Positions 1 to 64,000 of a stretch of 64,000 nt of DNA are shown here, piece by piece. The notes below the pieces were generated by a model that had not been told where the DNA came from, did not search any database, and saw nothing but the letters and a program-made list of their open reading frames with translations. Position numbers and translations under genes: made by a program. Source of the stretch: Terriglobia bacterium (GTDB taxonomy: Bacteria > Acidobacteriota > Terriglobia > Bryobacterales > Bryobacteraceae); the NCBI GenBank assembly GCA_020073145.1, contig JAIQFS010000024.1, forward strand, positions 1 to 64,000. The letters are read 5' to 3'. Position 1 is the first letter of the stretch, and each line of letters opens with the position of its first letter.

Positions 1-242
1 CGGCCAGATTCACAGACGGGCTCGAAGCACCAGATCGAAGCCGCCTTGAAGTGCCCCCGGCGGAGGCTATCTTCTCTCGAATCGCGCCCGTTTTCATCCC
101 TCGTTGTGGCGAAAGCGTAGCGCCGCCGTGGGGGAGTCACGCCACTTCGCGATTTTCTATCTGCAACATTCCTCAGCCGCTTACCCCGTCCGCCAGGCTG
201 GCTCCCGCTTGCCCGTAGGTTACTCTTTGTCTGGGTAATGTT

Positions 243-854
243 ATGGCCACACCATCGCAATTCCTAGCCGACCGGCGCAATGCGCCCCCTTCCACCGGCC
301 CCCGCTCCGTCGAGGGCAAGGCCGTCTCGCCCTTCAATGCCCTGAAAACGGGCATTCAAGCCAAGTCCCTGGTCATCCCCGGCGAAGTCTTCGCCGAACT
401 CCAGCAACTGGCTGACGATTACCACCTCCAGTTCCAGCCCTCCAACCCGCTGGAACGCTTCCTCGTCGATTCGCTCGTCACCGCTGAGTGGCAGCTTCGC
501 CGCTACCGCACTCTCGAAGCCCGGCTCTGGGAGCGGTCGCTGGCGTCGGACGTCGCCGGACTCGGCGAAGCCTACCAACGCAATCTGCAAATCTTCACCC
601 GGCTGCACCGCCGCCTCGAAGCCGTCGAGCGTTCCTACCACCGTACCCTTCACGAGCTAAAGCTCCTCCAAACAGCCGCCCACAGCTCCCGTCCGGCACC
701 TAGCCCGCGACCTGTAGCCCCGGCTCCGGCCCCTGCCCCCCAACCCCTGGCCCCTGCTCCAGCCCCCGAATTGGCTTCGTTCAGACCCGTTGGGCAGCCA
801 ACCTCTGCAGCCCCGGCGGTTCCCCGGGAAGAGAACAAAGCTCTCCGTCTTTGA
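243..854 (+). CDS. Hypothetical protein with N-terminal STGP...EGK motif
   Basis: This 203-residue protein has no known function. Its N-terminus carries the pattern RRNAPPSTGPRSVEGKAV followed by FNALKTG, which resembles a family of small proteins found in many copies in Acidobacteria and Planctomycetes genomes (remembered family knowledge). The middle, about residues 45-145, is charged and probably alpha-helical (repeated R/E/L-rich stretches). The C-terminal 60 residues are almost all Pro and Ala (PAPAPAP-type runs), so likely disordered. No signal peptide or membrane segment is seen. Its stop codon overlaps the start of a truncated MFS transporter, so the gene may sit at a recombination junction. 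Family call is moderate; function unknown. Confidence 0.6.
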   Translation: MATPSQFLADRRNAPPSTGPRSVEGKAVSPFNALKTGIQAKSLVIPGEVFAELQQLADDYHLQFQPSNPLERFLVDSLVTAEWQLRRYRTLEARLWERSLASDVAGLGEAYQRNLQIFTRLHRRLEAVERSYHRTLHELKLLQTAAHSSRPAPSPRPVAPAPAPAPQPLAPAPAPELASFRPVGQPTSAAPAVPREENKALRL

Positions 855-1132
855 TCGTGGCCATCACCCAGACCCTGGCCGGCCCCCGCGCCGGCGGAAA
901 ATGGACCAGCGTGCAAAATGGATTCGGCAACCTCGCGGGCGTGGCCGGACCGTGGCTCACCGGCTGGGTGGTGCAGCAGACCGACCGGTTCTACCTGGCC
1001 TTTCTGGTGGCCGCCGCCATCGCGCTCACCGGCGCGGCCGTGTTCGTGTTCGGCATCGGACCCATCGAGCAGGTTGAAATCAAAGCCCGAACCGCCGATC
1101 TAAAGGCTTCTGCCCTCGCCGCCGATCACTAA
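851..1132 (+). pseudogene. C-terminal remnant of an MFS transporter
   Basis: About 93 codons match the last part of an anion:cation-symporter type MFS permease: LAGPRAGGKWTSVQNGFGN, then GVAGPWLTGWVVQQTDRFYLAF, followed by one last hydrophobic helix and a hydrophilic tail. The first ten or so transmembrane helices are missing. The open frame begins inside the stop codon region of the preceding STGP-type gene, with only a TTG available as a start. I read this as a broken gene whose 5' part was removed or displaced. An intact MFS gene of similar class lies at 4308-5564 on the other strand. Confidence 0.72.
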
Positions 1133-1184
1133 CGGGAAGCCCCCGGGGCCGGCCACCGGGGCGGAATCCGGTGAAGCCTTCCCC

Positions 1185-3902
1185 ATGGGAATCGAGGAAA
1201 CGCCAACACGACGGGAGAAGCAACTCCGCGCCCTGCTGGAGGCCACCAGCGACTGGGTCTGGGAGATGGACGCCAATGCCCGGTATACGTACGCCAGTTC
1301 CCTGGTCCGCAATCATCTGGGCTGGAGCGCCGAGGAGATCCTCGGCTGGCACCCCCTGGATTTTGTGGCCCCCGAAGAGCGGCAGCGGGTGGGTGCCTTA
1401 GTCGCAAGCCTTTTGGCTTCCCGGCAGCCTTTTTCCGGACTCGAAGTCAGTTGCCTCACCAAAGATCGGGCCAAGGCCGTTCTCGAAATCGGAGGACATC
1501 CGATTTTCGACAGCGCGGGCAACTTCGCCGGGTACCACGGAACCGGCCGCAACATCACCCGGCGCAGGCAAACGGAGGAAACCCTTAGGCAAAGTGAGGC
1601 AAAGTACCGGTCGTTGCTGGCAAATATCCCCGACGCCGTCTGGACCATTGACGCCGAGTTCCGGTTCGTCTTCATCAGCCCCAACATCGAAAGGATCAGC
1701 GGGTTCACCCTGGACGAAATCAAGCAACGCGGCGTGGGCATCTTCCTCGATTGCCTCCACCCCGATGATGTCGCGAGGGTGCGGGGAGCCTTTGAAGCCT
1801 TGTTTGCCCGCGGCGAGCCCTATGACGTCCAGTGCCGTGTGCGCCAGAAGAACGGGGATTGGATCTGGGTCCACGACCGCGCTATCTCCACGTATGAGAA
1901 AGACGGCATGCGCTATGCCGATGGCCTGCTGTCGGACATCACCGGCCGCAGACACGCCGAGGAGGCCCTGCGCCAGACCGAAGAGCAGTACCGTCTCCTG
2001 TTCGAAGGCATCGGCGATGCCGTCTTTGTGACCTCGTTTGGAGAAGACTCGTCGCCTGGCGTATTTCTGCAAGTCAACGACGCCGCCTGCGAACGCCTCG
2101 GCTATTCCCGGGAAGAATTGTCGCGGCTGTCTCCCCGCGAAATCGACGACCCCGAGGCCTTTGGCCGCCTGGGCCCAGTTCTGGACCGGCTCTCGACCGA
2201 AAAGCAGGTCCTGTTCGAGACCACGCAAATTGCCAAAGACGGCCGCCGGATCCCGGTCGAAATCCACGCCAGCCTGATCCAGTTCCAAGGCCAGCCGGCG
2301 GTTCTGGCGATCGTCCGCGATCTCTCCGATCGGCGCCGCGCCGAAGAAGTCCTGCGGCAAAGCGAAGAGAAGTACCGCCGGCTGGTGGTGAATATCCCGG
2401 ACGTGGTCTGGACCGTGGACGCATCCGATCGCATCACGTTCATCAGTCCGAATATTGAACAGTTGATCGGGCTCACACCGGAGCAACTCTGCCGGGAGGG
2501 CCCCCGCGCCTGGTTCGAACGCGTCCATCCCGACGACCTCACCCACGTCACAGAGGCCTTTCGATCCCTGTTCCTCGACACTGCGTCGTACAACCTCGAG
2601 CACCGGCTTCGCGGGAAAGACGGCGACTGGCGATGGGTGCAAACACGCTCCATCGGCGCCTACGAACAGGATGGCCTGCGCTGTGTGCTGGGGCTCGTCA
2701 CCGACATCACGGAGCGCCAGCGGGTCGAGCAGGAACTGCGGGCCGCCAAGGAAGCCGCCGAGGCCGCCAATCGCGCCAAGAGCCAATTTCTGGCCAACAT
2801 GAGCCACGAAATCCGCACTCCCATGAACGGCATCCTGGGCATGACCGAAATCGCCCTCGATACCGATCTCACCCCCGAACAGCGCGAGTGTCTCGAGATG
2901 GTCAAGATGTCGGCGGACGCCCTGTTGACCGTGATCAACGACATTCTCGACTTCTCGAAAATCGAGGCCGGCAAACTGGACCTCGAGTCCATCGACTTCA
3001 ACCTGCGCGATGCCTTGGACCAGACCGTCAAAAGCCTGGCCCTGCGCGCTGCCCAGAAGGGGCTGGACCTCAACTGCCGGATCCAGCCCGGTATCCCGGA
3101 ACTGGTGACCGGAGATCCCGGCCGCCTCCGCCAGATTCTGCTCAACCTGGCGACCAACGCCATCAAGTTCACCGAGAAGGGGGCCGTCACCGTCCAGGTG
3201 GAGCGTGAGTCGCAGGACTCCGACGGCGTCTGGCTTCGCTTTAGTGTGGTGGACACCGGGATCGGCATCCCGGCCGACAAACAGACCGCCATCTTCAGCG
3301 CCTTCTCCCAGGCCGACAGTTCCACCACGCGCCGCTATGGCGGTACCGGCCTGGGACTCACCATCTCCCAGAGACTGGCCGAAATGATGGGGGGCTGCCT
3401 GAGTGTGGAGAGTATCGTGGGACAGGGCAGCACCTTCCATTTCAGGGTGCGCCTGGGGTACGGAACCGCGCCGCCGCCCGGCAGTATGGCGCGGCCCGTG
3501 AATCTGGAAGGTGTCCCCGTGCTGGTGGTAGACGATGACTTCGCCAACCGGCGGATTCTCGGCGAGACGCTGGCCGGCTGGCACATGCAGCCCACCCTGG
3601 CGGACAGCGCCCAATCCGCTCTCCTCTGCCTCGAGCAGGCCGTCGAAGCCGGCCATCCATTCCCGCTCCTGCTGCTGGATGCGCACATGCCGGAGACCGA
3701 TGGGTTCACCCTGGTGGAGCGGATCCGCGACGTCCGGACCTGGCGGGGGGAAGCCTCATGTTGTTTACTTCGGCTGGCCAGCGGGGAGACGCTGCCCGCT
3801 GCCGGAAATTGGGCGTGGCCGCCTATCTCACCAAGCCGGTGGCTCGGTCCGAACTGCTCCACGCCGTGCTGCAAGTTCTGGGCGAGCGATCCGCGGAGGT
3901 AA
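1185..3902 (+). CDS. Multi-PAS hybrid sensor histidine kinase, 5' part (frameshifted)
   Basis: This part encodes a signal-sensing kinase, apparently cytoplasmic since no membrane segment is seen. In order: four PAS/PAC units (about residues 10-130, 135-255, 260-385, 388-510; the second and fourth are very similar), a HisKA dimerisation domain with phospho-acceptor His541 in MSHEIRTPMNG, a HATPase_c domain (about 645-755, with the N and G boxes LNLATNAIKF and GTGLGLTIS), and the start of a receiver domain (phospho-acceptor Asp832 in LLLDAHMPETDG). After about residue 850 the frame leaves the receiver fold and runs to an unrelated stop. The missing rest is found in another frame at 3758-4339. 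A run of six G at 3745-3750 with one G lost explains the break; with it restored the product would be about 1051 residues. Either a real mutation or a sequence error. Confidence 0.9.
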   Translation: MGIEETPTRREKQLRALLEATSDWVWEMDANARYTYASSLVRNHLGWSAEEILGWHPLDFVAPEERQRVGALVASLLASRQPFSGLEVSCLTKDRAKAVLEIGGHPIFDSAGNFAGYHGTGRNITRRRQTEETLRQSEAKYRSLLANIPDAVWTIDAEFRFVFISPNIERISGFTLDEIKQRGVGIFLDCLHPDDVARVRGAFEALFARGEPYDVQCRVRQKNGDWIWVHDRAISTYEKDGMRYADGLLSDITGRRHAEEALRQTEEQYRLLFEGIGDAVFVTSFGEDSSPGVFLQVNDAACERLGYSREELSRLSPREIDDPEAFGRLGPVLDRLSTEKQVLFETTQIAKDGRRIPVEIHASLIQFQGQPAVLAIVRDLSDRRRAEEVLRQSEEKYRRLVVNIPDVVWTVDASDRITFISPNIEQLIGLTPEQLCREGPRAWFERVHPDDLTHVTEAFRSLFLDTASYNLEHRLRGKDGDWRWVQTRSIGAYEQDGLRCVLGLVTDITERQRVEQELRAAKEAAEAANRAKSQFLANMSHEIRTPMNGILGMTEIALDTDLTPEQRECLEMVKMSADALLTVINDILDFSKIEAGKLDLESIDFNLRDALDQTVKSLALRAAQKGLDLNCRIQPGIPELVTGDPGRLRQILLNLATNAIKFTEKGAVTVQVERESQDSDGVWLRFSVVDTGIGIPADKQTAIFSAFSQADSSTTRRYGGTGLGLTISQRLAEMMGGCLSVESIVGQGSTFHFRVRLGYGTAPPPGSMARPVNLEGVPVLVVDDDFANRRILGETLAGWHMQPTLADSAQSALLCLEQAVEAGHPFPLLLLDAHMPETDGFTLVERIRDVRTWRGEASCCLLRLASGETLPAAGNWAWPPISPSRWLGPNCSTPCCKFWASDPRR

Positions 3903-4339
3903 ACCCCTCGGCCCTGGTCACGCGTCACTCGCTGCGCGCAGCGCGCCGGCCCGTGGACATCCTGTTGGCGGAGGACAACCAGGTGAACCAGGCGCTGGCG
4001 GTCCGTTTGCTCGAGAAGCACGGCTACCGCGTGCAGGTGGCGGGCAATGGGATTGACGCCGTGACGAAATTCGAAGCCGGCCGATTTGACGCCGTCCTGA
4101 TGGACGTGCAGATGCCGGAGATGGATGGCTTTGAGGCCACGGCGGCCATTCGCAAGATCGAGAAGGCCCGGGGCGGCCATATTCCAGTGATCGCCATGAC
4201 GGCGCACGCCATGAAGGGCGACCGGGACCGCTGCCTGGCCGCCGGCATGGACGGCTACGTGGCCAAACCCATCCACGCTGCCGAGCTCTTCCAGGCGATC
4301 GGCGCCCTCATTCGGCCTTCTGCGCCTCCGGGTGAATGA
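3758..4339 (+). CDS. Receiver-domain tail of the hybrid histidine kinase
   Basis: The first 40 residues (TSAGQRGDAARCRKLG, then YLTKPV with the conserved receiver Lys) are the end of the receiver domain started in the preceding frame. A linker and a complete second receiver domain follow (about residues 65-185): acidic pair in ILLAEDN, phospho-acceptor Asp in VLMDVQMPEMDG, MTAHA and the Lys of YVAKPI. As a free protein it would be a one-and-a-half receiver fragment, so I think it is the 3' end of the kinase gene rather than a separate gene. The 3' end overlaps the convergent MFS gene by 32 bases. Confidence 0.85.
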   Translation: MLFTSAGQRGDAARCRKLGVAAYLTKPVARSELLHAVLQVLGERSAEVNPSALVTRHSLRAARRPVDILLAEDNQVNQALAVRLLEKHGYRVQVAGNGIDAVTKFEAGRFDAVLMDVQMPEMDGFEATAAIRKIEKARGGHIPVIAMTAHAMKGDRDRCLAAGMDGYVAKPIHAAELFQAIGALIRPSAPPGE

Positions 4340-5564
4340 ACAGCCAGCACAGAAAAGCCATCAGGTACAGGCCCGACAGCACGTGCAATGGCAGGTTCCA
4401 GCTGCCGAACCGGCCCACCAGGAACGCCAGCACGATGGGGCTGAGGATGCCGCCCACTTGTCCGCTCGAATTCATGACCGCGCTCACCACGGCGGCGTTT
4501 CGTCCCCCCAGTCCGACGGCCGTGGCCCAACTGGCAGCCAGCGTGAACATCGACAACGCTCCGGCCACGGCAATGAGCACCCCCGCGATCCGCGCATTCG
4601 GAGTGAGCGTGCCGGCCAGCATCAGGGCCGCCGCCAGCAGATAGGCGCCCGCTCCCACTCCGGCATAGGCGATGCGGAGGCCGAAGCGGCGCGAAAGAGC
4701 GTCGCCAGTCATGCCGCCGGTCACATCGGCGATGGCGCTGAGCAGCAGAGGAAGCCCGGAGAACAGCGCCAGTTCCGCCGTGCGCAGGCCGCGCGCCTCG
4801 GTCAGATACGTCGGCAGCCAGGTGATGAAGAAGTAGAAACCGTAGGTGTTGGCGAAATACTGCAGACACAAGGGCAGCAGGCTGCGCGTGGCCCAGACTT
4901 CCCGCCAGGCTTCGTGACGGCCATGCTCCACCGGCAACCCGCGCTCGCGCTCGATCAGATCGCGTTCGGCGGGGCTGACCGCGGCGTGCTCGCGCGGCTC
5001 GTCGCGAAACCACAGATACCAGAGCGCGGCCCACGCCAGCCCCAGGAATCCCAGCAGCACGAACACCCCGCGCCAGGGAACAAGCGTCGCCATCCATGCC
5101 ACCAGCCCGGGCGTGAGCCCTCCGGCCAAATGCGCTCCGGCGAAAAAGACGCCCTGCACGCGGCCGCGCTCGCGAACCGGGATCCAGCGGGAGAAGACCC
5201 GCGCCGCGCACGGCCACGCGCCGGCTTCGCCGCATCCAAACAGGAATCGCACCGACAACAGCGTGGGATAGCTGAACGCCGCGGCGGTGAGCATGGTGAA
5301 GCCCGACCACCACACCACGATGCGCGCCAGCACGCGCCGGCAGCCGATGCGGTCGGCCCACCAGGCCGTGGGGATCTCGAACAGCGCATACGCCAGCGTG
5401 AAAGCGCTGAAGACGTAGCTCATCTGGATCTGCGTCAGCCGCAGATCGCGCATGATCGAGGGCGCCAGGACGGAAATCGAAACCCGGTCGAGGTAGGTCA
5501 CTCCCGCCATGGCCACCGCGCCCGCAACCACCAGGTAGCGTGCGCGCCCCGGGGCTAGCGGCAC
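4308..5564 (-). CDS. MFS transporter, anion:cation symporter type
   Basis: A 418-residue inner-membrane permease with about 12 hydrophobic helices. Features of the hexuronate/glucarate-like (ACS) branch of the major facilitator superfamily are visible: an early YLDRVSISVLAP helix, WWADRIGCRRVL as motif A between helices 2 and 3, FGCGEAGAWP in helix 4, and VMNSSGQVGGILSP in helix 10 to 11. The substrate is probably an organic anion such as a sugar acid, but cannot be fixed from the sequence. It stands alone on the minus strand, convergent with the histidine kinase. Confidence 0.88.
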   Translation of the reverse strand: MPLAPGRARYLVVAGAVAMAGVTYLDRVSISVLAPSIMRDLRLTQIQMSYVFSAFTLAYALFEIPTAWWADRIGCRRVLARIVVWWSGFTMLTAAAFSYPTLLSVRFLFGCGEAGAWPCAARVFSRWIPVRERGRVQGVFFAGAHLAGGLTPGLVAWMATLVPWRGVFVLLGFLGLAWAALWYLWFRDEPREHAAVSPAERDLIERERGLPVEHGRHEAWREVWATRSLLPLCLQYFANTYGFYFFITWLPTYLTEARGLRTAELALFSGLPLLLSAIADVTGGMTGDALSRRFGLRIAYAGVGAGAYLLAAALMLAGTLTPNARIAGVLIAVAGALSMFTLAASWATAVGLGGRNAAVVSAVMNSSGQVGGILSPIVLAFLVGRFGSWNLPLHVLSGLYLMAFLCWLFIHPEAQKAE

Positions 5565-5630
5565 CAGCGGCCTTGCGGGTCCGGGATCATGGACGAATTC
5601 TATAAGAGGCCAGCCGCTCGGAGCAAGGCA

Positions 5631-7109
5631 TCACTCCGGGATCTCGAAGACCACCGCGTCCACGTCGGCAAATGGACCCAGCCGCCGCTGTCGCCATCCC
5701 GCGAATTCCGGACGGCGCGCGAACCAATCGCGCCAGAAATGGACTTGCGGCTCCCATCCATAGATCACAAAGCGGCGCGGCTGCGAGAGCGGCCCCCGGA
5801 CCAGCGACATCGCCCACGTGTCGGCTTCGGGGGAGTTCGCGAAGGGAAAGAGATAGGTGGGCCCCTGCACGGGATACACGCCCAGATGGGCGTAGAGGAA
5901 TCCAGGTAAGGGATAGTTGGGCCGCCAGGCAGGCGGACGGGCCTCGATGAACGGGCTGGGGCAGAGCACCGGGATGGCGCCTGCGGTCTCGAGGCGGTTG
6001 ACGGCGAGGGCCGCCGCGCGCCAATCCGAATTGTGATGCCGCGGCCAGAGTTCGCGCCAGGGCGCCACCCACAGCAAGACTCCGATTGCCAACAGCGTTG
6101 CGGCTGGTCTCCACTGTTTGGACGGAAGGAGTGGTGCGGCAGCCGCGGTGGCCGCCATCGCCGCGCCCGGCAGCGCCAGTTGCAGGTACCGCGGCACGAA
6201 CACCGCGTCGCCGGTCACCCAGGAGAATGCATAGAGCAGGACCGGCTGGCACAGCCACCACGCGCCGATGAGGACGAGGGCCGGAGCCGACGGCGCGGCG
6301 CCATCCGGCCGCCCCCGGTGAACACGGCCCAGCAGCCACGCGCCCACTGCGCAGGCCGCGAGCAGCGGCAGCTCCAGCGAGCGAACGAATTGCATGGGTG
6401 ACGGCAACGGCGCAATCACGTGCGCGCGGGCATCGCGCAGCAACGAGAGCGTCTCCGCGAGGACCGGCAGCAGCGCGCAAGCCAACAATCCAAAGACCAG
6501 CGCCGCGTGTCGCCAAGTCACCGGAGTCTTGCCGCGCGCCACCCGCGCCGCCGCATACACCGCAAACACCAGCCATGACGGCCAGAACAGCAGGTGGATG
6601 TAGAGCACCAGCGCGGCACAGACGGCGAACCCCAGCGCGGCAAGCCGCTCCCCGGAATCCAGCCACCGTGTCAGGAGCAGCAGGCCGGCTGCGAACACGC
6701 ACATACCCAGCGCGTACGGGCGGGCGTTGGCCGCCTGGTAGTTGAGCCCGGGAAGCGCCAGGCACGCGAACACCGCGAACCACCCCGACTGCGGATGGAT
6801 CAGCCGCGTTGAGAGCCGGGCTACCAAAATCAGCATCCCGGCCATCGCCAGCACCGATAGCAGACGGAGCGCGATTTCCGAGAATCCGAACAGCGACCCG
6901 ATCAGACCGACGATCGGGTAATACCAAGAACGCCAAGCCTCGGGCGCCGCATCGGCCAGCGAGGGGTGATGGGCGCCGTGCTGCGCGACGAACACGGTCG
7001 CGGTCTCATCGAGCCAGAAGCTCGAAGGCAGCGGCATCAGCCAGAGCCGGATCAGGCACAGGGCCAGTAAGGACGGCAACAGCCAGCCGCCGGCTCGGGG
7101 CAACCGCAT
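5631..7109 (-). CDS. Membrane glycosyltransferase, GT39/ArnT-like
   Basis: A 492-residue polytopic membrane protein. The first luminal loop holds FWLDETATVF, the acidic motif typical of GT-C fold glycosyltransferases (GT39/GT83, PMT and ArnT-like), in which an Asp/Glu acts in transfer from a polyprenyl-phosphate sugar. About ten hydrophobic helices follow, then a soluble C-terminal region of about 150 residues (from about 345) that ends in FADVDAVVFEIPE. It probably adds sugars to lipid or protein on the outer face of the inner membrane. The start codon directly follows the stop of the lipoprotein gene, so the two are co-transcribed. Confidence 0.72.
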   Translation of the reverse strand: MRLPRAGGWLLPSLLALCLIRLWLMPLPSSFWLDETATVFVAQHGAHHPSLADAAPEAWRSWYYPIVGLIGSLFGFSEIALRLLSVLAMAGMLILVARLSTRLIHPQSGWFAVFACLALPGLNYQAANARPYALGMCVFAAGLLLLTRWLDSGERLAALGFAVCAALVLYIHLLFWPSWLVFAVYAAARVARGKTPVTWRHAALVFGLLACALLPVLAETLSLLRDARAHVIAPLPSPMQFVRSLELPLLAACAVGAWLLGRVHRGRPDGAAPSAPALVLIGAWWLCQPVLLYAFSWVTGDAVFVPRYLQLALPGAAMAATAAAAPLLPSKQWRPAATLLAIGVLLWVAPWRELWPRHHNSDWRAAALAVNRLETAGAIPVLCPSPFIEARPPAWRPNYPLPGFLYAHLGVYPVQGPTYLFPFANSPEADTWAMSLVRGPLSQPRRFVIYGWEPQVHFWRDWFARRPEFAGWRQRRLGPFADVDAVVFEIPE

Positions 7110-7751
7110 CTATTTCGCTTTGACCACCGTGCCGGTCGTCGCGCTCACGAAAATCGCATAGCCCGACTGTTTATCGCCCCACTGGATGTACCACACCGGC
7201 GTCGGAAAGCGGGACGCATTGCCCAGAGTGAACGCGACTCGTTTGCCGGGGTGCTTCTTTACCCACGACTCGGCTTGGGCGAACGCGGTCTGATAGGCCG
7301 CGTCGGAATCGATCGACCACTCCATGCTCTGGAAGGGCCGGCTCGCCGCGGTGGGGCCGCTCCAGGCTTGTCCGCCTTCGTCGTCCACTCCCTTGTGAAT
7401 GGCCGCTCCGGAATCGACCACGGAGTAGGTGTAGGTCCGCGCCTCGCCCCGGCTGGGCGACACAAAGACTCCGGTCCACATCCCGAACTTGCCGCCCTCG
7501 CTCGGGATGCCGGGAAGCTCTTTGCTGGCCATGCTGAGCAGCGCGAAATCCGGCGCCCACGCGCGGGCCGGTTTGTACATTTCGTAGAAAGCGGTTTTGG
7601 CCGGGACGGGTCCCGCCGGTGAGGGAGGCTCCTTCGGAGCAGCCTCCGTTTTGGTTTTGATTTCGGTAGCGGAGGTTTTGGGGGCTTCTGAACAAGCTGC
7701 CAGAAGCAGAACCGCCATCGCCGCGGTAGCCGTTGCGAGCAATTTACGCAT
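7110..7751 (-). CDS. Predicted lipoprotein of unknown function
   Basis: A 213-residue exported protein. The N-terminus MRKLLATATAAMAVLLLAAC is a lipoprotein signal with lipobox LAAC, so the mature protein should start with a lipidated Cys. A Lys/Glu/Pro-rich linker follows, then a globular region whose end (KQSGYAIFVSATTGTVVKAK) resembles a PepSY-like strand-turn, a weak impression. I chose the second ATG because a GGAG lies nine bases ahead of it; the upstream ATG at 7766 has no properly spaced site. The gene abuts the glycosyltransferase gene (TAG followed at once by ATG), which suggests a shared operon. Confidence 0.75.
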   Translation of the reverse strand: MRKLLATATAAMAVLLLAACSEAPKTSATEIKTKTEAAPKEPPSPAGPVPAKTAFYEMYKPARAWAPDFALLSMASKELPGIPSEGGKFGMWTGVFVSPSRGEARTYTYSVVDSGAAIHKGVDDEGGQAWSGPTAASRPFQSMEWSIDSDAAYQTAFAQAESWVKKHPGKRVAFTLGNASRFPTPVWYIQWGDKQSGYAIFVSATTGTVVKAK

Positions 7752-7838
7752 GACTGACCACTCCATCCCTATAGTAACTGTCTGCGCTCTAGCCTGGCGG
7801 GCTCCGGCCGCAGCCCAGGGGGGATGGCCCTCCGCGAG

Positions 7839-8852
7839 TCAGTTCTCCGTCGGAGCCTTTTCCAGATGGACCACGACGATCATGTCCATGGGCGCTTTGC
7901 GGGCATCCAGCTTGAGGCCGAGTTGCTGCACGGTCGCGAAGATCGAGGAGCCGGAAGGGTCGGAGGCAGCGGCGGCCGGTTGCTGCTGTCCGGGTTGGCC
8001 TCCGCCGGGCGGAGCCATGCCCGGCACCCCCAGGCCGGCAGCCCGCGCCATGGTCAGCAGTTCCTCCATCGCCAGATCGAGCGACACCTGGTAGTTGCCT
8101 TTGAGCTCCGTCATGTCCACTACCGGGCGATCGACGAAGGGCGTCAAGGTATCGGCGAACTGCGCCATGGTCATCTTGGAGATTTCCATATGCATCTGGC
8201 CATTCTGTCCCATCTCCACGCGCATTCTGCCGTTCGGCCCGCCCGAGATGACCGTGCCGTTTCCACTGCGCTGGATGTTCATCTTCTGGTTGCCGGCGCC
8301 AAATGAGAAATCGGTCGAGTTGCCGGGAGGAGGTGGGGGCGGCGGAGCGGCGTTCGTTGGCGGGGCACCGGCGGGAGGCACGGCCGTGGCAGCTTCGTCG
8401 GGCGGGGATTCCTTCAGTTTGGGACCGTTCTTCCCCACCACCAGCGCGTAGATCGAGTGCTCCTTGCTCTCCTTGCGCACCTCCAGCTTGAACCGCTCGG
8501 CCAGGAGCGTCTGCAGCATGGCCGGCACCTGATCGCTGGTGGCGCCCTCGGGCATTTTGGCGAGCACGTCGAACCGTTGCTGCGACATCCAGTCCGGACC
8601 CGTGATCTGGAACGCCTTCACGTTGTAAGCGACGCGGATCAAATCGGCCAGGGACATAAATCCGATATCGACTTGGGAGCCGTCCACCCGCATCCCTATA
8701 TGGATTTTGCCGGCCGCGATCGCGGCCGGGTTGAGCGGCGGGGCCGACTTGATGGAGGCCACGTCGAAAGCGCGCGCCGGCGCCTGCGCGTAGACCGCGC
8801 CTCCAGCAAGCAACCAGCCCACACTGATGATCCGGAAAAGTCGGTTCGTCAT
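7839..8852 (-). CDS. TIGR03435 family protein (Solibacter-type)
   Basis: A 337-residue secreted protein with signal peptide (about 1-23, ending AVYAQ). The core FDVASIKSAPP, then SLADLIRVAYNV, ITGPDWMSQQRFDVLAKMP and MLQTLLAERFKLEVRKESKE is the signature of TIGR03435, a family known mainly from Solibacter and relatives, often in dozens of copies. Function is unknown. A Pro-rich low-complexity stretch lies at about 170-190 and a Gly/Gln/Pro stretch near the C-terminus. It lies 33 bases downstream of a hydrolase-fold gene and may be the last gene of a three-gene operon. It is the best single taxonomic marker in the window. Confidence 0.85.
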   Translation of the reverse strand: MTNRLFRIISVGWLLAGGAVYAQAPARAFDVASIKSAPPLNPAAIAAGKIHIGMRVDGSQVDIGFMSLADLIRVAYNVKAFQITGPDWMSQQRFDVLAKMPEGATSDQVPAMLQTLLAERFKLEVRKESKEHSIYALVVGKNGPKLKESPPDEAATAVPPAGAPPTNAAPPPPPPPGNSTDFSFGAGNQKMNIQRSGNGTVISGGPNGRMRVEMGQNGQMHMEISKMTMAQFADTLTPFVDRPVVDMTELKGNYQVSLDLAMEELLTMARAAGLGVPGMAPPGGGQPGQQQPAAAASDPSGSSIFATVQQLGLKLDARKAPMDMIVVVHLEKAPTEN

Positions 8853-8885
8853 AATCCTCCCGGCCTCTCTCTATCGCATCGCGGC

Positions 8886-10322
8886 CTAGTGGCTCGATTC
8901 GAGCAAATTCTCGCGCATCCGCTGGGCGTCGCCTTCCGTCAGGAAGCGTTCTTTCCGCATGCGATCCACCGACTGCCCGGCCTTGGCGGCGTAGTTCTTG
9001 TAACTGCCGTAGAGCGCATCGAGGCGCGCCCAACTGAAGCCGGCCGCAGAGCCCAGTTCCCGGCAGGTTCCCGGGCCTGGGGTGGTGGTGAAGTAGCTGG
9101 CGGTGGGGACCTCCACGTACGGACTGCGCACGCCCCCAATTCCATTGCCGAACTGGTCGAGCGCCACCGTGCCATCCTTCAATTCAATGCGGGCGGCCCG
9201 AGGAGGCGCCGTTCCTTTCTTCACCCAGAGGTCGAGCCCCGCGAAGGCCGCGTCCAACACATACGCCTGGAGCGGCAGGTTCTGGAGCGGAATCTCCGGA
9301 TCGCAGCGCAGGTTGAACGGCCACTGCGGCGTTCCTTGCGCGCCGCCGCCCGCGGTCTGGTCGGCCACCGACGGCATGGCGATGTACGGCGCTGAGTCGA
9401 TGTGCGCCGCGCCGGCGATTTCATAGAGCCGGAAGCGGTCCACCGGAACGTCGCTGTCCTCGCGCAAATACGGCAGCGAGGCCACCACCTCGCCCTGGGT
9501 CAGAACGGCCACGACGGGAACGCCCGCGTTATGGATCAATTGCCGGGCATCGCCGTTGCCCGGCGCGGTGTCGCATCGGCTCAGGCGCGTTGGCGGACCG
9601 GGACTCTTCACCACGAAGCCGTCGTAGACTTTGGAACTGGGCTGAATGGCGTTGATGTAGGTGACCACGTCCGCGCCCTGCGTGGTGAGAACCACATGAT
9701 CCGCCTTGAGGCCCGGCAGATTGCCGCTCTTGAGCAGCGCGCCCACCTGGCTGATGGCATCCCAGCGCAGCCCGTCTTCATCATTGGAAGTGGCACTGCC
9801 GCCGCGCCCACCACGCCCGCCCGCGGCACAGGCCTCGGTCGGTGTGGGATTGGCGAACGAGAGCGACGCGTACCGCGTGGGGTTGAACTTCTTCAGTCCG
9901 TCGACCGCGCCCGGCATGGTGACTCCAACCCAGGCCGCCCCGCTGTCGGTCACGTAGTTGTGCATATAGCCCCACAACATCGACCAGTCGAAACGGCGGG
10001 CCGTGTTCGGCAGCTCCACCACCACGGTGCCGTTAAATCGGGCAGCGTCCGCCGGGCGCCGGACCAGGATGCGGGTGGTGTACGGGGCGTTGGAAGTTTT
10101 GACCTTCAGCGAGCCGTCCGAAGCCCAGTCGTAGACATTGGCCGTGCCGCTCACCAGGAACTCCTCTTCCAGGTAGCCCACCTTGGCCAGATCCATGGGC
10201 TGCAGGTTGTGGGCGGCCGCCAGAAACGGATGCGAATCGGCGGTCACCGGGACCGGGCCGGTGACTTTCTGGGCGGAAGCCGCAGTGCAGGCTAAGAGGA
10301 ATACCAGACATCTCGTCTTCAT
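8886..10322 (-). CDS. Secreted alpha/beta hydrolase domain protein (Abhydrolase_10-like)
   Basis: A 478-residue protein with a signal peptide (MKTRCLVFLLACTAASA). The pattern YEEEFLVSG-like start, YTTRILVRRPADAARFNGTVVVEL and WVGVTMP matches the Pfam 'alpha/beta hydrolase domain' family (Abhydrolase_10) as I remember it, and a candidate catalytic His lies in IAGAAHIDS. At the place where a nucleophile elbow is expected (VVLTTQGADVVTYINA) I see no GxSxG, so catalysis is doubtful. The start overlaps the stop of the upstream hydrolase gene by four bases (ATGA), which indicates translational coupling. Confidence 0.7.
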   Translation of the reverse strand: MKTRCLVFLLACTAASAQKVTGPVPVTADSHPFLAAAHNLQPMDLAKVGYLEEEFLVSGTANVYDWASDGSLKVKTSNAPYTTRILVRRPADAARFNGTVVVELPNTARRFDWSMLWGYMHNYVTDSGAAWVGVTMPGAVDGLKKFNPTRYASLSFANPTPTEACAAGGRGGRGGSATSNDEDGLRWDAISQVGALLKSGNLPGLKADHVVLTTQGADVVTYINAIQPSSKVYDGFVVKSPGPPTRLSRCDTAPGNGDARQLIHNAGVPVVAVLTQGEVVASLPYLREDSDVPVDRFRLYEIAGAAHIDSAPYIAMPSVADQTAGGGAQGTPQWPFNLRCDPEIPLQNLPLQAYVLDAAFAGLDLWVKKGTAPPRAARIELKDGTVALDQFGNGIGGVRSPYVEVPTASYFTTTPGPGTCRELGSAAGFSWARLDALYGSYKNYAAKAGQSVDRMRKERFLTEGDAQRMRENLLESSH

Positions 10323-11326
10323 GAAATCTTCTCCAGAGCGGGCATGGTGAGAAAGGCGTGCATGATATGCCAGAACAATTTCCGGTTGAGACTGAGCACC
10401 ACGGAGTGCGCGGTTCCCGGCAGAATCACGAACTGGCGGTCGCCGTTCGGCAGGAGTTTATAGAAGGCAGACAGGTCGTCCACGGTGGCGATCCCGTCGT
10501 ACTCGCCGCGCACCAACAGCACCGGGGCCAAGACCTTGGACGGATCGACCAGGGGCAAATTAGCCGTCATGTCGAGATAAGTGCCGGTGGGCACCTGATC
10601 GCCGAACTTTAGCTCCTGGTCGGCCAGGTAGTCGGCGATGGCGGGATCGGTGGTGCCGGCCTTGTCGCGCGTGAAGATGCCGCGGATCATGGCTCGGTCG
10701 CGCAACCGGCGGTTGTGGGTGCGGTAGTAATCGAGTTGCTTGGCGCGCTCGGTGAGCGTGGGGGAGTTCTCACCCTTGTAGGTGAACGCCGTAAACACAA
10801 GGCGGTCGATCCGGTCCGGCCGGGCCATGGCGTAGGCGCCCGCGCGCAACGCGCCCGAGGACTCGCCGCACAGATGGACTGTAGGGCGGCCCGTCTCCTG
10901 GGCCACCAGCTCGATGCCGGCCTTCAGGTCTTCGACGCCGCTGGCGATATCCGAATTGCCGGCGGTCTGGCTCGAGCGTCCGTAATTTTCGTGATCCATC
11001 GTCCAGACGTCGAAGCCGAGCGCGGCGAACGTGTTCATCACGGAATACTCGCCGCGGCCGGGGACCGTCAAATCGAAGCTCGGCCGCGAAGAGATGGATG
11101 ATCCATGCACCAGAAATAGAACCGGCAGCGCGGCTTCGCCGGCTTTTGGCGCGCTCCTTCGCTTGCGGAACAGCGCGAGCGAAACGGAGCCCTTGCGGGC
11201 GGTATACTCGCCGCTCCAGATCGGGGCAGTGTTTGCGGGCTCGCGTTGCGCCAGCGCCCCAGTGGCCAGCAATCCGGCCCCCGCCACAACGCTCCGCCGC
11301 GTTACACGGCGTTCCTTGCTCCCCAT
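10319..11326 (-). CDS. Alpha/beta hydrolase with Tat-like signal
   Basis: A 335-residue exported hydrolase. The N-terminus has a twin-arginine-like segment (RRSVVAGAGLLATGALA), so Tat export is likely. The fold is clear: oxyanion strand VLFLVHGSS, nucleophile elbow CGESSGA (Ser), an acid in LLVRGEYDG and catalytic His in GTAHSV. The substrate is unknown; the overall pattern is lysophospholipase/serine aminopeptidase-like. It is the first gene of a probable operon with the next hydrolase and the TIGR03435 gene. The partner downstream seems to lack the Ser, so this may be the active member. Confidence 0.82.
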   Translation of the reverse strand: MGSKERRVTRRSVVAGAGLLATGALAQREPANTAPIWSGEYTARKGSVSLALFRKRRSAPKAGEAALPVLFLVHGSSISSRPSFDLTVPGRGEYSVMNTFAALGFDVWTMDHENYGRSSQTAGNSDIASGVEDLKAGIELVAQETGRPTVHLCGESSGALRAGAYAMARPDRIDRLVFTAFTYKGENSPTLTERAKQLDYYRTHNRRLRDRAMIRGIFTRDKAGTTDPAIADYLADQELKFGDQVPTGTYLDMTANLPLVDPSKVLAPVLLVRGEYDGIATVDDLSAFYKLLPNGDRQFVILPGTAHSVVLSLNRKLFWHIMHAFLTMPALEKIS

Positions 11327-11439
11327 CCCATCGCCCTCCTTCGACCTTCGGCCCTCTTACTCTACCGCTCCCCCATACAGAGCCGCAATCCACGCCGGGT
11401 TACCGATTTGATAGACTGACCCCACTCTGGAGGACATGA

Positions 11440-11931
11440 ATGGAACACGTGATTGCGAACCTGTTACACGAGTTCGAGCAAGGCAAGATGAACCGGCGCC
11501 AGCTCATTCAAAGCCTGGCGGCAGCAGCGACAGCGGCCACCGCGGGCGCTCTGCCGGCAGCCGCGGCCGGCAACGGATTCCTCGCCGCCAGCATCAATCA
11601 CATCATGTATCAGGTAGCCGATTACGCCAGGACCCGCGATTTCTATTCCGACTTGATGGGCATGAAGGTTTCGGGAGACAACGGCAGCCAGTGCGTGCTG
11701 ACTGTCGACAAGACCCTGGTTCTGGTCCGCAAAGGCACGGCCGGCACCCCGCGCATCGATCACATCGCCTACACCATCGAGAATTGGAACAAAGATGGCG
11801 TGGAAGCCGAGTTGAAGCGCCGCGGGTTGGAGCCGCGTCTGGACACCGGAGGAAACGAAGAGAGTTTCCACGTGAAGGATCCGGACGGCTACGACCTGCA
11901 GATCAGTTCCGGGGCGCTGCCGCGGAAGTAG
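11440..11931 (+). CDS. VOC-family (glyoxalase-fold) protein with Tat signal
   Basis: A 163-residue protein. Residues 1-45 contain NRRQLIQSL and an Ala-rich stretch, typical of a Tat signal. The rest is one vicinal-oxygen-chelate module: INHIMYQVADYARTRDFYSD, a metal-ligand-like His in RIDHIAYTIE and a terminal FHVKDPDGYDLQIS in which an acidic ligand is normally found. The reaction is unknown. A GGAGG lies six bases before the ATG. It is convergent with the ABM-fold gene and divergent from the hydrolase operon. Confidence 0.8.
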   Translation: MEHVIANLLHEFEQGKMNRRQLIQSLAAAATAATAGALPAAAAGNGFLAASINHIMYQVADYARTRDFYSDLMGMKVSGDNGSQCVLTVDKTLVLVRKGTAGTPRIDHIAYTIENWNKDGVEAELKRRGLEPRLDTGGNEESFHVKDPDGYDLQISSGALPRK

Positions 11932-11945
11932 TAATCTCCGCGGCG

Positions 11946-12311
11946 TTACTGCAGCAGGTTGTAGAGCCGGGTGTCGAACGGACTGCCGAGATACGGCTGG
12001 ATCTTGTCACGGAAGTTCCGGGTGTGGGCGGCCATCAGGTGCTGGTCGTAGGCTGCGTGGTTCTCCCAGACTTCCACAATCGTGAAGTGATTGGTTCGCT
12101 CCACATCACGCAGGATGTCCACGCTTTTCGACCCGGGCTCCTTCCGGCTGTTGGCGGCGAGATCGAGCAGCAACTTATTGGTGTCGGCGACGAAGTTCGG
12201 AAATACGTCGATGTAGGTGACGGCGTATACCGCCTTCGCCGCCGGCTGCTGGGCGAAGCCCGCCAGCGCGACCAGCACGATCAACGGGAAGAATCGGCGC
12301 GCGCTCCGCAT
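11946..12311 (-). CDS. Secreted ABM-fold (monooxygenase-like) protein
   Basis: A 121-residue protein with signal peptide (MRSARRFFPLIVLVALAGFA). The mature part AVYAVTYIDVFPN, then SVDILRDVERTNHFTIVEVWEN and AYDQHLMAAHTRNF follows the antibiotic-biosynthesis-monooxygenase/YgiN ferredoxin-like dimer fold. Such proteins degrade quinones or haem or are stress proteins; no specific substrate can be assigned. Twelve bases separate it from the upstream PEBP gene, so both are probably on one transcript. Confidence 0.75.
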   Translation of the reverse strand: MRSARRFFPLIVLVALAGFAQQPAAKAVYAVTYIDVFPNFVADTNKLLLDLAANSRKEPGSKSVDILRDVERTNHFTIVEVWENHAAYDQHLMAAHTRNFRDKIQPYLGSPFDTRLYNLLQ

Positions 12312-12323
12312 ACGGATCTCGCC

Positions 12324-12902
12324 TTAGTGGCGGTGGAAACGGCCTTCCCAGACGGCCTTGCCGAGGATGTGGCCTTCCATGGCTTTCATCACGTCGGCAC
12401 GCGCAGTGTCAGGCCCCAGGTCCAGCTTGGTATCGAGCGCGAACAGCTCGAAGGTGTAGTGGTGGTCCGGCCCAGTGGCGGGGGCGCCAGGGCCCATATA
12501 GCCAACCTTCTGGCCGGTATTCTTGCCCTGGACCATGCCATCGGGCAAGGTGGCTTCCGGCTTCACGCCTTCGTCCAGTTTGGTCGCGGTACCGGGAATG
12601 TTCCACGCAATCCAGTGCGTCACGTCGTCGGTCATTTTGCGCATGGCCACGTCGGGATCATGGAGCAAAAGCACAAAGGTGACGGTCCCCATGGGAGTAT
12701 TGGTCCATTCCAGGGTCGGGGAAACCGCATCCGGAACCTGTTGCGTGTACTTATCGGGGATGACCGAACCGTCGGTGAACGCCGGACTCGTCAGCCGCAT
12801 CGCCGGCGGGGCCGGTCCACGCTTGCCGCCGCCCTGTGCCAGAACGCTGCCTGCCAGCAGAAGTGTCATTGCTGTAAGGGATCCCACTATTCTCAGTCGC
12901 AT
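12324..12902 (-). CDS. YbhB/YbcL family (PEBP-like) secreted protein
   Basis: A 192-residue protein with signal peptide MRLRIVGSLTAMTLLLAGSVLA. The bacterial PEBP (Raf kinase inhibitor-like) signature is seen: MRLTSPAFTDGSVIPDKYT, SPTLEWTNTP, LLLHDPDVA, VTHWIAWNIP and YMGPGAP followed by HHYTFELFALD. These form the small anion/ligand pocket of the fold. The cellular role of bacterial members is unclear. I chose the ATG at 12902 because AGGAG lies five bases ahead of it; longer readings start before the signal peptide without reason. Confidence 0.85.
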   Translation of the reverse strand: MRLRIVGSLTAMTLLLAGSVLAQGGGKRGPAPPAMRLTSPAFTDGSVIPDKYTQQVPDAVSPTLEWTNTPMGTVTFVLLLHDPDVAMRKMTDDVTHWIAWNIPGTATKLDEGVKPEATLPDGMVQGKNTGQKVGYMGPGAPATGPDHHYTFELFALDTKLDLGPDTARADVMKAMEGHILGKAVWEGRFHRH

Positions 12903-13003
12903 CTTCTCTCCTCGCCAAGGTGTTACCCGGCTGTTACACAATCCGGGCGCTGCCATCCTATGGATGGGAGCCAGTATATCACCGGATCGCAGCCGTAGCT
13001 CGC

Positions 13004-13033
13004 CGAGGTTCAAAAGTCCGAGGTTCAAAAGTC
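13004..13033 (-). repeat. 15-bp perfect tandem duplication across a stop codon
   Basis: CGAGGTTCAAAAGTC occurs twice head to tail (13004-13018 and 13019-13033). On the minus strand the unit encodes the last Asp-Phe-stop of the receptor gene; the second copy repeats the same codons in frame after the stop. Confidence 0.9.
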
Positions 13034-15832
13034 GTAGCGGAATCCGAGACGAACGGCGCGCGGCGCTTGAATCGCCACCGGCAGACGCCGGTTAAAAGAA
13101 GGGCCGCTGAGGTCGCTCTCCTGGATGGCGTGGCCGGCGTTGGTAAGATTCAGCACATCGGCGATTCCCGTGAGGCTCCCAAAAGGAAGGCGGAAGGCCC
13201 GGCGGACGCGGAGATTCCAGTTGGTCACGTGCTCCGCCCGATTGCCGCCCTCGGGGCTGCCGCGCACCGTGGTGGCGACTACCAATGGGCCCTGCGCCAA
13301 CCCGGTGAACAGCAACTGGCGCGCGAACACCAGACCATCCATATAGTCGGCCCCGGTGGCGAGTTCCACTCCGCTCCACGGCAGCCGGTACGTGGCCTGC
13401 ACTTTGCCCACGTAAGCCCGGTCGAAAAAGCTCCGGCCCGCGGCGTGAATGGCGGTGTTGGGATCGAGGAACAGCGCGCCGATCGTGCCGGGGTCATTGG
13501 CCCACGGGGTGTCGCCGGGGTTGGCGGGCCCGTACGATTTCTCCGCCACAAACGAAGCGCCCACCGTCAGGGTGCGCCACTGGGTGCGGGCCTCAGCCAC
13601 AAACCCGGTGTCGAGCATCCGCAAGCCCGCGGGGTTGGTCAGGCGATAGGAGTCCTGGCCGAAGGTGGCGGGGTTCTGTTGGTAAACCGTCAATTGCTGG
13701 TCGTCGAACGTGCCCGGGATTCCATCCGGCCCGGGATCGGCAATCGGCACCGGAGTGAACGCTTGCGGCGGCACCCCCACATCCACGGCGGCAATGCGGG
13801 CTTTGTCATCCCGGCGAAACAGATGAATGCTGGCCAAGGTCCGGGGCGCCGGCGACACTTCGGCGCTCAGGTCGAATTCATCGGAGTAGGGACGCCGCAG
13901 CGACGGATCGACGGAGGAATACAAACCTCCGAATCGCAGCAGTAGCGGCCCTTGCTCCCCCGGCTGATAGAAGCCGTCGGCATTGCGATCGATCCATTGA
14001 TATTCGCTGCCACTCAAGCTATTCGGATTCGCGAAATCGAGATCGCGTCCGGCCAAGGGCGCGTAGACGCGGAAATAGACGCCGCGGAGGATGAGGCCGC
14101 GGGCGTGAGGAACCGCCCACGCCAGTCCGGCGCGAGGTGACAGCGTATTCCACGCAATCGGGGTCCCGGGCCGGCCTTGGACCAAGCCGCGCGAGATATC
14201 GGCGCGAGCCCCGACATCGAGCGCCAGGGTGCGGGTCAACGCCACCCGATCCGTGGCGTAACCGGAGAACGAGCGCACCGTCTCGACGGTGTCGAGCGGG
14301 GTGTTGAACTGCGTCACGAACGACGGCACGCCGTTGGCCGTGATCAGATTGAGATTCGACGGCACGCTGAAGCGGTTGCGCGGCGATGCCATGCTCCAGC
14401 CGCCTCCAACCACGATCTGATGACGCAGCGCTCCGGTGCGCCGCGCTCCCGGCTGCCAGGCCACCTCCATGCTGTGGCGCGTGCGGATGGCGAAGTTCTG
14501 CAGCGGAGGCGCTCCGGTCACCGCGCCATCCAGCAGTTCGACGCGGCTTTGGGCCGGTCCCGCGCCATGCCCGGTCTGCTGGCCGTCCAGGTGCGCCGTG
14601 GAATAGCCGTAGCGGATTTGGAGAGCGCCCAACCCGGAAGCCTCCGACAGTTGGCGGGTCCAACCGATTTGAAAGAAGTCGAGGTGATCCACCTCGGACT
14701 CGTTGTGAAAACCGCCCGGCAAAATCAAAGAAGGCGCCATGCGATAGCCGGTCCAAGCTTCCAGCCCCATGGGCAGACCCCAGTCCGAAAGATCGATCCG
14801 CGAACCCACGTACTCTCCCTCGAATTGATCCCGCGCGCCGGCTCGAACGCGTCCTCGGACATTCGCGAACAACTCCCGGCTGCGCTGATCGTTTCCCGGC
14901 GCGGCGAGCGGAACCGTCTGCGAAGCCCACTGCCCCGCCGCCGAAGCGAAGAGATCGGCCCAATCGGCCAGCGGTCCGCCAACATCGAGGCCATCCCGCG
15001 TGAACCAGTTGAAGCGGTCGGATTGCTGGACCAGCCCGCGGCTGCCCACGGGCGGCAGGTTCGAGGAAGACAGCGGCGCTCCGGAATCCGCGCTCGTCAG
15101 CGCGCCATGCCACGACGCTCCGGGCTCGGTCAGAAAGAGCCCTATGTCTGTCCCCGCGCGGCCGGGCGCGGTTTGCCCAGAGGCGCTCTGCACCACCACT
15201 TCATCCAGCGCCTCCACATTCGGCAGGATCATGGTGCGGCCCGGTTGATAGGAGTCGGTCGCATCGATCCCTTGAATCCGATACTGCGTGCTGGTCCACG
15301 AAAAGGCGCGCTGCGATTCCAGCCACAGGCGGTTGTCGCCAAGACCGAGGAAATTCAGCGGCTCGGTGACGCTCGCAGGCTCGCGGCTGAGCAGCATCCC
15401 CGGCAAACTGTAGGGTTCGGGATAGACGCGAGCGCGGGTGGAATCAGTCCAGAGTCCCGGCGACGAATCCACGCGAACGCCCCCTGAAGCGCCGGCCCTG
15501 ATCTCCACGTGAGTGGTCTGCAACGGCGCGACAAACACGGGAACCTCGGAGAATCGGTAGTGCCCGTACGGCAGCGCCACGGTGAACGCGCCTTGCGAAT
15601 TGGCGTGAATGGTCGCGCGGAATCCCGCGCCGCCCGTGATTTCGACCGGCGCGCCGCCTGCCGGATGTCCATCCGATGCGCGCACCACCCCTGCCACCAT
15701 TCCGGTGGTCACTTGCCCCCACGCCACACACGGAAGGAACAAGGCCGCGGCCAGCAGCGCCGCCAGCGCGCTATTGATGCAGTACCGGGAATCGGCTGAT
15801 GGAATAGCCAAGCGCTGCCCCCATGAATACAT
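13025..15832 (-). CDS. TonB-receptor-like (Oar-type) outer membrane protein
   Basis: About 935 residues. A signal-like hydrophobic stretch (ALAALLAAALFLPCVAWG) is followed by a carboxypeptidase-type regulatory beta-sandwich (VTTGMVAGVVRASDGHPAGG, about residues 45-115), a plug-like region and a long beta-barrel that ends LGFRYDF, the C-terminal aromatic seen in outer membrane proteins. Such receptors in Acidobacteria are thought to take up large or scarce substrates. The start is uncertain: ATG 15832 and TTG 15841 both lie inside the 3' end of the PAP2 gene, giving an overlap of about 60-70 bases. It is the last gene of a receptor-PAP2-receptor operon. Confidence 0.8.
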   Translation of the reverse strand: MYSWGQRLAIPSADSRYCINSALAALLAAALFLPCVAWGQVTTGMVAGVVRASDGHPAGGAPVEITGGAGFRATIHANSQGAFTVALPYGHYRFSEVPVFVAPLQTTHVEIRAGASGGVRVDSSPGLWTDSTRARVYPEPYSLPGMLLSREPASVTEPLNFLGLGDNRLWLESQRAFSWTSTQYRIQGIDATDSYQPGRTMILPNVEALDEVVVQSASGQTAPGRAGTDIGLFLTEPGASWHGALTSADSGAPLSSSNLPPVGSRGLVQQSDRFNWFTRDGLDVGGPLADWADLFASAAGQWASQTVPLAAPGNDQRSRELFANVRGRVRAGARDQFEGEYVGSRIDLSDWGLPMGLEAWTGYRMAPSLILPGGFHNESEVDHLDFFQIGWTRQLSEASGLGALQIRYGYSTAHLDGQQTGHGAGPAQSRVELLDGAVTGAPPLQNFAIRTRHSMEVAWQPGARRTGALRHQIVVGGGWSMASPRNRFSVPSNLNLITANGVPSFVTQFNTPLDTVETVRSFSGYATDRVALTRTLALDVGARADISRGLVQGRPGTPIAWNTLSPRAGLAWAVPHARGLILRGVYFRVYAPLAGRDLDFANPNSLSGSEYQWIDRNADGFYQPGEQGPLLLRFGGLYSSVDPSLRRPYSDEFDLSAEVSPAPRTLASIHLFRRDDKARIAAVDVGVPPQAFTPVPIADPGPDGIPGTFDDQQLTVYQQNPATFGQDSYRLTNPAGLRMLDTGFVAEARTQWRTLTVGASFVAEKSYGPANPGDTPWANDPGTIGALFLDPNTAIHAAGRSFFDRAYVGKVQATYRLPWSGVELATGADYMDGLVFARQLLFTGLAQGPLVVATTVRGSPEGGNRAEHVTNWNLRVRRAFRLPFGSLTGIADVLNLTNAGHAIQESDLSGPSFNRRLPVAIQAPRAVRLGFRYDF

Positions 15833-16565
15833 CGGACACAAAATGCGCCGATAGCGTCACTCTCGAGAAACCCACCAGTCCCGCCAGACCGTAAGCCGCG
15901 ATTGGAACCCAGCGGTGATTGCCATAACGCCGGGAGATCACCGTGGCGATCGAAAACGCGGCGATGGTGTGGCCGGAAGGCATGCTGCCTCGGCCGCGCA
16001 GAAGCGGTCCCGGGCTCTTGAACCAGGTATTGGAGAAGTTGCCGTCCGGCGGAATGGCGGCCGGCCGCAGGCGCCGGTCGACGTCCTTGGCCACCGTCGT
16101 CAGAATCTCCGAATCCGCAATCGCTTCCCCGATCAACAGCGACGTCCTCTTCATCTTCGAATCTTTCCGCGCCAGCCCGGCGATGTACAGCGTTGCCGGA
16201 ACCGCCAGAATTCCATACGACGCGTTGCTCCCGCTGAATACGGTGTTGAAACCGTGAAAGGAATCCGTCCGGCGGAAGTAGGGAGCGTCATGCGGATCCA
16301 GCATCACCAGTCCGGCGGTCGTGCCAAGCACGGCGGTCACCGGGATCCAGTGGTTGTCCTGGCCGACATGCAGCGGGAACAGCCAGATGTCTTTCTGGTC
16401 GTGGAGAATGTTGGGAACCAGCTTTTTCCAACTGATGGGCCGCTCGGGTTTCGGCGCGGGTTGCACGTCCGCAGGCGCGCCGGCCTGCGGAGCCTGGCCT
16501 GCCATTCGCGACGGAATGGCGAGCACCGCGAGGACCAGGAAGATCGCGGCCGTTCTCGATTTCAT
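15771..16565 (-). CDS. PAP2 superfamily phosphatase, exported
   Basis: A 264-residue protein with signal peptide (MKSRTAAIFLVLAVLAIPSRMAG). All three PAP2 signature blocks are present: KDVDRRLRP, GSMPSGHTIAAFS (catalytic PSGH) and SRVTLSAHFVSDVFMG (SR...H...D). It should remove phosphate from a lipid phosphate such as undecaprenyl diphosphate or phosphatidate on the periplasmic side. AGGAG sits seven bases before the ATG. Its start lies 11 bases after the stop of the upstream receptor and its 3' end overlaps the next receptor gene, so it is embedded in an outer membrane receptor operon. Confidence 0.88.
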   Translation of the reverse strand: MKSRTAAIFLVLAVLAIPSRMAGQAPQAGAPADVQPAPKPERPISWKKLVPNILHDQKDIWLFPLHVGQDNHWIPVTAVLGTTAGLVMLDPHDAPYFRRTDSFHGFNTVFSGSNASYGILAVPATLYIAGLARKDSKMKRTSLLIGEAIADSEILTTVAKDVDRRLRPAAIPPDGNFSNTWFKSPGPLLRGRGSMPSGHTIAAFSIATVISRRYGNHRWVPIAAYGLAGLVGFSRVTLSAHFVSDVFMGAALGYSISRFPVLHQ

Positions 16566-16576
16566 GAAGGTACTCC

Positions 16577-19500
16577 TCACCACTCCACGCGTGCCAGGAT
16601 CTGGAACTGGCGTCCGGGCGTCGAGGTGTGGCTGATGACACCGGCAGACGGCACGCCCAGAATCCGGTTGGGCAATGCGAAATTCGTACGGTTGAGCAAA
16701 TTGAACGCTTCCACTCGTGTCTGCAAATGCAGCCGCTCGCTGAGCGAGAAGCGCCGGGCCATGGAAGCATCCATGGTGGCCATTCCCGGCCCGCGGAGAA
16801 TGTCGAATCCCGAATTGCCGTATTGATAGAGAGTGGGAAGCGCGAACGCGCGATTGGGATCGGCCGGGTTGAGACTGGTGTTGAACCAATGCAGGTACGA
16901 CTGCTGGCCCGCCGGCAGCGAGCCGCTCCTCAACCGGTCGGGAAGCTGATACCCGCCGTTGTTCAAGCTGTTGACCGCCAGTTGCGGCGTGAACGGAAAG
17001 CCGCTTTGCACGGTGACTACCGCGCTGGCGCGCCATCCGGCGGCGATCGCGTGGAGGACACTCGGCTTCGCTCGGGCGTGAGACTGGAAGGGCAAATCGT
17101 AGGATGCGGTCGCAATCACCCGCTGCGCGATATCGAATGGCGAAGGCGAGCGGTTGCCGCGCAAGTGGTAAATATATTCCGGCGTGGACGGGCGGCTGTC
17201 CTGGCCGGTGCCGGGCGCCGTCGCATCATCCAGCGACTTGGCGTACCGGTAGGTCAACAGAAGCTGGAGGCCGGTGACCGGCTGGCCGGCCAGCTTGGCC
17301 TGTCCGCCGTAGTACGTCGAGCCTCCGCCGTAGCCCAGGTATTCGATGCGCGAATTGTACGCCGCATAGGGATAGCGCGAAAACGCGAACGGCGTTGGCG
17401 CGGGATACGGCTGGTTGGCGTCGTAGGTATCGTAGAGATGAATTCCCATCGAGCCCATGCCGGCGATTTCCAGGGTCAGGCGCGGCCGCAGACGCTGCTG
17501 CAGAAACAAACCCCACTGGTCCGCGTATGGCGTGTAGCTCTGGGGCTCGATGGCGTAGATGGAGCCGCGGGCGCTGTTGAGACTGGCCGCGTCGAGCAAG
17601 GCCACCGCTTGGGGAGCCGGCAGGCCCGCGGTCAGATTGGGCCCCAGCTGAAACGTGCCGTTAATCATGTCGAGCCGCGAGGCATAGGGCGGATTCTGCG
17701 CGAGGATCCCCTCGGCGATGTAGGCCCCCGGGTCATACGCTTTGCTGAAACCTCCCCGCAGAACCGTCGAACCGTTCCCCCGGACATCCCAGGCAAAGCC
17801 GATGCGCGGAGCGATGGTGCGCTTGTTGTAGTTCAAGCCTCCGTACGCATTCACGCCGCCCTGGCCCGCGAACTGGTTGAGGGCCGGCAACTGCCGGTCG
17901 TAATTGAAATTCACCATGTGGTTGGAGGCTTCGGTGACCGGAGGATCCAACGAGTAGCGCAGCCCCGCCTGGATTGTGAAGTTGCGCCCCAAACGGACAT
18001 CATCCTGAACGAATCCCGCCCACTCCCAACCGCGCAAGCGGAACGGCGCAAACTGAACTTCCCGCGCGACTTCCGAGGGATAGCCCGTGAGCAGGGAGGC
18101 GATGGAATCGCCGGTGAGGCCGACACCCGGATAACTGGTGTAATCGGGCGTGAAGGAGAAATCGCCGCGGCTGGTGAATTCGGAGGCGGCGCCGTCGGCC
18201 TGCCGGCGAATGGCCTGCAGGCCGAATTGCCAGGTATGGCGCGCTGTCTTCCAGGTGACGGTGTCTTCGATCTGGTAGCTGGTGGTGCGGATCTGCAGGG
18301 GGGCCGGCTCCGCCGCGCCCAACTGGGTGTAGCCTTCCGGACTGACCACTGGCAGCCCGGCGGCGCCCAGGCCGGGGATGGCGAGCGCCGCCGCGGCGTT
18401 CACTCCCCGATCGTTGGCGTAGGCATTCAGATCGAAACGCGAGACACTGGCCCGGAAATGGTTGATCAGATCGGCGCGGACCACGAAGGTATGCGATAGG
18501 CCAACCTCCCATGCCGTCAGGTTAGTAGTGGCCGCGTCGGCATGCTGCACCGAATCGCTGCCAACAAAGCTTCCTGCGGCAAAGGGAAGCGCCGCCGGCG
18601 CCGGCAATGCGCCGGGCGATTGCGTATTGTTCCGTTGGTAACTCGCCCGCGCGTACAACGTGCTGCGGGCGGAAAGAATCTTGTCCGACCGGCCGCTCAC
18701 CCAGGCGCTGTTCTGGATCCGGTCCGGAGTGAAGCGGTAACTGTCAGCCGTGCCGGACAGGTTGGGATCCGGGTACAAAGCCATCAGGTTGCGCGCCGGC
18801 TGGAAGATCCGTGCGGCCGGCACCTGGTTGCCGGTGAAAAGCTGGCGCGCGTACACGTTGTCGCCCACTTCCGTGATCGACAGGGGATCGTAAATCGGGG
18901 TGGCCCCGAAGGCCCCAGCCTTTTGCGCCGCCGTGGGCACCGTCGACATCACCGTCAGCCCTTCGCGCCCGCGCTGCGCTTCGGCGTCCACGAAATAGAA
19001 CCAGCCATTCTTGCGAACCGCGCCGCCGGCGCTACCTCCGAACTGATTCTGCACCAGGCCCGGCTTGCTCGCGCCGTCAAAGAAATTGCGCGCATTCAAG
19101 ACTGAGTTCTGCAAGTAGTCGAAGGCGGTCCCGTGAAACCGGTCCGACCCCGAAGGAGTCTGCACGTCGATGCTGGCGCCGGCCGCATGGCCCAGGTTCG
19201 CCGGCAGGTAGACCGCGGCCAGGCTGGCGGACTCGATGGCTTCGACCGGCGGCATCAACACCGCGCCGCGCAGCCAGCTCTCGTTGTTGTCCATTCCGTC
19301 GATGAAGAAGTTGTTGTCCTGTCCCCGCTGGCCCAGGCTGTTGAAACTGGAGTTGCCACGCGGCGCATACGCCGTGTACCCTTCGATGTTGCCGCCCTCC
19401 TGGCCTCGGGTAATCTCGGAGGCATTGCGAACCTCATCCAGGTAGTTGCCGCCGGCGAGGAGCTTATCACCCACGCCCTTGGACTCCACGACCGTCCACG

Positions 19501-19849
19501 GCGCGGGTAGAGCGATCGGTAGTTCTAACTTCTGGCCGTCGCCAAGGGCCGCCGTGACGCGCGCGGAAGCGCCGGTGCGGACCGATTGCGCCATCACGGT
19601 GTAGGAACCCGCCGGAAGGCGCAGCGCCTGGTATTTTCCCAGCGAGTCCGCCACCACGTCGCGATGGAATCCGCTGCCGACTTGGATCATCGTCACGTTG
19701 GCTAACGGTGCGGGATCGCCGCCAGCCTCCACCACGGTGCCGGAAAGCTCTCCAAAGCCATCGGCGGCACGTGCGCTGGGAGACGACAGAAGAAAGCAAC
19801 AGAGGGCACACGCGAACGCGCCTGCCCGGGGCCGGACTTCAACGGTCAT
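16577..19849 (-). CDS. TonB-receptor-like (Oar-type) outer membrane protein
   Basis: A 1090-residue protein with signal peptide (about 1-28, ending PSARA). Next come a carboxypeptidase regulatory-like domain (GELSGTVVEAGGDPAPLANVT, about 33-110), a plug with GYTAYAPRGNSSFNSLGQRG and NFFIDGMDNNE (about 130-235), and a barrel with alternating aromatic strands ending ILARVEW (terminal Trp). This is the Acidobacteria form of TonB-dependent receptor related to Myxococcus Oar. No partner glycosidase or SusD-like gene is present to suggest a sugar substrate. First gene of the operon that continues into PAP2 and a second receptor. Confidence 0.87.
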   Translation of the reverse strand: MTVEVRPRAGAFACALCCFLLSSPSARAADGFGELSGTVVEAGGDPAPLANVTMIQVGSGFHRDVVADSLGKYQALRLPAGSYTVMAQSVRTGASARVTAALGDGQKLELPIALPAPWTVVESKGVGDKLLAGGNYLDEVRNASEITRGQEGGNIEGYTAYAPRGNSSFNSLGQRGQDNNFFIDGMDNNESWLRGAVLMPPVEAIESASLAAVYLPANLGHAAGASIDVQTPSGSDRFHGTAFDYLQNSVLNARNFFDGASKPGLVQNQFGGSAGGAVRKNGWFYFVDAEAQRGREGLTVMSTVPTAAQKAGAFGATPIYDPLSITEVGDNVYARQLFTGNQVPAARIFQPARNLMALYPDPNLSGTADSYRFTPDRIQNSAWVSGRSDKILSARSTLYARASYQRNNTQSPGALPAPAALPFAAGSFVGSDSVQHADAATTNLTAWEVGLSHTFVVRADLINHFRASVSRFDLNAYANDRGVNAAAALAIPGLGAAGLPVVSPEGYTQLGAAEPAPLQIRTTSYQIEDTVTWKTARHTWQFGLQAIRRQADGAASEFTSRGDFSFTPDYTSYPGVGLTGDSIASLLTGYPSEVAREVQFAPFRLRGWEWAGFVQDDVRLGRNFTIQAGLRYSLDPPVTEASNHMVNFNYDRQLPALNQFAGQGGVNAYGGLNYNKRTIAPRIGFAWDVRGNGSTVLRGGFSKAYDPGAYIAEGILAQNPPYASRLDMINGTFQLGPNLTAGLPAPQAVALLDAASLNSARGSIYAIEPQSYTPYADQWGLFLQQRLRPRLTLEIAGMGSMGIHLYDTYDANQPYPAPTPFAFSRYPYAAYNSRIEYLGYGGGSTYYGGQAKLAGQPVTGLQLLLTYRYAKSLDDATAPGTGQDSRPSTPEYIYHLRGNRSPSPFDIAQRVIATASYDLPFQSHARAKPSVLHAIAAGWRASAVVTVQSGFPFTPQLAVNSLNNGGYQLPDRLRSGSLPAGQQSYLHWFNTSLNPADPNRAFALPTLYQYGNSGFDILRGPGMATMDASMARRFSLSERLHLQTRVEAFNLLNRTNFALPNRILGVPSAGVISHTSTPGRQFQILARVEW

Positions 19850-20026
19850 CCGAGGCGCCTTGGGGTGAAACCGCTGCCGTTCGATTCATGATTGACCGTG
19901 TCACTCAGACGCTGACTATTTGGAACTATGATGACCTAGGTATCGCCGCTTTGTAAATGGCGCACGCCGCCCTTGCTTTGGTTAATGCGCTCGTCCTCGA
20001 ACCCGGCGGAAAAGGAGTTGCACTTC

Positions 20027-20557
20027 ATGAGACGGACCGTTGCCGCATTGCTGCTGTTGATGGCCTGGTGCGGCGCCGCGTGGGGCCAGGACACCGCGAA
20101 GCAAGACCATTTGTTCTTGCCACGTCATTGGATTCGGGGCTATCTGGATTTCGACGTGGCCCCGCAGCATCATGAAATCGATCTCGGGCTGTGCACCCCG
20201 CCTGGTTGCTCAGCCTTCGCGCGCTACGCCTGGAGCGCGTATGTGGAAGCGCAACCAATCAGCCGCGGTCTGCTCAAGCCTGTGTTCGTTTTCGCGGCGC
20301 CCAAGCTGTACGGCGGCAACAATGAGCCTCAGGTGAACTACACCGCCTCGGCGGCGTTGATTGCCTGGGAGCGCGAAGCCGGCGTGGGGTGGCAACTGCC
20401 ACACGGTGTGCAGTTGCGGTTGACGCAGCATCAGACCTTCCTGCTGGGGCGGTTCGCCAAGGCCGGAGTGCCCGTCAACCCCAACGGACCATACGGCGCC
20501 AACGTGCGAGTGGGCGTACGCTGGAACTTCGGCGGCTATGGGAGTTCGGAACGGTGA
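20027..20557 (+). CDS. Small exported protein, possible beta-barrel
   Basis: A 176-residue protein with signal peptide MRRTVAALLLLMAWCGAAWG. The mature part has alternating aromatic/hydrophobic residues (IRGYLDFDVAPQHHEIDLGL, ANVRVGVRWNFGGYG) that resemble outer membrane strands, but it is short and I do not recognise a family. AGGAG lies nine bases before ATG 20027. The stop overlaps the GTG start of the next gene (GTGA), so the two are translationally coupled. Confidence 0.65.
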   Translation: MRRTVAALLLLMAWCGAAWGQDTAKQDHLFLPRHWIRGYLDFDVAPQHHEIDLGLCTPPGCSAFARYAWSAYVEAQPISRGLLKPVFVFAAPKLYGGNNEPQVNYTASAALIAWEREAGVGWQLPHGVQLRLTQHQTFLLGRFAKAGVPVNPNGPYGANVRVGVRWNFGGYGSSER

Positions 20558-21381
20558 GCGCATCGAGCCGGCGACGGTCGCTGGTATTTCCCCGTGAGCA
20601 TGGCGCCTGGGGGATGCTGCTGGTGCCTCTGGCTACGGGCGCGGCGGTCGGGCTCGTCGACGGCGGCCGGGCGCTGCCGCTGATTCCGTTAACCCTGGCG
20701 GCGCTGGCCCTGTTCTGGCTGCGGACCCCGCTCGAAAGCTGGCTGGGGACCACGCCGCTGCGGGCGCAGTCCGGCCCCGAGCTGCGCCTGGTCCGCCGGA
20801 CGGTTGCGGTGCTGGCCGCAGTATCGCTGCTGGCGCTCACGTGGCTGCTCCGGGTAGCACCGCTCGAGGATCTCTGGGCAATCGGCGGCGGCGCAGGGTT
20901 GGCGTTCGTGGCCCAGGCCGTCGTTAAGAAGACTTGGCGTCAGGGCCGCACGGCCGCGCAGATGATCGGGGCGGCTGGGTTGTCCGCGGTGGCTCCGGCG
21001 GCATTGGTCGCCGTGACCGGACGTTGGGCGGCCGTCGCCACTTCTCTTTGGATCGCCAACTGGCTGTTTTCCGGGAATCAAATTCACTTTGTGCAACTGC
21101 GTATCCACGGCGCTCGCGCGTCCGGCCGCGCCGGAAAATTCGCAGCCGGCCGGGGCTTTCTGGCGGGTCAATTGGTGCTATTCGCACTGCTGGCGGGAGC
21201 GTGCGGTCTGCAATGGTTCCCGTGGTCGGCGGCGCTGGCGTTTGTCCCGGCGCTGGTTCGCGGATTCGGCTGGTTCGCCGGCTCGTCTCAACCTCTCGTC
21301 ATCCGCCGGGTGGGCTTCACCGAACTGGCGCACAGCATCGCCTTCGGCGCGCTGTTGGTATGGGGGCTGGCCGGCGCCTGA
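20554..21381 (+). CDS. YwiC-like integral membrane protein
   Basis: A 275-residue protein with about eight hydrophobic helices. LVFPREHGAWGMLLVPLATG near the N-terminus is the signature of the YwiC-like family, whose function is unknown (in Bacillus ywiC is near anaerobic respiration genes). The GTG start was chosen because it overlaps the preceding stop codon and has GGAG nine bases upstream; an earlier ATG would put a non-hydrophobic Arg-rich extension before the conserved start of the family. Confidence 0.75.
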   Translation: MSASSRRRSLVFPREHGAWGMLLVPLATGAAVGLVDGGRALPLIPLTLAALALFWLRTPLESWLGTTPLRAQSGPELRLVRRTVAVLAAVSLLALTWLLRVAPLEDLWAIGGGAGLAFVAQAVVKKTWRQGRTAAQMIGAAGLSAVAPAALVAVTGRWAAVATSLWIANWLFSGNQIHFVQLRIHGARASGRAGKFAAGRGFLAGQLVLFALLAGACGLQWFPWSAALAFVPALVRGFGWFAGSSQPLVIRRVGFTELAHSIAFGALLVWGLAGA

Positions 21382-21382
21382 G

Positions 21383-22120
21383 CTACATGTACATGCCGCC
21401 GTTCACCGCCAACACGTGGCCGGTGATGTAGGCGGCATCGTCGCTGGCCAGAAACTTCACAGCCGCGGCGATGTCCTCGGGCGTGCCCATCCGCTCCAGC
21501 GGGACCGCCGCCAGGATTTTCTGTTTGCGCTCCTCCGGCAAGTCCTTGGTCATGTCCGTGGCAATATAGCCCGGCGCCACTACGTTCACCGTGATCCCGC
21601 GGCTTCCCAGTTCCTGGGCCAGCGATTTGGACAGGCCGATGAGCCCGGCCTTCGACGCCGCGTAGTTCACCTGTCCGGCGCTGCCCGCCTGCCCCACTAC
21701 CGAGGAGATATTAATGATGCGGCCCCAGCGATTGCGCATCATGCCCGGCAGCACTTGTTGGATGGCCAGGAAAGCGCCGTCCAGATTGGTGCGCAGCACC
21801 GCGTCCCAATCGGCCGGCTTCATGCGCACCGCCAAGCCGTCGCGCGTGATCCCGGCGTTGTTCACCAGCACGTCGATGCGGGTTTTCTCTTTGAGGGCGC
21901 GGCCCAGGGCCTCTTTGATGGACTCGGGAGACCGCAAGTCCAGGTTCACCGCGAGGAACCCTTCGCCGTCCGCGGCGCGCATCTCAGCCGCAAACTCGGC
22001 GTTGCTTTCGATGGAAGTGGAGGCTGCTACCACGTCGAAGCCCGCGCGGCTAAGCGACAGAGCAGTCGCTTTCCCAATTCCACGGCTCGCGCCCGTCACC
22101 ACGGCCACCCGCTTCGACAT
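21383..22120 (-). CDS. fabG: 3-oxoacyl-[ACP] reductase
   Basis: A 245-residue short-chain dehydrogenase. It has the NADP-binding TGASRGIGKA, the structural NNAG, the catalytic Ser in ISSVVG and the Tyr/Lys pair in YAASKAG, plus the C-terminal ITGHVLAVNGGMYM typical of FabG. It reduces beta-ketoacyl-ACP in fatty acid synthesis, in the cytoplasm. It is not next to other fab genes, so it could be a second copy or a related reductase. Its stop lies one base from the stop of the convergent YwiC-like gene. Confidence 0.9.
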   Translation of the reverse strand: MSKRVAVVTGASRGIGKATALSLSRAGFDVVAASTSIESNAEFAAEMRAADGEGFLAVNLDLRSPESIKEALGRALKEKTRIDVLVNNAGITRDGLAVRMKPADWDAVLRTNLDGAFLAIQQVLPGMMRNRWGRIINISSVVGQAGSAGQVNYAASKAGLIGLSKSLAQELGSRGITVNVVAPGYIATDMTKDLPEERKQKILAAVPLERMGTPEDIAAAVKFLASDDAAYITGHVLAVNGGMYM

Positions 22121-22160
22121 TCTCCAATGGTAGCTTACGGAACTCGTGAAAACGGGAAGA

Positions 22161-22182
22161 TGGGCAGGCGGAAGCCTGCCCC
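22161..22182. repeat. GGGCAGGC palindromic intergenic repeat, copy 1
   Basis: Perfect 8-bp arms GGGCAGGC and GCCTGCCC around GGAA, between fabG and the next gene. Related copies lie at 30895-30914 and 44481-44500 and probably at the window end. Confidence 0.75.
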
Positions 22183-22195
22183 ACCAACGGCTGTA

Positions 22196-23038
22196 CTACT
22201 TGCCGGGGTTGATGCCGCCTTTGATGTGGCCTTCCAGGAAATCCTTATTGTTCTCTTCGCAAGAGTATTCCATGATTTCCCAGTCCGGGCGCAGCGTGAA
22301 GATCCGCGTGTTCTTCCAGGGGCGCGTGAAGTACTTGGGATCGTTGATGGTGATTTCGTACGCGATGTGGCCGAGGTCCTTGCGCTGGAAATGTTCGACG
22401 ACGTGCAGTTGGTCGCTATGCGGGTGGCCAATGGTGTCGAGTCGCGTTTTGCCGTTGAAGTTGACAGTGTCGACCACCAGCGTGTCGCCTTCCCAGTGGC
22501 CCACGGAATCGCCGAACCAAGTCGCCACCTTATTGGCATCGTGGGCGCGGCCGTCGAGCGGGAACACCTTGAACCAGGTGTTTTGCTCGTAGAGCAGAGA
22601 CAGGTACTTGTCGCTCTGCATGATCTGGATGGGGTCGGGCGAGTTCATGGAGCGGATCAGGCCGAAGGGGAGGCAACTTCCGGTATAGTCGCCCTTGGCG
22701 GCATCATACGCTTCCCAGACGCGCTTCCCCTCGGGAGTAAACGGCAGCTCTTTGCGAGGCGGCGCGGGGGGGCCCTTGCGGCCGGCGGCCTGCTCCGGAT
22801 CGGCTTTGACGTCCGGCAGAGAGGGGTCGGCCACCTGGTCGCCATTGCGGGTGGTGACGGACATATCGGGAACGTAGGGGCGTTGCCAGAGCCCGCTGAG
22901 ATCGGGCTTGCCGTTGAGCCGGGGGGCTGGGCCTTCCGGGGGTTTGGGAGCGCGGCCCTGCCCGAGGGCGGCGCTAAACGGCACGCAGGCAAGCACGAGA
23001 ACCGCGATGCCCATCCAGGTTTTGACGTGATTCTTCAT
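22196..23038 (-). CDS. Secreted 'GKPDLSGxW' family protein of unknown function
   Basis: A 280-residue protein with signal peptide MKNHVKTWMGIAVLVLACVPFSAALG. The mature protein begins with PRLNGKPDLSGLWQRPY, then a variable Pro-rich part and a conserved C-terminal half: SLLYEQNTWFKVFPLDGR, VGHWEGDTLVVDTVNFNG, HSDQLHVVEHFQR and EITINDPKYFTRPW. The same blocks occur at 51233-52069, so these are paralogs. The family is common in Acidobacteria and unassigned to my knowledge. GAGGAG lies ten bases before the chosen ATG. Two DUF6152 genes lie directly upstream on the same strand. Confidence 0.75.
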   Translation of the reverse strand: MKNHVKTWMGIAVLVLACVPFSAALGQGRAPKPPEGPAPRLNGKPDLSGLWQRPYVPDMSVTTRNGDQVADPSLPDVKADPEQAAGRKGPPAPPRKELPFTPEGKRVWEAYDAAKGDYTGSCLPFGLIRSMNSPDPIQIMQSDKYLSLLYEQNTWFKVFPLDGRAHDANKVATWFGDSVGHWEGDTLVVDTVNFNGKTRLDTIGHPHSDQLHVVEHFQRKDLGHIAYEITINDPKYFTRPWKNTRIFTLRPDWEIMEYSCEENNKDFLEGHIKGGINPGK

Positions 23039-23142
23039 CGGTAGACTTCTCCTCAAAACGAAAGAGATCCCCGTTCCGGAGATCTCTCATCGTGCAGACA
23101 AACTACTGGCTCACCCTCGCGGTCAAGCCTTCGCAGGACCGT

Positions 23143-23565
23143 TTATTGTTTGGCGGCGCCGCGTCCCTGAGGACCATTATCTTCGGGCGAACCGGCAAAC
23201 AGGCGCTTTCCGCTGGGCAATACGACCGAGCGGGCATTGCAGGTATTGGTGGCGTCCTTGGCCATGAAACCCTCGATGGTGACCTCGTCGCCTTCCTTGA
23301 GGGATTGCTTGGTCCAGCCCTGCCGGGTCAGCGTATTGGGAGGACTCCCTTCACACTGCCACTGGACGGTCTTGCCGCTGTCATCCTTGGTCGCAATGTA
23401 CATCCAGATGTGCGGGTTCATCCAATCGACCTTGGTCACCGTGCCTTTGACGGTGACGGGTTTCTTGTCATCGAATTCCGCCGCAAACGAGTGGTGCGCA
23501 AACACCGGGGCGGCGGACACGAGCAAACCGACGCCTGCGGCCAAAACAGCTAACGTTGCTCTCAT
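23143..23565 (-). CDS. DUF6152 family exported protein
   Basis: A 140-residue protein. A signal peptide ends in APVFA, after which the mature chain would begin His24-His25-SFAAEFD. The OB-like beta core VTVKGTVTKVDWMNPHIWMYI carries the family's conserved NPH. Function is unknown. The adjacent gene at 23625 is a paralog, and both stand upstream of a GKPDLSGxW gene; gaps are 59 and about 100 bases. A mature N-terminal His together with another conserved His could bind a metal (inference). Confidence 0.82.
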   Translation of the reverse strand: MRATLAVLAAGVGLLVSAAPVFAHHSFAAEFDDKKPVTVKGTVTKVDWMNPHIWMYIATKDDSGKTVQWQCEGSPPNTLTRQGWTKQSLKEGDEVTIEGFMAKDATNTCNARSVVLPSGKRLFAGSPEDNGPQGRGAAKQ

Positions 23566-23624
23566 GGCGATCTCTCCAGTCTTAAACTCCGCAACCGATC
23601 AACCGGGAACCCGGGGAACCTGTG

Positions 23625-24035
23625 TTACTTGGCGGGGCCGCCTTCCGATTCGGGGGAACCGGCGAAGACCTTGCGCCCATCGGCCAACGTGACGCGGCGG
23701 GCATTGGCCAAGTTGGAACCATCCTTCGCCAGGTAGCCTTCGACGGTGACCTGATCCCCCTCTTTCAAGGAAGTCCGCCGCCATCCTTGGCGAATCAGCA
23801 CGTTGGGGCTGCCGAGCTCGAAATTCCAATTCGTGACCTTGCCGTTTTCGTCTTTCACATCGACGTAAAAACGAGCATGTGGGTTGGTCCACTCCACCTT
23901 GCTGACCGATCCCGATACCTTAATCGGTTTGCCCTGGTCATACTCGGCGGCGAACGAATGATGCGCCCACACCGGCACCACCGAAAGGAACAGGCCGAAG
24001 CCGGCCGCCACCACACCCAACTTTGCTTTTCTCAT
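23625..24035 (-). CDS. DUF6152 family exported protein, paralog
   Basis: A 136-residue protein, closely similar to its neighbour: signal peptide MRKAKLGVVAAGFGLFLSVVPVWA, mature start His25-His26-SFAAEYD, then IKVSGSVSKVEWTNPHARFYV and a conserved tail WRRTSLKEGDQVTVEGYLAKDG, ending ARRVTLADGRKVFAGSPE. The ATG at 24035 gives the normal signal peptide length; ATG 24047 in frame is possible. First gene of the minus-strand cluster; its leader holds two mutually exclusive hairpins (24124-24154). Confidence 0.8.
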   Translation of the reverse strand: MRKAKLGVVAAGFGLFLSVVPVWAHHSFAAEYDQGKPIKVSGSVSKVEWTNPHARFYVDVKDENGKVTNWNFELGSPNVLIRQGWRRTSLKEGDQVTVEGYLAKDGSNLANARRVTLADGRKVFAGSPESEGGPAK

Positions 24036-24512
24036 TCCTGACCTCATTAGAATTGCACCGCCACCGGCGGAACGTGCTTCTCGTTTGGCGAATGGGCGCA
24101 GCGTCCGGTTACCTGGATTCCGCAAACCCCGGGGTTTCCGCCCCTCCCGGAAACGGGTAAACCACCGAGACTCCGTCCGCCAGTGGGCTTCATTCTATTA
24201 TTTCGACGAAATGGTGTCAAGACAAAGGCGAACCGGAGCCAGCGTGAGTTCGAGTCCTCTCGCGGCTCCACAGGACCCAGTACCCGAGGCCCTTGGAGGG
24301 TTCTCCGAAGATAGGTATTGACTTTATTTTCAATGGCATACGATCTTAACATAGAAATTTCTTCCGGTCTGAATCCATTCTTTCGATTGGATTTCGGGGC
24401 CGGGTCCGGATACGCTGGAGCCAGTACAGAGTTGTACTCGCCGATTCAACGACTCTGAATCCAAAGGGACCCTGGCGTCCTCAGATTTTGCACGCTCGCA
24501 AACGGGGGACGC
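24036..24512. promoter_or_regulatory. Divergent control region between DUF6152 cluster and nitrate operon
   Basis: This 477-base stretch has no gene. Visible elements: AAACCCCGGGGTTT (24124-24137), overlapped by GTTTCCG/CGGAAAC arms (24134-24154), in the leader of the DUF6152 gene; a tRNA-3'-like piece (24244-24270); a TTGACT hexamer at 24318-24323 without a convincing -10 box; AGAAATTTCT (24353-24362); AATCCA/TGGATT arms (24372-24393); a perfect AGTACA-GAGT-TGTACT dyad (24423-24438); and the decamer TCTGAATCCA twice, at 24368 and 24454. The dyad and the repeated decamer lie 50-145 bases before the nitrate operon and are candidate regulator sites. Confidence 0.5.
24423..24438. promoter_or_regulatory. 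Perfect dyad upstream of the nitrate operon
   Basis: AGTACA, four bases, TGTACT: a perfect inverted repeat about 75 bases before the first start codon. It could bind a dimeric regulator. No regulator gene lies next to it. Confidence 0.45.
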
Positions 24513-26003
24513 TTGTCATTACTTCTGCTCGACAGAGCACAACAGGGCCATACCAATTTTCGACTCAGCGACGGCACGGCGGCTTGCCGGTACGGGTCCA
24601 CCGAAGGGATCCTGCCGGCCCGCGCGCCCGAACCCGGCGAGCAGTACCGCTTCCACTTCGACATGAGCAAGTGCATTGGGTGCAAATGCTGCGAAGTGGC
24701 CTGCTCGGAGCAAAACGCCAACCCGGTGGAGCGGAGCTGGCGGCGGGTGGGCGAAATTGAAGGCGGCTCCTATCCCTTCACGCAGCGCTTCTACCTATCG
24801 ATGGGATGCAACCACTGCCTGGATGCGGCCTGCCTGCGGGGCTGCCCGGTGGATGCCTATCACAAGGATGAAGCCACCGGGATTGTGTTGCACAGCGCCG
24901 ACACCTGCATCGGCTGCCAGTACTGCACGTGGAATTGCGCGTACGGCGTGCCGCAGTACAACCCGGAGCGGGGTGTGGTGGGCAAGTGCGACATGTGCCA
25001 CGGACGCCTGGCGGAGGGCCGCGAGCCGGCTTGCGCCAATGCCTGTCCGGAAGGCGCGATTCAAATCGAGCTGGTCAACATCGCGGAATGGCGCGCGGAT
25101 TACGCGGCCGCCAACGCACCCGGAATGCCGGCTGCGGAGTACACGGTTTCCACCACCAGGATCACACTGCCCGAGAACCTGTCCCCCAGCATGGAGAAGG
25201 CCGATTACCACCGGGTGAGGCCGGAACACCCGCACCTGCCGCTGGTCTTCATGCTGGTCTTCACGCAACTGGCGGTGGGCGCGTTCCTGTGCCTGCCGAT
25301 CTTCCAGGTCACGGGCATGGCCGCGATCGCGGCGCCGCTGGCGGTGGCCTTGCTGTCGCTCTCGTCTTCGATGTTTCATTTGGGGCGGCCGATCCACGCC
25401 TACCGCGCCCTCAAAATGTGGAAGCGCTCATGGCTGAGCCGGGAAGTGCTCGCGTTCACTCTCTTCGCCGGCGCGGCGCAGGCGTGCGCGCTGCTGCAAT
25501 TTCTGGGGTGGCCGGTGCGGCCCCTCGAGATCGGCACGGCGCTCATCGGGCTGACCGGCATCACGGCGAGCGCCTTCATTTACCTGGTTCCGGCGCGTCC
25601 GGCCTGGAACAGCAAGCATACTGTGATTGATTTCCATTTGACCGCGTGGCTGCTGGGACCTCTCTTCCTGGCCGCGCTGGGAGCGCCGGTGGCGCCCTGG
25701 CTCACGCTGGTCGCGGCGTCGGCCCAACTGCTGAACCTGGTGGCGCGACTGATCGAGCTCACGTGCTCGGACGAATTCGAGCTGCGGGCTTCCGCCCGCC
25801 TGCTGGGCAACGATCTCAAAAACCTGCTCACCATCCGTCTGGTGCTGCTGATCGGCGGTGGGGTGGCGCTGCCGCTGCTCCATTTGCCGGCGGCTGCTCT
25901 GCTGGTGGCGACGGCGGGCGAACTGCTCAGCCGCTACCTGTTCTTTGTCTCGGTGGTGCCGCACAACATGGCGGCATCATTCCTGCGCAAGGAGGCTGCG
26001 TGA
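24513..26003 (+). CDS. DmsB-DmsC type fusion: 4x[4Fe-4S] subunit with membrane anchor
   Basis: A 496-residue fusion. Residues about 50-205 hold four ferredoxin-type clusters: CIGCKCCEVAC (from Cys54), CNHC...CLRGC, CIGCQYCTWNC and CDMC...CANAC, as in DmsB. Residues about 235-490 form about eight transmembrane helices of the DmsC quinol-oxidising anchor type (PEHPHLPLVFMLVFTQLAVGAF; SSSMFHLGRPIHAYRAL). It should pass electrons from membrane quinol to the molybdoenzyme encoded next. The start is TTG with a GGGGGA just upstream, so initiation may be weak. GTG of the next gene overlaps its stop. First gene of the nitrate operon. Confidence 0.87.
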   Translation: MSLLLLDRAQQGHTNFRLSDGTAACRYGSTEGILPARAPEPGEQYRFHFDMSKCIGCKCCEVACSEQNANPVERSWRRVGEIEGGSYPFTQRFYLSMGCNHCLDAACLRGCPVDAYHKDEATGIVLHSADTCIGCQYCTWNCAYGVPQYNPERGVVGKCDMCHGRLAEGREPACANACPEGAIQIELVNIAEWRADYAAANAPGMPAAEYTVSTTRITLPENLSPSMEKADYHRVRPEHPHLPLVFMLVFTQLAVGAFLCLPIFQVTGMAAIAAPLAVALLSLSSSMFHLGRPIHAYRALKMWKRSWLSREVLAFTLFAGAAQACALLQFLGWPVRPLEIGTALIGLTGITASAFIYLVPARPAWNSKHTVIDFHLTAWLLGPLFLAALGAPVAPWLTLVAASAQLLNLVARLIELTCSDEFELRASARLLGNDLKNLLTIRLVLLIGGGVALPLLHLPAAALLVATAGELLSRYLFFVSVVPHNMAASFLRKEAA

Positions 26004-28168
26004 ACGTCAAGCGCCTGCTCGGGCTGGACATTCTCTCCGAGCGCTATGCCTACGAACACGACCCGACCTTCGGGTGGGTCTCTTCGACGCGCGCGGCGGA
26101 GCGCTGGGTGCCGACGACCTGCGGTTATTGCTCGGTGGGTTGCGGCATTCTGATCGGCGTCAAAGAGAACCGCGCGGTGGCGGTGCGCGGCAACCCGGAC
26201 CACCCCGTGAACCGCGGAAAGCTCTGCCCCAAGGGACTCTCCGAGCATCACACGTTGAGCGCCGCGACCCGCGCGAAGCACCCATTGCTTCGCAAAAACG
26301 GCAAGCTCACGCAGGTGAGTTGGGACGAGGCGCTCGACACCATGGTGGCGCGCTTTCGCGAGACCCAGGAGAAGCACGGCTGCGACGCGCTGGGGGTTCT
26401 CGGCACCGGACAGCTGGTCACGGAAGAGTTCTACACGCTGGGCAAGCTGGTGCAGCTCGGCTTCGGCACCAGGAATTACGACGGCAACACCACGCTCTGC
26501 ATGGCGAGCGCGGTTTCCGGCTACAAGCGTTCCTTCGGCAGCGATGGACCGCCCGGATCTTACGAAGATCTGGAGAAGGCCGACGTGATTCTACTGCTGG
26601 GGGCGAACATCGCGGAGAATCATCCGATCCTGTGCGCGCGCCTGGAGCGCAACAGCAAGGCCACGGTGATTGTGGCCGACCCGCGCGTCACCAAGACGGC
26701 GATGCTCGCCGACATTTATTTGCCGCTCAAGCCGCGCACCGATATCGCGCTCCTGAACGGCATCGCTCACATTTTGATTCGCGACGGACTGATCGACCGC
26801 GGCTACATCGACGCGCACACCACGGGCTTCGTTGAACTGGAAGCGTTCGTCAGCCGGTTCACTCCGGAGCACGTGGCGGGAATCACGGGCCTTTCCGCCG
26901 ATCAGATCGAACGCACGGCCCTGCTCTACGGGCGGGCGAAGGCGGCGTTCATCGGCTGGACGATGGGGGTCAACCACTCCACGCAGGGCACCGAGACGGT
27001 GAACGCGATCAACAATCTGGCGCTGCTGACCGGCCAGATCGGCAAGCCGGGCGGGGCGCCGTTCTCCATCACCGGCCAGTGCAACGCCATGGGAACGCGC
27101 GAGACCGGCTTCACCTCGAGCCTGCCCGGCTATCGCAAATTCGAAAGCGAGCAGGATCGCAACGAGCTGGCGGGGCTGTGGAACATCGATCCGGCCCGCA
27201 TCCCGACGTCGCGCGGACTGGCCTATCCGGACATCATCGAAGCCGCGCTGGGAAAGCGCATTCGGGCGCTGTGGATTATCGCGACGAACCCGGTGGTGTC
27301 CTTCCCGAATTTCAGCGTGTTGAAGCAGTCGCTGGAAGGCCTGGATTTTCTGGTGGTGCAGGACGGGTTCCATCCGACACCGACCACGGAACTGGCGGAC
27401 CTGGTTCTGCCGGCGGCCATCTGGGGCGAGAAAGAGGGTACGTACACCAACTCCGAGCGGCGAGTGAGCAAGGTGAATCGCGCAGTGGATCCACCAGCGG
27501 AAGCACGCAGCGATTTCGACATCTTCCTGGATGTGGCCGGCCGGCTGGGCGTGCGCGAGGAATTGTTTCCGGGATGGAGCAGCACGCGGGACGCGTTTGA
27601 GGAGTGGCGGCGGGTTTCCGCCGGCCGCCTCTGCGACTACAGCGGGTTCACGTGGGAAGCGATTGAGGGCTCCGGCGGCCTGCAGTGGGGCGGCGCGCGT
27701 TTGTATGAGGACGGCACATTCCCAAGCGCCGACGGGAAGGCGCGATTGTTCAACATCGAGTGGCAGCCGTTTCCGGAGCAGCCGAACCGCGAGTTTCCGT
27801 TCGTTCTCAACACCGGCCGGACGGTGGAACATTGGCATACGCGGACCAAGACCGGGGCCGTGGCCGCGTTGCAGACGCTTTCGCCGCGAGCGTGGCTGGA
27901 GATGAATCCGCGGGACGCGAATCGTTTGCGGCTCAAGCCCCATGACCGGGTCTCGATCATTTCTCCGCGGAACCGCGTGGATGGAGTGGAGTTGCGGGTA
28001 ACGGAAATCGTCGCGCCGGGGCAGGTGTTCATGCCGTTTCACTTTGTCGAGACCAATTCGAACCTGGTGACGCAGAGCGCGTTCGACCCGATCTCGCGCG
28101 AACCGAATTTTAAACAATGCGCCGTGCAAGTAGAGCGCACGGAGGGAATGACGTCATGGAAGAGCTAG
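26000..28168 (+). CDS. nasA: NasA-like assimilatory nitrate reductase, molybdopterin subunit
   Basis: A 722-residue bis-MGD molybdoenzyme. After a 40-residue lead, the [4Fe-4S] ligands are Cys41, Cys44, Cys48 and Cys76 (the usual Cx2Cx3Cx27C), followed by GTGQLVTEEFY, DGNTTLCMASAV with the likely Mo-ligand Cys167, and SFGSDGPPGSYEDLEKADV. The C-terminal dinucleotide-binding domain begins near NREFPFVLNTGRTVEHWHT. There is no Tat signal, so it should act in the cytoplasm and reduce nitrate to nitrite. The GTG start overlaps the previous stop and has AAGGAGG four bases upstream. Nitrate specificity rests on resemblance to NasA/NarB and on the following nirBD and narK genes. Confidence 0.86.
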   Translation: MNVKRLLGLDILSERYAYEHDPTFGWVSSTRAAERWVPTTCGYCSVGCGILIGVKENRAVAVRGNPDHPVNRGKLCPKGLSEHHTLSAATRAKHPLLRKNGKLTQVSWDEALDTMVARFRETQEKHGCDALGVLGTGQLVTEEFYTLGKLVQLGFGTRNYDGNTTLCMASAVSGYKRSFGSDGPPGSYEDLEKADVILLLGANIAENHPILCARLERNSKATVIVADPRVTKTAMLADIYLPLKPRTDIALLNGIAHILIRDGLIDRGYIDAHTTGFVELEAFVSRFTPEHVAGITGLSADQIERTALLYGRAKAAFIGWTMGVNHSTQGTETVNAINNLALLTGQIGKPGGAPFSITGQCNAMGTRETGFTSSLPGYRKFESEQDRNELAGLWNIDPARIPTSRGLAYPDIIEAALGKRIRALWIIATNPVVSFPNFSVLKQSLEGLDFLVVQDGFHPTPTTELADLVLPAAIWGEKEGTYTNSERRVSKVNRAVDPPAEARSDFDIFLDVAGRLGVREELFPGWSSTRDAFEEWRRVSAGRLCDYSGFTWEAIEGSGGLQWGGARLYEDGTFPSADGKARLFNIEWQPFPEQPNREFPFVLNTGRTVEHWHTRTKTGAVAALQTLSPRAWLEMNPRDANRLRLKPHDRVSIISPRNRVDGVELRVTEIVAPGQVFMPFHFVETNSNLVTQSAFDPISREPNFKQCAVQVERTEGMTSWKS

Positions 28169-30561
28169 TCATCATCGGCAATGGGATGGCGGGGGTGGCC
28201 TGCCTGGAGCAGATTCTCAAACACGCTCCGAAGTTCAACATCACGGTTTTCGGCGATGAGACCCACGCCAACTACAACCGCATCCTGCTGTCTTCGGTGC
28301 TGGCGGGGGAGCGGGCGGCCGACGATATCACCATCAACAGCATGGAGTGGTATCAGCAGAACAATGTCGGGCTGCGGTTGGGCGTGCGCGTGACCGACAT
28401 CGATCCGGTGAACCGCACTCTTACCGGCGATGACCGCAGCGTGACTTCCTATGACAAGCTGCTGATCGCCACTGGCAGCAACGCCTTCCTTCCGCCCATC
28501 AGCGGGCTGGACAAGGAGAACGTCTTCACCTTCCGGAACCTGGACGATACGCGGGCGATTCTGCAAGCCGCGCGGCCGGGTCTCAAGGCGGTGGTGATCG
28601 GCGGCGGCTTGCTGGGGCTCGAAGCCGCGCGCGGCCTGCAGGCGCAAGGCTGCAACACGACGGTGGTCCATCTGCTCGAGACTCTCATGAACCTGCAGCT
28701 CGACATGACGGGCGGCGAATACCTGCAGCAGAAGATGGAGCAGATCGGCGTGCAGGTGCTGACCAGCCGCGTGACGCAGAGGCTGCTCGGCAACGGGCGG
28801 GTGGAAGGGCTGGAATTCGCCAACGGCGAGCTGCTGGAAGCCGATATCGTGGTGATCGCAGCGGGTATCCGGCCGAATGCCGAACTGGGCCGGAAGGCCG
28901 GAGTGACGGTGAACCGAGGGATTGTGGTGAACGATTACATGGAGACCACGGACCCGCGCGTGTTCGCCGTGGGCGAATGCGTGGAGCATCGCGGACAGGT
29001 GTATGGGCTGGTGGCGCCGCTGCTCGACCAGGGCAAGGTGCTGGCCGCGACGATCACCGGCAACAAAGGCCCGACCTTCGAAGGCTGGAAGCCGGCCGCC
29101 AAACTCAAGGTGATGGGGGTGGATGTGTTCTCGGCCGGAGAGGTCGAGGAGACGCCGGACACGCACGCGGTGCGGTATGAAGATCCGGCACTAGGCGTTT
29201 ACAAGAAGCTGATCATTCGCGAGAACCGCCTGGCGGGGGTAGTGCTGGTGGGCGACGCGGCCGATAGCGGCCGTTACCTGGAATGGCTGCGCACGAATGC
29301 CGACCTGCTGGTGCGGAGAAAGAGTCTGCTGTTTCCAGAGCCGGTGGCCGACCACGGACAGACCGTCGCGGAGATCCCGGACAGCGAGACCGTGTGCGGG
29401 TGCATGGGGGTCACCAAGGGCACCATCATCGCGGCGATCCACGAAAAAGGGATCCGCACTCTGGCCCAACTGAAGGAGTCGACGCGCGCTTCCGCCGGCT
29501 GCGGGAGCTGCACGAGCACCTGCCAGCAGCTGCTCAAAGCGGTGGCCCCCGAATTCGAGGAGGAGGGCAAGAAGGTCCTCTGCGGCTGCTTGCCCTTCAC
29601 CCAGGAAAACCTGCGCGAGATCATTCACACCCAGAAGATTAAGAGCGTGCAGGACGTGCTGGACGTCTACGGAAACGGGGAAGGCTGCGAAATCTGCAAG
29701 CCGGCGCTGAGCTACCTGGTGGACGTGGTGTGGTGCGGAGAGCACTCCGAAGACCGCTCGGCGCGGTTCATCAATGATCGCGTTCACGCCAATATCCAGC
29801 GCGACGGAACGTTCTCGGTGGTGCCGCGGATGCGCGGCGGCGTGACGTCCCCGGCTGAGTTACGGAAGATCGCGGACGTGGCGGAGAAGTACAAAGTGAA
29901 GATGGTAAAGGTGACCGGGAGCCAACGCATCGACCTGTTGGGCGTGAACAAAGCAGACCTGCCGGCCATTTGGGCCGAGCTCGGCATGCCTTCCGGCCAA
30001 GCCTACACCAAAGGCGTGCGCATGGTGAAGACCTGCGTGGGCACGGAGTTCTGCCGCTTCGGCGTGCAGGACGCCGTCCACACCGGGATTGAACTGGAAC
30101 GGCGCCTGGAGAACCTCTACACGCCGCACAAAACCAAGATGGGGGTGACCGGATGCCCGCGCAACTGCGCCGAGGTGACGGTCAAGGATATCGGGCTGGT
30201 GGGACAGGAAGGGAGCTGGCAGGTGGTAGTGGGCGGCGCGGCCGGCAAGCACGTGCGGAAGGCCGATTTGCTGATTACGGTGGAAGCCACCGAGGAAGCG
30301 TTGAACGCGGCGATGCTGTTCTTCCAGTACTACAGGGAGAACGCCAACTACCTGGAGCGCACCTACGACTTCGTCGAGCGGCTGGGGATCGAGAAGGTTC
30401 GCAAAGAGACCGTCTACGCGCCGGAGAAGCAAAAAAAGGCGCTGCTGCGGCGGCTGCAAAAGTCCAAGGCGCTCTCGCAGGACGCCTGGCTGGAGCGGTC
30501 CAAGCCGGTGCATCCGACGCAGTTCGTACAGATTCAGCCGATGGAGGCCTATATCCAATGA
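28156..30561 (+). CDS. nirB: Nitrite reductase [NAD(P)H] large subunit
   Basis: An 801-residue cytoplasmic enzyme reducing nitrite to ammonium. Domains in order: FAD/NAD(P)-binding pyridine nucleotide-disulphide oxidoreductase (1-285; IGNGMAG and VVIGGGLLGLEAARG), BFD-like [2Fe-2S] region (VCGCMGVTKGTI near 413, CGSC), a second BFD-like module (LCGCLPFTQ near 476, CEIC), a nitrite/sulphite reductase ferredoxin-like half domain and the sirohaem/[4Fe-4S] domain with Cys627, Cys633, Cys667 and Cys671 (TCVGTEFC, CPRNC). The length is normal for NirB. It starts inside the 3' end of the nitrate reductase gene with GGAGGG nine bases ahead. Confidence 0.95.
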   Translation: MEELVIIGNGMAGVACLEQILKHAPKFNITVFGDETHANYNRILLSSVLAGERAADDITINSMEWYQQNNVGLRLGVRVTDIDPVNRTLTGDDRSVTSYDKLLIATGSNAFLPPISGLDKENVFTFRNLDDTRAILQAARPGLKAVVIGGGLLGLEAARGLQAQGCNTTVVHLLETLMNLQLDMTGGEYLQQKMEQIGVQVLTSRVTQRLLGNGRVEGLEFANGELLEADIVVIAAGIRPNAELGRKAGVTVNRGIVVNDYMETTDPRVFAVGECVEHRGQVYGLVAPLLDQGKVLAATITGNKGPTFEGWKPAAKLKVMGVDVFSAGEVEETPDTHAVRYEDPALGVYKKLIIRENRLAGVVLVGDAADSGRYLEWLRTNADLLVRRKSLLFPEPVADHGQTVAEIPDSETVCGCMGVTKGTIIAAIHEKGIRTLAQLKESTRASAGCGSCTSTCQQLLKAVAPEFEEEGKKVLCGCLPFTQENLREIIHTQKIKSVQDVLDVYGNGEGCEICKPALSYLVDVVWCGEHSEDRSARFINDRVHANIQRDGTFSVVPRMRGGVTSPAELRKIADVAEKYKVKMVKVTGSQRIDLLGVNKADLPAIWAELGMPSGQAYTKGVRMVKTCVGTEFCRFGVQDAVHTGIELERRLENLYTPHKTKMGVTGCPRNCAEVTVKDIGLVGQEGSWQVVVGGAAGKHVRKADLLITVEATEEALNAAMLFFQYYRENANYLERTYDFVERLGIEKVRKETVYAPEKQKKALLRRLQKSKALSQDAWLERSKPVHPTQFVQIQPMEAYIQ

Positions 30562-30890
30562 AGTGGATTCGCGTAACGACTACCGAAAATATTCCTTTGC
30601 GCGAAGGGCGCAGCGTGCGCATCGGCGACGAGGAGATTGCCATTTTCAACCTGGGCGACCGATACATGGCGGTCGATAATTCCTGCCCGCATCGCGGCGG
30701 GCCGCTGTGCGACGGCATTGTTTCCGGAGACACCGTGGTTTGCCCACTGCACGGCTGGAAGATCTCGCTCGAAACGGGCGAGGTGGTGAAACCCGATGTC
30801 TGCGTCAAAGTCGGAACCTACCCCGTGTCCGTAGAGGACGGTGTGATCTCCGTCCAGTACAGCAAGCGCGACGAAGAAAAAGCCGCGTAG
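30558..30890 (+). CDS. nirD: Nitrite reductase [NAD(P)H] small subunit, Rieske type
   Basis: A 110-residue partner of NirB. The Rieske [2Fe-2S] ligands are Cys43-x-His45 and Cys62-x2-His65 in CPHRGGPLC and CPLHGWK, spaced by 16 residues as usual. The ATG overlaps the nirB stop (ATGA), so the two are coupled and made in similar amounts. The ligands are complete, unlike some NirD proteins that have lost the cluster. Confidence 0.93.
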   Translation: MKWIRVTTTENIPLREGRSVRIGDEEIAIFNLGDRYMAVDNSCPHRGGPLCDGIVSGDTVVCPLHGWKISLETGEVVKPDVCVKVGTYPVSVEDGVISVQYSKRDEEKAA

Positions 30891-30894
30891 CGAG

Positions 30895-30914
30895 GGGCAG
30901 GCTTGAGCCTGCCC
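30895..30914. repeat. GGGCAGGC palindromic intergenic repeat, copy 2
   Basis: GGGCAGGCT and AGCCTGCCC, nine perfect pairs around TG, lie between nirD and narK. There is no U tract, so it is not a classical terminator, though it could stabilise or attenuate the transcript inside the operon. Related copies exist at 22161 and 44481. Confidence 0.75.
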
Positions 30915-30942
30915 GCTTGAATCACAAAAGAAAGGTCGAGTC

Positions 30943-32187
30943 ATGTCACTGAAAGATTTCCGAAGGGCGGGCCATGCCCCGACGCTGGCGTCGGCGTTCT
31001 TGTACTTCGACGTCAGCTTCATGGTGTGGGTAATTCTCGGCCCGTTGGGGCCCTTTCTGGGAGAGAGCCTGAGGCTGAGCGCGTCTCAAAAGGGCTTTCT
31101 CACGGCGGTGCCGCTGCTCGGCGGATCGTTCTTCCGCATCCTGCTGGGCCTGATGACGGAGCGCATCGGCGGCAAGCGAACGGGGCTGATTGGCCTGAGC
31201 CTGACGCTGGTTCCGCTGCTGATCGCCTGGCAATGGGCCTCGGGGTATGGGGAGTTTCTGGGGGTCGGTCTGCTGCTCGGCATCGCGGGGGCCAGCTTCG
31301 CGGCGGCGCTGCCGCTCGCCAGCGGCTGGTATCCACCCGAATATCAGGGCCTGGCGATGGGGATTGCCGGCGCGGGCAACTCCGGGACCTTGTTAGCCAC
31401 GCTGTTCGCTCCACGGCTGGCGCAGGCGTTCGGCTGGAGGAGCGTCTTCGGTATCGCCATGATTCCGGTTTGCCTGGTGTGGATCTTCTTCGTGGTCATG
31501 GCCAAAGACGCGCCCGTGCGACGTCCGACCTACCGCTGGCGCGATTATGCGGCAGTTTTCGCCCAGCCCGACACCGCGTGGTTTTGTCTGATCTACAGCA
31601 TCACGTTCGGCGGGTTCTCCGGCCTGGCCAGCTACCTTTCGATCTTCTACCACGACCAGTACGGCCTCACCAAAGTGCAAGCCGGCGATCTGACCACGCT
31701 AGTAGTGGTCTTCGGCAGCTTTTTGCGCCCGGTGGGCGGCTTGCTTTCCGACCGCATCGGTGGCGTGCGCATGCTGCAGGTGCTGCTGGGCGGCGTCGCC
31801 TTGTGCATGGCGGCCGTGGGCACGCTTCCGCCGGTGGCGGCGGCCGTCGCACTTCTGGTCCTCATCATGGCGATGCTAGGCATGGGGAATGGCGCGGTGT
31901 TTCAACTGGTGCCGCAGCGCTTTCCCACTCAAGTGGGGATGCTCACCGGCATTGTGGGAGCGGCCGGAGGGCTGGGCGGATTCCTGCTGCCCTCGCTGCT
32001 GGGCACGATGAAGCAAGCGACGGGCAGCTATGGTCTGGGCTTCGCGGTCTTCGCCGCCGGCGCCGGGTGCGCTCTGGTGGCGCTGCTCGCGCTGCGGCAG
32101 AATTGGCGCCGGACCTGGCCTCGGGAATCGGTGGTGCGCGCGGGGCTGGCGCCGTTGGAAGATGCGGCCGTGGCCGCGGGAGATTAG
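30943..32187 (+). CDS. narK: NarK/NasA-type nitrate/nitrite MFS transporter
   Basis: A 414-residue inner membrane permease with about 12 helices. NNP-family features are present: FLYFDVSFMVWVILGPLG at the start, LGLMTERIGGKRTGL as motif A, and the Gly-rich nitrate signature GIAGAGNSGTLLA in helix 5 with a second Gly-rich helix GIVGAAGGLGGFLLP. It should import nitrate (or exchange it for nitrite). Between nirD and the porin gene on the same strand, so part of the operon. Confidence 0.9.
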   Translation: MSLKDFRRAGHAPTLASAFLYFDVSFMVWVILGPLGPFLGESLRLSASQKGFLTAVPLLGGSFFRILLGLMTERIGGKRTGLIGLSLTLVPLLIAWQWASGYGEFLGVGLLLGIAGASFAAALPLASGWYPPEYQGLAMGIAGAGNSGTLLATLFAPRLAQAFGWRSVFGIAMIPVCLVWIFFVVMAKDAPVRRPTYRWRDYAAVFAQPDTAWFCLIYSITFGGFSGLASYLSIFYHDQYGLTKVQAGDLTTLVVVFGSFLRPVGGLLSDRIGGVRMLQVLLGGVALCMAAVGTLPPVAAAVALLVLIMAMLGMGNGAVFQLVPQRFPTQVGMLTGIVGAAGGLGGFLLPSLLGTMKQATGSYGLGFAVFAAGAGCALVALLALRQNWRRTWPRESVVRAGLAPLEDAAVAAGD

Positions 32188-32217
32188 AGCCAGACTGCAC
32201 CGCACAGGGAGAGATTT

Positions 32218-33720
32218 ATGTTTCGACGACGATTGCCTGGAATGTGCCTGGCCGCGGTCTGCGCCGCCACCTGGATGCTTGGAGAGCCTCCCAGCCCGCC
32301 ACCGCAGGCGGGCGATGCTGCCGCCGCGCCCGCGCCCATCAAGATCGGAGGCATTACGGTAAGCGGCAGCTTCCGCACCCGGGAGGAAGACTGGAACTGG
32401 TTCAAGGGCGATACCGGCGACAACACGTACTTGTACTCGGGGAACCTGTTCCGGCTGGCGTTCTCTCAGTCGCTGGAGTCGGTGGACTGGCAACTGGAAT
32501 TGGGGGTTCCCTTCCTGCTGGCCTTGCCGGACCAGGCGGTGGCGGCGGGCACGCAGGGGCAACTTGGCTTGGGCGCCACCTACTACCTGTCCAACAGTAA
32601 GTCGCAGTATTCCGCCATGGTGTTCGCCAAACAGGGGTATGTGCGGTTCCACAACCTGGGAGGCAGCGCAGGGCAGAGCCTCAAGATCGGGCGCTTCGAG
32701 TTTCTCGATGGATCGGAAGTCACGCCCAAGAATGCGACGCTGGCGGCCCTCAAGCGCGACCGCGTGAACCAGCGGCTGATCGGCAACTTTGGCTGGGCGG
32801 ATGTGCAGCGCAGCTTCGATGGCATGCAATATCTGGATAGCCAGCCCGGGGGCACCTTCACGTTTGTGGGCGCCATTCCCACGCGCGGCGTTTTCCAGAC
32901 CAACGGGTGGGGCGAGACCAATACCGGTTTCGGCTATGCGGCGTACACCAAGCCGTGGGGCACGGGGGCGCACTCGGCGGAGACGCGCGCGATGGTCATC
33001 TACTATGACGACTGGCGTCCGGTGCTCAAGACGGACAATCGCCCGCTGGCCGCGCGGCGCGGCGACCTCGACAACATTCGCATCGAAACCTTCGGCGGCC
33101 ACCACCTGAGCGCGCTCACCACGAAAGCCGGGACGCTGGATTTGCTGGCCTGGGGAGTGGCCCAGACCGGCAACTGGGGCCGCCTCACGCAGCGCGCGTA
33201 TGCGGTGGATCTGGAAGGCGGGTTTCAACCGCGGATTCTCGCCAGGCTAAAACCGTGGCTACGCGGCGGCTACACCAACGGCTCCGGCGACGGCAACCCC
33301 AACGACCAGACGCACGGCACGTTCTTCCAGATTCTGCCCACGCCGCGCCCATTCGCGCGCTTCCCGTTCTTCAACATGGAGAACAACCGCGACCTGATGG
33401 GCGCGCTGATTCTGCGTCCTCACAAGAACGTCACCACGTCGAGCGAGTTCCACGCGCTGGCGCTGAGCAATCCGAATGACTTGTGGTATTCGGGCGGCGG
33501 CGCGTTTCAGCCCTGGACTTTCGGCTATACGGGCCGCGCGGCCGGCGGCGCGAAGTCGCTGGCCAACCTCTGGGACACCTCCGTGGAATGGCGTATGAGC
33601 CGAAGCATCACGGCGACGGGATACTTCGGCTACGCGAGCGGCCGCGCGGTGATGACAGCCATTTATCCGAAGGGCAAGAACGGATCCCTCGGGTATCTGG
33701 AAATGGCATACAAATTCTAG
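32218..33720 (+). CDS. Outer membrane porin-like protein of the nitrate operon
   Basis: A 500-residue protein with signal-like start (MFRRRLPGMCLAAVCAATWM) and Pro/Ala linker, then a beta-barrel: GGITVSGSFRTREEDWNWF, repeated short amphipathic strands and a C-terminal LEMAYKF ending in Phe. The layout (SLKIGRFEFLDGSE; GVFQTNGWGETNTGFGYAAY) resembles the alginate-export/AlgE-like porin family. It follows narK by 30 bases, so its likely job here is passage of nitrate or nitrite across the outer membrane (inference from context). Its stop shares CTAG with the stop of the convergent gene. Confidence 0.72.
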   Translation: MFRRRLPGMCLAAVCAATWMLGEPPSPPPQAGDAAAAPAPIKIGGITVSGSFRTREEDWNWFKGDTGDNTYLYSGNLFRLAFSQSLESVDWQLELGVPFLLALPDQAVAAGTQGQLGLGATYYLSNSKSQYSAMVFAKQGYVRFHNLGGSAGQSLKIGRFEFLDGSEVTPKNATLAALKRDRVNQRLIGNFGWADVQRSFDGMQYLDSQPGGTFTFVGAIPTRGVFQTNGWGETNTGFGYAAYTKPWGTGAHSAETRAMVIYYDDWRPVLKTDNRPLAARRGDLDNIRIETFGGHHLSALTTKAGTLDLLAWGVAQTGNWGRLTQRAYAVDLEGGFQPRILARLKPWLRGGYTNGSGDGNPNDQTHGTFFQILPTPRPFARFPFFNMENNRDLMGALILRPHKNVTTSSEFHALALSNPNDLWYSGGGAFQPWTFGYTGRAAGGAKSLANLWDTSVEWRMSRSITATGYFGYASGRAVMTAIYPKGKNGSLGYLEMAYKF

Positions 33721-34394
33721 CGCCCCGCAGCGGCGGCGCTCGTTTTCGGCCCGGAGTCGGGCGGCAAGTTGGCGGCAGTGGGCAACGCATCCTTCCGCGC
33801 CACTTTCTGGGTGGTGCGGAACAAGGTTTCGAAGACTTCCTGCAACTTGTCGGTGGCCTGTTTGGAAAACAAACCTGTCAGCGCCGTAACGGCCGCCACG
33901 CCATACACGCTGATGGCGCCGGTTGTATTGGCTCCGCCGGCGCTCAACAGGCCGCCGCGCAGAGCGAGATAAACGACCTCGGCCAGAGCCATTCCGATGA
34001 AGGGCCGCAACAGATACCACCAGCCCCAGTTGGTCGTCAGCCCCTCATTCCCCGCGTAGTCGGCGAACGAGGTGGCCAGGTGGACATAGGCACCGAGTGC
34101 TCCCGCAAGGGCGGCCACGAGCATCAGCCGTATTTCGGCGGCCATGGTGACACTGCCCCAGAAGAAATTGGTGGTTTCCTCGGCACCGGTTGTGCTCAAC
34201 GGCCAGGTCTTCACGAGCAAGTACAGGATCACCGCGAACATCGCGACCACATAAGCCCCCAGCGCGTACTGCAACGGCTTGGGCATGGGGCTGCCGGGCC
34301 GGAGCGGACCGGGCCCCAGGTTCAAGGCAGGCTGGTTGGTTCGAATCGACGATCCGGGTTCGGAATCCCCGACTTTGTTTAGGATTTCCGCCAT
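33717..34394 (-). CDS. Hypothetical membrane protein
   Basis: A 225-residue protein with a soluble N-terminus (about 37 residues), four likely transmembrane helices (about 41-62, 80-105, 125-145, 155-180) and a soluble C-terminal part with a helix FSKQATDKLQEVFETLFRTT. I do not recognise a family. GGAGG lies five bases before the ATG. Convergent with the porin gene; both stop codons lie in one CTAG. Confidence 0.65.
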   Translation of the reverse strand: MAEILNKVGDSEPGSSIRTNQPALNLGPGPLRPGSPMPKPLQYALGAYVVAMFAVILYLLVKTWPLSTTGAEETTNFFWGSVTMAAEIRLMLVAALAGALGAYVHLATSFADYAGNEGLTTNWGWWYLLRPFIGMALAEVVYLALRGGLLSAGGANTTGAISVYGVAAVTALTGLFSKQATDKLQEVFETLFRTTQKVARKDALPTAANLPPDSGPKTSAAAAGR

Positions 34395-34546
34395 TTTGGC
34401 CTCCCCTATCCGCTCCCAAGGCGGGGAACGGGCTTACAAAGGCTTTCCGGACGGTAATCCTATCATGCGGCGCAAAAGAAAAGCAGTAACAAAAGGGACA
34501 CCTTTAGAATGAATCATCAAGCAACTGGGACGGGAGCCCAAACCGG

Positions 34547-35482
34547 TCAGAGGACGGGCGTCCGCTTGCCGGTGTTGCGGATCGAGACCGGCCCGTTTTG
34601 GGTCGAAAGGCGGACTATATCGGTGGCGCCGTTGAGTTGCATCGAACGCGGGAAAAAGCGATTGCCTTCGGTTCGAGCGGCCTGGCAGGCATCCGCCGCA
34701 CAATTGATGGGTGCGTGGCCGGAGGTCTCGACGCGAACGCCCGAACGAAACCCGCCCGGCAGAGTCACGCTCAATGGTCCGTTGTTTGTGCGAACTTGCA
34801 GTTGAGAACCGCTCCAGGCCGCATCGCCGAGATGGAGAGAGATCGGGCCATTGGAAGCCAGAAGGCGTACGGCGCCGCTGCCGCCGGTCATGGAAATCGG
34901 CCCGTTGACGGTCTCGGCGTCAACGGTTCCGGCACAGCGTTCCAGCGCCAGAGGCCCGTTGGTGGCGCGAATAGTCAGCGTACCGGTCACGTTCGTGGCT
35001 TCGACCGGCGCGTTGCCGCTGTCCAGCTTCACGGAGGCATCGTTCGGGGCGTGAACGAAGAAGACCATGCGCCAGCCGGAATCGCGATCCGAGGGGCCGG
35101 ACGCGGTGAATTGGCTGCCGTTGCGGTTCACGGCCACAGAGCGGAGGGCGGTGTCGGCCGCGGAGCGCGTATCGGCGACGGCGAATTTGCAGGCCTCCAC
35201 GGAGTAGTCCGGACGGTCCCACCCGCGCACGTAGAGCACTGCGTGGTCCGAAGCGTTGATTTCGAGCGGGGAGGCCGCGCTCTTGGAGAGGGTGAAGGTT
35301 TAGGTGGCCTGGGCCAGTTCGCGCGAGGTGCGAGCCTGCAGATCGGAGCAACGCTCCGCGCCCCGCCCGCCATCCAGGCTGAAATCCCAGTTTCGCCCCC
35401 AAGACCGCGCCTGGGCCGGGTGCGGCCAACACGCCAGCAAGGCCGCCACAACCGCCATCGAAAGAACTATCTGCCGGGTCAT
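34547..35482 (-). pseudogene. DUF4097-like secreted beta-strand repeat protein with in-frame stop
   Basis: The frame starts with a good signal peptide (MTRQIVLSMAVVAALLACWPHPAQA) and runs 60 codons to TAA at 35300-35302. The same frame then continues without a break: TFTLSKSAASPLEI..., VLYVRGWDRPDYSVEA and a right-handed beta-helix-like series (ATNGPLALERCAGT, TVNGPISMTGG, ASNGPISLHLG, TNNGPLSVTLPGG) ending near RKTPVL. The repeated NGP turns are typical of DUF4097-type putative adhesins. A single C-to-T change of CAA to TAA would explain the stop. Either a recent pseudogene, a readthrough case or a sequence error. The 3' part alone has only a GTG start (35239) and no signal peptide. Confidence 0.8.
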
Positions 35483-35555
35483 GCCTAGTAGACGGGCCCA
35501 TGGGAAAACGGTTAGGCGCGCCTGGGACGGCCCCGGTTAATGATATTCTGGACGT

Positions 35556-37253
35556 TTGACTTCCCGGTTGATTTCCCGTCTGGCGCTGCTGTTCTCAGCG
35601 GCGGCAATTGTCCCGGCGCAGCAATCGCCCTCCCTGCTGGACGTGATGTCGCAGGAACTGAACCGCAATTTCACGGTACTCAAGCAGAAGGCCGACCCGG
35701 CGCCCTACTTTCTGAGCTATGAGGTGACGGAGCAGGACTTCCGCTCGGTGGAGGGAACGCTCGGCACCATCACCAACGCGGATGCCGGCAAGAATCGGGC
35801 GCTGGATGTGTCGGTGCGGGTGGGCACGCCCAAGCTCGACAACTATCACCAGGTACGCGGCGACCGCGGGCAGTTTACGTCGGGCGCGCTGCTCTCGGTG
35901 GAGGACAATGCCAACGCCATCAAGCGGCGGCTGTGGCAGGAAACCGACCGCGCATACCGCGGCGCGGCCGAGCGGCTCATCCGGATCAAGACCAACACCC
36001 AGGTGAATGTAGCGGCAGAGGACACGTCCGACGATTTTTCGGGGGACGCGCCCGTCACGGCCCAAGAGGCGCTGCCGCAGCTTCGCTTCGATGAAGCCGC
36101 ATGGACGGAGCGCATCCGTAAGCTCTCCTCGCATTTTCAGAATTACCCGGCGGTGCTCACCTCCCATGTCTCGGTGAGCGCCCAGACCGACAACCGTTAT
36201 TTCGTCAACACCGAAGGCACCCGGGTGGACCACGGGCGAGGGTTTGCGCGGATCATCATTTCGGCGTCGGCCAAAGCGGACGACGGCACCGACCTCTCGA
36301 CCAGCGAGACCTTCGAGGCAGTGGAGGCATCGGGCCTTCCCAAAGACGACGTGGTGCTGGCGGCCATCGACCGCGTGGCCCAGGATCTGTCGGGACTGCT
36401 GCATGCGCCCGAAGCGGAGCCGTTTGTCGGTCCGGCGATTTTCTCGGGCCGCGCTTCCGGTGTCTTCTTTCATGAGATTTTCGGACACCGGGTGGAAGGC
36501 CACCGGCAGAAGGATGTCACCGAAGGCCAGACCTTCACCAAGAGCATCGGGACCAAGGTGCTGCCGGATTTCCTCTCGGTGGTGTTCGATCCCACGCGCC
36601 GCAAGGTCGGCGGCATCGATTTGAACGGCTGGTACGATTACGACGATGAAGGCGTGAAGGCGCGGCCGGTGCTGGCGGTGGATAAGGGCGTGCTGAAGAC
36701 CTTCTTGATGTCGCGTTCGCCGATTCAAGGGATCGACCAGTCGAATAGCCACGGGCGGCGGCAACCGGGCTACGAGGTGGTCTCGCGGCAATCCAATCTG
36801 ATCGTGCAATCGACCAACTCGGTGACCGAAGGGCGGCTCCGCCAGATGCTGATCGAGGAGGTCAAGAGGCAGAATAAGCCGTACGGTTTGTACTTTCGCG
36901 ACATCACGGGAGGGTTCACCACCACCAGCCGCTCCGGTCTGCAGGCCTTCAAGGTGATTCCGGTGATCGTCTACCGGGTGTACGCGGACGGGCGGCCGGA
37001 CCAACTGGTGCGCGGCGCGGACATCGTCGGCACGCCGCTGGCCAGCTTCTCCAAGATTCTGGCGACATCGGATAAGGCCGAAGTCTTCAATGGATACTGC
37101 GGCGCCGAATCGGGCAGCGTGCCGGTCTCGGCCGTGTCGCCGGCCATCCTGGTTTCGGAAATCGAAATCGAAAAGAAGGCCAAATCGCAGGACCGGCCGC
37201 CGTTGCTGCCCGCGCCCTTGCCCCCCGAGCCGAACAGGAGCAGCGCCCAGTGA
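35556..37253 (+). CDS. Secreted TldD-like metallopeptidase with intact HExxxH
   Basis: A 565-residue protein of the TldD/PmbA (U62) family. A signal peptide is likely (LISRLALLFSAAAIVPAQ). The core has GPAIFSGRASGVFFHEIFGH with the zinc-binding His306-Glu307-x3-His311, followed by HRVEGHRQ, the DDEG and GxLxxFLMSR elements and a C-terminal domain ending near SPAILVSEIEIEKK. E. coli TldD is cytoplasmic and works with TldE; an exported form is less usual. Its stop overlaps the start of a second family member without the motif. TTG start; the ribosome site is weak. Confidence 0.87.
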   Translation: MTSRLISRLALLFSAAAIVPAQQSPSLLDVMSQELNRNFTVLKQKADPAPYFLSYEVTEQDFRSVEGTLGTITNADAGKNRALDVSVRVGTPKLDNYHQVRGDRGQFTSGALLSVEDNANAIKRRLWQETDRAYRGAAERLIRIKTNTQVNVAAEDTSDDFSGDAPVTAQEALPQLRFDEAAWTERIRKLSSHFQNYPAVLTSHVSVSAQTDNRYFVNTEGTRVDHGRGFARIIISASAKADDGTDLSTSETFEAVEASGLPKDDVVLAAIDRVAQDLSGLLHAPEAEPFVGPAIFSGRASGVFFHEIFGHRVEGHRQKDVTEGQTFTKSIGTKVLPDFLSVVFDPTRRKVGGIDLNGWYDYDDEGVKARPVLAVDKGVLKTFLMSRSPIQGIDQSNSHGRRQPGYEVVSRQSNLIVQSTNSVTEGRLRQMLIEEVKRQNKPYGLYFRDITGGFTTTSRSGLQAFKVIPVIVYRVYADGRPDQLVRGADIVGTPLASFSKILATSDKAEVFNGYCGAESGSVPVSAVSPAILVSEIEIEKKAKSQDRPPLLPAPLPPEPNRSSAQ

Positions 37254-39004
37254 AGATCTGGATTGTAGCGGCTGCCGCGGCGCTCGCCGCCGGGATTGTG
37301 ATGAGCGCACAGGCGCCGGCCTCCGACCCCGTCCTGCAGGCTCTGCATGACGAGATGGAGCGGTCGCGCAAGTTGATGGTGTCGAATCTGGAGAGCCCCT
37401 ACTTCGTGGAGTATCTGATTGACGACGCGGATACGTTCGATGTGGGCGCCACGCTGGGCGGAGTCGTGTCGCAGCGCCGCGACCAATTCCGCAATCTCAC
37501 GGTCCACATCCGCGTGGGTGACTACAAATTCGACAACAGCAACTACGTGGGCAGCACGTTCCCCTTCGGCACGCGTTACGATCTGGGACAATTCCCGCTC
37601 GACAACAACTACATGGTGCTGCGGCGGTATCTGTGGCTGGCCACCGATTCGGCGTACAAGTCGGCGGTGGAGGCCATTTCGCGCAAGCGGGCCGCGCAGC
37701 GGAACCTCTCGCTCAGCGATCAGCTCAACGATTTCGCGCACGCCCAGCCGGTGCACGTAATCCGGCCGTTCCGCAAACTCAATATCGACGAGAAGGCCTG
37801 GACGGACCGGGTGCGAGCGCTTTCGGCAATTTTCGCGCAGTATCCGGAGCTGAGAACCTCGAGCGTGGAATTGAGCGCGGGTGAAGGCGGCTATTACCTG
37901 GTGAATTCGGAAGGCTCGGAAGTGAAGGTCCCCGATGGGCTGACCTACGTGCGCGTGCGGGCCACGGCCCAAGCGCAGGACGGCATGACGGTGCACGACG
38001 CGGCCGTGTTCCAGGCGATTGAACCCGCGGGAATGCCGGGCGACGCCGAAATGCGGCGGACGATGCAGAGCCTGGCCCAGAACGTGGTAGCTCTTTCCCA
38101 CGCGCCAACCACCGAGGACTATAGCGGCCCGGTCTTGTTCGAGGGCGTGGCGGGCGCGCAACTCTTGGCTGAGGTTTTGGGGAAGAATCTGGACCTGCCG
38201 CGCCGGCCCGTGATGGAGCCCGGACGCAATGCATCGTTCACCGGGAGTGAGCTCGAAGGCCGGATCGGCGCGCGCGTCCTGCCCGACAGCTTCGACGTGG
38301 TGGACGACCCCACCCAGAAGGACTGGCACGGACGGCCGCTGTTCGGTTCCTACGAGGTGGACCGCGAAGGAGTGGAGCCCAAGCCCCTGCATCTGGTGGA
38401 GAAGGGAATGTTGAAGGGCTACCTTCTGACGCGGCAGCCTGTGCGGGGGTTTGAAGGATCGAACGGACGCGCGCGGATGCCCGGCAGCTACGGCGCCAGC
38501 GCCGCCAGCATGAGCAATCTGTTCGTCACCTCCTCGGAAACCGCGCCGGTTGCGGAGTTGAAGAAGAAGCTGCTGGAGATGATCGGGGCGCGCGGGAAGC
38601 CGTACGGCATCATCGTTCGCAAAATGGATTTCCCGTCGTCGGCGTCGGTGCAGGAAGTCCGCAGCCTGCTGAGCGGCTCTCAGTCCGGCGGGTCGCGGCC
38701 GGTGAGCCTGCCGATTCTGGTGTACCGGGTCTATCCGGACGGACATGAGGAGATGGTGCGCGGCCTGCGGTTCCGCGGTTTGAACGCGCGGTCGCTGCGT
38801 GACATCGTGGCCGCTGGTGACGATTCCGCGGCCTTCGATTTTCTGGATAATCAGGCGCCGTTCGCCCTGATGGGCGGCGCCAACTATGCCGCCAATGCCA
38901 CGCTGGTGGCGCCTTCGCTGCTGATCGACGACCTGGAGATGCACCCGCTGGAAGACGAACTTCCAAAGTTACCCGTGGTGCCGCCTCCGGATCTGTCCCA
39001 GTAG
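37250..39004 (+). CDS. Secreted TldD/TldE-like paralog lacking zinc ligands
   Basis: A 584-residue protein with signal peptide (MKIWIVAAAAALAAGIVMSAQA). It aligns through its length with the preceding gene: YFVEYLIDDADTFDVGATLG, GYYLVNSEGSEVKVPDG, ARVLPDSFDVVDDPTQKDW, GMLKGYLLTRQPVRGFEGSNG and SLLIDDLEMHPLEDELPKLP. At the catalytic place it reads LLAEVLGKNL: Ala307 and Lys312 replace both His of HExxxH. It should be inactive as a protease and may pair with the active member, as TldE does with TldD. ATGA overlap makes equal production likely. Confidence 0.85.
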   Translation: MKIWIVAAAAALAAGIVMSAQAPASDPVLQALHDEMERSRKLMVSNLESPYFVEYLIDDADTFDVGATLGGVVSQRRDQFRNLTVHIRVGDYKFDNSNYVGSTFPFGTRYDLGQFPLDNNYMVLRRYLWLATDSAYKSAVEAISRKRAAQRNLSLSDQLNDFAHAQPVHVIRPFRKLNIDEKAWTDRVRALSAIFAQYPELRTSSVELSAGEGGYYLVNSEGSEVKVPDGLTYVRVRATAQAQDGMTVHDAAVFQAIEPAGMPGDAEMRRTMQSLAQNVVALSHAPTTEDYSGPVLFEGVAGAQLLAEVLGKNLDLPRRPVMEPGRNASFTGSELEGRIGARVLPDSFDVVDDPTQKDWHGRPLFGSYEVDREGVEPKPLHLVEKGMLKGYLLTRQPVRGFEGSNGRARMPGSYGASAASMSNLFVTSSETAPVAELKKKLLEMIGARGKPYGIIVRKMDFPSSASVQEVRSLLSGSQSGGSRPVSLPILVYRVYPDGHEEMVRGLRFRGLNARSLRDIVAAGDDSAAFDFLDNQAPFALMGGANYAANATLVAPSLLIDDLEMHPLEDELPKLPVVPPPDLSQ

Positions 39005-39014
39005 GGAGACGGCC

Positions 39015-41318
39015 GTGGCACGCCTGCTCAGCCGGTACGTTTTCAAAGAGATTCTGGCCAGCGCCCTGTTGAGCACCCTGCTCGCAACAGCGGTCATCTT
39101 CCTGCAGCGCGTCGATCGCATCTTCGAGGTGCTGGTCACCAGCAACAGCTCCATCCGCACGGTGGCGACTTTGTTCGCCCTGGCAATGCCCCCGGTGCTG
39201 CCGCTGACGATTCCATTCGGCGTGCTGGTGGGGATCCTGATCGGCCTCGGCCGGATGTCGAGCGACGGCGAAATCATCGCGATGCGGGCCGGCGGAGTTT
39301 CCAGCCGGCGCGTGATCCCGCCGGTGCTGCTGTTCGCCGCGCTGGCGGCGGGCCTGGCCCTGTACGCTTCCATTCGCCTCGGGCCCCTCTCGATTCGGGA
39401 GAGCACGCGAATGCTCAACGATCTCATCGCGAACAGGCTCTCGGCCGAGATCGAGCCGCGCGTCTTCGAAGAGAACTTTCCCAATACGATTCTGTACGTG
39501 CGCGATGTGCGCCCTGGCGAGACGGTGGTGTGGCGTCCGGTCTTCATGGCCGACATTACGCCGCCCGAGCAGCGATCCAGCGGCATGCGCGAGAAAGCGG
39601 AAGGCCCGCTGATCACCGTGGCACGCGAAGCCATCGCGGTGTCCGATCCGGCGCGGAACCGCATTGAGCTCTCGCTGCGCGACGCTGCCACGTATGAGAT
39701 GGGAAAGGACGGGGCAGCGCACGACCAATCCTTCGTTCGGGGGGAGCAGGCTCTGGAGGCGGCGCCCCCGGCGCAGGTGAAGCTGCTGCCTTTTCCCGAA
39801 ATGAACACGCGGCAGCTCTGGAATTACGCGGGGCCGGACTGGATCGAAGCGCGCGTGGAACTGCAGCGCCGGTTCGCGCTGCCGGTGGCCTGCCTCATGC
39901 TGGCCATGGTCGGCATCCCGCTGGGCGTGGCCACGCGCAAGGGCGGCAAGTCGGCGGGATATGTCACGGGAGTGTTCCTCGCCTTCTTCTGTTATTACCT
40001 GGCGTTGATCACGCTCATCGGGCTGGCCAAACAGCGGACGCTGCCGGTGCCAGTCGCGGTATGGCTACCCAACGTCACCTTTGGCCTTGCCGGGCTCCTC
40101 TTCCTGGCGCGCATGGAGAAGCCCGGAGACCGCGATTTGATGGGAAGCATTCAGGGCTTCTTCGGGGCCGGGCTCAAGAACCTGCGAGCTGGACGGCCGC
40201 ATTCCGTAGGGCGCCGCATGGGGCTGATGCCGCAGGTAGTCGACACGTACATCCTGTCCAGTTTTCTTTTCTATTTGTGGCTGACGCTCAGCAGTTTCGT
40301 GTCGATGACTCTGATCTACAACTTCTTCGAGCTGATGGGCGACATGATTCGCAACCACATTCCGCTCATCAAGATGTTCACCTACCTGTTCTTTCTCACG
40401 CCGGCTTTGGTTTACCGCATCCTGCCAATCAGCGTGCTGGTGGCCATTCTGGTGGCCTTCGGAGTGCTGACCAAGCAGAACGAGATCACGGCGTTCAAAG
40501 CCTGCGGCGTGAGCCTGCACCGGCTGGCGCTGCCGGTCTTCGTCGCCAGCATCCTGTTCAGCGGCGCCTTGTTCGCGTTCGATTTCTACTATGTCCCCGG
40601 CGCCAACCGCAAGCAGGACGCGCTGCGCGACGAGATCAAGGGCCGAGCCACCCAAACCTATCTGAACCCCGACCGTAAATGGATTTGGGGCGCGGGCTCG
40701 CGGATCTTCTATTACAAGTATCTCGATCCTTCGGATAAAACCATGGCCGGCGCGTATGTGTTCGAGCTGGAGCCGAACACGTTTCGGCTGACCAGAGAGA
40801 TCTCGGCCGCGCGCGCGCATTGGAGCGACTCGCTGAAGACCTGGGTCTTCGAGAACGGCTGGACCAGCGATTTCCGCGGCACCGAGCGCGTGTCATACCG
40901 CACCTATCCGGTGGCGACGTTTCCCGAGTTGACCGAGGCCCCCGACTATTTTCTGAAAGAAGCCCTGCAGGACAAGCAGATGAATTTCCGGCAGCTCGCC
41001 AGCTACATCGGCGATCTGCAGCAGAGCGGTTTCGATACGGTCCAGCTCCAGGTGCAGCTCTATCGCAAGTTTTCCGTTCCGCTGTTTGCGCTGATCATGG
41101 CCCTGATCGCGGTTCCGTTCGGCTTTTTGGTGGGCCAGCGGGGCGCCATGACGGGCATCGGCGTCAGCATCGCGATCGCGCTTTCGTACTGGGGCATCGA
41201 TATCCTGTTTCAGAAGATCGGGGACGTGAGCCAGCTCCCTCCGGCCATGGCGGCCTGGTCGCCGGACGCGGTGTTCTCGCTGGCGGGCCTGTACCTGTTG
41301 ATGCGGCTGCGGAGCTAG
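39015..41318 (+). CDS. Fused LptF-LptG lipopolysaccharide export permease
   Basis: A 767-residue protein made of two YjgP/YjgQ (LptF/LptG) units. Half one, about residues 1-360: LLSRYVFKEILASALLSTLL, IPFGVLVGILIGLGRMSSDGEIIAMRAGG and FALPVACLMLAMVGIPLG. Half two, about 395-767: VDTYILSSFLFYLWLTLSSF, ISVLVAILVAFGVLTKQNE and FSVPLFALIMALIAVPFGF. Each half has the normal helices with a beta-jellyroll-like periplasmic domain between. Together they would be the whole permease of the Lpt ABC transporter that lifts LPS from the inner membrane. LptB is not nearby. GTG start with AGGGAG about seven bases upstream, ten bases after the TldE-like gene. Confidence 0.9.
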   Translation: MARLLSRYVFKEILASALLSTLLATAVIFLQRVDRIFEVLVTSNSSIRTVATLFALAMPPVLPLTIPFGVLVGILIGLGRMSSDGEIIAMRAGGVSSRRVIPPVLLFAALAAGLALYASIRLGPLSIRESTRMLNDLIANRLSAEIEPRVFEENFPNTILYVRDVRPGETVVWRPVFMADITPPEQRSSGMREKAEGPLITVAREAIAVSDPARNRIELSLRDAATYEMGKDGAAHDQSFVRGEQALEAAPPAQVKLLPFPEMNTRQLWNYAGPDWIEARVELQRRFALPVACLMLAMVGIPLGVATRKGGKSAGYVTGVFLAFFCYYLALITLIGLAKQRTLPVPVAVWLPNVTFGLAGLLFLARMEKPGDRDLMGSIQGFFGAGLKNLRAGRPHSVGRRMGLMPQVVDTYILSSFLFYLWLTLSSFVSMTLIYNFFELMGDMIRNHIPLIKMFTYLFFLTPALVYRILPISVLVAILVAFGVLTKQNEITAFKACGVSLHRLALPVFVASILFSGALFAFDFYYVPGANRKQDALRDEIKGRATQTYLNPDRKWIWGAGSRIFYYKYLDPSDKTMAGAYVFELEPNTFRLTREISAARAHWSDSLKTWVFENGWTSDFRGTERVSYRTYPVATFPELTEAPDYFLKEALQDKQMNFRQLASYIGDLQQSGFDTVQLQVQLYRKFSVPLFALIMALIAVPFGFLVGQRGAMTGIGVSIAIALSYWGIDILFQKIGDVSQLPPAMAAWSPDAVFSLAGLYLLMRLRS

Positions 41319-42904
41319 CGCACGATGCGGCGGAAACGGCGCAACGCGTCGGCGCATTCTTCCACGCGCAGCAGGTAGGCCACCGCGAAATAGATCAGCC
41401 CATACGGCGCCAGAATGGCCCCCGCCGCCAGGATCGGGTGCAGGTTGCCGATCGTCAGCTTTACGCCCCACGCGGCCGCGGCGCCTATGCCGGCAGATAG
41501 CCAGAGTTTCGCGGTCAACGCGGCGGGGAGGCCGGTGCGGCCGAGGCGCGCATTCAGAGTGCGGCGGAGGAGCGCGAATTCCACCCAACCCGAGACGCCG
41601 GCCGACGCGGTGAGGCCGGCCACGCCCCAGCGCGGCTCGATGCCGAGCCACACGGGAAGAGGCAGGGCGCACAGGTATCCCAGTCCGGTGGTCAGAGTTA
41701 CCCGAACGATGGCGTAGCGCAGCGGAGTGCGCGTGTCGCGCAAGGCGTAATAGGTGGACGAATACAGGCGGCCCAGCGTGGAGGCCAGCAAACCGACGGC
41801 CGAGCCCGCCAGGATACCCCAGACGTAGAGAGAGTCCCCGCGCGTGAAGGCGCCGGTCTGAAACAGAGCGCCGGTGATCACGCCGCCCAGCGCCAGAAAC
41901 GCCATGGCCGAAGGAACAATGAAGAAGGCGATCTGGCGCAGGCCGCGGTTCAAGCGGTTGCGCAAATACTCGGCTACCTCGGCGGTGTCTCCCAAGGCGC
42001 TGGACATGGCCGGCAACTCCGCGGCCGATACCGACATTCCAAAGAGGCTGACCGGCAGCGTGTACAGCAGCTGTGCATTGGTCAGCCCGGTGATTGCCCC
42101 GGTGGGCAGCCAGCCGGCCAGCCAGATATCCACGTACGCGCTGATCTGCACGACGCCGCGGCTGAAAAAAACCGGAATGAAGTTCCGCACTACCTCACGG
42201 ACGTGAGCCGAATCCGGATCCCAGCGCACCCGCAACTGGCGCACAAGATTTCGCACGGCCGGCAATTGCACGGCGAATTGGAGCGCGCTGCCGGCCACCG
42301 AGGCCCAGGCGAACACCACGGCCAGCGACGACAGGTCCGTCACCCGGCGTCCGAATCCCACCAGGGAGCCAATCATGACCAGGTTCCAGGCCACGGGCGC
42401 GGTGTAGGAGAGGAAGAACCGGCGGTGGCTGTTGAGGATTCCCAGGCACCACGCCGACATCACCAGCAACCCCGCGCCCGGGAAGAGGATGCGCACCAGC
42501 CGGATGGTGAGTTCGCGCTTCGCCCCATGCAATCCACCGACAATCAGGTCGATGATGTAGGGGGTGGCGAGCACGCCGGCCAGCACGATCGCCGAGACAG
42601 TCAGCGCCAGCACGGCCGCCACGGCGCCGGCCACGCGCCCGGCCTCTTCCTCGTCTTTTTCCGCGAGCAGGCGCGAGTACACCGGGATGAACGACGCCGA
42701 TAACACGCCTTCGCCGAACAGAGTCTGGAGGAAGTTGGGGATGCGGAACGCCGCATTGAAGGCGTCGGCGGGGTCGGAACGCAAGCCAAAGTAATACGAG
42801 AAGACGCGCGTGCGAACCAGACCGACCAGACGCGTTAGCAGGATTCCGGAAGCTACCAGGAGGGCGTGCTTCCCGGTGTGCTCGCGCTGCTCGGACTTAG
42901 CCAC
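41315..42904 (-). CDS. murJ: Lipid II flippase MurJ
   Basis: A 529-residue protein with 14 hydrophobic helices of the MOP flippase superfamily. Typical MurJ/MviN blocks are seen: ILLTRLVGLVRTRVFSYYFG, FRIPNFLQTLFGEGVLSASF, FFSRGVVQISAYVDIWLAGWLP and VSLFGMSVSAAELPAMSS. It should move lipid II across the inner membrane for cell wall synthesis. The GTG at 42904 shares its G with the stop codon of the upstream dehydrogenase gene, with GGAG 11 bases before. Its stop lies in a CTAG shared with the convergent LPS permease gene. Confidence 0.92.
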   Translation of the reverse strand: MAKSEQREHTGKHALLVASGILLTRLVGLVRTRVFSYYFGLRSDPADAFNAAFRIPNFLQTLFGEGVLSASFIPVYSRLLAEKDEEEAGRVAGAVAAVLALTVSAIVLAGVLATPYIIDLIVGGLHGAKRELTIRLVRILFPGAGLLVMSAWCLGILNSHRRFFLSYTAPVAWNLVMIGSLVGFGRRVTDLSSLAVVFAWASVAGSALQFAVQLPAVRNLVRQLRVRWDPDSAHVREVVRNFIPVFFSRGVVQISAYVDIWLAGWLPTGAITGLTNAQLLYTLPVSLFGMSVSAAELPAMSSALGDTAEVAEYLRNRLNRGLRQIAFFIVPSAMAFLALGGVITGALFQTGAFTRGDSLYVWGILAGSAVGLLASTLGRLYSSTYYALRDTRTPLRYAIVRVTLTTGLGYLCALPLPVWLGIEPRWGVAGLTASAGVSGWVEFALLRRTLNARLGRTGLPAALTAKLWLSAGIGAAAAWGVKLTIGNLHPILAAGAILAPYGLIYFAVAYLLRVEECADALRRFRRIVR

Positions 42905-43968
42905 TAAGCGAGCTTCTCCAGCACCGCGTTGGTGACTTCTTCCGTGCTGCTCTTGCCGCCGAGATCGGGTGTTCGCGTTTTGCCTTCGGCGAGCACCGCG
43001 GCCACGGCGGCTTCCACTGCGCGCGCCGCGGCCCCCATTTCCAGGTGCTCGAGCATCATGGCGGCAGTGAGGATGGCGGCCAGCGGATTCACCACGCCCT
43101 TGCCGGCAATGTCCGGGGCCGACCCGTGCACCGGCTCGAACATGGAGGGGAAGCGGCGCTGCGGATCGAGATTGGCGCTCGCGGCGAGCCCCATGCTTCC
43201 GATGATGGCGGCCGAGAGGTCGCTCAAGATATCGCAAAACAGATTCGATCCGACGACCACGTCGAAGCTCTCGGGGCGGCGGACGAAGTTCATGGCCGCG
43301 GCGTCCACCAGCAGGGATTCGGTCTCGACGTCGGGAAACTGGGCGGCGACCTCCTGAAACGTGCGATCCCACAGCACCATGCTATAGCCCTGGGCGTTGG
43401 ACTTGGTGATGGAGGTGACGCGCTTCTTCTTGTTGCGCTGCGCGGCCAGCTCGAACGCGAACTTGACGATGCGCTCGATGCCGCGGCGCGTGAACACCGA
43501 AGTCTGGATGGCGACTTCCTCGGGCTGGTGCTGGTACACGAATCCGCCCACCTGCGCGTATTCGCCTTCGGTGTTCTCGCGCACCACGACGAAGTCGATG
43601 TCTCCCCCTTTTCGGCCCGCCAGAGGCGAGGGCACTCCTGGGTAGAGGTAAGCCGGGCGCACGTTGGCGTACTGGTCGAAGGCGCGGCGAATGGGCAGCA
43701 GCAGGCCGTTGAGCGTGGTGTGGTCCGGGATCTGCGGATGTCCCACCGCGCCCAGGTAGATGGCGTCGCAGGGCTGCATCAAATCGATGGCGCCGGCGGG
43801 CATCATGCGGCCCCAGCGAAAGTAGTGTTCGGCGCCCCAGTCGAAATCCTGAAAGGCGAAGTTGACCTGGTGCTTGCGGCCGATCTGCTCAAGGACGCGC
43901 TTGCCCTGCGGGATGACCTCGGTGCCCACGCCGTCGCCGGCGATCACCGCGATGGTGAACGTTCTCAT
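42904..43968 (-). CDS. Tartrate/D-malate dehydrogenase (isopropylmalate dehydrogenase family)
   Basis: A 354-residue beta-decarboxylating dehydrogenase. AVIAGDGVGTEVIPQGKRVLE, LLLPIRRAFDQYANVRPAYL, DFVVVRENTEGEYAQVGG, the catalytic Lys in ITKSNAQGY and the NAD site EPVHGSAPDIAGKG are seen. The arrangement FDWGAEHYFRWGRMMP is that of the tartrate/D-malate dehydrogenase branch rather than LeuB. Product of D-malate would be pyruvate, of tartrate oxaloglycolate. It is the first gene of a two-gene unit with murJ, without metabolic partners at hand. Confidence 0.85.
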   Translation of the reverse strand: MRTFTIAVIAGDGVGTEVIPQGKRVLEQIGRKHQVNFAFQDFDWGAEHYFRWGRMMPAGAIDLMQPCDAIYLGAVGHPQIPDHTTLNGLLLPIRRAFDQYANVRPAYLYPGVPSPLAGRKGGDIDFVVVRENTEGEYAQVGGFVYQHQPEEVAIQTSVFTRRGIERIVKFAFELAAQRNKKKRVTSITKSNAQGYSMVLWDRTFQEVAAQFPDVETESLLVDAAAMNFVRRPESFDVVVGSNLFCDILSDLSAAIIGSMGLAASANLDPQRRFPSMFEPVHGSAPDIAGKGVVNPLAAILTAAMMLEHLEMGAAARAVEAAVAAVLAEGKTRTPDLGGKSSTEEVTNAVLEKLA

Positions 43969-44010
43969 GCGTCGAAGTTAATTTTAGCGCCCGGAGCCGC
44001 TCCAAGCATT

Positions 44011-44169
44011 TCATGCGGAATACAGCGTCAGGCCCGGAATGTCGGCAAAGTCCGCGCGGTTGGCGCTCCACAGGCGCGCGTTTCGATTGATGGCGCAGGC
44101 GGCGATGGCCAGATCGATTTCCGGTCCGTGCGGCCGCCGGACCGCGCGGTACAGCCGGGCGCTGAGCGC
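44011..44169 (-). pseudogene. C-terminal remnant of a VapC-like PIN-domain toxin
   Basis: Fifty-two codons before a TGA read as the end of a PIN domain: RLYRAVRRPHGPEIDLAIAA (with the acidic residue that binds metal), CAINRNARLWSANRADFADI and PGLTLYSA. The N-terminal two thirds with the first catalytic Asp are gone, and no VapB antitoxin gene is beside it. Too short and without start codon, so a decayed toxin-antitoxin system. Confidence 0.7.
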
Positions 44170-44241
44170 GGCCCGCGGGCCTGCGTCCCCTCTCCCAAGT
44201 ACGCCTGGCGCTACAATGAACCTGGGAAAAGGGGGATGAAC

Positions 44242-44460
44242 ATGCTCACGATCACGGCCGAGAGCGCCTCCGTCCGTTGGGACAGCAAGAAGAAGAACTG
44301 GACCGCCAGCATCAAAGTGGGGGCCGAGGTCATCCGGCGCTCGCCCGAGAGGCCCCTTCCGCAGAATGCCGGCGACGACGTGCTGCGCGCCTCAGTCATT
44401 CAGATCGCCAAGGACGAAGGCTACGAGATCGCTGCGGAGCGGGTGCTGATCGAGCGCTAG
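44242..44460 (+). CDS. Small conserved-looking hypothetical protein
   Basis: A 72-residue protein, MLTITAESASVRWDSKKKNW through GYEIAAERVLIER. It looks globular (alternating strands then a helix VLRASVIQIAKDEGYE), with no signal or membrane segment. The second ATG was chosen since a GGGGG lies six bases ahead; ATG 44236 in frame overlaps that site. Function unknown. It stands alone between the VapC remnant and a degenerate repeat. Confidence 0.6.
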   Translation: MLTITAESASVRWDSKKKNWTASIKVGAEVIRRSPERPLPQNAGDDVLRASVIQIAKDEGYEIAAERVLIER

Positions 44461-44480
44461 GCGGCTGCCCACGGGCGCTC

Positions 44481-44500
44481 GGCAGGCGCAAGCCCGCGCC
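44481..44500. repeat. Degenerate GGCAGGC palindromic repeat, copy 3
   Basis: GGCAGGCGCAAGCCCGCGCC resembles the perfect copies at 22161 and 30895 but has two mismatches in the right arm. Located between convergent genes. Confidence 0.45.
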
Positions 44501-44503
44501 ACG

Positions 44504-45967
44504 CTACACCGCCCACGACGTGTCGGCGGCTGCGGGCATCAGGACGAGGCCGCGTTCTCCCAGCCGCATCAACGGCAAACGGAAGCCGTCCACCAGCGCC
44601 ATCCAGGCTGCTTCGGTCAGGTCTTCGGAGACTCCGGCGGTGGTCCAGCGGGAGCCGGATTGGAACCAGTCGAGGGCCACGCGCACGCGGGCCGCGCAGC
44701 CCTCGATCGGCCCGATCGGCCGGACGCGGTAGCCGGTCACGTGCATGGCGGCGATGGCCGGATAGAGCGCGAACAGACACTGGCGGAGCGACCGTTCGAG
44801 GGCGTCCACGGGGCCGGCACCCTGTTCGGATTCGGAGCGGATCGCGTCGCCCACGCGCACAGTGGCGGTGGCGGTGCTGATGGCCTCTCCATACAGAGCG
44901 GAATGGCTGGTCACTTCATAGCGTTCGGCTTCGAAGGGGCGGAGGTCGGGGCAGAGCGCCTCCCGGACCAGCAATTCGAGCGTGCCGGGGGCGGTGCGCA
45001 AATCGTATCCGAGGGACTCCAGCAGGCGCATACGGTCGATCACGAATCGCCGCTCGAAGCTCTTCAAGCGCCGGTTCAGCCGGACATCGACGGTGTGCAA
45101 GAGAGCCTCGTCGTCCGGCGGGGTCTGACGCCGCGGCGGCGGTACGCCGGCGTCGGCCACGAAACGGGCGACTCCGGGCATCCCTTCCAGATTGTCCGGC
45201 CCCACCACGGTGTGGCCCAGCTTGTACTCCAGGTTGGCGATGATCGAGCAGAGATTGGCGCTACCGCCTCCGGGGCCGTAGGCATTGACGGAGCCTTCGA
45301 CGTGGGTAAACCCCTGCTCCACGGCCTCCAACGTATTGGCGACGGCGAGATCGGACTCATCCTGCGCCCGGATGCCCAGCGTGCCTTCGAACCGCTTCCG
45401 CACTTCCAGGCAGATTTCGCGCATCACGTGAGGCAGGGTGCCGCCGGCGGAATCGCACAGGCAGAGCACATCCGCCCCGCTGGCTTTGGCGGTTTCCAGT
45501 ATGCCCAGGGCGAAGTGCGGATCGGCCTGGTAGCCGTCGAAGAAATCTTCGGCGCGGAAAATCACGCAGCGGCCGCGCGACTTCAGGTAGCTCACGGCTT
45601 CGCCGAGCCGGTGGCAATACTCCTGGAGACCGAGCGGACCGGCGTGCCAGCCGCAGCCGGACAGGGCCACCACGGGTGTTCCGGCATCGAGCAGGAATCG
45701 GACGGCCGCGTCGGTTTCGAGAGATTGTCGAATGGCATCGAGACGCAGGGACGCGACCAGGCGTGCGTGCGCGAGGTGGCACTCCTGGCGGGCGCGGGTG
45801 AACAACTCACGGACGCTTGGATCGGCAGCCGGACAGCCCGCATCCACGTAGTCGATGCCCAGCCGGTCGAGCCGGCGGACGATGGCCAGCCGGTCGTCCA
45901 CGCGAAAGACCAGCTCGTGCCGCTCGGGATTGTGCCCGAGGGTATGATCCAGGGCCGAGATTCTCAT
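44504..45967 (-). CDS. Divergent citramalate/isopropylmalate synthase-like protein
   Basis: A 487-residue protein with an HMGL-like TIM barrel (about 1-270; LGIDYVDAGCPAADPSVRELF, DFFDGYQADPHFALGILETA, ADVLCLCDSAGGTLPHVM, GTLGIRAQDESDLAVANTL) and a C-terminal LeuA dimer/regulatory domain (SRWTTAGVSEDLTEAAWMAL). It aligns with the CimA (TIGR00977-like) type. However the catalytic TLRDG is TLGHN here, and the GERxGNANL segment is GPGGGSANL, so normal condensation with acetyl-CoA is doubtful. ATGA overlap with the oxidoreductase gene upstream ties it to the 2-oxoacid operon; a new reaction or a regulatory role is possible. Confidence 0.75.
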   Translation of the reverse strand: MRISALDHTLGHNPERHELVFRVDDRLAIVRRLDRLGIDYVDAGCPAADPSVRELFTRARQECHLAHARLVASLRLDAIRQSLETDAAVRFLLDAGTPVVALSGCGWHAGPLGLQEYCHRLGEAVSYLKSRGRCVIFRAEDFFDGYQADPHFALGILETAKASGADVLCLCDSAGGTLPHVMREICLEVRKRFEGTLGIRAQDESDLAVANTLEAVEQGFTHVEGSVNAYGPGGGSANLCSIIANLEYKLGHTVVGPDNLEGMPGVARFVADAGVPPPRRQTPPDDEALLHTVDVRLNRRLKSFERRFVIDRMRLLESLGYDLRTAPGTLELLVREALCPDLRPFEAERYEVTSHSALYGEAISTATATVRVGDAIRSESEQGAGPVDALERSLRQCLFALYPAIAAMHVTGYRVRPIGPIEGCAARVRVALDWFQSGSRWTTAGVSEDLTEAAWMALVDGFRLPLMRLGERGLVLMPAAADTSWAV

Positions 45968-47403
45968 GAAGCCACCTCCTGCCGGGCCGCCTGGCGCCCG
46001 CGCGCTAATGCAGCCAGATCGATCTCCAACCACTTCGGGCTGCGCACCAGCTTGCGCAGCACGTTCGGAACCTGGGATTCGAAGGGCACGGGAGCGGCTT
46101 CCAGCAGCGCGCCCAGCATGGCGATATTGGCGGCGCGCGCGCCGCCCAATCCGTCCGCCAGTTGCGCAAAAGGCGCGGCGATCAGCGTGACGTCCGGGCG
46201 GAGGCAATCGGCCGGGCAGGCCGCGCCATTGTAGATCACCAGGCCGTGCGGCTCCACGGTGGGGAGGAACTTGCGCAGCGACGGTTCATTCATCGCCAGC
46301 AGCACGTTGGGCCGCAACACCAGCGGAGAAGCAATGGGCCGGGTGGCAATCCGCACGTGGCAGTTGGAGGTGCCCGAGCGCATCTCCGGCCCATACGACG
46401 GCAGCCACGACACCTGCAACCCGGAAGCCAGCCCGGCTTCGGCCAGGACTTCGCCCAGCAGCAGGACACCTTGTCCGCCGAATCCAGCCACCTTGACGGC
46501 CAGCTCCACCGGCTCGCGTGCCGCAGGGCCGCCGACTGTGGGGCCTGGGTCGTCTTGCTCGAGGCCGAGAATCCCCGGGATCTTGTCCAAAGCCGGGGGA
46601 GCCGCCGACGCGGGACGCACAGGCGCGTCCTTGGTGCGATCGCGAACCACACCCAGCGGAAACGTCTTCACCAGTTCCTCGGCAACCCAATGCTGCGCCT
46701 CCACAGGGTCCTTTTTCCAGATGGTCGGGCAGGGCGAGAGCACTTCGATGAGGGAGAAACCCTGCCCGCGCATCTGAACTTCCAGCGCGCGGCGTACCGC
46801 CCGCGCGGCGGCCATGATCTGTTTGTTCGATCCCAACGCCACGCGTTCCAGATAAACCGGAGCGTCCAGGGCGTTGAGCAGCTCGCAGACTTTAATGGGA
46901 CTGCCTTCATTCCAGACGTTGCGGCCAAACGGGGAGGTGGTGCTCTTCTGGCCTACCAGAGTGGTGGGCGCCATCTGCCCGCCGGTCATTCCATAAATGG
47001 CGTTGTTGACGAAAAAGACAGTGATGTTTTCGCCGCGATTGGCGGCGTGCAGGATTTCGGCCGAGCCAATGGCGGCCAGGTCGCCATCGCCCTGGTAGCT
47101 GATCACGATGCTTTCCGGATGAGCGCGCTTGACCCCGGTGGCCACCGCCGGTGCGCGGCCGTGGGCCACCTGGACGTTGCCCACGTCGAAGTAGTAATAG
47201 GCGAATACCGAGCAGCCCACCGGGCTGACCAGAATGGCGCGATTCTGGATGCCGAGTTCGTCGATGGCGCGGGCCACCAGCTTGTGGACAATGCCGTGAC
47301 CGCACCCGGGGCAGTAGTGCGTCTGGTGCTGCAACTCTCCCTTCCGCTCATAGAGGGAGTAGAAGCTGTGGGGCTTCTCATGGAGGACGGCGAATTCAGG
47401 CAT
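45964..47403 (-). CDS. 2-oxoacid:ferredoxin oxidoreductase, fused TPP and gamma subunits
   Basis: A 479-residue fusion. Residues 1-280 form the thiamine-pyrophosphate (beta) subunit: [22 protein letters not shown], the TPP/Mg motif [11 protein letters not shown] with [11 protein letters not shown]. After a Pro/Ala linker, residues about 305-479 form the gamma subunit: [41 protein letters not shown]. With the alpha subunit and ferredoxin encoded upstream it makes an enzyme that turns a 2-oxoacid plus CoA into acyl-CoA, CO2 and reduced ferredoxin, cytoplasmic. The start lies eight bases inside the alpha gene's end. Confidence 0.9.
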
Positions 47404-48475
47404 GGATCACCTCCGGCGCGCGGACGTGCTTCAGGAGCGCGTCGCGCACAAACCCCAGCACGGCGTCGGTGGCGGGCACGTTGCCGCCGACCCGGCTATA
47501 GAACTCGATGGGCCGCCGGCCTTCCAGCGCCAGCCGCACGTCATCCAACATCTGGCCGGTGCTCATCTCCACCACGGCGAATGCCTGCGCGTGACGCGCC
47601 AACCGCCGGATCTCCTCCGTTGGGAAGGGGTACAGCGAGATCGGCCGCAGCAAACCCACGCGCATTCCTTCGGCCCGCGCAGCTTCCACCACTTCCTTCA
47701 GGACGCGGCCGACGATCCCGTAGCCCACCAGGACGATATCGGCGTCCTGGGTCTCGCGCGATTCGAAGCGTACGGCATCCTGCTCCGCGCGGCGATACTT
47801 GGCCTCCAACTTGCGCACGTGCGCTTCGAGCACATCGGGTTCCAGGTAAATGGAGGTCACCAGGTTGCGGCGGGTCTCAGCCGTGCCGGTCACTGCCCAG
47901 GCCGGGGCGGACGGCATCACCGCGGCGTCCGGAAAGGCCACCGGTTCCATCATCTGCCCGATGTAGCCATCGGCCAGCACCACCACGGGATTGCGATAGG
48001 TATCGGCGAGATCGAAGGCCAGCAGGGTCAAGTCGCACATCTCCTGGACGGAATCCGGCGCGAGGACCAGCGTGCGGTAATTACCATGGCCGCCGCACTT
48101 GACCACCTGGTGATAGTCGCCCTGCTCGGGTGCGATGTTGCCCAACCCGGGACCGCCACGCATGATGTCGGCCACCACGCAGGGAAGCTCGGAGCCGGCC
48201 AGGTAGCTGAAACCCTCCTGCATGAGGCTCACGCCCGGGCCGCTGGAAGCAGTCATGGAGCGCACGCCGGCCGAGGCCGCGCCATAGATCATGTTGATGG
48301 CGGCCACCTCGCTTTCGGCCTGCAGGAACACGCCGCCGGCTTGCGGCATATAGAGAGCCGCGGCTTCGGCGATTTCGCTGGCGGGCGTGATGGGATAGCC
48401 GTAAAAGGCCCGGCAGCCGCCAAGAATGGCGGCCTTCACGATGGCCTCATTCCCCTTGATGAGTTCTCTGCGCAT
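47396..48475 (-). CDS. vorB: 2-oxoacid:ferredoxin oxidoreductase alpha subunit (VorB-like)
   Basis: A 359-residue protein. [31 protein letters not shown] opens the pyrimidine-binding domain, followed by [42 protein letters not shown] and [17 protein letters not shown], and a C-terminal transketolase-like part ([22 protein letters not shown]). This is closest to VorB, the 3-methyl-2-oxobutanoate:ferredoxin oxidoreductase subunit; 2-oxoglutarate specificity (KorA) cannot be ruled out. Downstream of the ferredoxin gene in the same operon. Confidence 0.85.
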
Positions 48476-48505
48476 GGGCCCCTCCTTGTTCCGCGCCGTT
48501 ATCGT

Positions 48506-48760
48506 TCAAGCCGCCTGCGCCACCGGGCGAGCTTCCGCCTTCAACCGCCACACCACAATCGCGCCAGGCTCGGGGCAGGCGAAGTAACAGATGCCGCACC
48601 CGGTACACCCTTCGCCCGAATAGGTGGCGGGGTGATAGCCGTACCGGTTCAGATGGGAGGCGAGCGCCAAAACCTTCGGCGGACAAGCTTCCACACAAAG
48701 CCCGCAGCCTTTGCACTCTTCCGAATCCAGATCCACGCGTCCGCGGTCGCCGGTTTTCAT
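48506..48760 (-). CDS. 2x[4Fe-4S] ferredoxin subunit of the oxidoreductase
   Basis: An 84-residue protein with two clusters, [13 protein letters not shown] and [13 protein letters not shown], in the typical VorC/PorD/KorD order. It carries electrons from the oxidoreductase. Its ATG overlaps the stop of the GNAT gene (ATGA) and GGGAGGGAG precedes it closely. Confidence 0.9.
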
Positions 48761-49230
48761 GTCTCCCTCCCCCACAACCAGTACACGTACTCGGCTTCTT
48801 CCAGATCTTCCCAAACGGGCTCGAACCCGAATTTCAACAGGCCGTGGCGTGCGCCCAGGTCGTGCGTGTTGATGAACACCGAGATGCGCTGGTAGCCCGC
48901 GTTCCGGGCTTCTTCCAGGGCAGCCCGGCACAGCGCGGTGGCAATTCCCTGTCGCCGGAAATCCTGGTGGACGAAGCACATCAGTTCCGCGGCGTCGGCG
49001 TCTACGGCGAGCAGCGCCAGGTGTCCCGCCAGCTTGCCGTCCACGAAGGCCCCCAAGTTGACCGAATCGCGCAACGTAGCCAGCCAGACATGACGACGCG
49101 AAGGTTCCTTGGGCGGCAGGCCCAGCGCTTCACTGAGCGGCGCGAACGTCGCGTACATCTCTTCCAAGAGCGGCTGGTCCTCGTCCGTCAGCCGCCGCAC
49201 TTGAGTCTGCAGAGCCGTCTGTGCCCGCAT
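48757..49230 (-). CDS. GNAT family N-acetyltransferase
   Basis: A 157-residue acetyltransferase: [20 protein letters not shown] (strand 4), acetyl-CoA loop [17 protein letters not shown], and [20 protein letters not shown]. The substrate may be a protein or small amine. It is coupled to the ferredoxin gene and sits between the CoA-transferase and the oxidoreductase, so a role in that pathway (for example lysine acetylation control) is conceivable but not shown. Confidence 0.82.
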
Positions 49231-49242
49231 AGACCACCTCCT

Positions 49243-50562
49243 CTACACCACCAAAGCCGGATTGCGGTCCAGGTAATGCGCCTGGGCCGCGAAGCCGTAC
49301 AATTCGTCGCGGAACTTGGGATGCGCGATGGCAATCAGCGCCTCGGACCGCTGCCGGAGCGTCTTCCCATGCAAGTAAGCCACGCCGTATTCCGTCACCA
49401 CGTAATGAACGTCGGCGCGCGTGGTGACGACGCCGGCGCCGGGATCGAGCATCGGCACGATCCGCGAAACGGCGCCGCCCTTGGCGGTTGACGGGAGGGT
49501 GATGATCGGCTTGCCGCCCTTGGACCGTGCGGCGCCGCGAATGAAATCCAACTGGCCGCCGAACCCGCTATACGGCCGGGTGCCGATGGAATCGGAGCAG
49601 ACCTGGCCGGTGACGTCCACCTGAATGGCTGAGTTGATGGCCACCATGCGGTCGTTTTGAGCGATGACAAACGGGTCGTTGGTGTATTGAGTCGGGTGCA
49701 GCTCGAAGATGGGGTTTTCGTGGACGAACGCAAAGAGCTTCTTCGTCCCCAGCACGAAGCCCACCACGATCTTCCCGCGGTGCAGTGTCTTCCAGTCGCC
49801 GGTGATCACACCGCTCTCAATCAGCGGAATGACTCCGTCGGAGCACATCTCGCTATGGATGCCGAGGTCCCGCTTGTCGCCCAGGCAGGCCAGCACGGCC
49901 TCGGGAATGCCGCCGATCCCCACTTGCAGAGTGGCGCCGTCAGGAATGAGAGAGGCCACATGTTCCCCAATGCGGCGCTGCAAGTCGGTGAAAGGCTCAG
50001 GCTGCAGTTCCAACAAAGGCCGGTCGGTCTCGACGATCGCCGAGACCTTGCTCACGTGGAGGAACGAGTCGCCAAAGGTCCGCGGCATGCGGTGGTTGAC
50101 CTCGGCGATCACGTGGCGCGCACAACGCGCCGCGTTGAGCGTGCAATCCACACCCACCCCCAGGCTCATGTAGCCGTGCTCATCGGGAGGCGACAACTGC
50201 ATCAGCACCACGTCCAGCGGAAGCTCCCCGGAGCAGAACAGTTGCTCGATCTCGCCCAGCATGATGGGCGTGTAATCCGCGCGTCCGGCAGCCACCGCTT
50301 CGCGCACGTTGGCGCCCAAAAACAACCCGTTGTGGCGGAAGTGCCCGTCGTACTGCGGCATCGTGTAATCGGCGTGGCCCAAGGTGAGCAGGTGGAGGAT
50401 TTCCACGTCGTGCAGTGCAGCGGCGCGGCCGAGCAACGCCTGCGTCAGGACGGCCGGCGCCGCACAGCCCGGGTGGACATAGACCCGGTCGCCGGAGTGA
50501 ATCATCTCGAGGGCTCGGTCCGCAGTCGTGAGCTTCTGCCGGTACGGCTCAATCCAGTTCAT
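49243..50562 (-). CDS. Acetyl-CoA hydrolase/transferase family CoA-transferase
   Basis: A 439-residue family I-type CoA-transferase related to 4-hydroxybutyrate and butyryl-CoA:acetate CoA-transferases (Cat2/AbfT). Seen: GDRVYVHPGCAAPAVLTQAL, VVLMQLSPPDEHGYMSLGVG, ATLQVGIGGIPEAVLACLG and the catalytic Glu in LGIHSEMCSDGVIPLIE, then SGFGGQLDFIRGAARSKGG. It moves CoA between short acids. The ATG at 50562 has GGGAGG four bases ahead; it is the first gene of the oxidoreductase operon, which suggests acyl-CoA formed by the oxidoreductase is its donor. Confidence 0.87.
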   Translation of the reverse strand: MNWIEPYRQKLTTADRALEMIHSGDRVYVHPGCAAPAVLTQALLGRAAALHDVEILHLLTLGHADYTMPQYDGHFRHNGLFLGANVREAVAAGRADYTPIMLGEIEQLFCSGELPLDVVLMQLSPPDEHGYMSLGVGVDCTLNAARCARHVIAEVNHRMPRTFGDSFLHVSKVSAIVETDRPLLELQPEPFTDLQRRIGEHVASLIPDGATLQVGIGGIPEAVLACLGDKRDLGIHSEMCSDGVIPLIESGVITGDWKTLHRGKIVVGFVLGTKKLFAFVHENPIFELHPTQYTNDPFVIAQNDRMVAINSAIQVDVTGQVCSDSIGTRPYSGFGGQLDFIRGAARSKGGKPIITLPSTAKGGAVSRIVPMLDPGAGVVTTRADVHYVVTEYGVAYLHGKTLRQRSEALIAIAHPKFRDELYGFAAQAHYLDRNPALVV

Positions 50563-50675
50563 GACGCCTCCCACCCGGGCCTTGTGCCGGCCGCCAGGGG
50601 TAAGCACCTCTTCGTCGTGGGGCTTTCGCGTTCATCCACTCCGATTATACCGAATAAAAGAGAGTTTCGGGTCTG

Positions 50676-51227
50676 TTAATCGGTACTAAGGACCCGCGCG
50701 TAGGCGCGGCGGACATTGGCAGGAACAGCGTACCGGTCAAACTCATCGGGTTGGCACCAGGCGACGGCGCGCGACTCCGGGGAAACCTGGAGATCGCCTG
50801 CCGTGGCATGGAAGAGGAAGAGCAGGTCGTGGTGCAGGTGGTAGGGCTCGGAGCGCCGGGCTGGGATGCCATGGACGTCGATTCCCACGAGATGGGCAGG
50901 TCCGTTGACTTGGAGGGAAACTCCTGTTTCTTCAATGACTTCCCGGCGAGCGGCATCCGCGATGGAGGCGTCGGCCGGCTCCACGTGACCACCCGGGGGC
51001 AGCCAGCGGTCGAGGCGGCGATGGTGGACCAGGAGGAGCCCGGTGGCGTCCGGGGCCAAGACCAGGCCCGTGCCGGTGATGTGTCCGGGCGTAAAGTGGC
51101 GGCGGGAAAACGGCTCCGGAGCGGAGGCCAGCAGTTGCAGCACTTGATCGCGACTCTGGAGAGCTTCTTGGTCCGAAGGAGCGTCGAAACCGCGCACGAG
51201 CGCAGCGACGGTCGCGGGATCGATCAC
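50676..51227 (-). CDS. NUDIX hydrolase
   Basis: A 183-residue protein with a NUDIX box PPGGHVEPADASIADAARRE followed by VIEETGV (the metal-binding REVIEETG core is intact; the first acidic residue is Asp in an extended form common in one subgroup). An N-terminal 40-residue helical part precedes FTPGHITGTGLVLAP. It hydrolyses a nucleoside diphosphate linked to X; the substrate is not known. It begins five bases after the stop of the upstream GKPDLSGxW gene. Confidence 0.85.
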   Translation of the reverse strand: MIDPATVAALVRGFDAPSDQEALQSRDQVLQLLASAPEPFSRRHFTPGHITGTGLVLAPDATGLLLVHHRRLDRWLPPGGHVEPADASIADAARREVIEETGVSLQVNGPAHLVGIDVHGIPARRSEPYHLHHDLLFLFHATAGDLQVSPESRAVAWCQPDEFDRYAVPANVRRAYARVLSTD

Positions 51228-51232
51228 GCCCT

Positions 51233-52069
51233 CTACCGGGCCCCCAAATGCGTGACGTCCTTTTCGTTTTCGGCGCAGTAGGATTCGATCAGGTCCGTGT
51301 CCGGTAGCAGACGCAGGCCGGTCTTGAAGGTAAACGGCCGCGTGAACGTCTTGGGGTCGTCGATGGTGACCTGCAGATCCATGTGGCCGAAGTCGCGCCG
51401 ATGAAAGCGCTCGGTGACGTGGAGGGCGTCACTGTGGGTGTGGCCGAAAGCATCCAGCCAGCTCCGGTCGTTGAAACCAACGGCGTCGACCACCAGGGCG
51501 TCACCCTCCCATGTGCCCACGGAGTAGCCCATCCAGGCGGGCTGCATATCTTCGGGATGCTTGCGCCCATCGGTATAGATCTGGCGGAAACTGGTGTCGG
51601 CTTCGTAGAGCAAGGCGATCGCTCCGGGCGTTTGGAGAACCTTGAAGGGAGCCGGGACCAGTTCGCCCATAGGCACTCCCAGCGGCAGACAGTGAGTCTC
51701 CGGGGACTCCTTACCCATGGCGCTGGCGTGCTGTTGGAATATTTGGGCCGCGGCCGGCCGTATAGGGGCTTCCTCGGGCTTGAAATCGGACAGAATATTG
51801 AGAAAGTACTTCGACGGGACATCTTCTCCCAGTCCGTTCGTGCCACCGGGGAGCAGCTTCCCCAGTTCCTCGAGCGGCGCGCCTTCCGCCTGCCATATTC
51901 CGGAGAGGTCCGGCTTGCCGTTGGGGGCGCGGGGCGCCGGCGCAGCCAGGTTGGGCTTGCCGTCCCGCAACCGCGGCGTTCCCGGAACCCGCTGATTCAG
52001 CCATTGCGTGTGCGCGCCCCCCGCCGCCCCCGCCACGATCACCCAACTCCAGAAAATTCGGTTTCGCAT
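51233..52069 (-). CDS. Secreted 'GKPDLSGxW' family protein, paralog
   Basis: A 278-residue protein with signal-like N-terminus (MRNRIFWSWVIVAGAAGGAH). The mature part has APNGKPDLSGIWQAEG, then ETHCLPLGVPMGELV, IALLYEADTSFRQIYTDGRK, VGTWEGDALVVDAVGFND, HSDALHVTERFHRRDFGHMD and TIDDPKTFTRPF, closely matching the gene at 22196-23038. Function unknown. Unlike the other two loci, no DUF6152 gene is adjacent; a NUDIX gene follows. Confidence 0.75.
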   Translation of the reverse strand: MRNRIFWSWVIVAGAAGGAHTQWLNQRVPGTPRLRDGKPNLAAPAPRAPNGKPDLSGIWQAEGAPLEELGKLLPGGTNGLGEDVPSKYFLNILSDFKPEEAPIRPAAAQIFQQHASAMGKESPETHCLPLGVPMGELVPAPFKVLQTPGAIALLYEADTSFRQIYTDGRKHPEDMQPAWMGYSVGTWEGDALVVDAVGFNDRSWLDAFGHTHSDALHVTERFHRRDFGHMDLQVTIDDPKTFTRPFTFKTGLRLLPDTDLIESYCAENEKDVTHLGAR

Positions 52070-52138
52070 CGCTCACCCTTCCCTGTGGACCTGCCGTGTG
52101 GTTAGTATACGCAAGAAACGGCCGGCGATTGGGGCCGG

Positions 52139-53197
52139 TCAATCCTTGGAAGGCTCGTGCAGGAACACCGTGCGGGTGGGGAACGGCATCTCGATGTGCT
52201 CCTCGCGGAAACGCTCCAAAATGCGCAGGCGCAATTCGTTGCGCACGCCGAACTGGTTCACGAATTCGGCCACCTGGAAGTTCAGGGTGAAGCCCAGAGA
52301 AGAATCGCCGAAGCCCGGATCGAATGCCACCGAGGGCGCTGGGTCGGCGAGCATGCCGGGAATCTCCTTCGCGCCGGCAAGGGCAATTTCCAGCAGCACG
52401 CGTTGCACCTGGCGCGGGTCCGCGTCATAGCTGACACCCACTTGGAGGCTGGCGGCCATACGTCTTTCGGGCAGGTGATAGTTGATCACGATGGCCTGCG
52501 CCAACTTGGAATTGGGAACAATTACCATGTTGCTGCCCAGGCTGCGGATGGTGGTGCTGCGCCAGCCGATATCGGTGACGTAACCTTCCTGGCTGCCCTC
52601 CATGCGGATGTAGTCGCCCAGCCGGACCTGTCCCGCCACGGCCACGTAGAAACCGGCGAAGAGATTGGAAAGCGTGTCTTGCAATGCCAGCGCGACCGCC
52701 AAACCGCCGACTCCCAGGGCGGTGAGAATCGGGGCGATGGAAAAGCCAAGCTGGTTGAGCACCAACAGCGCGCCCAGAATCACCACCGCCAGTTGCGCCA
52801 GCGTCTGGGTCAGGGTCGAAACCGGCAGAGCGCCCGGGACCTGGCCCCCGTAGAAGCGGATGAGGTCCCGGATAATCCGCATCATCATCAGGGTGAGGGA
52901 GAGAATCCAGAGCACCACCAGGGTTCGCGCGCTCCACTGGGTATACCGGGCGGGCAGATCGGAGAGCTGAATGGCCAGGTGGACGGCCAGGATCAGAGCC
53001 CAGATCAGCAGGGGGCTGCGCAACGCATCGATCAGGATACGGCCGGAGCGGCTACGGGTTCGGGCGTTCCACGCCCCGAGGGCACCCAGAATGACCCGGC
53101 GGGCGACATACGCCAAGGCCATCACCACCGTGAACACGATCAGGGGCGTCAGCAGGATCATGGGGTCGTTCACCAGCAGGCGTTCCAACGCGCGCAT
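52139..53197 (-). CDS. MscS family mechanosensitive channel
   Basis: A 352-residue inner membrane protein: four or five hydrophobic helices, the pore helix [26 protein letters not shown], the beta domain [20 protein letters not shown] and [23 protein letters not shown], then a cytoplasmic alpha-beta domain. It opens on membrane tension to release solutes. AGGAG lies six bases before ATG 53197. Divergent from the secretin gene. Confidence 0.9.
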
Positions 53198-53365
53198 CCG
53201 AATCTCCTGAGGAGGCCCCTGAGAAAGGCCCACGATTCAACAGCATGCAGGGCAGGGAGGGGCATTCCTGCAGCCCGGCCCAGACCATTTTCCAACAGTC
53301 TCCTAGCAACAGATTCTCACACCAAACCGGTTGCACGCGGGGACATTTCGCAGCGTCAAACGGTT

Positions 53366-54964
53366 GTGTGGATCCGTGTGCCTCTGCTGTGCTTGATGCT
53401 GACGGCCTGTCTGGCGGCGGAACAGCCCACGGCCGGGCAGTTGTTTGCCCGAGGCCGCAAAGCGGAGAAACAAGGCCACATGGCGGACGCGTACGTGCTG
53501 TACTCCGAGGCGGCCGCGCTCGAACCCAAGAATCTGGAGTACTGGCAGCGAGCTCAGGCCGTGCGATCGCGGGCGGCACTGGAGGCCAAGCCGGTTCCGT
53601 TGCCCGACACCGCGGGATTGCTGGACGCAGAGCCGACCGAGGCCCCGCACTTTGATTCGATCACGGCCCGCGACCTGGCCGACGCGCGCAAGCCCCTGCC
53701 GCCCTCTGAATTGAAGGCCCAGCCGGGGAGCAAGGACTTTAATCTCCGCGGGAATTCCCAAGCGCTCTTCACGAATGTGGCGCACGCGTTCGGCTTGGAA
53801 TGCGTCTTCGACGGCGACTATCCGCCCGGAAATCCGATCCGCTTTGAGGTCGAAGCGGTGAACTACCGGCAGGCGCTCCACGCCTTGGAGCTGGCCACCA
53901 GTTCATTTGTAGTGCCGGTGAGCGGCAAGGTGTTTCTGGTGGCCAAGGACACTCCGCAAAAACGGGCCGAGGTGGAGCCCATCGTCGCGGTGGAAGTCCA
54001 GTTGCCGGAGCTGACCAACGCGCAGGATCTGACCGCCATGGTGACGGCCGTGCAGCAGGCCATGGCCATCGAAAAGGTCGGCGTGGATTCGCAGAACAAT
54101 ACGGTGATTCTCAAGGACCGCCTCTCGAAAGTGCTGCCCGCCCGCGCCATGTTCGAAGACTTGATCCGCTCGCGCGCCCAGGTGATGGTGGACATGCGGT
54201 TTCTGGAAGTCAGCCGGAATGACCTGATCACCTATGGGATCGATTTGCCCACCTTGTTCTCCCTGACGCCGCTCACCAACTGGATGAACAACACGCCGTC
54301 CTTCGCCCAGAATCTAGCGGGGCTGCTGGCGTTCGGCGGCGGCAAGACGCTGATGGGGATCGGCGTCCTGAACCCGTCGCTAGTGGCGAGAATGTCTGAC
54401 GCGGCCGGCAAGGTTCTGCTCAGTTCGGAGCTTCGGTCGATCGACGGACAGCCGGCCACGCTCCACGTCGGAGACCGGTATCCGGTTCTGCAAGCGGGCT
54501 ACTTCGGACCAGCGAGCTTCTCCGGCCCGGGAGCCTACACGCCCCCTCCCTCCTTCACCTTTGTCGACCTCGGGCTCAGCTTGAAAGTTACGCCGGCGGT
54601 GCAGGACATACGGAATTTGACGCTGGACATCGAAGCGGAATTCAAGGTGCTGGCCGGCGCCGCCGTCAATGGAATTCCGGTGATCTCCAACCGGGCGTTG
54701 AAATCCAAAACCAGCCTCAAGATGGGGGAGTGGGCCGCGGTGGCGGGGCTGCTGAATACCGATGAAGCCCGCACCATCGCCGGCCTGGCCGGGATCTCGC
54801 GCATTCCCGGACTGAGGGCCCTCACTAGCATGCACGACCGCACCCGGAGCAGCGATCGGGTGCTGATCCTGATGCGCCCGCGGTTATTAAGTCCGCCGCC
54901 CGGAGAAAGCCTCACCCACACTTTTTACGTGGGCTCCGAAACGCGGCCGCTCACGCCTCTTTAA
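53366..54964 (+). CDS. Lipoprotein secretin (GspD/PilQ-like), stand-alone
   Basis: About 532 residues. The N-terminus has a lipobox (LMLTAC), then a TPR-like helix pair ([20 protein letters not shown] to LEYWQRA), secretin N-domains (about 130-270) and the secretin barrel ([74 protein letters not shown]). It would form a large outer membrane ring. No ATPase, pseudopilin or inner membrane platform genes are near, so the partner system is elsewhere. Start uncertain: GTG 53366 or GTG 53378, both lacking a clear ribosome site. Confidence 0.82.
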
Positions 54965-54970
54965 GCGAAC

Positions 54971-56011
54971 ATGTCGCGGATGATGCGAGAGATCCGGGAG
55001 CAGCCGGCGGCGCTCGAGCGCACGCTGGCCGGCGGGCTGCGGCGCGTGGAGGCATTCCGAAAGGCGATCGCCGGCCGCCGCCCGAAATTGATCGTGTTGG
55101 TGGCGCGGGGCACGTCCGACAACGCCGCCTTGTTCGGGCGCTATCTGCTCGAAATCACCACTGGCATCCCGGTATCGCTGGCCGCCCCCTCCATCTTGAC
55201 GCTCTACGGAGCCCGGCTGGACTATCGCGACGCGCTGGTGGTGGCGATTTCACAATCCGGCGAATCCACCGACACCAACCGCGTGCTGGAGCAGGCGCGC
55301 GATCGCGGCGCGTTGACCCTGGGGATTACCAACGAGCCGTCCAGTACCCTGTCCAAGCTCGCCGAGCACGTGCTTCCGGTGCGGGCCGGCAAGGAACGAA
55401 GCGTCGCCGCCACCAAGACGTACACCGGCCAGATGATGATGCTCTACCTGCTGGCCTATGCGCTCGGCGGAGCGATTCGCGTCTCCGACCTGGAGCGGTT
55501 GCCGGAACTGGTCGAGGTGGCGCTGCGGCTGGAACAGCCCGTGGGGGAGCTTTCCGAGCGCTATCGCTACATGCGCTATGCCGTGGTGGTGGGGCGCGGC
55601 CTGAATTACGCCAACGCGTTCGAATTCGCGCTCAAGCTCATGGAGACCTGCTACGTGGTGGCGGAGCGGTTCTCGTCGGCCGATTTTCTGCACGGACCGA
55701 TCGCTCTGGTGGAGCCGAGTTTCCCGGTGTTCGCCTTCGCGCCGCCCGGAGTTACCTGGGGATCGATCGGTGATACGCTCGCCAAGCTGCAGCAACTGCG
55801 CGCCGAGGTGGTGGCCATTACGGATGGAGGGAACCGCGAGGCGGACCGCTGTGCCACCAAGGTGATCCGGCTGCCGCGGCGCATCCGGGAAGTGCTCACG
55901 CCCATTCCCTACATTGTGCCGGCCCAGATGTTCTCGGCGTGCCTGGCGGCGCAGAAGGGGTTGAACCCCGACCGGCCGCGGGCGCTGAAGAAGGTCACGC
56001 TGACGCTATAG
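54971..56011 (+). CDS. Double-SIS-domain sugar isomerase/deaminase (GlmS/NagB-II/AgaS type)
   Basis: A 346-residue cytoplasmic protein with two SIS domains (about 30-165 and 200-335): LIVLVARGTSDNAALFGRYL, VVAISQSGESTDTNRVLEQA, KERSVAATKTYTGQ, VVVGRGLNYANAFEFALKLME and the end PDRPRALKKVTLTL. This is the GlmS isomerase half without the glutaminase domain, as in NagB-II glucosamine-6-phosphate deaminase or similar. It starts six bases after the secretin stop. The exact sugar cannot be told from sequence alone. Confidence 0.85.
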   Translation: MSRMMREIREQPAALERTLAGGLRRVEAFRKAIAGRRPKLIVLVARGTSDNAALFGRYLLEITTGIPVSLAAPSILTLYGARLDYRDALVVAISQSGESTDTNRVLEQARDRGALTLGITNEPSSTLSKLAEHVLPVRAGKERSVAATKTYTGQMMMLYLLAYALGGAIRVSDLERLPELVEVALRLEQPVGELSERYRYMRYAVVVGRGLNYANAFEFALKLMETCYVVAERFSSADFLHGPIALVEPSFPVFAFAPPGVTWGSIGDTLAKLQQLRAEVVAITDGGNREADRCATKVIRLPRRIREVLTPIPYIVPAQMFSACLAAQKGLNPDRPRALKKVTLTL

Positions 56012-56141
56012 CCGATCGCCGCCGGCACCAGCGTCCCCGCGAGAGCAGCATCGGAAGACTCCCCGGATCGGCTGGAGGCCTACCCTGACGCGCGGCTGAA
56101 GGGCAGAATCGCCGTCACGCAGGTTATCGGATTTTTCAAAT

Positions 56142-56200
56142 TGTACTAATTCATGGATCTAAGTAAGAGTACAGGTATCACTAATTATACATCTAATGTA
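56142..56200 (+). promoter_or_regulatory. AT-rich upstream region with inverted repeats
   Basis: Just ahead of the PEP-CTERM promoter lie TGTACT (56142-56147) and AGTACA (56168-56173) facing each other, and TACAT-CTA-ATGTA (56188-56200), a perfect dyad ending two bases before the -35 box. The block is markedly AT-rich against its GC-rich surroundings. Candidate activator or repressor sites; none is proven. Confidence 0.5.
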
Positions 56201-56201
56201 A

Positions 56202-56230
56202 TTGACTTAACACTTGTTAGAAACTATAAA
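56202..56230 (+). promoter_or_regulatory. Near-consensus sigma-70 promoter of the PEP-CTERM gene
   Basis: TTGACT (56202-56207), 17 bases, TATAAA (56225-56230). The predicted transcript would begin near 56237 and have a leader of about 70 bases with AAGGAG (56296-56301) eight bases before the ATG. The best promoter match I saw in the window. Confidence 0.75.
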
Positions 56231-56309
56231 CGATCATATGGCTGGAAGGGCAATAACCAAAATGCGCTGGCCAGCGGACCAGATCTGTATAAGAAAAGGA
56301 GATTGAGTG

Positions 56310-57218
56310 ATGAATACCGGATTGACACGAAGACCGCTTGCCAGATTTGCAAACGGGTTCATGACGGGCGCGCTGCTGCTGGCAGTGGCGGCGCTGCCGG
56401 GTGCGAACCAAGCACATGCCGATGTCCTCTTTTCGGACGATTTCACGGCATCAACCCTAAACCCCGCATGGCAGGTACTGCCGGGACAGGGAAGCTACTC
56501 CGTCGGAGGCGGAGATCTGCGGTACTACAATCAGGGACCAGTCGCCGCCACCACCGGTTGGTTTAATCCAGCTCTCACGTTATCGCTTCAGTTTACTGGG
56601 ACGGATTGGGAGTTCGACACCAAGGCCGCGTACCACCTTGATTGGTTGAGTTCGGGAAGCTATACGGGTCCTTCGACTCCAAACACCTCAAACTCATCCG
56701 GAGCTCAGGCGCCGGAGGTGTTGGTTGCTTTTGATTCCGCCTCGCAGACCAGTAGCCAGCAAGCAGGCACAGACTATGCAGCGTTCGAGCGCGATATTGA
56801 CGCATACTACGGGTCCAATATCCTCTCTGCGTCCTATGGCGCGGCGTATGATCCCAACCTGCTGAACCCGGCTGACTCCAATATCAACAACAATATCGCC
56901 GATGGCACGTACTGGCTGCAAATCATCCGGAGTGGCGGCACGCTCGCGATGAATTACAGCTACGACGGAACCACCTACATGAATGCGTTCACCACCACTT
57001 TGGCCAATCCCACAGGCACCTATAACGACCTGCTGCTCGGTGGAGTTACCTATTCGACGGCGGGCTCGTATACCGATTACAGCTATGTCACGATCACGAC
57101 TCCCAGCGGAGTACCGGAACCAGGCGGTCTTGTGCCATTCGGGCTTTGTTTGGCCGGTATCGCAATGGGGTGCGTGCGGCGAAAGGCGGCCAGCTGGGCG
57201 TCAGCGGGCACGCGATAA
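56310..57218 (+). CDS. PEP-CTERM sorting domain protein
   Basis: A 302-residue exported protein. A signal peptide (GFMTGALLLAVAALPGANQAHA) is followed by a beta-sandwich-like domain (VLFSDDFTASTLNPAWQVLP; WEFDTKAAYHL; YWLQIIRSGGTLAMNYSYDG) that looks like a LamG/concanavalin-type fold, rich in Ser, Thr, Asn and Gly. The C-terminus has VPEPGGLVPFGLCLAGIAMG and CVRRK: the PEP-CTERM motif, a membrane helix and a basic tail, the signal for exosortase processing. No exosortase gene lies in this window. AAGGAG and a strong promoter suggest high expression. Probably a surface or matrix protein. Confidence 0.87.
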   Translation: MNTGLTRRPLARFANGFMTGALLLAVAALPGANQAHADVLFSDDFTASTLNPAWQVLPGQGSYSVGGGDLRYYNQGPVAATTGWFNPALTLSLQFTGTDWEFDTKAAYHLDWLSSGSYTGPSTPNTSNSSGAQAPEVLVAFDSASQTSSQQAGTDYAAFERDIDAYYGSNILSASYGAAYDPNLLNPADSNINNNIADGTYWLQIIRSGGTLAMNYSYDGTTYMNAFTTTLANPTGTYNDLLLGGVTYSTAGSYTDYSYVTITTPSGVPEPGGLVPFGLCLAGIAMGCVRRKAASWASAGTR

Positions 57219-57345
57219 AGCGGCTATTCCGACGCCGGGGTCCAACCAGGATGGGCCCCGGGGCGCCGCCGAGCGTCGGCCCGCGTTCCTGCGGGCTGGC
57301 TCTCGACTGGAGACTTTTGAAGAGGCGCGAATCCGGATAATCCGC

Positions 57346-58035
57346 TTAGTGCGTTTCGCGCGGCGAGTACTTGTTCAGATCGGCCAGGAGCTTGCTGGCG
57401 GCGCCCGGAACCGGGGCGCCGCTGGTGAGGATCTGTTTGTTGTCCCAGCGCTGGCCGTACATGTTCTCGTTCTCGTCGATGTCGTTGCGCAGGGTGGAGC
57501 CGTCGAGCGAGATGCCGGCGAACAGGCCCCGCGACCGCGACCAGGAGAGGATCTCCGCCGTCAGCAACGCGTCGGTTTGCGCGGTGGCATCGCGGCCCAC
57601 CGGGCCTGCCGCCGCCGTGGCTTCGCCGCCGATCGTGAACTTGCTTTCGGTCAGCCGCTTCATGCCCCGCTCATTCATGACGAGCAGGATCACGTCGCTC
57701 GAAGAGACGCCAATTTGGAGTCCGAAGCTGCCTCCTTCGATGCGGATGGCGGCGGGCGGCCCCCAACCATTGCTGTTTCCGTGGCGGCAGAGGGCGAAGC
57801 CGCGGCCGTATTTGGCCGCGAGCACAAATCCGCCCTTTTTCAGGCCCGGTACCAGGACGATGCAATACGCCTTATCCAGCAAGGTTTGCGGGATGGCCTT
57901 GTCCGGCGTGCCCATGACTTCCGAAAACAGACTGGCGGCATCGTCCAGCCTCTCATTGGTCTTGGCTTTATCGTCTTTGGCCAGGAGAGGGGAGCAGGCC
58001 GCCGCAAGCGCGAGCGTGAACGTGAATAGACGCAT
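57346..58035 (-). CDS. SYLF (Ysc84-like) lipid-binding domain protein, exported
   Basis: A 229-residue protein with signal peptide MRLFTFTLALAAACSPLLA. The SYLF domain fills the rest: IPQTLLDKAYCIVLVPGLKKGGFVLAAKYGRG, IRIEGGSFGLQIGVSSSDVILLVMNERGM, FTIGGEATAAAGPVGRDA and SRSRGLFAGISLDGSTL. SYLF domains bind phosphoinositide-type or other acidic lipids in eukaryotes; the bacterial role is not settled. It is 122 bases downstream of the slipin gene, on the same strand. Confidence 0.86.
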   Translation of the reverse strand: MRLFTFTLALAAACSPLLAKDDKAKTNERLDDAASLFSEVMGTPDKAIPQTLLDKAYCIVLVPGLKKGGFVLAAKYGRGFALCRHGNSNGWGPPAAIRIEGGSFGLQIGVSSSDVILLVMNERGMKRLTESKFTIGGEATAAAGPVGRDATAQTDALLTAEILSWSRSRGLFAGISLDGSTLRNDIDENENMYGQRWDNKQILTSGAPVPGAASKLLADLNKYSPRETH

Positions 58036-58157
58036 GACGTCTATCGTATCGCGGGCAGGCGATTGCCATCGGAGAGAGGGGGAGCCTGGGGTTGCGGTTG
58101 GTTCGGTTCGATACATTCTGCCCGCCCGCGCAGGGGACTCCGGGACGAACGGACCGA

Positions 58158-59033
58158 TTACTGCGGCTTGGCGCCGCCCAGCGCGGCGGTCGCCAGCGTG
58201 CCTCCAAGCCCCATGGTTTCCACCGCGGACGAAGGCACAATCACCATCGAGCCCTTCTCCTTGATTGCCTCGTAGAGCATGTTCATGGCGCGCAGGTGGA
58301 GCGCGACAGGGTTATCGCGGTACGTTGCCGCGGCCTTCGCGAAACTGTCGGAGATTTCGGTTTCAGCCAGCCCGAGAATGGTGCGGGCGCGCCGCTCACG
58401 TTCGGCCTGCGCTTCGCGCGACATGGCATCCTGCAAGGCGGAGGGAATCTGCACGTCGCGGATCTCGACAGACTGCACCGTGATCCCCCACGGGTTGGTC
58501 TTGGCGTCGAGGATGCGCTGGAGTTCGTGGCCCAGCATTTCCCGCTCGGCCACCATCTGGTGCAATTCGTGACGCCCGATCGATTCCCGCAGCGCGGTTT
58601 GGGCGCTCATCGTGATCGCCATGTCGAAGTCCTGTACTTCCAGAATCGATTTCTCCGGATTCCACACCATCCAAAACACGATGGCGTCCACATCCACCGG
58701 CACGGTGTCGCGCGTCAGCGTGGACTCCGCCGAAACGTTGGCCACTCGGACGCGTTGATCCACCACGCGGCTGAGCTGATCCACGATCGGAATGATGTGG
58801 AAGATGCCCGGGCCTCGCAACCCGATGTACCGGCCGAACCGGAGCACCGCCACTTTCTCCCACTGATCCGCGACCTTGATCGCGAAAATGAAGTAGAGGC
58901 CCGCCAGCGCGCCGGCCATCACCCCGGCGGGGTTTCGCAGGATCGCCGTGATGGCGCCGCCGATGGCGACCGAGGCCACGAAAAGGGCCACTCCGATACC
59001 GCTCGTACCCCGTTGCAACAAATCCGGCTTCAT
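58158..59033 (-). CDS. Slipin/stomatin family SPFH protein
   Basis: A 291-residue protein. Two N-terminal hydrophobic helices (about 12-52) anchor it, then the SPFH/Band 7 domain: EKVAVLRFGRYIGLRGPGIFHIIPIVDQL, TLTRDTVPVDVDAIVFWMVW, MAITMSAQTALRESIGRHELHQM and WGITVQSVEIRDVQIPSALQDAMSREAQAERER, followed by a coiled helix. Such proteins scaffold membrane microdomains. AGGAAGG for its start lies within the last codons of the GntR gene, so the two are one operon. The usual NfeD protease partner is not present here. Confidence 0.9.
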   Translation of the reverse strand: MKPDLLQRGTSGIGVALFVASVAIGGAITAILRNPAGVMAGALAGLYFIFAIKVADQWEKVAVLRFGRYIGLRGPGIFHIIPIVDQLSRVVDQRVRVANVSAESTLTRDTVPVDVDAIVFWMVWNPEKSILEVQDFDMAITMSAQTALRESIGRHELHQMVAEREMLGHELQRILDAKTNPWGITVQSVEIRDVQIPSALQDAMSREAQAERERRARTILGLAETEISDSFAKAAATYRDNPVALHLRAMNMLYEAIKEKGSMVIVPSSAVETMGLGGTLATAALGGAKPQ

Positions 59034-59037
59034 GGCG

Positions 59038-59460
59038 CTACCTTCCTTTCTTCTCCTGGTCGACTTGCAGATCCTGCAATTGCTCGAGAACGTCGCGAAC
59101 CGTGAAGCCGCCGGCCCCCGCCCGCGCTACGAATTCGCTCACCAGTTGGTTCAAACGGCGCTGCCGCTCGACTTCGGTGCCCTTCACCTTCTGCTGGCTG
59201 ATGAACGTGCCGGTCCCCTGCTCGGTCTCCAGCACGCCGCGGATTTCCAGTTCGCGATAGGCCCGCACCACCGTATTTGGGTTGATGGCGAGGTCCACCG
59301 CCGCCTGGCGCACGGTGGGTAGCTGGTCGCCGGGCTGCAGCGTCCCCGACGCCATGCCGCCGGTCACCTGGTCGATGATTTGCCGGTACACCGGCACCCC
59401 GCTCCCGAGGTCCAGCCGGAACGCGAAGGCCTTCTTGCCGTTGCGGCCCGCAGTAGTCAT
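59038..59460 (-). CDS. GntR family (YtrA subfamily) transcriptional regulator
   Basis: A 140-residue regulator. The winged helix (about residues 12-85) shows VPVYRQIIDQVTGGMASGTL, QLPTVRQAAVDLAINPNTVV and RAYRELEIRGVLETEQGTGTF, followed by a short helical tail, as in the YtrA subgroup that lacks a large effector domain. It heads the operon with slipin. A 20-base dyad lies between its own -35 and -10 boxes, so autorepression is likely. YtrA regulators usually control ABC transporters; coupling to a slipin is less usual. Confidence 0.88.
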   Translation of the reverse strand: MTTAGRNGKKAFAFRLDLGSGVPVYRQIIDQVTGGMASGTLQPGDQLPTVRQAAVDLAINPNTVVRAYRELEIRGVLETEQGTGTFISQQKVKGTEVERQRRLNQLVSEFVARAGAGGFTVRDVLEQLQDLQVDQEKKGR

Positions 59461-59470
59461 TTAAAATAAA

Positions 59471-59498
59471 AATGTACTAGTTTACTGATACAAGTCAA
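59471..59498 (-). promoter_or_regulatory. Promoter with embedded operator for the GntR-slipin operon
   Basis: On the minus strand: TTGACT (59493-59498), 16 bases, TACATT (59471-59476). The dyad TGTACTAGTTTACTGATACA (59473-59492, plus strand) has arms matching at seven of nine places and fills the spacer into the -10 box. Transcription would begin within a few bases of the ATG at 59460, so the message may be nearly leaderless. Confidence 0.6.
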
Positions 59499-59538
59499 GA
59501 GATTTTTTGGGGTGCGGAGATTCGTGTATCATCGCGAG

Positions 59539-59910
59539 ATGCCCGACCGGCGTCTCGCCCGGCTCTCCAGGATCTGCCTCTCGCTGCCGGAGGCGGTCCG
59601 CGAGGACAAGGGGCAGCACGCCGCCTTCCTGGTTCGCAAAAAGATCTTCTCCTATTACCTCAACGACCACCACGGAGATGGCATCGTCTCCGTGGCATGC
59701 AAGGCCCTGCCAGGCGAGAACGCAGCGCTCGCGGCCGCGCAGCCCGCGCGCTTCTACCTGCCGCCCTACATCGGACCGAGAGGATGGATCGCGCTCCGCC
59801 TCGACCGGGGAGCGGTGGACTGGGAAGAGGTGGCGGAGCTGGTGACGGGAAGCTACCGGTTGACCGCTCCGAGGAGTCTGAGCGCGAGTGTTCGGCTCCG
59901 GGCCGGCTGA
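59539..59910 (+). CDS. MmcQ/YjbR family protein
   Basis: A 123-residue cytoplasmic protein of the MmcQ/YjbR (CyaY-like fold) family: RLSRICLSLPEAVREDKG, AAFLVRKKIFSYYLNDH, VSVACKALPGENAAL, RFYLPPYIGPRGWIALRLD and VDWEEVAELVTGSYRLTAP. The family is often called DNA-binding from its fold; the function is not certain. I chose the ATG at 59539; an earlier in-frame start at 59512 gives a nine-residue extension not typical of the family. Confidence 0.8.
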   Translation: MPDRRLARLSRICLSLPEAVREDKGQHAAFLVRKKIFSYYLNDHHGDGIVSVACKALPGENAALAAAQPARFYLPPYIGPRGWIALRLDRGAVDWEEVAELVTGSYRLTAPRSLSASVRLRAG

Positions 59911-59977
59911 GCCCGGCGGAAGTTGCCAGCCTCGGGCTCATCGTACAATGAGGGGTTCTCCCCGTGGGAGTGATCCT

Positions 59978-60949
59978 TTGAGTTTGACGCATCTCCATCT
60001 CTTGCTGAACCACTTTCCGGTCATCGGCACGATCATCGCGCTTTTCTTGTTGATGGTCGCGGTGGCGGCGAAGAGCGACGACCTCAAGCGCGCCAGCCTC
60101 GCCATTTTCCTGGGAATCGCGCTGCTGACCATTCCTACGTATTTGACCGGCAATGCCGCGGAGGAAGGGATCTGCAAGGCGGACATCGCCGCCCCCTGCC
60201 CGGAGCCTGGCGTGTCCAAGGCTCTCATCGACGCGCACGAAAGCGCGGCGCTGGTGGCGTTCGGCTTCATGGAACTCACCGGCGCTTTCGCCTGGCTGGG
60301 GCTGTGGCAGTTTCGGCGAACGTCCCGCCTGTCGCGCGGGACCTTGGCTACGGTTCTGCTGCTCTCGCTGGTGACGTTCGGCCTGATGGCCCGAGTTTCC
60401 AACCTAGGTGGAGAGATTCGCCATCCCGAGATTCGCTCCGATCTCACCGCACCGGCAACCCGGTCTGCGGAAAAACCGTTGGCCCGCCACATCGGCGAAC
60501 TCGTCCAAGGAGGCCTCGGGTGGATCTGGCCCACCTGCGAGACCCTGCATTTCATCGGGCTGTGTCTCCTGTTCGGGGTGACCGCCGTGGTGGATCTGCG
60601 CATGTTGGGCCTCATGAAGGGAGTGCCATTTTCCGGCTTGCACCGGCTGCTGCCGTGGGGGATTCTGGGGTTCGGCGTCAACCTGATCACCGGCATGTTG
60701 TTCTTTGTCGCGGCTCCCATCGGCAACGGAGGCTACGTTTCCAACCCCACGTTCGCGTGGAAGATGCTGCTCATCCTGCTGGCCGGCGTCAACGTTCTGT
60801 ATTTCACGATCTTCGACCAGCCGTGGGAGGTGCAGGCCGGAGACGACGCGCCCCTGACCGCCAAAGTCTTCGCCGGCGCTGCCCTTTGCCTGGTGGTCGG
60901 TATTATTTTCTGCGGCCGCATGCTGCCCTTCCTGGGGAATTCCTTCTGA
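59978..60949 (+). CDS. Integral membrane protein, DUF2231-like N-half and DUF6644-like C-half
   Basis: A 323-residue polytopic protein. The N-half (LTHLHLLLNHFPVIGTIIAL, AALVAFGFMELTGAFAWLG) resembles DUF2231-type membrane proteins with conserved His. The C-half (WPTCETLHFIGLCLLFG, VTAVVDLRMLGLMKGVPFSG, WGILGFGVNLITGMLFF) resembles the protein encoded two genes downstream (61068-61580). About eight helices, with paired His that could hold haem (inference). TTG 59978 is favoured by GGGAG seven bases ahead; ATG 59948 would add ten residues. Confidence 0.72.
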   Translation: MSLTHLHLLLNHFPVIGTIIALFLLMVAVAAKSDDLKRASLAIFLGIALLTIPTYLTGNAAEEGICKADIAAPCPEPGVSKALIDAHESAALVAFGFMELTGAFAWLGLWQFRRTSRLSRGTLATVLLLSLVTFGLMARVSNLGGEIRHPEIRSDLTAPATRSAEKPLARHIGELVQGGLGWIWPTCETLHFIGLCLLFGVTAVVDLRMLGLMKGVPFSGLHRLLPWGILGFGVNLITGMLFFVAAPIGNGGYVSNPTFAWKMLLILLAGVNVLYFTIFDQPWEVQAGDDAPLTAKVFAGAALCLVVGIIFCGRMLPFLGNSF

Positions 60950-61071
60950 TGCCCCTGGCTCTCAGCGTCAGCCTCCTGGTGGTGCTGGTCGTGGTCCTGA
61001 TGGGAGTGGCCGGTTATCTCATCGACAAAAGCGCGGAGCCCGACCACCGCAAACAGGACACCACCCGATGA
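60949..61071 (+). CDS. 40-residue single-span membrane protein
   Basis: MPLALSVSLLVVLVVVLMGV followed by AGYLIDKSAEPDHRKQDTTR: one long hydrophobic helix and a charged tail. The ATG overlaps the preceding stop (TGATG), and its own stop overlaps the next start (ATGATGG), so it is translationally coupled on both sides. Such small proteins often steady a membrane complex; function unknown. Confidence 0.62.
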   Translation: MPLALSVSLLVVLVVVLMGVAGYLIDKSAEPDHRKQDTTR

Positions 61072-61580
61072 TGGAATTTCTTGCCGCTCTCGAGCACTCG
61101 CGGTTCAGCCAATGGGTCCTGGCATCGGGCTCCATCTTTGCCTATCCCAGCATTCTCTTCATGCACACCATCGGCATGGCGATGGTGGCGGGGATCAGCG
61201 CTGTGATCGACCTTCGGCTGCTAGGCCTCTCGCCCAAGCTTCCGATCAAGCCGCTGGAACGGCTCTATCCGCTGATGTGGGTGGGCTTCGCCATCAACCT
61301 GCTGACCGGCTCGACCCTCATGATCGCGGATGCCACTACCAAGCTCACCAATCCGGATTTCTACGTGAAGATGATCTTCGTTTTTTCCGGAGTGGCCATT
61401 CTGTACGTGATGCAGAGCCGGGTTTTCGGCGATCCGGAACTCGATCGGGCGCCCGTTTCGAGCCGCGCCAAAAGCCTGGCTTGGATCTCGCTGGTCTGCT
61501 GGGTGGGGGCGGTCACCTGCGGCCGTTTGTTGGCGTATGTAGGACCGGTCTCCGGCCTGACGGGCCTAAAAAGCCACTGA
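61068..61580 (+). CDS. DUF6644-like integral membrane protein
   Basis: A 170-residue protein with four to five helices. FAYPSILFMHTIGMAMVAGI, SAVIDLRLLGLSPKLPIKPLE and MWVGFAINLLTGSTLMIADA match the C-half of the protein at 59978-60949 (LHFIGLCLLFG, VVDLRMLGL, GFGVNLITG). It overlaps the 40-residue gene by four bases. The three likely form one complex; a redox or haem role is possible from the conserved His but not shown. Confidence 0.72.
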   Translation: MMEFLAALEHSRFSQWVLASGSIFAYPSILFMHTIGMAMVAGISAVIDLRLLGLSPKLPIKPLERLYPLMWVGFAINLLTGSTLMIADATTKLTNPDFYVKMIFVFSGVAILYVMQSRVFGDPELDRAPVSSRAKSLAWISLVCWVGAVTCGRLLAYVGPVSGLTGLKSH

Positions 61581-61595
61581 CTCCGCCGCCCGCTT

Positions 61596-62387
61596 TTACC
61601 GCGCGTCGCAGGGTGTCGGATTCCACCCCGCGGCATCGGCCTGTTTCTTGAAGTGGGTGCTGGTGATGAAAGGCTGAGCCAGGTACTCCGGATCCTCCAC
61701 AATGGTGGTCACAATCAGGTAGGAGTTTCCGTCGGGTTCCATCGTGCGATCCAAGTACTCCGTCACCGTGGCCTTCTCGCTATAAGGGACACCGTTCTTG
61801 CGCAGGTAACCCGCCCGCATGTGCGTGGTGACGGCCTTGAGCGAACCTCCCTGCGGGGGAGCGCCGCGGCCTCCCCGGCCGCCGCCCGCCACTTCCCATT
61901 GCGCGGCGGAATATCCCTGCCAGGTGGGTTCTCCGGAAGCTTGGGCCGTTCCGAAGTGGAAGAGGCGCGTCTGGGTGCCGGCATCGGTGTCGACGCGCAG
62001 GGTGTTTTCATCGGACCAGGTGATGTGCAAGCGGGTGGGGATGCGCATGATCCCGCCGGCGCCGTACGCCTTGCACTGATTGCCGGCCGCCTCGTCTTTA
62101 GCGGGGTCCCACTCGTTGGCGAGCTTGCGGCCTTCCTGGTTCAGGGGAACGCTGGCGACGTCGCCCTTGGGGGCTGTCACCATGCGCCACCGCCAATCTT
62201 CGGTCACCAGAGCCACCCAATAGCCCGTCAAATCGAGGGGAGCGGAGGCCTGGGGAGATCGCGGAGGACCCGGGGGCCCGCCGCGGCCGCCGCGGCCTTG
62301 GGCGTGGATGGAACCGGGCGCCGCCACCGCCAGCGCCGCCGCTACCCAGACCGCCGCGCCGTGCCTCCGTAGGAACCGACAATTCAT
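61596..62387 (-). CDS. Secreted protein, divergent GKPDLSGxW-like
   Basis: A 263-residue protein with signal peptide (AAVWVAAALAVAAPGSIHAQ) and a Gly/Pro-rich linker (GRGGRGGPPGPPRSP). The mature core DLTGYWVALVTEDWRWRMVT, RLHITWSDENTLRVDTDAGT and VTTIVEDPEYLAQPFITSTH keeps the pattern of the paralogs at 22196 and 51233 (LSG-W start, WxGxxL middle, DPxxxxxPF end) but is diverged. Function unknown. It follows a DUF6152 gene by 59 bases, as in the 22-24 kb cluster. Confidence 0.72.
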   Translation of the reverse strand: MNCRFLRRHGAAVWVAAALAVAAPGSIHAQGRGGRGGPPGPPRSPQASAPLDLTGYWVALVTEDWRWRMVTAPKGDVASVPLNQEGRKLANEWDPAKDEAAGNQCKAYGAGGIMRIPTRLHITWSDENTLRVDTDAGTQTRLFHFGTAQASGEPTWQGYSAAQWEVAGGGRGGRGAPPQGGSLKAVTTHMRAGYLRKNGVPYSEKATVTEYLDRTMEPDGNSYLIVTTIVEDPEYLAQPFITSTHFKKQADAAGWNPTPCDAR

Positions 62388-62446
62388 CCCTGCCCCTCCA
62401 CCGCCCGGAACACCGATCCCGGGCCGGGTCAAATCAAGAGAACTGG

Positions 62447-62833
62447 CTACTCGAACGTGCCGCCCCACTTCCATCCGTCGGAGGGCCGGGTGATATTGAC
62501 CATCCGCAGCCGGTGATCGTCCGGATTCCGTCCGGGATTCCCGACCACGATCACGTGGTCACCCGGCTTGAGGGTCTCGCGGGTCACGCCCTGCCGGCCG
62601 AGCTGGCCGCCAGCGCCCCATTCCACCGCCCAGCGGGTCATGGTTCCATCCGGTTCCTTGACTTCCACGTGCACGAACGAATGCGGGTTGCGATACAGAA
62701 ACTGAACCAGGTCGCCTTCGACCGTTACTTTCTTATCTTCGAAATAGGTCGCGGCAAAGGAGTGGTGGGCGTAGGCTCGAACGCCAAGGAAGGTCACCCC
62801 GGCAAAGAGCAAAACCAGTAATTTGCTTTTCAT
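62447..62833 (-). CDS. DUF6152 family exported protein, third copy
   Basis: A 128-residue protein: signal peptide MKSKLLVLLFAGVTFLGVRAYA, mature start His23-His24-SFAATYFEDKK, then VTVEGDLVQFLYRNPHSFVHV with the conserved NPH and KPGDHVIVVGNPGRNPDDHR. AGGAG lies eight bases before the ATG. Same order as in the 22-24 kb cluster, with a GKPDLSGxW-like gene downstream. Confidence 0.82.
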   Translation of the reverse strand: MKSKLLVLLFAGVTFLGVRAYAHHSFAATYFEDKKVTVEGDLVQFLYRNPHSFVHVEVKEPDGTMTRWAVEWGAGGQLGRQGVTRETLKPGDHVIVVGNPGRNPDDHRLRMVNITRPSDGWKWGGTFE

Positions 62834-63018
62834 GCTGCGTTCTCCTGTGTGAAACATTATAGCCGGTTTGCCCGCCGGACCGAATGACCCTTTTGGCCCG
62901 GGTTCCAGTGCCTCCGACCCGCGAAAGGATCACGTTATGCGATCCTGCCAGCGCCCGGCTTGCAGAAACGGAACCTATAAGAACAGAATCCTGACGGACG
63001 CCCGCGGCGGCTTGGGGG

Positions 63019-63933
63019 CTATCTCGTGCCCTGCCGACGGTACACCGCGGGAGACAGCCCCACCAGGCGGACAAACCAGTTCGAAAGATGGCTCTGCGAC
63101 GAAAACCCCGCGGCCAGCGCGACCTCCACGATCGGCGTATCCGTGTTGCGCAGCAATTCCTTGGCACGTTCCAGGCGGCGCGCCAGCACGTATTGGTGCG
63201 GGGATCGCCCGGTAGCGGTTTTGAAGGCCCGCGCCAGGTAGAGGGGACTGACCTCTACTTCGGCCGCCATGGCCTCCAAACTGAGATCGCCCTCCAGGTG
63301 TTCCTCGATGTACGCCGCCAGCCGGCGCACTCGCCAGCCCGCGATACCGTCCGGCGCGGCCAGCCGGAGCGGCCGCGAGCGCGCGGAATGAAAACGGGCC
63401 AGATGGACGGCGATCATTTGCGCCAGCGTGTCGATGTACAGTCCGTCCTCCGCGGTCCCGTCCCCCAAGGCCGCATGAATGGCGACCGCCAGTTGCTCCA
63501 GCAGCGGGTCCGCGATCGCGAATCGCGGCGTCATCTCCGCCGCCGCCGGATCGCAGCCGTACATTTCGCCACAAACGGATTCAAAGATGGACTGCCGCAG
63601 ATAGATCTGCAGAATTTCCGGGTGGCCGTTATGCCGCCACTGAGCAACCGCATTACCGGGAGTCAGGCAAATCCGGCGGGGCCCGATGAGCGTCTTCTCC
63701 GGCCGCGCCCCCGCCAGTTTCCGCGTCACTTCCGTGGGTCGTGTCAAATGATAGATCAGCGACGGATGGCGGATGGCCGATTCGGTGGCGTGAAAGGGAG
63801 CTTCTTCCAGCACAGCGGCATACAGCGAGCGCCAGCCGGCTTCCGGACTGTGCGCGATCACCCGGTTGCCGGGCCGCAGCGCCCGCCCATGAGTCTCCCG
63901 GACGGTGAAGATGGGAAGATCCGCGGCGCTCAT
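63019..63933 (-). CDS. AraC family transcriptional regulator
   Basis: About 304 residues. The N-terminal 190 residues form an effector domain (RRICLTPGNAVAQWRHNGHP, LQIYLRQSIFESVCGEMYG). The C-terminal double HTH is clear: VRRLAAYIEEHLEGDLSLEAMAAEVEVS, LARAFKTATGRSPHQYVLARRL and VALAAGFSSQSHLSNWFVRLVGLSPAVYRR. ATG 63933 is chosen because AAGG precedes it; ATG 63957 in frame would add eight residues. Target unknown; the DUF6152 pair is its nearest same-strand neighbour. Confidence 0.88.
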   Translation of the reverse strand: MSAADLPIFTVRETHGRALRPGNRVIAHSPEAGWRSLYAAVLEEAPFHATESAIRHPSLIYHLTRPTEVTRKLAGARPEKTLIGPRRICLTPGNAVAQWRHNGHPEILQIYLRQSIFESVCGEMYGCDPAAAEMTPRFAIADPLLEQLAVAIHAALGDGTAEDGLYIDTLAQMIAVHLARFHSARSRPLRLAAPDGIAGWRVRRLAAYIEEHLEGDLSLEAMAAEVEVSPLYLARAFKTATGRSPHQYVLARRLERAKELLRNTDTPIVEVALAAGFSSQSHLSNWFVRLVGLSPAVYRRQGTR

Positions 63934-63980
63934 AACCCCCTTAAAGACTCGGGCCATTATACGCCCGCGATGGGTTGGCC

Positions 63981-64000
63981 TGGGGCAGGCGATTCGAGCC
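63981..64000. repeat. Probable left half of a GGGGCAGGC palindrome, cut by window end
   Basis: TGGGGCAGGCGATTCGAGCC ends the window. The GGGGCAGGC and following AGCC match the start and centre of the repeat at 30895-30914. The right arm, if present, lies outside. Confidence 0.45.

Follow-up and report, generated by a model that had tools for sequence, protein, structure and literature searches.

Introduction

In the DUF4198 and DUF6702 families and the two 'anglerase' families, Ang-1 and Ang-2, an N-terminal histidine is reported to bind Ni, Cu or Co; 79% of DUF4198 and 65% of DUF6702 sequences have it (PMC12537917, on signal-strapping). In CopC and LPMOs, the corresponding notion is the histidine brace, defined as a copper site in PMC10952591. 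The DUF6152 proteins described here share with CopC and LPMOs a predicted N-terminal His and a conserved internal His. Unlike them, they have an OB-type fold and a second residue that is also His, and their metal binding is putative.

Searches of the main text of PMC12537917 did not find DUF6152, OB folds or Acidobacteria. The wider literature searched, which included few subscription journals and no bioRxiv preprints, holds no mention of DUF6152, DUF6644, PF19649, PF20349 or GKPDLSG and no function for the three protein families considered below, and within the same scope OB fold, N-terminal histidine and copper binding were not found together.

A sequence-only reading of this locus had proposed a secreted, metal-linked module of DUF6152 proteins (hereafter D) and neighbouring proteins with a GKPDLSGxW motif (G). 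Its observation is confirmed and proves to be larger than described, the new elements being a pair of DUF6644-like membrane proteins (M), a third G neighbour and a large paralogous expansion; its interpretation is partly supported.

Gene content of the window

The window is the whole stretch of DNA analysed, 64,000 nucleotides from a Terriglobia bacterium of the phylum Acidobacteriota. Its D, G and M genes are as follows.

23625-24035, minus strand: D1, DUF6152 protein (Pfam PF19649, E 8.7e-34, 116 bits)
23964-24035, minus strand: predicted signal peptide of D1, with the predicted mature protein HHSFAAEYD... from 23963 down
23143-23565, minus strand: D2, DUF6152 protein (Pfam PF19649, E 6e-32, 110.1 bits)
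23497-23565, minus strand: predicted signal peptide of D2, with the predicted mature protein HHSFAAEFD... from 23496 down
62447-62833, minus strand: D3, DUF6152 protein (Pfam PF19649, E 4e-26, 91.4 bits)
From 62767 down, minus strand: predicted mature D3, HHSFAATYF...
22196-23038, minus strand: G1, secreted GKPDLSGLW protein (leave-out G profile, E 9.2e-92)
61596-62474, minus strand: G2, divergent G member with the motif APLDLTGYW (leave-out G profile, E 4.7e-25)
51236-52072, minus strand: G3, further G reading frame, family match at 51242-52015 (leave-out G profile, E 1.2e-94)
61068-61580, plus strand: M1, DUF6644-like membrane protein (other-genome M profile, E 7.8e-36)
59888-60949, plus strand: M2, larger membrane protein (other-genome M profile, E 6e-36)

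All three D proteins exceed the Pfam cut-off for DUF6152 (PF19649, 27 bits), and no CopC or LPMO family appears among their Pfam and NCBIfam matches at E<=1. Their signal sequences are basic, then hydrophobic, with a small residue at the end, and the junctions read PVWA/HHSFAA in D1, PVFA/HHSFAA in D2 and AYA/HHSFAA in D3. The PF19649 matches and the sequences thus bear out that the window holds three DUF6152 proteins with a predicted signal peptide directly before HHSFAA, as had been claimed, and the sequences likewise confirm the NPH triplet reported in the core of each.

D1, D2 and G1 form a same-strand row in which G1 is the final gene, and G2 lies directly after D3, its frame overlapping the D3 end. 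Neither G1 nor G2 is matched by any Pfam or NCBIfam family at E<=1. The three G proteins were scored with a profile from which all rows of the window and of its nearest copies (loci L035 and L036) had been removed. As the divergent G2 still matches this profile, all three D of the window have a G neighbour; the link to a same-strand GKPDLSGxW protein claimed earlier therefore stands, and the count of two out of three that went with it does not. A scan of the window with the D profile gave no match in the vicinity of G3.

M1 and M2 form a tandem pair adjoining D3 and G2. The M profile used to score them consists of eight sequences, all from other genomes. Against Pfam, M1 matches DUF6644 with an E value of 0.0011 and 19.5 bits, under the 27-bit cut-off. 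M2 combines a DUF2231-like N-terminal part with an M-type C-terminal part, and its matches to DUF2214 (E 2.4e-6) and DUF2231 (E 0.0015) are also under the respective cut-offs.

D and G form a widespread and expanded pair

The genome that contains the window (6.32 Mb) has 49 DUF6152 matches, all above the cut-off. For 36 of these D, a G gene lies no more than 1 kb away on the same strand, for a chance expectation, from the density of G, of at most 2.9%; the proposed neighbour link thus holds beyond chance. In 40 stretches fetched around D matches in ten other genomes, we found 77 D, of which 55 have a same-strand G within 1.5 kb, six are fused to a G and 16 lack one. The fusions amount to 11 distinct reading frames from acidobacterial and proteobacterial genomes, with D first in all 11 and HH behind the signal peptide in ten; a twelfth fusion was also seen.

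Pairwise identities of adjacent D and G are correlated in the window genome (r=0.688 over 37 pairs), a value as high being obtained in none of 2000 permutations, and the correlation over all loci is similar (r=0.683, 167 pairs). D-G pairs therefore duplicate and diverge as units, G being the more variable part (mean identity 30% between G proteins and 41% between D proteins). Paired divergence can also arise by joint duplication without contact.

In the same genome, at least 136 matches to the window G protein merge to about 127 loci, a lower bound given that 150 of 168 candidates were scored. G thus outnumbers D there (about 127 versus 49), and many G proteins would act without an adjoining D.

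D is present in 22 of the 41 genomes sampled in the order. Copy numbers are 46, 21, 73 and 57 in four genomes of one genus, 49 in the window genome and between one and five in the other D-positive genomes of the order, and many members of the same family have none. We also counted D in twelve named D-bearing genomes. Among these, a Rhodospirillaceae metagenome-assembled genome (MAG) of 2.3 Mb has 57 copies, a UBA6522 proteobacterial MAG of 2.1 Mb has 56 and a gammaproteobacterial MAG of 3.9 Mb has 68, while a Verrucomicrobia MAG has two and a Planctomycetota MAG one.

D and G mark the identical 22 of 41 genomes in the order, including genomes with one D and one G (by genus, 7 of 21 for D and G alike), and the identical 12 of 149 genomes in the phylum, where one further genome, 75% complete, has G only; these figures cannot be read as probabilities, because the genomes are related. 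The G counts in both samples, at highest at least 69 per genome in the order and at least 19 in the phylum, are lower bounds. Adjacency, fusions and this near-identical distribution bear out the earlier proposal that D and G belong to one module. The module is strongly supported, and we extend it by a third component.

A tandem pair of membrane proteins accompanies D and G

In genomes with few D, the neighbours of D include a tandem pair of genes encoding membrane proteins of roughly 160 residues, of the DUF6644/DUF2214 kind: M lies within 3 kb of 9 of the 14 D in stretches from low-copy genomes. None of the 45 M proteins collected is more than 3 kb from a D or G, which is partly by construction, the loci having been fetched around D. 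In other genomes, M proteins neighbouring D attain the 27-bit cut-off of DUF6644. There are invariant His, Lys, Trp and Arg residues in an alignment of 30 M rows that includes two repeats, and by sequence the M profile has no closer match among solved structures than E 0.6.

The distribution of M follows that of the other two families. Within the order, DUF6644 matches turned up in 21 of the 22 genomes with D and in none of the 19 without; in the one remaining D-positive genome, two M genes come immediately after the D-G fusion. Of the 149 phylum genomes, exactly the 12 that are D-positive have DUF6644 above the cut-off, with two weaker matches elsewhere. Nine of the 11 named genomes searched also have it, and no DUF6644 match was found in the Verrucomicrobia and Planctomycetota MAGs. 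The Rhodospirillaceae and UBA6522 MAGs, for all their 57 and 56 D, have only two M each, in tandem, which suggests that one membrane partner is common to many D-G pairs.

CopD was considered as an identity for M. M1 and M2 match DUF6644, DUF2214 or DUF2231 and not CopD (PF05425) at E<=1, and the assignment is not supported; CopD is above its cut-off in none of 21 genomes of the order.

The three histidines of D are conserved together

In the window genome, 47 of the 49 DUF6152 matches have HH behind the signal sequence as well as NPH. For a broader view, 145 distinct D domains from this genome and the fetched loci were collected with a profile in which HH and NPH are themselves represented, in stretches chosen around listed, mostly high-scoring matches; at least 80 named loci found by patterns containing HHSFAAE or NPH were left out of this set. 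All three His (H1, H2 and the NPH His, H29) are present in 141 of the 145, the NPH His being kept in 142, so that the conservation that the sequence-only reading had proposed to count across the family is near-invariant.

The four exceptions comprise two truncated copies, ended by locus edges or unread bases, a distant, lipoprotein-like relative (L048) and one D-G fusion. The latter is a clear member of the family in which HH has become DR and NPH has become NPR, so that all three His are gone. No assessable D domain has HH without NPH or NPH without HH. Such a joint loss, of which this is the single clear case, is what would be expected of an N-terminus and an NPH that contribute to a common site. 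That D binds a metal is plausible, and its best support is that the three His are conserved together and, in one case, lost together.

Structural models of D and G

Mature D was modelled with AlphaFold2 from 121 sequences (mean pLDDT 86.0, pTM 0.77). In the model, five strands form a barrel, a helix separates strand 3 from strand 4, and NPH comes immediately after strand 1; the order, beta1-beta2-beta3-alpha-beta4-beta5, is that of an OB fold. Foldseek and VIA-align match it to Rim1, SSB and PriB (Z 10.3, rmsd 2.2 over 81 residues), and on the strength of this model D is an OB-fold protein. In a mean-field coupling analysis, the top couplings fit the pairing of beta2 with beta3, beta3 with beta5 and beta4 with beta5. 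The N-terminus is positioned weakly by this analysis: the couplings of H1 and H2 with H29 rest on few joint losses and, when those rows are removed, on invariant columns, an artefact, and the couplings of S3 with N47 and A88 are in the top 100 in just 13 and 12 of 25 subsamples.

Sequence searches of the PDB gave nothing significant for D (best E 1.5 with a single sequence, 0.65 with a profile). CusF and CopC are absent from its fold-match lists, an absence that does not rule out such a likeness. Proteins that bind single-stranded DNA head the fold list; a DNA role was dropped, as D is secreted, and the weak Pfam matches of D to OB nucleic-acid-binding families were read as an echo of the fold only.

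G was modelled over 254 residues from 110 sequences (pLDDT 92.7, pTM 0.89). The matches of the model are fatty-acid- and retinoid-binding barrels, with a best Foldseek E value of 1.9e-3 (none <=0.001) and, for CRABP2 in VIA-align, a Z score of 10.2 and an rmsd of 4.3 over 125 residues. G is thus likely, though not certain, to be a calycin-like barrel, as judged from the model. Two Cys are near-invariant, C96 in 109 and C234 in 107 of the 110 rows. Against PDB sequences, the best single-sequence match of G has an E value of 0.1, and its profile has no match at E<=1.

Other genes in the neighbourhood

Neighbouring genes were tallied by protein family, in small numbers, with simple gene calling and over the first 25 families listed: PQQ dehydrogenase domains, TonB_dep_Rec and DUF6644 are each found in 5 of 127 near proteins and in at most 2 of 128 far ones. 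Cytochrome_CBB3 is found in 5 of 127 near and 3 of 128 far proteins, and the enrichment of redox genes is mild only. In a second set of 115 neighbours, there are seven matches to OMP_b-brl_4, six to TonB_dep_Rec and seven to reaction-centre-type cytochromes c. No single recurring enzyme emerged from twenty neighbours annotated one by one, in two sets of ten; they include an M13 peptidase, an amidase, amidohydrolases, a GDSL lipase, a beta-lactamase-like protein and ankyrin-cytochrome c proteins. The recurrent neighbours fit a metal or redox reading loosely.

Proposed function and alternatives

The three-part association, the joint conservation and single joint loss of the three His and the OB-fold model of D come from computation; cleavage exactly at HH, the calycin nature of G, metal binding by D, the identity of the metal, a redox use and the role of M are what we infer. 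We propose, with rather more hesitation than confidence, that D, G and M form an envelope module in which D provides a metal site at its N-terminal His, D-G pairs are ligand-specific and process their ligands, and M is shared. Signal peptidase would cut the secreted OB-fold protein D before His-His, and the N-terminal amine and side chain of His1, together with His2 and the NPH His, might then hold a transition metal in a site resembling a histidine brace. The metal would most likely be copper, which is favoured by analogy with that brace. G would be the secreted partner, its calycin-like barrel holding a small, probably hydrophobic ligand. One D would work with one adjacent or fused G, and diverged pairs would serve different ligands. 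Each pair might bind its ligand in the periplasm and then oxidise or otherwise process it. The tandem M pair, membrane-bound and shared, would sit in the inner membrane as the common partner, exchanging electrons, or metal, with the D-G pairs; this role of M is a guess. Against the proposal stand the 16 of 77 D that lack a same-strand G nearby, the surplus of G over D, the two D-bearing MAGs in which no DUF6644 match was found, the middling fold matches of G and the mild enrichment of redox genes.

Because of their 20-70 copies, D-G pairs fit substrate-specific parts better than general metal homeostasis. These copy numbers and the features of D, G and M therefore lead us to favour a metal site acting on, or together with, a ligand held by G, with M as the electron or metal partner. 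One may go further and envisage an undescribed redox system of the envelope, with dozens of diverged D-G pairs that oxidise or activate different small molecules and all connect to one DUF6644-type membrane pair. This stronger version is unlikely on present evidence; if true, the system would be a modular, small-molecule counterpart of what LPMOs are for polysaccharides.

Alternatively, the module might serve metal capture with no enzyme activity, D binding or handing over the metal in the periplasm in the manner of CopC, DUF4198, DUF6702 or the anglerases, G binding a metallophore or another ligand, and M transporting the metal through the inner membrane. The precedent is that Ni or Cu binding was reported for DUF4198 and DUF6702 proteins, whose enzyme activity was weak or absent (PMC12537917); the TonB or Oar-type receptors that recur among D and G neighbours and the invariant His of M are in keeping with it. 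However, single-metal uptake is an unlikely explanation for 21-73 D copies in five related, expanded genomes and for 56-57 in MAGs of 2.1-2.3 Mb. The fact that M remains a single pair in those two MAGs also argues against capture, as does the lack of a CopD above cut-off in the 21 genomes. We consider this reading to have a rather low probability.

The metal site proposed for D depends on where the signal peptide is cut. Cleavage at HHSFA/A (+5) would make HH a conserved signal-peptide end and NPH a structural element of the OB fold, and D might then be a non-metal accessory protein or chaperone for G. A crude weight matrix, trained on just 12 E. coli signal peptides, puts +5 on top in 142 of 241 homologues and the HH site on top in 46, and +5 satisfies the -3/-1 rule in 195 of 243 D homologues, a set in which L100, its domain having been split, is counted twice. 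The rule is satisfied directly before HH in 236 of the 243, and the HH site is retained in all 48 homologues that fail at +5. The comparative test is given more weight than the matrix because cleavage has to be possible at the same site in every homologue. The earlier claim that His would be exposed at +1 thus agrees with the -3/-1 rule and is contradicted by the preference of the crude matrix for +5.

Pro occupies position -4 in 177 of the 243 homologues. HH mostly follows the hydrophobic core at 4-12 residues, the range of the 12 E. coli examples. In 241 of the 243, a start codon is found 15-45 codons upstream (of the other two, one is clipped by a locus edge and one has a nearer ATG), and D was never located behind another domain, whether among the 243 homologues or in the 11 fusion frames. 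There is no evident reason for a signal peptide to retain HH throughout the assessable members, and the one clear member missing either HH or the NPH His has lost both. From this comparison of homologues we infer that D would be cut exactly at HH, and we regard the later cut as improbable.

The N-termini of OB-fold protease inhibitors such as TIMPs and potempins chelate the metal of their target enzymes. That D likewise inhibits or docks onto another enzyme, chelating its metal with the N-terminal HH, might be suggested by the small size, secretion, OB fold and predicted chelating N-terminus of D, but is very improbable. The conserved, fused and co-distributed partner of D is G, for which no match to a metalloprotease profile was found; an M13 protease gene lies beside D-G in just one individually annotated locus (L222); and the NPH His would be left unexplained.

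If the favoured reading of a metal site on D acting on a ligand held by G is correct, three functionally uncharacterised protein families gain a joint, testable role, and the D-G-M system would account for one of the most extensive sets of secreted paralogues in some uncultured bacteria of soil and other environments. Genomes with single copies offer a simple setting for testing the module. Even if the metal reading fails, the near-perfect co-distribution of the three families can guide annotation.

Comparison with known systems

D resembles CusF in being a small periplasmic OB-fold protein with proposed metal binding. CusF is a copper protein whose Met/Trp/His site lies on the barrel and does not use the N-terminus. 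No CusF match for D was found in Pfam or by sequence searches of the PDB.

As for G, its model aligns to CRABP2 and fatty-acid-binding proteins, as would that of a calycin; unlike calycins, G is longer (254 residues modelled), carries two near-invariant Cys and has no sequence match to them.

The pairing of a secreted protein bearing a predicted N-terminal His with a multi-helix membrane protein containing a conserved His is reminiscent of CopC-CopD; in contrast to that system, M matches DUF6644/DUF2214 and not CopD.

The closest parallel is the group formed by DUF4198, DUF6702, Ang-1 and Ang-2, as described in PMC12537917. Like these proteins, D is secreted and has a predicted mature N-terminal His and a further conserved His, and TonB receptors adjoin both DUF4198 and D. 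The folds differ, a beta-sandwich in the DUF4198/DUF6702 group versus the OB-fold model for D, and, unlike that group, D is accompanied by G and M and occurs in dozens of copies. An N-terminal His is predicted in 141 of 145 D domains, versus 79% of DUF4198 and 65% of DUF6702 sequences in the same source. If our proposal holds, DUF6152 would add a new fold class to the N-terminal-histidine metalloproteins, and its signature would be stricter than those of DUF4198 and DUF6702.

G proteins outnumber D proteins

GKPDLSGxW-family (G) proteins occur in the genome at no fewer than about 127 loci, against 49 for DUF6152 (D) proteins. One G frame, recognised with the family profile, lies in the window where a scan of the window with the D profile gave no D match nearby:
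51236-52072 (-), G-family frame (G3)

D3 (62447-62833) has a near-identical copy on a second contig, C63 (L035:4938-5255), adjoined by its own divergent G; the two are a recent duplication. Among the matches listed, a D protein 75% identical to the acidobacterial query is found in a MAG titled Bordetella parapertussis (L061, CALQCC020000004.1), which is probably a misnamed bin.

Fusions and neighbours

One D-G fusion, also present in L030, has all three histidines replaced (N-terminal HH by DR, NPH by NPR), and an intact D follows about 1 kb further on, on the same strand:
L038:5362-6408 (-), D-G fusion

Two proteins beside D-G combine ankyrin repeats with cytochrome c, and stretches of both match squalene-hopene cyclase:
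L226:201-2459 (+), Verrucomicrobia genome
L230:3644-6478 (-), acidobacterial genome

In the window, a few kb separate the D-D-G row from the gene of an outer-membrane receptor, of a type that also recurs close to D-G in other loci:
16577-19849 (-), Oar/TonB-type outer-membrane receptor (OMP_b-brl_4, E 6.7e-194)
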